IMG/VR virus record: IMGVR_UViG_3300035198_000094
Span: 1-25,005 of that record
Reading direction: 5' to 3' (one strand)
DNA: 25,005 bases
From: a virus
The notes beneath the pieces were generated by a model. That model was not told the DNA's origin and ran no database searches. It saw nothing but the letters and a program-made list of their open reading frames with translations. Shown here one piece after another: positions 1-25,005 of the stretch. Numbering within the stretch: the first letter of the stretch is position 1; each line of letters begins with the position of its first letter. The translations under genes were made by a program, and so were the position numbers.

Positions 1-1
1 G

Positions 2-523
2 CAGGGCGCTGCGTATGCATTGACCTTGAGGGGCGGGTTGACCTGCGGGGACCTGATTGTGAGGGCAGATACCGGCGGCCGGACAAGCAACCTCATCCTG
101 ACCGGCCCTCTGACGGTTACCGGCAACGTCACGCTCGGAGCGGCCAATTATAGCGACAGGTATGGCACATTGACGTTGCCTGCGGGCTACACGCATAGCG
201 TCACGGGCACGCTCGCGCGCGGCGGCACAGGCACGGCCAACAGCCTGACCCTGGGGGGCCACATCAACGTCGGCGGCGATTGGACGCTGGCGGGCATCGT
301 GACGGACTTCGGCACTGCGGCCTTGTTTGCTACGGCCAACAACAAGACCATCGACGGGACGTGGGCGACGAGCATCGCGGCGGGCGGTTGCGACATCTTC
401 GCCAACGGCAACACGCTGACAGTTGACGACATCGGCACGGCGAACGTGCGGTGCTGGGGCGGGTGTACCCTGACCGGGACGACGAACGTGCAGTCGCTTC
501 CCGGACCCCCGGACGAATATTGA
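2..523 (+). CDS. Tail/fibre-like structural protein, C-terminal part
   Basis: The reading frame is open to the left edge, so the true start lies outside the window; the visible part is about 173 codons ending in PDEY and TGA. The protein is rich in Gly, Thr, Asn, Leu and Val, with short alternating beta-like stretches (LILTGPLTVTGNVTLG, LTLGGHINVGGDWTL). This is typical of beta-helical or fibrous phage surface proteins. No transmembrane segment or catalytic motif is visible. It precedes a lysis-like cassette, a common position for tail fibre or tip genes. The function is inferred from composition and position; a virion-associated adhesin-like protein is equally possible. Confidence 0.6.
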   Translation, partial: QGAAYALTLRGGLTCGDLIVRADTGGRTSNLILTGPLTVTGNVTLGAANYSDRYGTLTLPAGYTHSVTGTLARGGTGTANSLTLGGHINVGGDWTLAGIVTDFGTAALFATANNKTIDGTWATSIAAGGCDIFANGNTLTVDDIGTANVRCWGGCTLTGTTNVQSLPGPPDEY

Positions 524-542
524 TTATTAGAGGAGCGACACC

Positions 543-854
543 ATGCCAGACATGACGACGCTCGTAAACCTTGGGGCGGCCGGGGCGGTCATCATCACCA
601 TCGGCCTGTTTCTCGCCCATCTCCGCAAGGCGGCACACCAAGACAGTGAGGAGCGGGAGGCCGAAAGGCTGGCCTCCCGCCAGGAGCGCGAAGAAGAGCG
701 CAACCTGTTGGTCGGTCTCATCAAGAACGACCTTGCCCACGTGAGCGAGACCCTTCACGGGGCCAAGGACGAATTGGGGGCAGTTGTCCACTCTCTCAAC
801 CAAGTGAGCGGGGGACTGAAAGACGTGGTGTCGGAACTCAAGAGGAGGGACTGA
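543..854 (+). CDS. Small membrane protein with coiled-coil tail (holin-like)
   Basis: This 103-residue protein begins at an ATG preceded by GAGGAGCG. Residues about 8-26 form one hydrophobic segment (LGAAGAVIITIGLFLAHL). A strongly charged helix follows (about 30-60, rich in Glu and Arg), then an amphipathic region to the C-terminus. One N-terminal membrane anchor plus a cytoplasmic coiled coil resembles small phage holins of the BhlA type and other lysis-cassette membrane proteins. The gene lies between the fibre-like gene and a second membrane/lipoprotein gene, 1 bp before the next start. Holin activity is an inference from topology and position; no endolysin is visible in the window. Confidence 0.5.
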   Translation: MPDMTTLVNLGAAGAVIITIGLFLAHLRKAAHQDSEEREAERLASRQEREEERNLLVGLIKNDLAHVSETLHGAKDELGAVVHSLNQVSGGLKDVVSELKRRD

Positions 855-855
855 C

Positions 856-1557
856 ATGCTCAGAATCTTTAAGGCGCTCTACCAGAGCCGGAAGGCGTGG
901 GTGGGGGGGATCACGGTGCTAGCGACGGCCATGTTCTCCATCTGGATCGCCCCGGCCCTTGGCCTCGACGCCGACCAGGCCGCGCAGATCGCCGTGGCCA
1001 TCGTGGCGGCGGGGGTGGCCATCATCGCGGGGATCGCCGTAGAGGACCACGGGGTAAAAGCCGCGGGCAAAACGCCCAAGGCGCCCCTGCTGCTTTTGCT
1101 CGCGCTCGGCCTGGCTGTCGCGGTCGGCGGGTGCATGGCCCCCGCCGATGTCCGCGAGGCCCAAGCATGGGAGCGCGCCGCATGGACGGGCTACATGGCG
1201 AACAACGCCCGCATCCTGGCCCAGTGGGAACAGAACTACGACCTTGCCCGCCAGTCGGACATCAACTACACCACTGAGAAGGCAATCGCCATCTTGAAGA
1301 AGGCTACGACGCCCGAGGAGATCGAGGCCGGGGTCAGGGCGGTCATCGAAAACCGCGACAAGGCGCTCGCCGACACCGACCGGATCAAAAAGAGGATGAG
1401 GGAACTCGCCGCGGTCAACCAGTTGGAGGCCGCCAAGGCGCTCCGCATTCACGGCGGCGTCGATGAATGGATGGCCGCCGGCATGGACGAGAGCGCTATC
1501 CCCGGCATGATCAGTGAGATCGAGACCATCATCCAGTCCGCCAAGCCTGCCCCCTAA
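856..1557 (+). CDS. Membrane protein with internal lipobox-like segment
   Basis: This 233-residue protein starts at an ATG with GGAGG about 7 bp upstream. Two hydrophobic segments (about 16-35 and 43-62) form an N-terminal holin-like unit. A third hydrophobic stretch (about 77-91) ends in V-G-G-C at Cys93, which looks like a lipoprotein signal peptide with its lipobox. The remaining 140 residues are helical and charged. The layout suggests a two-helix membrane protein fused to a lipoprotein such as an outer-membrane spanin. No start codon lies between the second segment and the lipobox that would give a separate lipoprotein: the nearest in-frame GTG codons are at residues 47-54. The role in lysis is inferred from position. 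Confidence 0.5.
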   Translation: MLRIFKALYQSRKAWVGGITVLATAMFSIWIAPALGLDADQAAQIAVAIVAAGVAIIAGIAVEDHGVKAAGKTPKAPLLLLLALGLAVAVGGCMAPADVREAQAWERAAWTGYMANNARILAQWEQNYDLARQSDINYTTEKAIAILKKATTPEEIEAGVRAVIENRDKALADTDRIKKRMRELAAVNQLEAAKALRIHGGVDEWMAAGMDESAIPGMISEIETIIQSAKPAP

Positions 1558-1567
1558 AGGAGAAGTC

Positions 1568-1801
1568 ATGGCAATCACCGACGAAATCGACGGCGAGTTC
1601 GGCCACCTGCACGCCGCCGTCAAAGTCACGGAGGAGCAAATCGGCGTGGTCGAGGGCCAGTTGGCCGCGATGGACCCTGCCCAATGCGACACTCTGTTGA
1701 CCAAGTTAGGCTACGCGGCAACCCAAAAACGGCAGGCCGCGGTCGCCATCGCCATCGCCAAACAGGTCGCGGGCCTGTTCGCGGCGGCTGTCTTGGAGTA
1801 G
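1568..1801 (+). CDS. Small helical protein of unknown function
   Basis: The 77-residue frame starts at the ATG preceded by AAAGGAGAAGTC, a clear ribosome site. The frame is open further upstream, but that part overlaps the previous gene out of frame. The product is mostly helical, with a mildly hydrophobic Ala-rich C-terminal segment (about 58-76, AAVAIAIAKQVAGLFAAAVL). I do not recognise a family. It is the last gene of the left cassette before a gene-free region of about 340 bp. Confidence 0.6.
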   Translation: MAITDEIDGEFGHLHAAVKVTEEQIGVVEGQLAAMDPAQCDTLLTKLGYAATQKRQAAVAIAIAKQVAGLFAAAVLE

Positions 1802-2143
1802 TCTGCGCCCATCAGGCCATTCGCGGCGGGTCGTGGGAACCGCCCCCCGGCTGGGGCGACTGCGCCGGATGCACGTCTGACGCGGACAACCGCGCCTGCC
1901 CCGGCTACCATCCCTTGCCTGTGCCGGACAGCCTACCATCCCTTGTGGTTGGGGTCGATTTCTGAAAACATGCAAAATCGCCCCATTTTTCCCATAATGG
2001 CGATGGTGCTGGAGAAAAATAAAAATTTTTTTTCACAAGATATTGTGGATGCCCGCATTCGACCCACCAGTTATTGCACACAAGCGGGCGAGTTCTGAGA
2101 TTTTGTGCGGATTTCGTCCTTTTATAGAGAGGCAGTGTGCGGC
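1802..2143. promoter_or_regulatory. Gene-free control region between late and early blocks
   Basis: No convincing gene lies here. The stretch holds a 13-bp direct repeat CTACCATCCCTTG at 1905-1917 and 1933-1945, and an ATCGCC/GGCGAT inverted repeat near 1977-2003. An A/T-rich tract follows at about 2014-2033, abutting the palindrome CACAA-GATA-TTGTG (2034-2047). CACAA and TTGTG recur near 2077 and 2104. A TATAGA at 2123-2128 could be a -10 box for the following genes, but no good -35 lies at the right distance. I read it as a terminator/promoter/operator region; no individual site is proven. Confidence 0.4.
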
Positions 2144-2452
2144 ATGACCGAACCCGTCAGATCGTTGACCCCGGCTCAAGAGGGCCTTATTGCCCGCCTG
2201 CAACACGCCAGGCATCTCATCCGCGAGAGCAGGGACTACGCCCGGCTGGCCTTGTCCGAATTGCACGATGACGACCTGGAAACCGCTGGACGGCTCCTGG
2301 ATGCTGTAGAGGGCAGGATAGCGGCCAGGCTACATCCTCCGGCCATGCCGATACCGTTCCCCTTAGTTGGCGGCGCGGGGACTGGCGTCGCTGTGTCCCC
2401 CCGCGGCGACGCCGCCCCGCCCGCCGATGTACCAGGAGAACTCCATGCCTGA
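2144..2452 (+). CDS. Hypothetical protein, helical with Pro/Gly-rich tail
   Basis: The 102-residue frame starts at the ATG at 2144, with GAGAGG about 11 bp upstream. An in-frame GTG at 2105 is possible but has no ribosome site. Residues about 10-65 look helical (LTPAQEGLIARLQHARHLI, then alternating charged residues); the last 35 are Pro/Gly/Ala rich and probably disordered. It overlaps the next start by 8 bp. I do not recognise a family. It heads the long rightward block of early/accessory genes. Confidence 0.55.
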   Translation: MTEPVRSLTPAQEGLIARLQHARHLIRESRDYARLALSELHDDDLETAGRLLDAVEGRIAARLHPPAMPIPFPLVGGAGTGVAVSPRGDAAPPADVPGELHA

Positions 2453-2609
2453 CCCGCATGTTCAACTGCTGAATCTGGCGGTCAAGGCCGGGCGCCTCGC
2501 GGAGACGATGGCGAGCGACCGGCAGGCGGAAGCAAAGATGTTCCAAAGGGCAAGTGAACTAAACAAGGAGCGCGACCATGAACACCGAATCGGAACCCGT
2601 AGAGGTTGA
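2445..2609 (+). CDS. Hypothetical small helical protein
   Basis: This 54-residue frame starts at an ATG preceded by AGGAGAACTCC, a strong ribosome site that defines the start within a longer open frame. The product is charged and helical (VQLLNLAVKAGRLAETM, then Lys/Glu/Arg-rich). It overlaps the end of the previous gene and the beginning of the next, an arrangement that suggests translational coupling. No family is recognised. Confidence 0.5.
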   Translation: MPDPHVQLLNLAVKAGRLAETMASDRQAEAKMFQRASELNKERDHEHRIGTRRG

Positions 2610-3261
2610 GGCGTTAGTCAAGGGCCTGGAGAAGGTCTTGGACCTTGCGCATCGCCCGCCAGGCCCGTTGACGGCACATGAATACTTGCTGGCCCGCGAT
2701 GCAGTGTGGGCCTTCACCGACGGGCGATTCGCAGGCGGCGGTTCCCTTGACGTACAGGCCCCGCGCCAGCCCCCGCGCTTTCACTTGGTGACCCGCCTGG
2801 TGGAACTGCGGAATCAGATCATCGCTCTCCGTCGAGATGCCCAGGATGCAGGGTATAAGGTCGTTCCCGCGAAAATAGCCCGCATTTGGGCGGACCTCTC
2901 TGAACTAATTGATGACCAGCGCGGCGAGGAAGCGGGACTTCAGGCGCTCGGCGGCGCACTCGATGCGACGTACCGGGCGATGGGTGCCGCCGAGGGGGGA
3001 CCGAGCATGAAGAGCGCATGCGCCAGGTGCGTCTCGGCCACACCCCCGCCACCCGCGCCCAGCCGCAAACGCCCGCCCGACTTCCGAGAGCCGACCCGGT
3101 GTAACTGCCCCCCTGACCCCGCAGCCGCAGCCATGGCAGGAATCCGCCGGTGTCTTGACACCCTGGCAGAGTGCGACCGGCAGGAAGCGGAACTGGTGCG
3201 CGGAATGATACACGATGTTGCCGGCCTGTGCGGGTTGCCGACGAAGGGGGCCGAAAAATGA
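2578..3261 (+). CDS. Hypothetical protein with Cys/Pro-rich centre
   Basis: The 227-residue frame has AAGGAGCG upstream of its ATG. Residues 1-130 look helical. A Pro/Cys-rich linker (about 140-182, several isolated Cys and runs of Pro) connects to a short helical end containing CLDTLAECDRQEAELVRGMI. The linker could bind a metal, but the Cys spacing is not a classical finger. No family is recognised. Its stop overlaps the next ATG (ATGA). Confidence 0.5.
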   Translation: MNTESEPVEVEALVKGLEKVLDLAHRPPGPLTAHEYLLARDAVWAFTDGRFAGGGSLDVQAPRQPPRFHLVTRLVELRNQIIALRRDAQDAGYKVVPAKIARIWADLSELIDDQRGEEAGLQALGGALDATYRAMGAAEGGPSMKSACARCVSATPPPPAPSRKRPPDFREPTRCNCPPDPAAAAMAGIRRCLDTLAECDRQEAELVRGMIHDVAGLCGLPTKGAEK

Positions 3262-3509
3262 GTACTGGGAGTCAAGGGCGCTCGTCCGCGTGCAACCTGC
3301 GCAGTCCTGGACGGTTCTGGGTCTATCCTGGTCCGGTGCGGCCAGAGTTTATCCGGTGGCGTCGGGGCGGGCGGCGTCAGGTGCGACCTGTGCCGCGCCG
3401 CCCCGATTTCGTTCCTTCAGCCTGGCCGCTGTTCTTGCTCGCCGCCTGGGACATGATCGTCCTCACAGGGCTGATAATCTGTGCCATCCTGAGAAAGGAG
3501 ACGCCATGA
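3258..3509 (+). CDS. Hypothetical small basic protein with C-terminal membrane segment
   Basis: The 83-residue frame is set by an ATGA overlap with the preceding stop, and it ends in another ATGA overlap with the next gene. The first 50 residues are very basic (many Arg). The last 30 contain a hydrophobic helix (about 57-78, WPLFLLAAWDMIVLTGLIIC), giving a tail-anchored topology. Another frame is also open here, so the coding call rests on the two coupled overlaps and the plausible membrane helix. Function is unknown. Confidence 0.4.
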   Translation: MSTGSQGRSSACNLRSPGRFWVYPGPVRPEFIRWRRGGRRQVRPVPRRPDFVPSAWPLFLLAAWDMIVLTGLIICAILRKETP

Positions 3510-3703
3510 CGCGCCCCTACGACCCCTACGAGCCGCTCCCGCGCTTCGAGCCTGGCAGTCCGCCGGATGAGGTCCCCACGCCCGAAGAACGCGATGAAGC
3601 GTTCGGTCGCCGCGTCGATGCGGCGTATGACCGGTACGTTGACCGTCTCATGGACCGTCAGGACAAAGAGGCGGGCGACCAGCGCCCCACAGGGTCAGTG
3701 TGA
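3506..3703 (+). CDS. Hypothetical small acidic protein
   Basis: The 65-residue product starts at an ATG with AAAGGAG upstream. It begins with a Pro/Tyr-rich segment (YDPYEPLPRFEPGSPP) and continues as a charged helix (about 28-55). The frame is open further upstream, but that extension overlaps the preceding gene. Its stop codon lies inside the small inner hairpin described just downstream. No family is recognised. Confidence 0.5.
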   Translation: MTRPYDPYEPLPRFEPGSPPDEVPTPEERDEAFGRRVDAAYDRYVDRLMDRQDKEAGDQRPTGSV

Positions 3704-3734
3704 CCGGGAATAACCCAGGCCGGTCGCCCGCCTC
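3668..3734 (+). promoter_or_regulatory. Long nested hairpin before the exonuclease gene
   Basis: A perfect 13-bp inverted repeat, GAGGCGGGCGACC at 3668-3680 and GGTCGCCCGCCTC at 3722-3734, encloses a second small hairpin (GGTCA-GTG-TGACC, 3693-3705). The outer stem ends exactly at the GAAGGAGG ribosome site of the exonuclease gene, and the inner hairpin contains the upstream stop codon. No T-run follows, so a translational or RNA-processing element is likelier than a terminator. Confidence 0.6.
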
Positions 3735-3749
3735 GAAGGAGGATAAGTG

Positions 3750-4718
3750 ATGCCTGATGAGCCGTCCAAGCCGCTGGCACTTGATGCCATCGGAATCTTC
3801 CAGGGTCTCTCCTATGCGGACTACGATGCCCTGGCTGGGACATCGTCTCATCGACTGTGGACGCTCTACGGCGAAACTCCAAAACGCTTCAAATGGGAGA
3901 CCGACCATCCTACTGAGGTGACCACTCAGGCCATGCGCGACGGCCAGGCGATTCACGCGGCCCTGTTGGAACCCGCCCGATTCGTTGATGCCTATACCGT
4001 CGGCGGTCCCATCAATCCACGGACCGGCCAGCCGTTCGGCGAGGAAACGAAGGCGTATAGCACATGGGCGGCGGCGCAAAACAAGCCCTGCCTGTCGCAA
4101 TCAACCTACGATCTTTGCAAGGCCCTGAGCGTTGCGGTTCATGCCCATCCTTTTCTTGGACCCCTTCTGCGGACGATGCAAACAGAAGTCGTTATTCAAT
4201 GGGTGCATGAGGAGTCGGGGTTGCTGCTGAAAGGCCGCTTGGACGCCTTGAATGTGCAGGCCGGAATCATTCTGGACTTGAAAAGTTGCGAGTCGGCGTC
4301 CGCGCAACGCTTCGGTCACGCGGCCTACAAAAACGGCTATCTTTTTCAAGCCGCCATGTATGTTGAGGGATTCAAGGCGGCGGCGGCGCGCCCCCCGAAA
4401 CAGTATATCCTGGCGGCACTGGAAAAGACGTCGCCCTACGACATCCAGTGCTTTGCCGTCTCGGATTCCTGGCTCGACCTGGGCCGCGCGCAGGTGGCGG
4501 ACGCCCTGCGACAACTGGTGTTGTGCCGGCGCTATGACGACTGGCCGGGCTATCCAGAGGGATTGCAAGACTTGATGCCGCCAGGGTGGGCGGGTCAAGA
4601 ATGGACGCCCTATGCGGACGGCTTGGAAACGCTGTTGAAGAAACGGGCGATGGCCGCAGGGCGGACCGTCCCGACAGAATCTGTCCCTGACACTGACGAT
4701 GGAATCCTGGGGATATAA
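3750..4718 (+). CDS. RecE-like exonuclease (PD-(D/E)XK, DUF3799 type)
   Basis: The 322-residue protein resembles the C-terminal nuclease domain of exodeoxyribonuclease VIII. That domain resects one strand of double-stranded DNA 5' to 3' for annealing by RecT. The PD-(D/E)XK core is visible: GRLDAL with Asp165, then IILDLKSC with Asp176 and Lys178, followed by FQAAMY, matching the RecB-type QxxxY motif. The N-terminal half carries the conserved IHAALLEP helix. The ATG at 3750 sits 7 bp after GAAGGAGG; a GTG at 3747 is possible. The RecT gene follows after 11 bp, the normal pairing. Family assignment is strong; the exact substrate preference is inferred. Confidence 0.9.
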   Translation: MPDEPSKPLALDAIGIFQGLSYADYDALAGTSSHRLWTLYGETPKRFKWETDHPTEVTTQAMRDGQAIHAALLEPARFVDAYTVGGPINPRTGQPFGEETKAYSTWAAAQNKPCLSQSTYDLCKALSVAVHAHPFLGPLLRTMQTEVVIQWVHEESGLLLKGRLDALNVQAGIILDLKSCESASAQRFGHAAYKNGYLFQAAMYVEGFKAAAARPPKQYILAALEKTSPYDIQCFAVSDSWLDLGRAQVADALRQLVLCRRYDDWPGYPEGLQDLMPPGWAGQEWTPYADGLETLLKKRAMAAGRTVPTESVPDTDDGILGI

Positions 4719-4729
4719 GGAGACGCACC

Positions 4730-5626
4730 GTGACAAAAGAAGTCGTAAAATATGACCGGCCCCTGTCGGCCCCTGTTCAAAGCGTTGCGGGCGCACGCGC
4801 GCTCTTGTTGGCGAATGAGGCCCTGATTGGCGAACATCTAGCCAAGGTCGCGGGTCTGACGGTCGAACTCGTTGTCTCGACGGCCATATCGGCCATAGCG
4901 ACCGCAGAGCCGAAAACACAAGCCCTGCTCCTACAATGCAGCGGCCAGTCGATTCTGAAGTCAGCCGCCGATGCCGCCCGATATGGATTGGTGCTCGGCG
5001 GCGCAATGGGCCAGTGCTACTTCGTCCCGTTCAAGGACAAGTGCACGCTCGTTGTTGGGTATCGCGGCTACGAGGCCCTTGCCTACCGCAGCGGCCAGGT
5101 CAGGGCCATTCAGTCCGGCATAGTCTATGAAGGTGATTCCTATCTCGTGAACATCGGCAAGTTGCCGCCTATCCTGCATCAGCCGGCCATCCCCGGCGAC
5201 CACCGCGACGACAAAATCGTGGCGGCCTATGCGATTGCCTGGATCGGCGCCGACCTGGCCCTGGCGGAACACATGAACCGCCAAGACCTCGACCACATTC
5301 GCGCGAAGTCGAAAATGGCGAACTTCGGCGCTTATGTTACCGACTTGGCCGAGATGTTCCGCAAGGCCCCGATACGCAGGCTGTGTAAGCACGTCAATCT
5401 TTCTCCGTCTGACCATGCGATTCTCGATGAAATCGCCTCGACCGAGGATGCGCGAAACGGGGTCCGCAAAAACAACGCGGGGCCGGAAGAAGCCGATAAG
5501 CGGGCCGCCGAGGTGCTTAAAGCCGTACGGGGCGAGGCCCAACCGCCGATTGACGACAACTTCGTGGACCTGAGCGAGGCGGCGGAGCGTGAAGCCAGGG
5601 AGCGCGCCGCGCGCGGCGGGAATTAG
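4730..5626 (+). CDS. recT: RecT-family single-strand annealing protein
   Basis: The 298-residue product starts at GTG after AAGGAGACGCACC. It shows the RecT core: LLQCSGQSILKSAADAARYG, YFVPFKDKCTLVVGYRGY, LAYRSGQVRAIQSGIVYEGD and the later MFRKAPIRRLCKHV helix. RecT proteins coat resected single strands and anneal them to complementary DNA in phage recombination and replication. The first 30 and last 60 residues are variable; the tail is acidic and probably disordered. It follows the RecE-like exonuclease gene, completing a two-component recombination operon. Function is confidently inferred from family and context. Confidence 0.92.
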   Translation: MTKEVVKYDRPLSAPVQSVAGARALLLANEALIGEHLAKVAGLTVELVVSTAISAIATAEPKTQALLLQCSGQSILKSAADAARYGLVLGGAMGQCYFVPFKDKCTLVVGYRGYEALAYRSGQVRAIQSGIVYEGDSYLVNIGKLPPILHQPAIPGDHRDDKIVAAYAIAWIGADLALAEHMNRQDLDHIRAKSKMANFGAYVTDLAEMFRKAPIRRLCKHVNLSPSDHAILDEIASTEDARNGVRKNNAGPEEADKRAAEVLKAVRGEAQPPIDDNFVDLSEAAEREARERAARGGN

Positions 5627-5720
5627 CCGTCTGTGGCCCTGAGAAGGGGGCGGCCTGGGCGTTTGAGGCCGAGGCGATGCCCCTCTTGCGACCGGAACGC
5701 GAGAGGAATGAGGTCAAACT

Positions 5721-5906
5721 GTGAAGCGCGAGATGATCGTTGAGTGCGGTCGTTGTGGCGCGGAACTCGTCATCGACGCCGACGAGCCGGCCCCCCACAT
5801 CCTGGACTGCCTGGCGTGCGGCGCGGTCTGCGAGTTTGACGAGGCCGGCGACGCCGTCAAGACGATTGTGGAGGGCGCGGCGCGGCCGAGAGGGATGGTG
5901 CCATGA
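5721..5906 (+). CDS. Small zinc-ribbon protein
   Basis: This 61-residue protein starts at GTG, after AATGAGGTC. Two CxxC knuckles (CGRCGAE near residues 9-12 and CLACGAVC near 30-33) separated by about 18 residues make a typical zinc ribbon. The function is not predictable; such phage ribbons may bind nucleic acid or a host protein. Its last codons lie in a 31-bp element repeated at 6417-6447, and it overlaps the next start (ATGA). Confidence 0.6.
   Translation: MKREMIVECGRCGAELVIDADEPAPHILDCLACGAVCEFDEAGDAVKTIVEGAARPRGMVP
5868..5898 (+). repeat. 31-bp direct repeat, copy 1
   Basis: This element recurs at 6417-6447 with one mismatch in 31. Here it encodes the last residues of the zinc-ribbon protein (VEGAARPRG) and carries the AGAGGGATGG region just before the DUF4031 start. 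Confidence 0.85.
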
Positions 5907-6235
5907 CCGTGTACGTGGATGACCTGCGGGCGTGTGCCCCGAATCGCAACTGGTCCTGGACCCGTGTATGTCACATGGTCTCGCCCGACATCGAGGAATT
6001 GCACCGGTTCGCCGCACGGCTCGGCCTGAAACGCGCTTGGTTCCAGGGCCAGGGTGCCGTGCCGCACTACGATCTGACGGCGGGCATCAGAGCGAGGGCC
6101 GTCCGCCTGGGGGCGGTGGAGGTGGCGCGCCGCGACTGGCGGGCCATCTTCGACCCCATCCGCGAGGCTTGGGTCAAGGAGCGCGCGGCGCGAAAAGAGA
6201 GCAACAATGACGAAAGCAAACCAGACGAAACTTGA
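5903..6235 (+). CDS. DUF4031 domain protein
   Basis: The 110-residue product carries the features I associate with DUF4031: an N-terminal MTVYVDD strand, then CHMVSPDIEELHRFAARLGL, a WFQG motif, HYDL and RARAVRLGAVEV. The domain occurs in phages and bacteria and has no established biochemical role. About 25 charged residues at the C-terminus extend past the domain. The start overlaps the zinc-ribbon stop by ATGA, and the next gene starts inside its 3' end, so translation is probably coupled. Confidence 0.8.
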   Translation: MTVYVDDLRACAPNRNWSWTRVCHMVSPDIEELHRFAARLGLKRAWFQGQGAVPHYDLTAGIRARAVRLGAVEVARRDWRAIFDPIREAWVKERAARKESNNDESKPDET

Positions 6236-6398
6236 CCGCCTGAAGGCCACGCGCGACAAGACGCGCCGAAAGGCTGAGGATGCCTACCGCCTCTCTATCC
6301 TGCGGCCATCGCCGGAGAATGACCGGCTGTGGGAAAGATTGGTTCGCAAATGGGAGAAGGCGGTTCGCACCTACATCGCAGCCGGGGGCGAGGAGTAG
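6207..6398 (+). CDS. Hypothetical small basic helical protein
   Basis: The 63-residue frame overlaps the end of the DUF4031 gene by 29 bp and starts at an ATG with AGAGAGC upstream. The product is almost wholly helical and basic (KLDRLKATRDKTRRKAEDAY, then WERLVRKWEKAVRTYI). It may form a short coiled coil or bind nucleic acid; no family is recognised. Confidence 0.5.
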   Translation: MTKANQTKLDRLKATRDKTRRKAEDAYRLSILRPSPENDRLWERLVRKWEKAVRTYIAAGGEE

Positions 6399-6416
6399 CC
6401 AAAGGTACGGACCTGA

Positions 6417-6447
6417 GTGGAGAGCGCGGCGCGGCCGAGAGGGATGG
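6417..6447 (+). repeat. 31-bp direct repeat, copy 2
   Basis: Near-identical to 5868-5898 (30 of 31 bases). It lies in the 122-bp spacer before the leucine-rich-repeat gene, where it is not part of a convincing gene. It may be a relic of a zinc-ribbon gene end or a shared control element. Confidence 0.85.
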
Positions 6448-6520
6448 GTCAAGGCGCGGCGACCCACGATGCGAACGGTCAAGGCGAGCGAGAAGGGGAC
6501 ATAAGAAAGGAGTGCTTACT

Positions 6521-7096
6521 ATGTGCCAATTTGCATCTTTCAAGTTCCAGCCTTGCGGCAATGTGCCGGTGGTTGTAGCCGACCTTTTCTCCCACGGCGA
6601 GACCGAAAAGACCCTGAAACTTCCTCCCGACGCGGGAGCGGATGGCTGGCACGACGGTCACTATTTGCCCACGGGGGAGATCCTCTGTCGCGGCGTCGAT
6701 GGCGATACCCTGACGCCAAGGCAGTGCGAATCCGCGATACGCGCCCGCTGGCCGACCTTTACCGCGTTCTGGTCTTGGGCAATGCGGCAGCCTGGCTGCA
6801 AGACCCTGACGGGGCTCTATCTCTGCCACACCAAGGTGGCGGACCTCTCACCACTGGCGGGCTGCAAGACCCTGACGTGGCTCGACCTCTGCCGCACCGA
6901 AGTGACGGACCTGTCGCCGCTGGCTGGCTGCAAAGCCCTGGCGAGCCTCGACCTCTCCTACACCGAGGTGGCGGACCTGTCGCCGCTATCAGGCTGCAAA
7001 GCCCTGACGTGGCTCGTCCTCTTCGGCACGAAGGTGACGGAGAGCCAGGTGGCCGCGCTGCGGCTGGCGCTTCCGAAGTGCAAGGTATCGACCTGA
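6521..7096 (+). CDS. Leucine-rich-repeat protein
   Basis: The 191-residue protein starts at an ATG after GAAAGGAGTGC. The N-terminal 85 residues (beginning MCQFASFKF) resemble a cap domain seen on other phage and bacterial small proteins that start with MC-F. From about residue 95 there are three to four repeats of 22-23 residues, L..L.L..T.V.DLSPL.GCK.L, each starting with variants such as LTWLDLCRTEV. The repeats should form a short curved LRR stack with a variable exposed face, usually a protein-binding surface. The DNA repeats are nearly identical, so copy number could change by recombination. The partner is unknown. Confidence 0.75.
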   Translation: MCQFASFKFQPCGNVPVVVADLFSHGETEKTLKLPPDAGADGWHDGHYLPTGEILCRGVDGDTLTPRQCESAIRARWPTFTAFWSWAMRQPGCKTLTGLYLCHTKVADLSPLAGCKTLTWLDLCRTEVTDLSPLAGCKALASLDLSYTEVADLSPLSGCKALTWLVLFGTKVTESQVAALRLALPKCKVST

Positions 7097-7100
7097 ACGA

Positions 7101-7244
7101 ATGTTGATGGGATACCCGTCCGACTGGTGCGAGGTGCTAACCGGGAAGCCCTACAAGGCTTACGGCAACAGCATCATCCCGCAGGTCGCGGCGGTCGTGA
7201 TGCGGGCCATCATGGCGAGGGAGAAAGAGGCGAAGCGTGAGTAA
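7101..7244 (+). CDS. Orphan C-terminal segment of a C5-cytosine methyltransferase
   Basis: This 47-codon ORF starts 4 bp after the LRR stop. It encodes MLMGYPSDWCEVLTG, then KPYKAYGNSIIPQVAAVVMRAI. Both blocks match the end of C5-cytosine DNA methyltransferases, where a 'MGFP..W' segment leads into the conserved GNS/A-xxPQVA motif X. None of the catalytic motifs (FxGxG, PCQ) is present upstream. It is therefore either a decayed fragment or a small stand-alone peptide. The ribosome site is weak (AAGG). Its last codons overlap the next gene, so it is still part of the coupled operon. Confidence 0.55.
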   Translation: MLMGYPSDWCEVLTGKPYKAYGNSIIPQVAAVVMRAIMAREKEAKRE

Positions 7245-7566
7245 CAAGGCGAAGGGTTCTCGGCGAGAGCGGCAGGCCAGAGACTTGCTGCTTGCAACGG
7301 GCCACCTGGTTACCAAGGCGGGCGGGTCGCTGGGGGCTTTCGATCTCATCGCTGTGCCGATGGGTGGCGACAAGATGTATCTCCGCCTGGTTCAGGTCAA
7401 GAGCAATGCGTGGCCCCGCCCGGCGGAGCGCACGGAATTAGAACGGTTGGCAAGGCTCTTGACAAAAACGGTCTGTCCGTCAGTGGAAATATGGAGATAC
7501 GATTACCGAAGGGGTTTGCGCGTTCGTCGCTGGCGCGACGGGCACTGGGAGGACGAGGAGCCATGA
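7237..7566 (+). CDS. Hjc/endonuclease-like PD-(D/E)XK protein
   Basis: The 109-residue protein starts at GTG with GAGAAAGAGG upstream. It shows the arrangement of small Holliday-junction resolvase-like nucleases: an N-terminal helix GSRRERQARDLL with Glu11, then TKAGGSLGAFDLIAV with Asp36, then LVQVKS with Gln53 and Lys55. Archaeal Hjc enzymes use E-D-ExK; here the third acid is Gln, as in some phage relatives. A branched-DNA cleavage role would suit a phage with RecE/RecT. Alternatives are a restriction-like nuclease or an inactive DNA binder. Confidence 0.65.
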   Translation: MSNKAKGSRRERQARDLLLATGHLVTKAGGSLGAFDLIAVPMGGDKMYLRLVQVKSNAWPRPAERTELERLARLLTKTVCPSVEIWRYDYRRGLRVRRWRDGHWEDEEP

Positions 7567-7691
7567 ACCCTGAGCAATCGCGGTTGCTGATTAGGTGGGT
7601 GGGGGTCGGTGCGTTGGCCATGGCGCTCATCGCTGGGATGAACTTCGTTTCGTTCCTCTGCGATTGGTGGCGAGCGTTGTTTGGACAGTGA
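7563..7691 (+). CDS. Small single-pass membrane protein
   Basis: The 42-residue frame starts in an ATGA overlap with the nuclease gene; GAGGAG precedes it. Residues about 11-33 form one hydrophobic helix (WVGVGALAMALIAGMNFVSF), followed by CDWWRALFGQ. The function is unknown. Confidence 0.45.
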   Translation: MNPEQSRLLIRWVGVGALAMALIAGMNFVSFLCDWWRALFGQ

Positions 7692-7705
7692 AAGGAGGCC
7701 AAGCG

Positions 7706-8113
7706 ATGAGCAAACCGGAGAAGTGCCCGAAGCAAAAAGAACGATGTCTTATGTGCGACCGTCCAACGGGACATGGAGGCGGCGAGGATGATTCTCTTTA
7801 TCTGTCAGATGGCCCAGGCCCGCTTTGTGATGACTGTTGGGAGAGGTACGAACGTGGCGGGTGGAAACAGACGAGCCAACTTGAACGCCAACTGGCCCAG
7901 CGCACGGCAGAGCGCGACGCCGAGAAGGCCAGGCGCGAGAAGGTCGAGGCAGAGGTCGAGCGATTGCGGATTTTGGAGGCGGCGGTTCGTGCCTACCGCG
8001 CCGTGTGCATCGATGTGGGCATTGGTTCGGCAGAGATGCGCAACCTGCAATTGGCGGGCCAGGCGGTGGACGCCGCGCTGGACGCCATCGAAGCCGCAAG
8101 GGAGAAGCCATGA
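7706..8113 (+). CDS. Zinc-knuckle and coiled-coil protein
   Basis: The 135-residue protein starts at an ATG after AAAGGAGGCC. Two CxxC pairs (CLMC near residue 14, CDDC near 41) suggest a small zinc-binding N-terminal domain. A long coiled coil follows (about 55-90, rich in Arg, Glu and Ala) and a helical tail. Phages often encode such proteins but no function is established. Its stop overlaps the next ATG. Confidence 0.5.
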   Translation: MSKPEKCPKQKERCLMCDRPTGHGGGEDDSLYLSDGPGPLCDDCWERYERGGWKQTSQLERQLAQRTAERDAEKARREKVEAEVERLRILEAAVRAYRAVCIDVGIGSAEMRNLQLAGQAVDAALDAIEAAREKP

Positions 8114-8304
8114 CTTGGTATCGCCGTCAACCCGTGTCCGCCGGTCTTCAGGCGATTCGCCGGGCGGACGATGAGACTTTTATCCGCGCCGCCCGTGAGC
8201 GCAACGAAAATGCGATTCGCAACAGCGCAACGGGCCGCTGGCTACAGGAGGCCCTGCGGAGACTCGCCGGCAAGCGCCGCGAGACGAAGGGAGCGACGCC
8301 ATGA
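8110..8304 (+). CDS. Hypothetical small basic protein
   Basis: This 64-residue frame begins in an ATGA overlap and ends overlapping the methyltransferase start. It is Arg/Ala-rich and helical (about 12-58), with no recognised domain. Its 3' end (GACGAAGGGAGCGACGCC) resembles the sequence before the truncated methyltransferase at 11060, suggesting that this junction was part of the duplicated segment. Confidence 0.45.
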   Translation: MTWYRRQPVSAGLQAIRRADDETFIRAARERNENAIRNSATGRWLQEALRRLAGKRRETKGATP

Positions 8305-9773
8305 CCGAGGCGGTTGACGTTTTCGGCGACGGGCGGGCGGTGCTCTACCAGGGCGACTGCCTGGCGGTCCAGCCGACGCTGCCGGCGGGGAGCGTCCAGT
8401 GCGTCGTGACCAGCCCGCCGTACTGGGGCCTGAGAGTCTATGGGACTGCGCCGCAAACGTGGGGCGGGCGGCCGGATTGCGAGCACCAGTGGACCAGGGC
8501 CTATGGCGGCATGGGACCCGGAAACAAAACCATCCGCGAGCATTCCCTTCAGGACCGTCAATCGCTGAAACGGTCCGAAACTTATAGTAATACCTGTACC
8601 AAGTGCGGCGCGTGGCGGGGCGAACTCGGTAATGAACCGACGCCCGCCCTGTACGTCGAGCATATCGTCCAGGTCTTCCGCGAGGTCCGGCGGGTCCTGC
8701 GCGACGATGGCACGCTGTGGCTGAACCTGGGGGACTCTTATGCCGGGTCTGGCAAAGGACAGACGAAACATGGGACGCTTGCAGGCTACAAACAGGCCAC
8801 AAACGCCGGAAGCCTGACAGGGGCGATGGCCTACGTCGGTAATGGCCTTAAGCCCAAAGACCTTGTGGGCATCCCCTGGCGCGTGGCCTTCGCGCTCCAG
8901 GCGGACGGGTGGTATCTGCGGCAGGACATCATCTGGGCCAAGCCCAACCCCATGCCGGAGAGCGTGACCGACCGATGCACGAAAGCCCATGAGTATGTGT
9001 TCCTCCTGACGAAGAAGCGGCGCTACTTCTACGACGCGGAGGCGGTGAAGGAACGGGTGGCTGCAAGTACGGTTAAACGGGTGGCGCTGGCAGAGTCGCG
9101 GAAAGGCGAGGCTGAGGCCGACAAACAAAGCACCGGTGGCCGAGCCTACAAGCGATGCGCCAGCGCCGCCGTTTCTGTTGACCGCTACGAGCATGGATCT
9201 GACCATCTCGTTTGTGCCCCGAACGGCGATGGCCGCAACCGCCGCTCGGTCTGGACCATCCCGACCGAAGCCTTCCCCGGCAGCCACTTTGCGGTATTCC
9301 CTACCGCCCTGGTCGAGCCGTGCATCCTGGCGGGCACGAGCGCCAAGGGCTGCTGCCCGAAGTGCGGGAAGCCGTGGGAGCGGGTGGTTGGAAAGACGGG
9401 CGAGCGGGATGCCAGCGCCAAGGGCAGCCGGTTTGACGCGGGCAAGACAGCGGCGCGGGATGGCGGGGATAGAACGCAGGCAGGCGAACGGTTTGTGTCC
9501 CGCACTCTTGGCTGGCGTCCGGCCTGCGGCTGTGAATCCGCAATCCGCAATCCGCAATCCGCAATCCCGTGCGTGGTCCTGGACCCCTTCGCCGGCAGCG
9601 GCACCGTCGGGGCCGTGGCCCTGCCCCTGGGCCGGCACTTCATCGGCATCGAGTTGAACCCGGAGTACGTCCAGATGGCCGCCGACCGCATCAAGCGCGC
9701 CGCCGCCCCCGCGACGGCGGTGCTGCCGAAGGTGGCCGACGCGCCGCTGTTTGGCGGAGAAGCGCGGCCATGA
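8301..9773 (+). CDS. Site-specific DNA methyltransferase, beta class (N4-C or N6-A)
   Basis: The 490-residue enzyme should transfer a methyl group from S-adenosylmethionine to an exocyclic amino group in DNA. The catalytic motif IV, TSPPYWGL (residues 37-44), precedes the AdoMet-binding motif I, DPFAGSGTVG (428-437), which is the order of the beta class. SPPY is found in both N4-cytosine and N6-adenine enzymes, so the target base is undecided. Cys pairs (CTKCG, GCCPKCGKPW) suggest a zinc-binding specificity region. Residues near 412-422 come from an in-frame heptamer repeat. The C-terminus ends DAPLFGGEARP, similar to the next protein but one. Protection from host restriction is the likely role. 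Confidence 0.9.
   Translation: MTEAVDVFGDGRAVLYQGDCLAVQPTLPAGSVQCVVTSPPYWGLRVYGTAPQTWGGRPDCEHQWTRAYGGMGPGNKTIREHSLQDRQSLKRSETYSNTCTKCGAWRGELGNEPTPALYVEHIVQVFREVRRVLRDDGTLWLNLGDSYAGSGKGQTKHGTLAGYKQATNAGSLTGAMAYVGNGLKPKDLVGIPWRVAFALQADGWYLRQDIIWAKPNPMPESVTDRCTKAHEYVFLLTKKRRYFYDAEAVKERVAASTVKRVALAESRKGEAEADKQSTGGRAYKRCASAAVSVDRYEHGSDHLVCAPNGDGRNRRSVWTIPTEAFPGSHFAVFPTALVEPCILAGTSAKGCCPKCGKPWERVVGKTGERDASAKGSRFDAGKTAARDGGDRTQAGERFVSRTLGWRPACGCESAIRNPQSAIPCVVLDPFAGSGTVGAVALPLGRHFIGIELNPEYVQMAADRIKRAAAPATAVLPKVADAPLFGGEARP
9535..9569 (+). repeat. In-frame heptamer tandem repeat (AATCCGC)
   Basis: Four perfect AATCCGC units (9535-9562) plus a degenerate fifth lie inside the methyltransferase gene, just before motif I. 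Because 7 is not a multiple of 3, the units are read in different frames and give AIRNPQSAI-type peptide. This heptamer recurs in genomes of several GC-rich bacterial groups, so it may have come from a host repeat. Confidence 0.85.
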
Positions 9774-9886
9774 CCGTCCCCGACGACCTGTGGACGCTGA
9801 CGGTCGAGGAGGTCGCCGAGGCCCTCGGCAAGTCTCGTGAGGTTCTGAGAGAAAGGAACTACGATGGCACGGTTCATCCGGTTTGA
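9770..9886 (+). CDS. Hypothetical small protein, first copy of a duplicated ORF
   Basis: The 38-residue frame begins in an ATGA overlap with the methyltransferase stop. Its first 58 bp after the ATG (9773-9830) match 10981-11038 at 54 of 58 positions. The peptide, PDDLWTLTVEEVAEALGKS, looks like the first helices of a small DNA-binding domain. It overlaps the next gene. Confidence 0.45.
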   Translation: MTVPDDLWTLTVEEVAEALGKSREVLRERNYDGTVHPV

Positions 9887-10112
9887 GCCAGGAAACCCGA
9901 TTGACGGCAAGCCTGCGTACAGGGTCGTGAACAAACGCCACGGCGACCTGCTCGCCGCGATTTACTGGTATCCGCCTTGGCGGACTTATATCTTTCATTC
10001 AAGCGACGAGGCCGTGTGGTCGCAAGACTGCCTGGCCGACGTGCAGGCGTTCATGGCCACGCTGGACAAGGCGGTCGATTTGCCCCTGTTCGCCGGAGAA
10101 ACGAGGCCATGA
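9864..10112 (+). CDS. Conserved phage protein of unknown function
   Basis: The 82-residue protein starts at an ATG with AGAAAGGAACTACG upstream. The central AYRVVNKRHGDLLAAIYWYP plus WRTYIFHSSDEAVWSQDCLADV resembles a family I have seen in many tailed phages, with an aromatic-rich beta-sheet core; it has no known activity. It ends DLPLFAGETRP, close to the methyltransferase tail DAPLFGGEARP, which may be a sliding-clamp-binding type motif or a shared duplication scar. It overlaps the radical-SAM start by ATGA. Confidence 0.6.
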   Translation: MARFIRFEPGNPIDGKPAYRVVNKRHGDLLAAIYWYPPWRTYIFHSSDEAVWSQDCLADVQAFMATLDKAVDLPLFAGETRP

Positions 10113-10978
10113 ACGGCATCATCCGCGTCTTTCCGCGCCGGACCGCCGCGACGCCCGATGACGACTGGGCGTTTGTCGGCCCACCTCCCCTTCCGGGGAT
10201 GAGGCCGCCGGCGCAGGACGTCCGGGCCATTCACGTCTCAACCGCGTTCACCTGGGACAAGCCGGCGGCGTTCCGGCTCCTGGTCGATTGGACCCATACC
10301 TATGGGCATGTCCCCGGGAACATGGGCGGGCCCGCGTTTGATGAACCCGGGGGCGAGTTCACCCCCGGCCTGTATCTGCGAAAAGGCTACGTGATCACGA
10401 GCCGCGGCTGCGTCCGGCGCTGTCCCTGGTGTCTGGCGGCGCAGCGGGAAGGCGGAATCCGCGAATTGTCCATCCGCGCCGGCCATGACGTCTTGGATAA
10501 CAACCTCCTGGCCTGCTCGCGCGGGCACATCCGGGCCGTGCTCGATATGCTTGCGGATCAACCCGAGCCGGCCCGGTTTACCGGCGGCCTGGATGCCCGT
10601 CTGCTCCTGACGATGCCCGATGTGGCGACCAGGATCGCCCGCGGCCGGCTCGATGTGGCCTACCTCGCCTACGATTCGCCCGCGGCGTGGGCTCCAGTTG
10701 AGCGGGCGATCAAGATGCTCCTGGATGCGGGCGGCTGGCGCGACGGCCAGGGACGCCGCAAGATCGGCGTCTACGTCCTGGCCGGATTTGATCCCCTGGA
10801 TACCGAGAGCGCCATCGTCGAGCGGGCGGGCCAGGTTGTCGCGGCCGGGGCCACGCCGTTCCTGATGGTCTACCGCCCGCCGACGTCGCAGAAGGATGCC
10901 AGGCTCGAAGGCCTGAAACGTTCGCTCCGCCGCTGGATGCGCCCTACCTCGATCTTCGCCGCCCACGAGGTTCTATGA
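10109..10978 (+). CDS. Radical SAM protein
   Basis: The 289-residue protein starts at an ATG after AACGAGGCC. CVRRCPWC supplies Cys101, Cys105 and Cys108 in the CxxxCxxC arrangement that binds the 4Fe-4S cluster of radical S-adenosylmethionine enzymes. Before it comes YVITSRGC, the usual strand. Later strands (FTGGLDARLL, VAYLAYDSP, IGVYVLAGFD, PFLMVYRPP) fit the partial TIM barrel. No auxiliary cluster motif or cobalamin domain is obvious. Its place directly after a DNA methyltransferase suggests a role in nucleic-acid modification, but the substrate is unknown. Confidence 0.75.
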   Translation: MNGIIRVFPRRTAATPDDDWAFVGPPPLPGMRPPAQDVRAIHVSTAFTWDKPAAFRLLVDWTHTYGHVPGNMGGPAFDEPGGEFTPGLYLRKGYVITSRGCVRRCPWCLAAQREGGIRELSIRAGHDVLDNNLLACSRGHIRAVLDMLADQPEPARFTGGLDARLLLTMPDVATRIARGRLDVAYLAYDSPAAWAPVERAIKMLLDAGGWRDGQGRRKIGVYVLAGFDPLDTESAIVERAGQVVAAGATPFLMVYRPPTSQKDARLEGLKRSLRRWMRPTSIFAAHEVL

Positions 10979-11067
10979 CGACCGCCCCCGACGATCTGCG
11001 GACGCTGACGGTCGAGGAGGTCGCCGAGGTCCTCGGCATGGACGCGAAGGGAAAGCCGCATGACTGA
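10975..11067 (+). CDS. Second, truncated copy of the small ORF at 9770
   Basis: A 30-residue ORF, starting in an ATGA overlap with the radical-SAM gene. It repeats the beginning of the 9770 ORF (TLTVEEVAE shared) and then changes to GMDAKGKPHD. Its end resembles the DNA just before the methyltransferase start. It reads as a fusion formed by duplication and deletion; it may or may not still be expressed. Confidence 0.4.
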   Translation: MTTAPDDLRTLTVEEVAEVLGMDAKGKPHD

Positions 11068-11182
11068 CCTGCAGAGGCGGCTGGACGTGCTCGGCGACGG
11101 GCGGGCGGCGCTGGCGAAGGTGGCTGACGCGCCGCTGTTTGAGGCCGCGCCGGGCACGCTGGCTCCGGGCGGCGGGGGCTGA
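11060..11182 (+). pseudogene. Internally deleted methyltransferase remnant
   Basis: This 40-codon ORF joins the start of the methyltransferase to its end. It begins MTDLQRRLDVLGDGRAAL, matching VDVFGDGRAVL of the full gene, with 18 identical bases (8323-8340 and 11091-11108). It then jumps to AKVADAPLFEA, matching PKVADAPLFGG, with 25 of 26 bases identical (9728-9753 and 11116-11141). All catalytic motifs are lost. The frame is intact, so a short peptide could still be made. Confidence 0.7.
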
Positions 11183-11194
11183 GGCGGATTTTGC

Positions 11195-11224
11195 TTGACA
11201 GCCCTACCGTCCTTATGGTAGGGT
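11195..11224 (+). promoter_or_regulatory. Sigma-70 promoter with palindromic operator in the spacer
   Basis: TTGACA (11195-11200) lies 18 bp from TAGGGT (11219-11224). The spacer holds a perfect 7-bp inverted repeat, CCCTACC (11202-11208) and GGTAGGG (11217-11223), which overlaps the -10 box and is therefore well placed for repressor binding. The predicted start, about 11231-11232, coincides with the first base of the structured leader. Confidence 0.7.
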
Positions 11225-11231
11225 GACACTT

Positions 11232-11355
11232 GGAAGGCACAAGGCACAGTAGCATGAAACGCGACTCAAAAGGAACCGGTGTAGTTCGTCAGGGACAGGG
11301 CGCTACTGTGCCTTGCCTTCCACCCTGGCGGACTACATCGGTTTCTTTTGGAGTC
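11232..11355 (+). ncRNA. Structured 5' leader with two interleaved long stems
   Basis: Two long complementary pairs interleave in the order 1-2-1'-2'. Stem 1 pairs 11232-11253 with 11302-11321: 20 bp with a 2-nt bulge at 11239-11240. Stem 2 pairs 11268-11294 with 11323-11349: 27 contiguous bp including four G-U pairs. It is extended by GACTC (11263-11267) with GAGTC (11351-11355) after one bulged G. All wobbles are G-U in the + strand RNA and would be A-C mismatches on the other strand, which argues for + strand RNA function. The loops are too short for both full stems at once, so this is either a partial pseudoknot or a two-state switch. The GGAG ribosome site of the next gene (11350-11353) lies in the 3' arm of stem 2. 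Confidence 0.8.
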
Positions 11356-11385
11356 CCCAATGTCAAGGCGACCTGTGACCTCTAA
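11254..11385 (+). CDS. Possible leader peptide within the structured RNA
   Basis: A 43-codon ORF begins with MKRDSKGTGVV directly after the first arm of stem 1, runs through both stems, and stops 23 nt past the start codon of the next gene in another frame. AAGG at 11241-11244 is a possible ribosome site but would be buried in stem 1. Translation would open the stems and couple to the downstream start. Expression is not shown; the ORF could be accidental. Confidence 0.35.
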   Translation: MKRDSKGTGVVRQGQGATVPCLPPWRTTSVSFGVPNVKATCDL

Positions 11386-12361
11386 TCGCGACACCGACAA
11401 CCCGTGGTTTCCTTTTTTTGTGCAAGATTACATGGCCGACGAGGCGGTAAAAAGCGTCTCCTTGGCGGCACAAGGTCTGTGGGTGAGAATGCTCTGTTTG
11501 ATGCACCGTTCTCCCCGTCGCGGTATCCTATTGAAACCGAGCGGCGAACAGCCTGATAGCAAATGGCTGGCAAGTCAGATAGGTGCTTCTGAACCGGAAG
11601 TTGCGGAACTTCTAAAAGAATTGGAATCAGAAAAGGTGTTTTCACGCAACGAAAACGGCTCTATTTACAACAGGCGCATGCGAAAAGAAGCGTTGGTATC
11701 GGAACGCAAGGCTAAAGCGGGCCGGCTCGGCGGGCTGGCAAAAGCCAAGCAGAAAAACACGCCTCTTTTTGATGAGTTTTCAGATAGCAAATCGCTAGCA
11801 GCCTCTGGATCTGGATCTGGTTATGGATGTGGTTGTAGTAGTAAAGAGGATGTTGTTAAAGAAGAAGAAGAAGAAGAAAAAAAAGAAGAAACGGGACCCC
11901 AAAGCAAGACGAAAGCAAAAGGAAAGCAAAATGAAACTGAAAAAGAGATTATCATACTCTATCAGCAGCGCGTGAAATCAACCGTCCAGGGCGACACCAG
12001 CGGACCCCAGGCCCGCAAGAACGTGGCCCGACTCATCCGCGAAGGCCAGACACCCGCCGACCTGCGCCAAGCCGTCCTCAACTATGCCGACTTCTGTACC
12101 ATCCTCGGCAAAGAACCTCAGTTTCGCAAGAACGCCGGGAACTTCTTCGGGCGCGAGGCGGTGTACGAGGGTTTCCTGCCGCAAGCCTACAAGAAGCCGC
12201 AACAACCGGGCGGAGGCGAAAAGCCCTGGCGCAATTTTGACATCGATGGGCCGCGCCCGATCCCCCCGCCGGCCTACTTGGACGAGGTGACGGGCGGGCC
12301 GTTGCCGGACTGGTTAAAGGAGTTAAGGGCCGGAACGAAAAAAGAGGAAGCCAAATCTTGA
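11360..12361 (+). CDS. Phage replication initiator / primosome-like protein
   Basis: The 333-residue protein starts at the ATG at 11360, 6 bp after GGAG; a TTG at 11348 is possible. The N-terminal domain, with NPWFPFFVQDYMAD and SLAAQGLWVRMLCLM, has the winged-helix pattern of phage replisome organisers (DnaD/DUF1376-like). A low-complexity linker follows (about 140-195, Ser/Gly then Glu/Lys runs). The C-terminal part (about 195-280) resembles a DnaD/helicase-loader-type helical domain. The gene immediately precedes DnaB, so recruitment or loading of the helicase at the origin is the likely role. The linker DNA is strikingly AT-rich. Family is inferred from pattern and context. Confidence 0.7.
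   Translation: MSRRPVTSNRDTDNPWFPFFVQDYMADEAVKSVSLAAQGLWVRMLCLMHRSPRRGILLKPSGEQPDSKWLASQIGASEPEVAELLKELESEKVFSRNENGSIYNRRMRKEALVSERKAKAGRLGGLAKAKQKNTPLFDEFSDSKSLAASGSGSGYGCGCSSKEDVVKEEEEEEKKEETGPQSKTKAKGKQNETEKEIIILYQQRVKSTVQGDTSGPQARKNVARLIREGQTPADLRQAVLNYADFCTILGKEPQFRKNAGNFFGREAVYEGFLPQAYKKPQQPGGGEKPWRNFDIDGPRPIPPPAYLDEVTGGPLPDWLKELRAGTKKEEAKS
11804..11890 (+). repeat. Hexamer repeats and AT-rich/GAA tract (candidate origin)
   Basis: Six consecutive degenerate hexamers (TCTGGA, TCTGGA, TCTGGT, TATGGA, TGTGGT, TGTAGT) occupy 11804-11839 and are followed by a purine tract of GAA triplets (11861-11890). The base composition is far more AT-rich than its surroundings. In lambda-like and lactococcal-type phages the origin lies inside the initiator gene, as repeats next to an AT-rich segment; this region fits that plan. 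Confidence 0.45.
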
Positions 12362-13761
12362 ACCGAATGAACCGACTCGAACAGGCCCTGGTACGCGGTC
12401 GCCCTGCCTACGACGGCATCCACGAGCAACAGGTCTTGGGGATGATGCTGATGGACCGTTCCTGGTTGGAGCGCGGGCTTGCCGAACTGGATGCGACCGA
12501 CTTCATGGAACCGCGCTACGGAGCCATCTTGAACCTGCTGCGCGACCTTGTGCGGAAAGTGCCGTTTGAAGACTGGCCTGTGGAGCAGGCCGTTCTTGAC
12601 GCCCTGGCCACCAAGCCGATTGAGGGCGTTAACTTGGACTACCTGCGGCAGACCTGCGATACCTTCGCGGCTACGAGCGCGATGCGGTACTACATGACGC
12701 GGCTGAAAGACCTTGCGCGCCTGCGCAACCTCGAATCGTTGGGATGCAGGCTGGTGATTGCCGCGCGGGAACCGAATGCCGACCCTGTTCTAGTGGCCGC
12801 CGAATGCACGACCGCGCTGTCGAACGCCATTCGGACCATCGCCCGCGACGACGGGACGACGTTGGCCTGCGCGGAAAACTTGCTTGTGAAACGCGAAACA
12901 AAAGGCTTTTGTCTTGGCGTCGAGTGCCTGGACAAGTTGATTGGCCAGATCGAGTACGGAAACTTCTGCATCATCGCCGGAAGACCGGGGACTGGCAAGA
13001 CGGCGTTTGCCACCCAAACGGCCCTCAAGTTGGCCATTACTTATTCCATTCCCGTGGCCTACCTGAGCCTGGAAATGTCGAAAGAGAGGCTGTTGAATCG
13101 CATGGCCGCGCAGTGGGCCAGCGTGCCGCTCGCCAATGTTCGGCATCGCCACTACGGCGTGGACGGACAGGGTTCTCAAAAAGACCGCGTAGAGCGTTTC
13201 GTTGCGGCCCTGCGGGCGGCGCCTCTTCGCATCTTTTATCTGCCGGGTGCTGGCGTTGCGCAGATTAGCAGCATCGTTCGGGCCTTGGCGGCGTCCGGGG
13301 CGTGTCGAATAGCCTTCGTGGACTATATTCAGAAGTGCCCGACGCCGGGGAATGCCGAGAGCCGGCATGTCGGCGTTGCGGCAAATGTCCGCGACCTCTG
13401 CGCCCTGGCGGGGCAGACCTGCATTGCCATCATCGCGTGCAGCCAGATGCGACGTGAAACCGACCGCACCAAGACCATCGAGTTGGATTTGCTGTCCGAG
13501 ACGCAGGCGCTTGAGCAAGAGGCCGACATCGTTCTGATGCTTACGAAGGAGCGCGAGGCCGAGGAAGCCACCTTCACAATTGCCAAAAACCGTGATGGCG
13601 AAACAGGCCAGCGCACCCTGGGCTGGCAAGGATCGTATGTCAGATTCGTCGAGAAGTTCGAGGCGGTTGGCGGTTCTTCACCTTCCGGGCTGATTCGGGA
13701 TGGCGCGGAGTGCGACTTCGAGCAGGTGGACGATGGGCCAAACTTGGAGGGCGTTGCATGA
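12358..13761 (+). CDS. dnaB: Replicative DNA helicase, DnaB family
   Basis: The 467-residue protein has the two-domain DnaB layout. The helical N-terminal domain (about 1-110) begins with HEQQVLGMMLMDRSWLERGL. The RecA-like ATPase domain has Walker A GRPGTGKT (208-215), YLSLEMSKERLLNRM, Walker B RIAFVDYIQ, ACSQMRRET and the ALEQEADIVLMLTKE segment, ending in KNRDGETG. It unwinds the parental strands ahead of the phage fork as a hexamer. The TTG at 12358 overlaps the preceding stop (TTGA) and has GAGGAAG upstream; the ATG at 12367 is the alternative. It should work with the preceding initiator-like protein. Confidence 0.95.
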   Translation: MNRMNRLEQALVRGRPAYDGIHEQQVLGMMLMDRSWLERGLAELDATDFMEPRYGAILNLLRDLVRKVPFEDWPVEQAVLDALATKPIEGVNLDYLRQTCDTFAATSAMRYYMTRLKDLARLRNLESLGCRLVIAAREPNADPVLVAAECTTALSNAIRTIARDDGTTLACAENLLVKRETKGFCLGVECLDKLIGQIEYGNFCIIAGRPGTGKTAFATQTALKLAITYSIPVAYLSLEMSKERLLNRMAAQWASVPLANVRHRHYGVDGQGSQKDRVERFVAALRAAPLRIFYLPGAGVAQISSIVRALAASGACRIAFVDYIQKCPTPGNAESRHVGVAANVRDLCALAGQTCIAIIACSQMRRETDRTKTIELDLLSETQALEQEADIVLMLTKEREAEEATFTIAKNRDGETGQRTLGWQGSYVRFVEKFEAVGGSSPSGLIRDGAECDFEQVDDGPNLEGVA

Positions 13762-14057
13762 ATGCGAAGGGTCACGAATATGTCGAGGCGATAATGGCCT
13801 TGCCAGAGAAGGCGATCTTGCGGGCACTTGTCGAGCAGAGCGTTATCTTGGCCGGGCGGCGACTCGCGGAGGGGGGCTTGGAGTATTCAGAAGCCGAAGT
13901 AACCGCCGCGTCGCTTCTCTTGTTGCGTGTGAAGGTGATGGCGGATGCGAAGGCCTCCGCGGCGCGGGAGCGGCAGCGGCGGCATGGCTTGCAGTCGGTG
14001 CGCGACGTGGGGATTATGCAGGAGTCCGCGGCGGAAAGTGGCCCCTCGGCGTTCTGA
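13758..14057 (+). CDS. Hypothetical helical protein at end of replication operon
   Basis: This 99-residue frame starts in an ATGA overlap with dnaB and is the last rightward gene of the operon. It is mostly helical and Ala/Arg-rich (VEAIMALPEKAILRALVEQS; then SAARERQRRHG). The last 44 bp overlap, tail to tail, the end of the leftward HTH-like gene, an unusual arrangement that would give complementary mRNA 3' ends. No family is recognised. Confidence 0.55.
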   Translation: MNAKGHEYVEAIMALPEKAILRALVEQSVILAGRRLAEGGLEYSEAEVTAASLLLLRVKVMADAKASAARERQRRHGLQSVRDVGIMQESAAESGPSAF

Positions 14058-14220
14058 GGCCCGCTCGATTTAACGCATGGGCAATCGCCCAGTTCGTGAC
14101 CCGCCAGCCGCGCCGCCGCAGCGCCTTGCCGATCTGCGGCACGCGCCATGTGGGATTCGCCTGAACGACCGCCGCCAGGGCCTCGCGCCGGGCGGGGGTC
14201 CAGAATATTCTCGCCGACAT
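14014..14220 (-). CDS. Small HTH-like DNA-binding protein
   Basis: The 68-residue protein starts at the ATG at 14220, preceded by GGAGGAAGAACTGA on the minus strand. The sequence FWTPARREALAAVVQA, then VPQIGKALRRRGWRVTNWAI and ALNRAGL, fits a three-helix DNA-binding domain resembling GcrA or other small phage HTH proteins. It is strongly basic. It is the last gene of the leftward cluster and converges on the replication operon. A regulatory role is likely; the target is unknown. Confidence 0.6.
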   Translation of the reverse strand: MSARIFWTPARREALAAVVQANPTWRVPQIGKALRRRGWRVTNWAIAHALNRAGLRTPRGHFPPRTPA

Positions 14221-14257
14221 TCAGTTCTTCCTCCAGGTCCTCAGTTCTCCTGCATGC

Positions 14258-14504
14258 TTAGGCTCGGACCGTCTCGTGCGCGACGATGGTCAGGTCCGTG
14301 CCGGAGTCCACAGCGTAAACGCGCTGAAGCCCGCCCGCCCAGCGCATCGAGGTATCCCGCGCATGTCCACGGCCCCGGCGTGTGCTGCCCTTGCGGTGTG
14401 GCAGGGGCTTCGTATTGTCCCGTGCCACCGCATCGCGGACAATCCCGATGCGGGCGCTCCAGGCCGTCACTGCCTTTGATTCCACAATTGCAATCGAGTT
14501 TCAT
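14258..14504 (-). pseudogene. Frameshifted zinc-motif protein
   Basis: The ATG at 14504 follows AAGGAGCAGACC and starts a frame with CNCG and CPRCGGTGQY, ending in HTPGPWT, a motif common in phage proteins. From there the frame that makes sense is shifted by one base: RDTSMRWAGGLQRVYAV, then a hydrophobic end TDLTIVAHETVRA and a stop at 14258. The two parts together look like one small protein of about 80 residues. The shift near 14360 could be a real mutation, a sequencing error, or less likely programmed +1 frameshifting. Either frame alone gives an unnatural, Arg-rich remainder. Confidence 0.55.
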
Positions 14505-14523
14505 GGTCTGCTCCTTGCATCCG

Positions 14524-14537
14524 CCGGCAACCGCCGG
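14524..14537 (-). promoter_or_regulatory. GC hairpin upstream of the frameshifted gene
   Basis: CCGGC (14524-14528) pairs with GCCGG (14533-14537) around AACC, 20 bp before the ATG at 14504. It occupies the same place as the other leftward leader hairpins but has a different sequence. Confidence 0.4.
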
Positions 14538-14601
14538 TCAATCCGCACTTCGCGGCTTCCGAGTCCGCAACGCAGGCCCGGAAACCGCGCGGAAAGGGGA
14601 C

Positions 14602-15018
14602 TTAGATCGCCAGCGTCTCGGCGAAGGCCAGGGCCTCGGCGCACAGCCGCCGGATGTCTGCTTCCGCCGCCGCGCGGTCAAACGCATCATCCGCCGCCTG
14701 CTCACGCTGCAGCCAGGCCGCGAAGCCCGGCTCATAGGTCGTGGCGCGGCCGTTTTTCAGAGCCCCGCGCCAGAATCGCGGGGCGTATGCCACGCGCGCG
14801 TACACATCGCGCCGGTAGTGGTTGGCGCCGCCGTTCAGGGCCACGTCGGCCCGATAGCCAGCACCCTCGATCTCGGCTGTCAAGCGCGACACCCAGGCAT
14901 CCTCGGCGGCGCGCTGGTCGTAAGCGTCGCCGCCGCCCACGTACTCGCGCTCAAACTGGATGCGGTCGCGCACAACTTCGATGGTCACGTCCGACTTCTC
15001 GTAGCGCTTCATAGCCAT
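14602..15018 (-). CDS. Hypothetical protein of the leftward cluster
   Basis: The 138-residue frame starts at 15018 (MAMKRYEKS); the second ATG at 15012 has better spacing from AAAAGGGGA and may be used. The first part is beta-rich and acidic (DVTIEVVRDRIQFEREYV), followed by a helical half (about 85-138, rich in Ala and acidic residues). The GC-rich hairpin at 15032-15051 lies just upstream. No family is recognised. Confidence 0.55.
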   Translation of the reverse strand: MAMKRYEKSDVTIEVVRDRIQFEREYVGGGDAYDQRAAEDAWVSRLTAEIEGAGYRADVALNGGANHYRRDVYARVAYAPRFWRGALKNGRATTYEPGFAAWLQREQAADDAFDRAAAEADIRRLCAEALAFAETLAI

Positions 15019-15031
15019 TCCCCTTTTCTTT

Positions 15032-15051
15032 GCCGCCTGACGCCCGGCGGC
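15032..15051 (-). promoter_or_regulatory. Conserved GC hairpin upstream of leftward gene, copy 1
   Basis: GCCGCC (15032-15037) pairs with GGCGGC (15046-15051) across 8 nt, 13 bp upstream of the start at 15018. Together with its flank (15032-15054) it matches 15498-15520 at 22 of 23 bases. Confidence 0.65.
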
Positions 15052-15068
15052 CCGCGTATCCCTTCAGA

Positions 15069-15497
15069 CTACACTTGACTGCCGCCCGTCTCCTCGCACC
15101 CGGCCTGCTCGCGGAGAATCGCGGCCCTAGTAGGGTCTGACGTTCTCTCCGCTGCCCGCCTCTTCTGCTCGCGCTTGACGGCCTCTTGCATGGCGTGGTC
15201 AGGACCCTCCGCATGGTAAGTCAGCCCACCATACACGGTTGCCGCCTTCCGCCGTACCTTTGCACCAGGGGGAATCGGCTCGACGCCCGATGAAGCGGTC
15301 ACCAGCACGGTCAGCCAGTGGGCGGTCGTTCTCCGGCCGTAAGCGCTGGACACGACCACCCCTTCCACCCTGCGGTCGCCGTAATATGTGCCTGGGCGAT
15401 TTCCCCATCGTGAGAAACTGCCGCCGTGAAAGACCGCCTCGGTCCACGCCACCTTGTCACCCGTTACGATGTTTACCATGTTTTTTCTATCGCTCAC
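15069..15497 (-). CDS. Hypothetical protein of the leftward cluster
   Basis: This 142-residue frame starts at GTG 15497, directly against a GC-rich hairpin; the ATG at 15479 (MVNIVTGDK) is the alternative and neither has a good ribosome site. Residues 1-95 look beta-rich with many Gly, Tyr and Trp (GGSFSRWGNRPGTYYGDRRV). The end is a charged helix (EAVKREQKRRAAERTSD). The function is unknown. Confidence 0.5.
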   Translation of the reverse strand: MSDRKNMVNIVTGDKVAWTEAVFHGGSFSRWGNRPGTYYGDRRVEGVVVSSAYGRRTTAHWLTVLVTASSGVEPIPPGAKVRRKAATVYGGLTYHAEGPDHAMQEAVKREQKRRAAERTSDPTRAAILREQAGCEETGGSQV

Positions 15498-15517
15498 GCC
15501 GCCCGACGCCCGGCGGC
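15498..15517 (-). promoter_or_regulatory. Conserved GC hairpin upstream of leftward gene, copy 2
   Basis: GCCGCC (15498-15503) pairs with GGCGGC (15512-15517), directly before the GTG at 15497. It is a near-copy of the element at 15032. Confidence 0.65.
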
Positions 15518-15526
15518 CCGGCTACA

Positions 15527-15787
15527 TTAGTAGGGCCGTGGAAAAGTCCACTGGCGCGTACCATCGGTATGCACCACAAGTGCAGACCACCGACCGAAAG
15601 TCACCGACCAGTCCCACCCGAGCACAGCCGCCACAGGCACGTACACTAATCCACGTTGAAACAATGCGGCTTCTGGAATCGGCCCCCATGCGCGCCGCAT
15701 GACCTCGTCGGCTCCGATAGGATAACCGTCTTGGCCGCGCTGGTACAGTTTTGTGTTGCGAAGGACATATTCGGTAATCGTGGTCAT
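15527..15787 (-). CDS. Hypothetical protein of the leftward cluster
   Basis: The 86-residue protein starts at the ATG at 15787 in the context AAAAGGGGAATG, shared almost exactly with the gene at 15018. The product is compact and aromatic, with ITEYVLRNTKLYQRG, ALFQRGLVYVPVAAVLGWDW and a WTFPRPY end, resembling small phage beta-sheet proteins. A GC-rich hairpin precedes it at 15797-15813. No family is recognised. Confidence 0.55.
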   Translation of the reverse strand: MTTITEYVLRNTKLYQRGQDGYPIGADEVMRRAWGPIPEAALFQRGLVYVPVAAVLGWDWSVTFGRWSALVVHTDGTRQWTFPRPY

Positions 15788-15796
15788 TCCCCTTTT

Positions 15797-15813
15797 GCCG
15801 CGTTTCAGGCGGC
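15797..15813 (-). promoter_or_regulatory. GC hairpin upstream of leftward gene, diverged copy
   Basis: GCCGC (15797-15801) pairs with GCGGC (15809-15813) across 7 nt, 10 bp before the ATG at 15787. The position and composition match copies 1 and 2, but the loop differs. Confidence 0.5.
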
Positions 15814-15838
15814 GGCGGGCCGTACTGCCTAGGCCATC

Positions 15839-15856
15839 GGGCACCCGTAGGTGCCC
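15839..15856 (-). terminator. Perfect 7-bp hairpin after the first leftward gene
   Basis: GGGCACC (15839-15845) and GGTGCCC (15850-15856) form a tight hairpin with a 4-nt loop 15 bp beyond the stop of the 16114 gene. No T-run follows on the minus strand, so it may be an mRNA-stabilising or pausing hairpin rather than a strong terminator. Confidence 0.4.
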
Positions 15857-15871
15857 TCAGGCGCGGGCAGA

Positions 15872-16114
15872 TCAAGCGTTCCAGATCAGCAAATCGTTGA
15901 CCCGCCGCACAAGCGGCTTACCATGCTTCGCACTAGTGAACACACCGATGATCTGCTCGAAGGTCGCAAGGCTACAGCCGTGATGCATGAGCGCGGCGTA
16001 CAGGTGGCCGGCGGGAATCTCGCGGGCCTCTCTAATCGAGTCGGCGATTGCCATGATCGCCTTGACCGCGCGCCTTCCCGCCATCGGGTCCATCAGCGTT
16101 TCCACGGTATCCAT
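15872..16114 (-). CDS. Hypothetical protein, first gene of the leftward cluster
   Basis: The 80-residue frame starts at the ATG at 16114 (MDTVETLMDPMAG), after AAAAGGGGAAAGCA; an upstream ATG at 16141 with GAGGGG is also possible. The product is helical (RRAVKAIMAIADSIREA, then HLYAALMHHGCSLATFEQII). It looks like a small phage helical protein related in style to 'host-adaptation' helices; no family is named with confidence. A palindrome at 16177-16194 upstream may control the cluster. Confidence 0.55.
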   Translation of the reverse strand: MDTVETLMDPMAGRRAVKAIMAIADSIREAREIPAGHLYAALMHHGCSLATFEQIIGVFTSAKHGKPLVRRVNDLLIWNA

Positions 16115-16176
16115 TGCTTTCCCCTTTTTTCCCCCCTCCATAATCTTACCCCTCTTTTTCGGCGCGCTCGCCTCTT

Positions 16177-16194
16177 GTACGCCATATGGTGTAC
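16177..16194. promoter_or_regulatory. 18-bp palindrome, candidate operator
   Basis: GTAC-G-CCATATGG-T-GTAC is a near-perfect palindrome centred on CCATATGG, broken only at the two positions flanking the core. It sits in the divergent spacer, about 60 bp upstream of the first leftward start. It is a good candidate repressor site for the leftward cluster. No clear -35/-10 pair could be fixed for that direction. Confidence 0.5.
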
Positions 16195-16332
16195 CTAACA
16201 CAGCGCAAACAAACGGAAAACCCCGCAAAACCGCAGGAAAAAAATTCCGAAAATTGTCGATTTTCTATTAGTTGCGCAACCCTGAAAACCGCACGCAACC
16301 ACAACGACTAGTGGGTCCTGGCGAGATGGCCC

Positions 16333-16362
16333 TTGACAGCCGCGGGTCCTGCCCGCTAAACT
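16333..16362 (+). promoter_or_regulatory. Sigma-70 promoter with inverted repeat in the spacer
   Basis: TTGACA (16333-16338), an 18-bp spacer and TAAACT (16357-16362) precede the nuclease gene. The spacer contains GCGGG-TCCTG-CCCGC, echoing the palindromic spacer of the promoter at 11195 though with a different sequence. The remaining divergent spacer (16115-16332) shows no gene. Confidence 0.7.
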
Positions 16363-16405
16363 TCGACCAGAAGTCATGCGGCGGCGGCCAAACAAGGAGA
16401 AAATA

Positions 16406-16693
16406 ATGGGACCTGGAAACACAAGACGGCATCCGGCCGGTGCGGCAAGGCGAGAAAATGCTGCCAAAGCCCTTGCCCTCGCAAGAGGGTATGAAGTCAT
16501 CCAGTACGGATGGCCCGATTTGCTTCTCTGGCGGGAACGTGACAAAAAAGCCGTCTTCCTAGAGGTCAAAGCCAAACCGGCACCAGGACATTCTGAAAGA
16601 CCCGGACAGACAACCCTCCGCCCAACCCAAAAAAGAATGCATACGATCTTGAAAAAACTCGGCCTCAACGTCCAGACAATCTGGATCCCTTGA
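16406..16693 (+). CDS. VRR-NUC nuclease domain protein
   Basis: The 95-residue protein starts at the ATG at 16406 after AAGGAGAAAATA. It is a minimal VRR-NUC (PD-(D/E)XK) domain: YGWPDLLLWR with Asp38, VFLEVKAK with Glu53 and Lys55, and the later LRPTQKRMHTILKKLG helix. Stand-alone VRR-NUC proteins are common in phages and may cleave branched or structured DNA. It is the first rightward gene of the packaging block and has its own promoter. Catalytic residues look intact; the substrate is inferred. Confidence 0.85.
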   Translation: MGPGNTRRHPAGAARRENAAKALALARGYEVIQYGWPDLLLWRERDKKAVFLEVKAKPAPGHSERPGQTTLRPTQKRMHTILKKLGLNVQTIWIP

Positions 16694-16701
16694 AAATAAT
16701 C

Positions 16702-16730
16702 TTGACACGGGGGAAAAAACGCAGTAACCT
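16702..16730 (+). promoter_or_regulatory. Sigma-70 promoter before the packaging genes
   Basis: TTGACA (16702-16707), a 17-bp spacer and TAACCT (16725-16730) give a predicted start near 16737, 14 bp before the terminase-small-like gene. Confidence 0.7.
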
Positions 16731-16750
16731 ACGGGGATGGCGGGGGTAAG

Positions 16751-17944
16751 ATGGTGGCCAGTAAGTCAACGTCAACAGTCGCTGGCGCACTTGTGCGGGA
16801 CACCACCTACCTGGGCCCAGATGGTAAGTTCAAACCCGGAAACCCTGGCGGCGGCGGCACACTCATCAAATCGGTACAGTCCTGGCGCAAAGCCCTCTAT
16901 GCTGCCGTCACACCTGAAGACATCCTGCAAATCACCCGGAAACTGGTCAAACTCGCACGCAAAGGTGTGCCCTGGGCGATGACAGAGGTGCTTGACCGCT
17001 GTCTGGGCAAGGCCAGCGTGTCCATCAATGTAGGTGCTGAGGGTGAAGGTGGGCGCGAGTATGATGAACGCGCCGCCGCCGATGCACGCAGAATTACGGC
17101 CATCCTGCTGATGTCGAGCCTTCCAGAAGGCGCACTAGGGCAAACACCGAAACTGCTGACCACACCAGAACCGCCGCTACTGCACGCGGACACGGCCACA
17201 GGGCACACACCCACAGTAGCAGGACAGACGGCGCCACAGGGCCGGGTAGGGAGCATAAGGGGAGAAGTTGACGGAAATCCCGCGCAATCTGAAAAAAAAA
17301 TCGGCGCGGCCGCGGCTACGGGTGTGAATCTGGGCAGGGAGGAGCGTGAATCTGCGGTGTTGGCGCTTGAGTCGCACGCGCCGTCTGGTGAGGCTGGGCA
17401 GGGGCGGGCGAGCGCGGCCGAGGTGCTGGGCGTGGAGCAGGAGCAAGCGGCACAGGCTGCGTTGGTGGCGCCGGCAGTGAAGGCGAAGCGCAAGCAGTAT
17501 CGCAAGCACGCCAAGCACTGCTGCTGCTGGCCGGGGTGCGTCAAGCCCGTAATGAAACGCGGGCAGGGCTGCAATTGGCACAGCCGGTCGGTGGCTGAGG
17601 CGGATAGGCTGCGGCGGGTGGCGAGGGCGGAAGCGGAGGCGGCTCAGGCGGTGCGTGTCCTCGGTCAAGTTCCTGGGTCCGTGGCCGTCCTGGGTCAACC
17701 TGGGCGGCCTGACGGGTGCTCATGCGGGCCTGTGGCGTGTCTGCCGCCTGCGGAAAGTGGCCCCCCGGGCGCGTCAACGTCGGTCCTGGCGAGTCCTGGC
17801 GCGCCTAGGGGCCTACCTGGGGCCGCTGGTGGCCGGCCTGCGGTCCCTGGTGGCCACCACCTCGCGGGCGCGGCCCAGGACAACGCGGCCAGGCCCCCCT
17901 CTTGTCCCCCAGGCCCCGGCGGGGGCGAAAACGCAGTACCTTGA
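16751..17944 (+). CDS. Probable small terminase (DUF5681-like N-terminus), long odd tail
   Basis: The frame runs 397 codons from an ATG after GGGGGTAAG. The first 110 residues contain DGKFKPGNPGGGG, like the KPG-GNP motif of DUF5681 proteins found next to large terminases, and a helical part (WRKALYAAVTPEDILQITRK). The middle is Ala/Glu-rich. A Cys cluster (CCCWPGC at 257-263, then C274 and H277) may bind zinc. The last 95 codons are Gly/Pro-rich and look like the wrong frame, because codon use there fits frame 17655-17960 better. A run of nine A's (17292-17300) is a possible slip site. Role in packaging is inferred from order. Confidence 0.5.
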   Translation: MVASKSTSTVAGALVRDTTYLGPDGKFKPGNPGGGGTLIKSVQSWRKALYAAVTPEDILQITRKLVKLARKGVPWAMTEVLDRCLGKASVSINVGAEGEGGREYDERAAADARRITAILLMSSLPEGALGQTPKLLTTPEPPLLHADTATGHTPTVAGQTAPQGRVGSIRGEVDGNPAQSEKKIGAAAATGVNLGREERESAVLALESHAPSGEAGQGRASAAEVLGVEQEQAAQAALVAPAVKAKRKQYRKHAKHCCCWPGCVKPVMKRGQGCNWHSRSVAEADRLRRVARAEAEAAQAVRVLGQVPGSVAVLGQPGRPDGCSCGPVACLPPAESGPPGASTSVLASPGAPRGLPGAAGGRPAVPGGHHLAGAAQDNAARPPSCPPGPGGGENAVP

Positions 17945-17960
17945 GAGTATTATATTTTGA
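17655..17960 (+). CDS. Alternative-frame coding segment overlapping the terminase-small-like gene
   Basis: From 17655 to 17960 the +1 frame has strongly G/C-ending codons (CTG, GCC, GTC) and a natural-looking product with hydrophobic helices (LARLGAYLGPLVAGLRSLVA) and a stop followed by AT-rich DNA. The frame of the 397-codon ORF reads as collagen-like Gly/Pro here. It is therefore either an independent gene starting at GTG 17655 (weak ribosome site) or the true end of the upstream gene after a frameshift near 17650. The frame is closed upstream by a TGA at 17553. Confidence 0.4.
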   Translation: MSSVKFLGPWPSWVNLGGLTGAHAGLWRVCRLRKVAPRARQRRSWRVLARLGAYLGPLVAGLRSLVATTSRARPRTTRPGPPLVPQAPAGAKTQYLESIIF

Positions 17961-17998
17961 CTTTGGCATTAAGGTTAGTGCATATAAGGAGGTAGGGG

Positions 17999-18349
17999 GT
18001 GAGCGAGACAGAGGCAGGGCCGATTATGCGTGAGGAGGTGTTTGCACAGAAGCGTCCGGGGGGCTTGGTGAAGGTGTGGCGGCTGACGCCGTATGAGGGG
18101 GCGTTGGGGCCGGTGCAGTATTTGGGGGCGGGGGTGTTGGTGATGGGTGGTGGGCAACAGATTCCGTTTCAGTTTACGATTGAGGCGGGGTCGGTGGCGG
18201 AGGCGTTTGCGGGGTACGATGCGGCGGCGGAGAAGGGTGGGAAGGAAGCAGAGGGGTGGGCGCGGGGGGAGATTGAGAAGGCGCGGCATCGGATTGTGGC
18301 GGCAGGGGCTGCGCCGCCGGGGAACCTGCGGGTGAATCGGGACAACTGA
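17999..18349 (+). CDS. Hypothetical protein between terminase genes
   Basis: The 116-residue protein starts at GTG 17999, preceded by AAGGAGGTAGGGG. A beta-rich first half (LVKVWRLTPYEGALGPVQYL, then VLVMGGGQQIPFQFTIEAG) leads into a helical end with a Glu/Lys-rich stretch. Codons here favour G in the third position (GGG, GTG, GCG), unlike the preceding gene. No family is recognised; by position it may be an accessory packaging protein. Confidence 0.6.
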   Translation: MSETEAGPIMREEVFAQKRPGGLVKVWRLTPYEGALGPVQYLGAGVLVMGGGQQIPFQFTIEAGSVAEAFAGYDAAAEKGGKEAEGWARGEIEKARHRIVAAGAAPPGNLRVNRDN

Positions 18350-18350
18350 G

Positions 18351-20042
18351 ATGACAGTGGCCTACACGCCAGCGTATTTAGAGAAAGAGGACCCTGCGTA
18401 CTGGGCGGTGCTGAGGCAGATACGGCTTCAGGCGGGGGTGTTCGGGTTCAAGGACCATGAGTATCAGTTGGGGTGGATGCAGAGCACGGCGAGGCGGAAG
18501 TGCTGCATGAAGGGGGCGCAGGCGGGGTTCACGGAAACGGAAGTGATTTCGACGTTGCACGGGCTGATTTACGGGCGGTATCCAAGGGGTGTGATGTACC
18601 TGTTTCCGACGACGGACCATGTTCAGGAGTTTTCGAAGTCGCGGTTCAAGTCTCTCATCGAGCAGAACCAGGAAAGCATCGGTCAGTACGTGCGGACGCA
18701 AAAAGGGAGCACGGACACGGCGTCGTTGAAGCAGGTGGGGAATGCCTTCCTGTACCTGCGAGGGGCGCGGATGACGCAGACGATTGACCCGACGAGCGGA
18801 GAGAAGGACACGGCGGCATTGCGTTCGGCCCCTGTAGACAAGGTGGTGCTGGATGAATTGGATTTGATGGGAGCAAACGAGACGGGCATTGTGGAGAAGG
18901 CGGAATCGCGGATGGGGGCGTCGACGGTGAAGGAGATGGTGGCCCTGTCGACTCCGACGATACCGGATGACGGGATAGCGGCGATGTTCGAGGACAGCGA
19001 CCAGCGGCATTGGTTCCGGCGGTGCGGGTATTGTGACAAGACGCCGCCGGCGGAGGCTCCGTGGGAATGGTTCGGGGACAAGAAAAACGGCTGGACGTGC
19101 GCGGAGGAATCCTTTCCTGGGTGCGTTCGAGAGAGTAAGGACAGGAGGGGGTATATCGCGTGCGTGACGTGCGGGAGGCCGGTGGGGATATGGCCGGGTC
19201 AGTGGGTAGTGAAGGTTCCAACGAACACGGCGTACATGGAGGGGTATCGGTGGAGTCAGTTGACGAGCACGTTCAACGACCCGCTGGACATTTTGCGGGC
19301 GTTTGAGAATCCGCCGGACGGCGACCCGACGAACATTTACCGGCTTCGGTTGGGCTTGCCGTATGTATCGGCGGAGGACAAGTTGGCGGCGTCAACGGTG
19401 CTGGCGTGTTGCGGGGGCGACCTGATGCAGACGGGTTCGAGGGGTCCGTGCGCGATGGGGGTGGACATGGGGAAGACGAAGCACGTCGTCATCGGTTGCC
19501 GCATTGACCGGGAACGGTACGAGATTCTGCGGGTGGCGCAGGTGGAGAATTTGGAGGAGATTCACGATCTGGCGCAGCGGTTCAACGTGCGGTCGGCGGT
19601 CATCGACATCCGGCCTTATGAGGACGAGGCGCGGGCGTTTCAGAAGGCGGAGCGGCCGATGCGGATTTACCTGTGCGAGTACCTGGACACAGGGGTTGCG
19701 GAGCCGGACTTCGAGACGGAGACGGGGGTGGTGAAGGTTCACAAGACGGAGATTTTCGACCGGACGCACCGTCTGATTGTGAACAAGCACATCATCCTGC
19801 CGCGTGAGTGCCCGGAGGTGAGCGAGTTCGCGCGTCAGGTATCGAGCGCGGCGAAGCGGCTGGAAGTGAACAAGCGTTCTGGAACAGGCATTTACAGGTA
19901 TCGGCCGGTGGGGAGGAACGGGGACCATTACAGGAACGCGCTGGGTTACTTCGTGCTGGCTGCGGGGCGTGTGGCGATTCTGCGTCCGAGGGGGAGCGAG
20001 GCGCGGCCGAGCAAGGCCGTGAGTGAATATCCAATTATATAA
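18351..20042 (+). CDS. Terminase large subunit (GpA-like)
   Basis: The 563-residue protein powers genome packaging through the portal and cuts concatemers. The ATPase part shows an atypical Walker A (KGAQAGFT, residues 54-61), as in GpA-type terminases, and Walker B VVLDELD with Asp168-Glu169. A Cys-rich insertion (CGYC, later CVTCG) follows near 225-275, a usual zinc site in this family. The nuclease part shows GVDMGKTKHVV (Asp372) and VIDIRPYEDEARAF (Asp419), the RNase H-like acids. The start lies 1 bp after the previous stop. Its 3' end abuts the first pentamer array. Assignment is strong. Confidence 0.92.
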   Translation: MTVAYTPAYLEKEDPAYWAVLRQIRLQAGVFGFKDHEYQLGWMQSTARRKCCMKGAQAGFTETEVISTLHGLIYGRYPRGVMYLFPTTDHVQEFSKSRFKSLIEQNQESIGQYVRTQKGSTDTASLKQVGNAFLYLRGARMTQTIDPTSGEKDTAALRSAPVDKVVLDELDLMGANETGIVEKAESRMGASTVKEMVALSTPTIPDDGIAAMFEDSDQRHWFRRCGYCDKTPPAEAPWEWFGDKKNGWTCAEESFPGCVRESKDRRGYIACVTCGRPVGIWPGQWVVKVPTNTAYMEGYRWSQLTSTFNDPLDILRAFENPPDGDPTNIYRLRLGLPYVSAEDKLAASTVLACCGGDLMQTGSRGPCAMGVDMGKTKHVVIGCRIDRERYEILRVAQVENLEEIHDLAQRFNVRSAVIDIRPYEDEARAFQKAERPMRIYLCEYLDTGVAEPDFETETGVVKVHKTEIFDRTHRLIVNKHIILPRECPEVSEFARQVSSAAKRLEVNKRSGTGIYRYRPVGRNGDHYRNALGYFVLAAGRVAILRPRGSEARPSKAVSEYPII

Positions 20043-20047
20043 AACCA

Positions 20048-20506
20048 TGCCGCGCCGCGCCTGGCCGCGCCGAGCCTTGCCTAGCCTCGCCTGCCGTGCC
20101 CCGCCCCGCCCGGCCTTGCCCGACCGGGACTTGCCATGCCTGCCGCGCCGCGCCCTGCCGCACCCGGCCGCGCCCCGCCAGGCCGGGCCTCGCCGCGCCT
20201 GCCATGCCTTGCCGCGCCTGCCGTGCCTTGCCGCGCCGCGCCTGGCCCCGCCGAGCCGCGCCGGGCCTTGCCTGGCCACGCCCCGCCAGGTCGCGCCTTG
20301 CCTCGCCCCGCCATGCCCTGCCTGCCCTGCCTTGCCTGGCCCACCCGCGCCAGCCGCGCCGAGCCTTGTCCAGCCGCGCCGTGCCTTGCCCGGCCGCGCC
20401 CAGCCTTGCCTCACCTGCCCTGCCGCGCCGCGCCTGGCCCAGCCGAGTCAGGCCGAGCCTGGCCCGGCCATGCCATGCCTTGCCCGCGCAGCCACGCCAG
20501 GCCGCG
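20048..20506. repeat. Degenerate GCCNN pentamer array 1 (about 460 bp)
   Basis: GCC recurs every 5 bases with two free bases between (for example GCCTTGCCTAGCCTCGCC), occasionally slipping to a 4-base step (GCCTGCC). About 90 units are present. Nearly all NN combinations occur, so this is a fixed GCC with random spacer rather than a plain tandem repeat. The minus strand is (NNGGC)n, i.e. GG every five bases, which can form two-layer G-quadruplexes. All frames stay open across it only because stop triplets are excluded; no gene is supported. Confidence 0.9.
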
Positions 20507-20515
20507 TCAGACAGA

Positions 20516-20950
20516 CTATCCGGTGAGTTTGTGCAGCGCGGCGAAGACGTTCCGCAATCGGCGCAGCCGCCGATATTTCCGCTCAAACTCCCGCAGTTCC
20601 TCAAGGGCTTGCTGATACCACTCCTCGCGCCACTTGCGGTTACGCAATACGGCGTCCACCGTGCGATACCCGCCGCCCGGGGTTCCCCTGTCGGAGACCA
20701 GGCTGACGTAAGCCCGCGTCGCCTCGTGCTTCGGGTCGGCGTCGATGACCTTGACAGCGACGGCGATGAGCTCGCGCGCCTGCCATAGACGATACTCGTG
20801 ACCGGCCTTCGTGTCGTCCCACTCGAACCGGTCGTGCAGGGGATGGTCTGTTGGTTTGGCCGCCTCGACAACATCGGCAGGCCGAAGGATGCCGTGGTTC
20901 GCTTTGCAGATTTCCGCAAGAATGTCCGGCAGTTCTTCGGCAGGTGTCAT
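20516..20950 (-). CDS. Conserved phage protein of unknown function
   Basis: The 144-residue protein starts at the ATG at 20950, with GGAGATGGCAA upstream on the minus strand. It matches a family seen in many tailed phages: ILRPADVVEAAKPTDHPLHD, then FEWDDTKAGHEYRLWQARELI. A beta region follows and a basic C-terminal helix (ELREFERKYRRLRRLRNVF). No function is established. The start overlaps the stop of the upstream gene by 4 bp. It ends 10 bp from pentamer array 1, so its mRNA would read into G-rich RNA. Confidence 0.7.
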   Translation of the reverse strand: MTPAEELPDILAEICKANHGILRPADVVEAAKPTDHPLHDRFEWDDTKAGHEYRLWQARELIAVAVKVIDADPKHEATRAYVSLVSDRGTPGGGYRTVDAVLRNRKWREEWYQQALEELREFERKYRRLRRLRNVFAALHKLTG

Positions 20951-21600
20951 TTGCCATCTCCTAACTTGAAGAAGCCCCACCCCATGCCGCAGGAGTTCGG
21001 ACTGTCGGGCCGGCCTTCGCCGATGCCGACCTGTTGCCCGACGCGCGACAAGAGATTGGTCACGTCAGTCAGGGTGAACTGGTCGCTGTCGTACCGGACG
21101 CGCAACCTGGCTTCCCATCCTGCATCCCACATCGCCCTGGCCCGGATGTCCGCAACGCCGCTTTCGTTGCGGGTGGCGTGTTCGCAATACTTCGGCTTGC
21201 CCTTCGTGAAAAACACGAGAGGGGTTCCGTCGATGGCGTCGAATCCGTCGGCCTCGATGAACACGGACAACTTTGCCAGCGTCATCTTGAAGCCGACGAG
21301 GCGACAGGCGGAGATCGACGCCGCCCGGAACGCCGAGGCCGGGATGCCGAAATGACCGTCAGCGGTCTTGTGCTGCGCGTCAACATAGTTGGCGTGGAAG
21401 TCTTTGGGGTCGCGTTTCTTGCCTTTGTTGGCGACGGACCCCGCCTGCTGCTTGGCCTTCATCATCTCGCGGGCCTTCTGGCTGAACTGATTCTGGACGT
21501 AGGGGGCTGTACCGATGATGACGAACTCGGCCACCTGAAACTTCGGTGCTGGAATGGAAACGTGCTCGCCTGCTTCCGAACGGCTCTTCTGAGTAGTCAT
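20947..21600 (-). CDS. Conserved phage protein, possibly RAMP/Cas7-like fold
   Basis: The 217-residue protein starts at the ATG at 21600 after AAGGAGAGGCAC (minus strand). It belongs to a recognisable but uncharacterised phage family: FVIIGTAPYVQNQFSQKARE, then HFGIPASAFRAASISACR, WEARLRVRYDSDQFTLTDV and a Gly-rich end VGIGEGRPDSPNSCGMGWG. The GIPASAFR and Gly-rich-loop pattern faintly recalls RAMP proteins of the Cas7 type, but this is only a pattern impression. It and the following gene are the only genes between the two pentamer arrays and form a leftward operon opposite to the packaging genes. Confidence 0.65.
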   Translation of the reverse strand: MTTQKSRSEAGEHVSIPAPKFQVAEFVIIGTAPYVQNQFSQKAREMMKAKQQAGSVANKGKKRDPKDFHANYVDAQHKTADGHFGIPASAFRAASISACRLVGFKMTLAKLSVFIEADGFDAIDGTPLVFFTKGKPKYCEHATRNESGVADIRARAMWDAGWEARLRVRYDSDQFTLTDVTNLLSRVGQQVGIGEGRPDSPNSCGMGWGFFKLGDGK

Positions 21601-21687
21601 GTGCCTCTCCTTGTCTGTCTGTACGCCCTTGTGTGGTGCTGGTTTAACTACATGGTTCGGTACTTGTGATGTTGGGCCTCCTTTCTA

Positions 21688-21830
21688 CCGCGCCTGCCAC
21701 GCCGCGCCGTGCCTTGCCAGGCCGCGCCACGCCGAGCCTTGCCTAGCCCCGCCTGCCTTGCCGTGCCTTGCCACGCCCGGCCGCGCCCGGCCATGCCCTG
21801 CCTGCCATGCCATGCCTTGCCCTGCCATGC
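21688..21830. repeat. Degenerate GCCNN pentamer array 2 (about 140 bp)
   Basis: The same GCCNN pattern as array 1, in the same orientation, with about 28 units. The two arrays share the 19-base segment CGCCGAGCCTTGCCTAGCC, so they are related. This array lies upstream of the leftward two-gene operon and directly before the terminator. The 87 bp between it and the ATG at 21600 hold the operon leader; no clear promoter was found there. Confidence 0.9.
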
Positions 21831-21835
21831 GTTGT

Positions 21836-21907
21836 AAAAAAAGGCCCCGCCGCCAGAGCCAATGCGTTGGGGGATGCCCCAAGATTTTCCAGCGGCGGAG
21901 CGTTTTT
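21836..21907. terminator. Bidirectional rho-independent terminator
   Basis: Six A's (21836-21841), a GC stem (CCGCCGC near 21846 with GCGGCGG at 21891-21897) enclosing a second hairpin TTGGGG-GATG-CCCCAA, then six T's (21902-21907). It can stop transcription in both directions and separates the leftward module from the rightward head genes. Confidence 0.8.
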
Positions 21908-21995
21908 TGTGTCGTGGAATCGCATTGGCAACCGCTACCGTACAGCAACCCTCGGAGGGTGTCAAGCGAAATCTAGAAAAAAAACCAGAATTGTC

Positions 21996-22023
21996 TTGAC
22001 TTGTTTGCCGCCGGTCGTACAGA
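21996..22023 (+). promoter_or_regulatory. Promoter before the small gene, tRNA and head genes
   Basis: TTGACT (21996-22001), a 16-bp spacer and TACAGA (22018-22023). The predicted start (about 22030) is almost at the ATG at 22032, so the first gene would have a leaderless mRNA. The 88 bp between the terminator and this promoter show nothing else. Confidence 0.55.
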
Positions 22024-22031
22024 ATGCTGTC

Positions 22032-22238
22032 ATGGGTTCGCTTACAAGCAAACAGCGTGAGCAGGAAGAAAAAATCAAGCGGGCTATCGTCGATGGCTAC
22101 AAGCGCGGGGTCTGCACGGCGGACGGCGGGCACATTCCGAACGAGCATCGCGGCATGGCCGGCAAGGGTTCGCATTTCCGACCGGCGCGCGACGAACAGT
22201 ACCGGCGGGAGTACGTGAGGGTCTTCGGGCACGACTGA
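22032..22238 (+). CDS. Hypothetical small basic protein
   Basis: The 68-residue frame starts at the ATG at 22032, which has no ribosome site; the promoter geometry suggests a leaderless transcript. The protein is basic: a helical N-terminus (SKQREQEEKIKRAIVDGYKR), then CTADGGHIPNEHRGMAGKGS and a charged end. No family is recognised. It stops 5 bp before the tRNA. Confidence 0.5.
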   Translation: MGSLTSKQREQEEKIKRAIVDGYKRGVCTADGGHIPNEHRGMAGKGSHFRPARDEQYRREYVRVFGHD

Positions 22239-22243
22239 TGGAC

Positions 22244-22317
22244 CGCGGGTTGGGCCAGCGGTAGGCCACGGGCCTCATAAACCCGGCACGCAGGTTCGAG
22301 TCCTGCACCCGCAACCA
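22244..22317 (+). tRNA. tRNA(CAU), initiator-like, CCA encoded
   Basis: A complete 74-nt cloverleaf. The acceptor has C1 opposite A72 unpaired, then GCGGGT with ACCCGC. D stem GGCC/GGCC surrounds AGCGGTA. The anticodon arm is CGGGC-CTCATAA-ACCCG with anticodon CAT (22276-22278). The variable loop has 4 nt, the T arm is GCAGG-TTCGAGT-CCTGC, the discriminator is A and CCA is encoded (22315-22317). The C1-A72 mismatch and consecutive G-C pairs in the anticodon stem are hallmarks of bacterial initiator tRNA. Here the three G-C pairs are shifted one step from the loop, with a C-A mismatch next to it. Confidence 0.92.
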
Positions 22318-22328
22318 GTTGGTGAGGC

Positions 22329-22793
22329 ATGACACAACGAGAAGCCGAATCGCGGCGGCCGGCAAAGAGGCAGTACCGCGAGAGGTATGTACGGTACTTG
22401 CGGACTCCGTACTGGAAGGCCAAGCGTCAGGCGGCAATCGCGTATTACGGTGGGACCTGTTCAAAGTGCGGTTCAAGGAACAAGATTGAAGTTCATCATC
22501 TTCGATACAACAATCTGGGCCATGAGCCGATGAAGGACTTGGTCCTAGTCTGTTCAGAATGCCATACGAGGTTACACGGTTACAAGATTGTTCGCAAGGT
22601 GCGATACATCAAGGGAGAACCTCTTGTTGCCGAATACGATAAACGGTTTGGCAAAGTTCGGCGGGTAAAAATCTCCGCCAAAGAGAAACGCGCTATTGCG
22701 AGAAAACAAAAACGGTTGCAACGACTAGAAGCGCGAGAGAGTAAAATAAAGTTACGGTGGAATGGCAGTTATCGCCCACCGGATTACCAGTAG
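22329..22793 (+). CDS. HNH endonuclease
   Basis: The 154-residue protein starts at the ATG 11 bp after the tRNA CCA end, with GGTGAGG upstream. The HNH fold is clear: zinc ligands CSKC (44, 47) and CSEC (75, 78), the catalytic VHH (56-57), Asn62 and the final HTRLH. A basic C-terminal helix-rich tail (about 100-150) should bind DNA. HNH enzymes next to terminase and portal genes often assist packaging cleavage (as in HK97-like phages), but a homing endonuclease is the alternative; the clean fit beside a tRNA leaves both open. Confidence 0.9.
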   Translation: MTQREAESRRPAKRQYRERYVRYLRTPYWKAKRQAAIAYYGGTCSKCGSRNKIEVHHLRYNNLGHEPMKDLVLVCSECHTRLHGYKIVRKVRYIKGEPLVAEYDKRFGKVRRVKISAKEKRAIARKQKRLQRLEARESKIKLRWNGSYRPPDYQ

Positions 22794-22853
22794 GGGAAAA
22801 AGTAAAAACTCGGGTTCGCCTCCAGGTCGGCCAGCCGAGGGGCGACGCAAGAA

Positions 22854-22906
22854 GCAAACGAAGCGGCAATGCAGGTGCCTGCTCACCTGTATTGCCGCTT
22901 CTTTGC
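22854..22906 (+). promoter_or_regulatory. 23-bp RNA hairpin upstream of the portal gene
   Basis: An 18-bp stem (22860-22877 with 22884-22901, one G-U pair, loop CCTGCT) is extended by GCAAA (22854-22858) with TTTGC (22902-22906) after a single bulged base. No T-run follows, and the portal ribosome site lies 10 bp beyond, so RNase III-type processing or translational control is likelier than termination. Confidence 0.65.
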
Positions 22907-22923
22907 TGCCCGTAGGGTGAAAC

Positions 22924-24558
22924 ATGGACGACCGTGCGAAAGCCATCATCGCGTTGCGGGACAAGGAGTTGGCCAAGCAGAGCAACTTCCGCAACCTGTG
23001 GCAAGAGACGGCTGACTTAATTTTTCCAAGAGAGAACCAGATCACTTCCGAGCACACTCCCGGCGAGGACAAGACCCGGAAGGTGTACGATACCACGGCG
23101 ATCCAGGACAGTCAGGACATGGCTTCGGGGCTGTCCGCCGCGTTGATTCCGACCGGCCAGAAGTTCTTCGGCCTGACGGTCGAGGATGAAGACTTGCTGG
23201 CCGACGACCGGGTCCGCCGGTATGTCATGCGCGCAACGGAGATAACGCACAAGAACCTGTTCGAATCCAACTTCATGCTTCAGTTCAACGAGACGTTGCG
23301 GAGCATGGTGGTGTTCGGCACGGGCAATCTTTACTCTGAGTGGGATGCCCGGATGGGGCGGCTGAACTACAAGGACTACGACATCTCGCTGTACCAGATC
23401 AAGCAGGACTCGCACGGAGCGGTCGATACGGTCATCCTGTCATTCGAGTTGACCGCGCGGCAGGCCATTCAGGAGTACGGGCAGGAGAAGGTCGGGGAGA
23501 AGATTCGCAAGGACGCGACGGCGCTGGAGACCGAGAGCAACTTGCACCCGTTCATTAAGGTGGTGCGCCCGCGCGACAGTCTCAATCCCCTTTTCAGGGA
23601 CAACCGGAACATGCCGTGGGAATCGGTCACGGTCGATGTGAAGGGGTTGGCGATTGTCGAGGAGACCGGATACGAGGAGTTTCCCTTCGCCGTGGCCCGC
23701 TGGATGAAGTCCTCGAACGAGAAGTATGGCAGGGGCCAGGGAACGGAGTGTCTGGCCGATGTGAAGGTGATGCAGGTCATCACCAAGGACTTCATTGACT
23801 GCGGGAACCGTTGGAACAGCCCGCCGCTTGAGGTGCTGGACACTTACGAGGGGCCGGTCGATGTCACACCGAACGCCCTGAACCGCGTTCCCCAACACGA
23901 AACCATCGCGGTCCTCGACCAGCGGGCGCTCGGCAACTTCCCCATCACGAAGGAAATGCTGGAATACCAACAGGCCAAGATTCACAAGGCGTTTTTCAGG
24001 GACATCTTCGTGATGCTGACGGACCTGACGCAGCGCATGACGACTGTGGAGGTTCGCGCCCGGCTGCAAGAGGGGCTTCGGCGGCTGGCGTTGCCGGTGG
24101 CGCGTCTTCAGGCCGAATTGCTGACCCCGGTCATCATGCGGTCGGTGTTGCTGCTAATTCGGAACGGGCGCATCCCCTATCCGCCGGAGCAGTTGCAGGG
24201 CCGGGCGTTCGGGATTGAATACATCGGGCCGCTGGCGCTGGCGCTTCAGGCGGAACAGGCAAACGGGTTCGTCCAGTGGGCGTCGGTCGGGGCGCAGTTG
24301 ATGCCGGTCGCGCCGGAGGTGATGGACAACATCAACCTGGACCGAGGATTCCGGCGTCTCGGCGAGAAGTTCGGCGTCCATAGCGACGATATAGCGACGA
24401 TGGAGGAAGTTGAGGCGAAGCGGGCGGCACGGGCGCAGATGCAGGCGCAGCAGCAGAAACTGGCGGCTGCAGAAACGGCAGCCAAGACATACAAGGCGGG
24501 CAGCGCGGCCCCGGAACCGGGGTCCCCGGTCGAAGCGCTGATGGCGGGAAAGGCGTAA
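22924..24558 (+). CDS. Portal protein (head-to-tail connecting type)
   Basis: The 544-residue protein matches podovirus head-to-tail connecting proteins. NFRNLWQETADLIFPREN and DTTAIQDSQDMASGLSAALI are the typical N-terminal blocks, followed by FGTGNLYSEWD, then FPFAVARWMKSSNEKYGRG and PLEVLDTYEGPVDVTPNALN, which line the ring body. The C-terminus has a Gln/Ala-rich helix (about 495-525) and a Pro/Gly tail, normally on the capsid side. Twelve copies should form the DNA channel and dock the terminase. GGGTGA precedes the ATG. Strong assignment by pattern and gene order. Confidence 0.9.
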   Translation: MDDRAKAIIALRDKELAKQSNFRNLWQETADLIFPRENQITSEHTPGEDKTRKVYDTTAIQDSQDMASGLSAALIPTGQKFFGLTVEDEDLLADDRVRRYVMRATEITHKNLFESNFMLQFNETLRSMVVFGTGNLYSEWDARMGRLNYKDYDISLYQIKQDSHGAVDTVILSFELTARQAIQEYGQEKVGEKIRKDATALETESNLHPFIKVVRPRDSLNPLFRDNRNMPWESVTVDVKGLAIVEETGYEEFPFAVARWMKSSNEKYGRGQGTECLADVKVMQVITKDFIDCGNRWNSPPLEVLDTYEGPVDVTPNALNRVPQHETIAVLDQRALGNFPITKEMLEYQQAKIHKAFFRDIFVMLTDLTQRMTTVEVRARLQEGLRRLALPVARLQAELLTPVIMRSVLLLIRNGRIPYPPEQLQGRAFGIEYIGPLALALQAEQANGFVQWASVGAQLMPVAPEVMDNINLDRGFRRLGEKFGVHSDDIATMEEVEAKRAARAQMQAQQQKLAAAETAAKTYKAGSAAPEPGSPVEALMAGKA

Positions 24559-24560
24559 TC

Positions 24561-24755
24561 ATGCCCTACACAATGAGAAAAGTTGATGGGTATTATTCGG
24601 TTTCCTCACCGCATGGACTTCGCGCAAGACGCACGACCAAGGAGAAGGCACAGGCTCAAATACGATTGCTTCAAGGTATCGAACACGGCTGGAGACCGAC
24701 GGGCAAAAAGGCGCATGCCCGCCGGGCCAAGGTTCTGCGAAAGAGGAAACGATGA
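24561..24755 (+). CDS. Small basic protein downstream of portal
   Basis: The 64-residue protein starts 2 bp after the portal stop. It has the pattern MPYTMRKVDGYYSVSSPHG then RRTTKEKAQAQIRLLQGIEH and a very basic end (RRAKVLRKRKR). Similar small proteins, with K-x-KA-x-AQ-x-RLL, are common in podovirus-like and giant-virus genomes and have no known function. The basic tail suggests DNA binding. It overlaps the next start by ATGA. Confidence 0.65.
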   Translation: MPYTMRKVDGYYSVSSPHGLRARRTTKEKAQAQIRLLQGIEHGWRPTGKKAHARRAKVLRKRKR

Positions 24756-25005
24756 CACCGGAACAGGAAGCCCTGGTCGGGGCCTACAAGCGGTGCTTCA
24801 CCACGGACGACGGCAAGGTGGTCCTGGCGGACCTTATGAAAAAGTCAACCTTCGGCAAAACGAATGTGACGCCCAGCATGGGCATCGACCCGAACCGGCT
24901 GATTTGGGATGAAGCGCAGCGGTCGATCATCCTCTACATCGTCGGCAAGGTGGAAGCGAAGATGGAAGCCGTCAAACCGACACACGCGGTCACAGACAAG
25001 GAGAC
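24752..25005 (+). CDS. Bbp19-like phage protein (partial)
   Basis: An ATGA overlap starts this frame, which runs off the right edge after 84 codons. Its first part, ALVGAYKRCFTTDDGKVVLA followed by DLMKKSTF and later DPNRLIWDEAQRSIILYI, matches the Bbp19-like domain, with its FxTxDGKxVLxDL signature and the E-x-x-RS helix. The domain occurs just after portal genes in podoviruses. The end of the protein is not seen. Confidence 0.75.
   Translation, partial: MTPEQEALVGAYKRCFTTDDGKVVLADLMKKSTFGKTNVTPSMGIDPNRLIWDEAQRSIILYIVGKVEAKMEAVKPTHAVTDKE

Follow-up and report, generated by a model that had tools for sequence, protein, structure and literature searches.

The window, which is the whole stretch of DNA analysed here, is a complete record of 25,005 bases from an uncultured bacterial virus. 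A gap at about 11182-11359 separates two gene blocks, and in this gap lies the leader of a replication operon, with two long complementary stems whose arms interleave. The features of the locus are as follows.

11195-11224, + strand: putative promoter, read from the sequence and weak (TTGACA, 18-nt spacer, TAGGGT)
11202-11223, no strand assigned: palindrome CCCTACC-8-GGTAGGG, spanning the spacer and the -10 element
11231-11253, + strand: arm 1, the 5' side of stem 1; joined to arm 1' by 21 pairs, with a 2-nt bulge at 11238-11239
11254-11385, + strand: small upstream ORF of 43 codons from ATG 11254, in the frame of an ORF at 11230-11385
11263-11294, + strand: arm 2, the 5' side of stem 2; joined to arm 2' by 32 pairs, including four G-U, with no mismatch
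11302-11322, + strand: arm 1', the 3' arm of stem 1, pairing with arm 1
11323-11355, + strand: arm 2', the 3' arm of stem 2; abuts arm 1' and holds GGAG 11350-11353, with G11350 bulged and GAG paired in the stem 2 state
11360-12361, + strand: replisome organizer / replication initiation protein, the gene proposed to be controlled; PHROG 13246 (E=2e-11) and PHROG 270 (E=1e-10), with relatives of the N-terminal domain
12358-13761, + strand: DnaB-like replicative helicase, second gene of the operon; PF03796 (E=1e-44) and PHROG 19 (E=7e-65)

The matches to replisome organizer and DnaB helicase families bear out the first-pass annotation, which had described an initiator-like gene at the head of a replication operon. 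The 3' end of the initiator gene overlaps the start of dnaB (12358), and its product probably starts DNA copying. Inside the initiator gene, the segment 11700-12000 is A-rich (41-48% GC) and carries short direct repeats (an AAG run, and AAAGCAAAACG repeated 3.3 times); by analogy with lambda O it is a candidate replication origin. Distant relatives of the N-terminal domain of the initiator occur in Pseudanabaena phage Pam1, Sinorhizobium, many viral contigs and alphaproteobacterial genomes, and initiator relatives are found mostly in the last two groups. The window is mosaic: its terminase and head-tail connector genes have relatives of 43-60% (L004-L022) on contigs that lack its replication module.

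Elsewhere in the window, two long low-complexity arrays with a five-base rhythm (20048-20480 and 21691-21830; GCCNN repeated, for example GCCGC GCCTT GCCAT), with imperfect copies at periods of 10, 15 and 20, flank two minus-strand genes that follow the terminase gene. Tandem repeats of 66 bases at 6794-7041 encode what looks like 22-residue leucine-rich repeats. Between an HNH-type gene and the head-tail connector gene lies a near-perfect hairpin (22854-22908; about 24 pairs, 6-nt loop, fold z = -5.5), which is possibly a terminator or a processing site.

Both interleaved complementarities claimed by the first-pass annotation are present in the leader of about 124 nt, with 21 and 32 pairs in the arm order 1-2-1'-2'. 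The pairs of stem 1 are all Watson-Crick, with no G-U, and its 5' arm reads TGGAAGG[CA]CAAGGCACAGTAGC, where the bracketed CA is the bulge. In stem 2 the G-U pairs are 11273/11344, 11279/11338, 11286/11331 and 11289/11328, and the sole interruption is the bulged G11350. The linkers between the arms measure 9 nt (11254-11262), 7 nt (11295-11301) and 0-1 nt, and the two stems share no nucleotides. As had also been claimed, the leader ends on the ribosome site of the initiator-like gene: GGAG 11350-11353 lies in arm 2', inside stem 2, 6 nt before ATG 11360, and the stem itself ends 4 nt before that ATG.

Pairing of this kind is far outside chance expectation. Dinucleotide shuffling of 11225-11390, repeated 3000 times, never produced a single helix scoring above 37, where the real sequence has 63.5. 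For the weaker member of two interleaved stems the shuffles reached no more than 25.5, against 36 in the leader, a value that counts only the 14-bp core of stem 1; none of the 3000 gave such an interleaved stem pair. The RNA fold of the leader has z = -7.2, and 0 of 200 shuffles folded as well. A scan of both strands in 1.56 Mb of related and comparison sequence found six places, the leader included, where uninterrupted runs of 14 bp or more interleave, and the only other locus to combine a run of 14 with one of 28-29 bp is a palindromic-repeat locus of Mesorhizobium. By duplex energy alone the leader is not unique, since several GC-rich loci hold imperfect interleaved pairs that are equally strong. 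What is unusual in the leader is the near-perfect pairing, the compactness (about 125 nt), the position on the ribosome site and the moderate GC content.

The + strand folds to -78.9 kcal/mol and the - strand to -61.8 kcal/mol. The difference arises in stem 2, whose four pairs outside the Watson-Crick set are each G-U in the + strand RNA. The first-pass annotation had read these four arm differences as the mark of a selected RNA. They are indeed all G-U on the + strand, and a neutral process would give this outcome with a probability of 1/16, so that they lend weak support to a + strand RNA. A function on the minus strand was rejected, given the weaker fold and the four A-C mismatches there.

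The leader had been said to begin at a predicted transcription start. The -35 element (TTGACA, 11195-11200) is indeed perfect; the -10 element (TAGGGT, 11219-11224) matches at three of six positions, and a consensus promoter scan lists no site for 11195-11224. The promoter is weak, and the start of transcription putative. The palindrome at 11202-11223 occurs once in the window, where shuffled sequence would give 0, and may be a repressor operator. Between 10900 and 11800 there is no terminator-like site on the + strand and neither stem is followed by a poly-U tract, which does not suggest transcription termination; a transcription attenuator or intrinsic terminator, with a GC-rich stem and a T run, was rejected accordingly. 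A scan of the same interval for promoters of the consensus type found none on the - strand.

Folding calculations rank the two stems clearly. For the full leader (11231-11385) the stem 2 state has an energy of -78.0 kcal/mol and the stem 1 state -57.4 kcal/mol, and in the computed ensemble stem 2 has a probability of 0.97, with the Shine-Dalgarno sequence buried. When the chain is folded as it grows, stem 1 is the minimum for 3' ends at 11308-11340, and stem 2 from 11341 onwards. Stem 1 is thus predicted to form first. With stem 1 forced, the four bases of GGAG 11350-11353 are unpaired with probabilities of 0.03, 0.56, 0.27 and 0.02, their partner being local sequence, so that the state in which the site would be used is not cleanly open.

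Because no base is shared, neither stem can displace the other base by base, and they conflict only through the lengths of the connecting segments. We estimated joint states with a coarse three-dimensional model of rigid A-form rods and worm-like-chain linkers, which ignores threading and clashes between chain and helices and whose accuracy is no better than several kcal/mol. The model allows strained pseudoknots in which both stems are almost complete, at about -68.7 kcal/mol, or about -70 kcal/mol once the chain normalisation is corrected for a constant of about 1.6 kcal/mol, which favours the pseudoknot; they lie 8-10 kcal/mol above stem 2 alone. The claim that the full stems cannot coexist thus holds roughly as a matter of energy, and fails as a strict matter of geometry. 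With stem 1 present, stem 2 can lose 0-8 pairs from its ribosome-site end at almost no cost in the model (-64.6 to -66.6 kcal/mol, with one value of -63.9 and a noise of about 1), whereas the five outermost pairs of a stem 2 that stands alone contribute 7.9 kcal/mol. Stem 1 is therefore predicted to loosen the ribosome site without abolishing stem 2. Pairing between two leader molecules was also considered, and rejected since it does not relieve the geometric conflict.

We hypothesize that the leader is a cis-acting element of the + strand RNA that controls translation of the initiator. Some form of translational control by the leader RNA is probable. Our main reading, to which we give a probability of roughly 0.4, is that control would be on early and off late. 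The resting, closed form would be stem 2, whose 32 pairs bury GGAG. Stem 1 would form first as the RNA leaves the polymerase and, while it holds, would allow stem 2 only as a strained, partial pseudoknot, in which the ribosome site is cheap to open; later relaxation to stem 2 would shut translation off. The initiator would then be made mainly from young transcripts, tying its supply to ongoing transcription, and stem 1 may in addition shield the 5' end from decay. This reading is drawn from one sequence rather than from covariation; within it, we infer the start of transcription, the lifetime of the stem 1 state and any effect on translation. A stricter version, in which the interlocked, base-disjoint stems act as a topological timer, the first-made stem keeping the second away from the ribosome site purely through geometry and each new transcript yielding a pulse of initiator, is a bolder and rather doubtful proposal. 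Refolding in less than 1 second, or over longer than the life of the mRNA, would leave no timer. The first-pass annotation had pictured an RNA that switches between two states or forms a partial pseudoknot. A + strand RNA element in the leader of a replication operon is supported; the two-state switch is a conjecture, as the stems pair different nucleotides, are not alternative partners of one strand, and exclude each other only by geometry.

The same arms can be read through the small upstream ORF. Its start adjoins arm 1, its frame crosses arms 2, 1' and 2', and its stop lies about 25 nt inside the initiator gene; AAGG 11241-11244, within arm 1 and 9 nt upstream of ATG 11254, is a possible ribosome site. 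By analogy with repY-repZ of IncI-alpha, translation of this putative ORF could control the initiator by coupling: stem 1 would hide the ribosome site of the ORF, and a ribosome in arm 2 would melt stem 2 and free the initiator site. The position of the ATG directly after arm 1, the AAGG, and a frame open across all arms and overlapping the initiator start fit such coupling, as do computed folds with segments blocked as by a ribosome. Blocking 11236-11269 leaves the last two bases of GGAG unpaired (0.71 and 0.65), and with a block over 11262-11292 stem 2 is lost and stem 1 returns. Against this, the ribosome site of the ORF is weak (-3.3 kcal/mol, against -5.9 kcal/mol for that of the initiator), an open frame of 43 codons is unremarkable, and no homologue of the ORF was found. 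We consider coupling unlikely as the main function of the leader.

Long duplexes such as stem 2 are plausible substrates for RNase III, and RNase III sites are established in phage leaders such as those of lambda N and T7. Stem 2, a duplex of 32 bp interrupted by one bulged base, could therefore serve mainly as such a site, cutting of which would free the ribosome site or set the life of the mRNA, with stem 1 protecting the 5' end or modulating access. We regard this as improbable, as it leaves the second, interleaved stem unexplained.

Relatives of the leader were sought by several routes. Blastn against phages and against plasmids gave none, pattern scans of viral contigs gave 3 and 2 matches that were all due to chance, and comparison with 385 alphaproteobacterial genomes gave only chance matches of 17-30 nt. 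A search for homologous leaders beside initiator relatives, through which the first-pass annotation had hoped to find covariation, turned up such a leader at 0 of about 130 loci, all of them distant (up to about 51% identity); no close relative of the initiator was found, and none of the head-tail connector relatives (L004-L022) carries the replication module of the window. In several Mesorhizobium genomes, palindromic repeats (ATCTCCCCC...) lie directly upstream of prophage-type initiator genes (upstream of position 2985 of L132, L141, L131, L128 and L145). These hairpins, which we take to be rhizobial palindromic repeats, were rejected as homologous leaders, being repeats without a sequence match to the leader.

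It is quite unlikely, in our estimate, that the leader has no selected RNA function and consists of quasi-palindromes made by template switching, or of a palindromic mobile repeat that landed by chance before the gene. The lack of a homologue and the repeats before initiator genes in Mesorhizobium are compatible with this origin, and arms 1' and 2' abut exactly, as they would after two successive template switches. However, rhizobial palindromic repeats occur in many related copies, whereas the leader is single-copy in the window and was not found in the phage, plasmid, viral-contig and alphaproteobacterial sequences searched; the end of stem 2 coincides with the ribosome site; and wherever the arms differ, the transcribed strand can still pair as G-U. 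Unless they are kept, long inverted repeats also tend to be unstable. An integron attC site, a transposon end and a telomere hairpin were each considered and rejected, as there are no core boxes and no second copy and the arms are too far apart.

At the gathering score, Rfam finds only a tRNA in the window, and no family or described riboswitch matches the leader; when E values up to 10 are admitted, microRNA hairpin models are all that the leader hits, with scores far below the cut-off, as a generic effect of long hairpins. This agrees, as does a limited check of the literature, with the earlier remark that no leader of such a layout has been described. Single long leader stems are not rare in phages: ten regions of isolate phages (about 310 kb) include stems ahead of the phi11 antirepressor (22 bp), a P1312 gene (24 bp) and LC3I3 gp51 (25 bp). 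None of them is crossed by a comparable second stem. These are single stems of 20-25 bp with loops of 27-100 nt before early genes, whereas the leader has two crossing stems. In or before early genes, single stems of 21-25 bp were observed at L197:4332-4439 (phi11), L188:10295-10371 (P1312), L190:15775-15925 (LC3I3) and L191:8066-8190 (Acquire49), and some end by a ribosome site; single-stem leaders are possibly a wider class of RNA-controlled phage genes. A different arrangement is found in Gordonia phage Twinkle (L194:8390-8485), where a perfect inverted repeat of 22 bp, probably paired operators, lies between the immunity repressor and a divergent early gene.

Each half of the proposed mechanism is already known: delayed folding from MS2, and leader pseudoknots from IncI-alpha and T4 gene 32. 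In IncI-alpha and IncB plasmids the initiator gene repZ has its ribosome site in a stem, an overlapping small upstream ORF and a pseudoknot topology; a short, loop-based pseudoknot serves as the translational activator, and regulation is by an antisense RNA. PMC10724649 gives the primary references for this system. The leader resembles this system in its initiator gene, hidden ribosome site, putative overlapping upstream ORF (11254-11385) and pseudoknot topology, but has two long interleaved stems and no visible consensus promoter for an antisense RNA on the - strand between 10900 and 11800. In the MS2 maturation leader, a transient structure on new RNA permits translation and the stable structure hides the Shine-Dalgarno sequence (PMC6071253; PMC6733600). 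Likewise, the predicted final stable structure here, stem 2, buries the Shine-Dalgarno sequence. Stem 1 is predicted to come first, but leaves GGAG partly paired. However, MS2 is an RNA phage, with a cloverleaf as final structure and a short transient hairpin, whereas the leader belongs to a DNA-based phage and its stems are very long, base-disjoint and interleaved.

In T4 gene 32 mRNA, gp32 begins to bind at a pseudoknot that lies 67 nt ahead of the start codon, and the ribosome site is unstructured (PMC3014915). The leader shares with it a phage replication protein, a possible leader pseudoknot and proposed translational control, but here the ribosome site lies inside stem 2 instead of in unstructured RNA downstream of a pseudoknot. 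The T4 precedent (PMC3014915), and a replication protein gene placed under a leader able to form a pseudoknot, would suit an RNA operator: the initiator, or some other protein of phage or host, would bind the leader in its pseudoknotted form and hold down its own synthesis, as gp32 does. Known operator pseudoknots are much shorter than the stems here, and of the explanations weighed here we give this one the least credence. The layout of the leader is unusual, and it does not clearly belong with any of the MS2, IncI-alpha and T4 gene 32 systems.

If early-on, late-off control by the leader is real, it would be a case of a DNA phage in which the dosage of the initiator is set by the folding time of an RNA. 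The leader would also be a natural test case for the co-transcriptional folding of two very long crossing helices, a regime that lies beyond nested-structure prediction. A 2010 review described the T4 gene 32 pseudoknot as perhaps the only viral pseudoknot in translational autoregulation (PMC3014915), and a second one, with a different layout and placed in a replication operon, would be of interest beside it.
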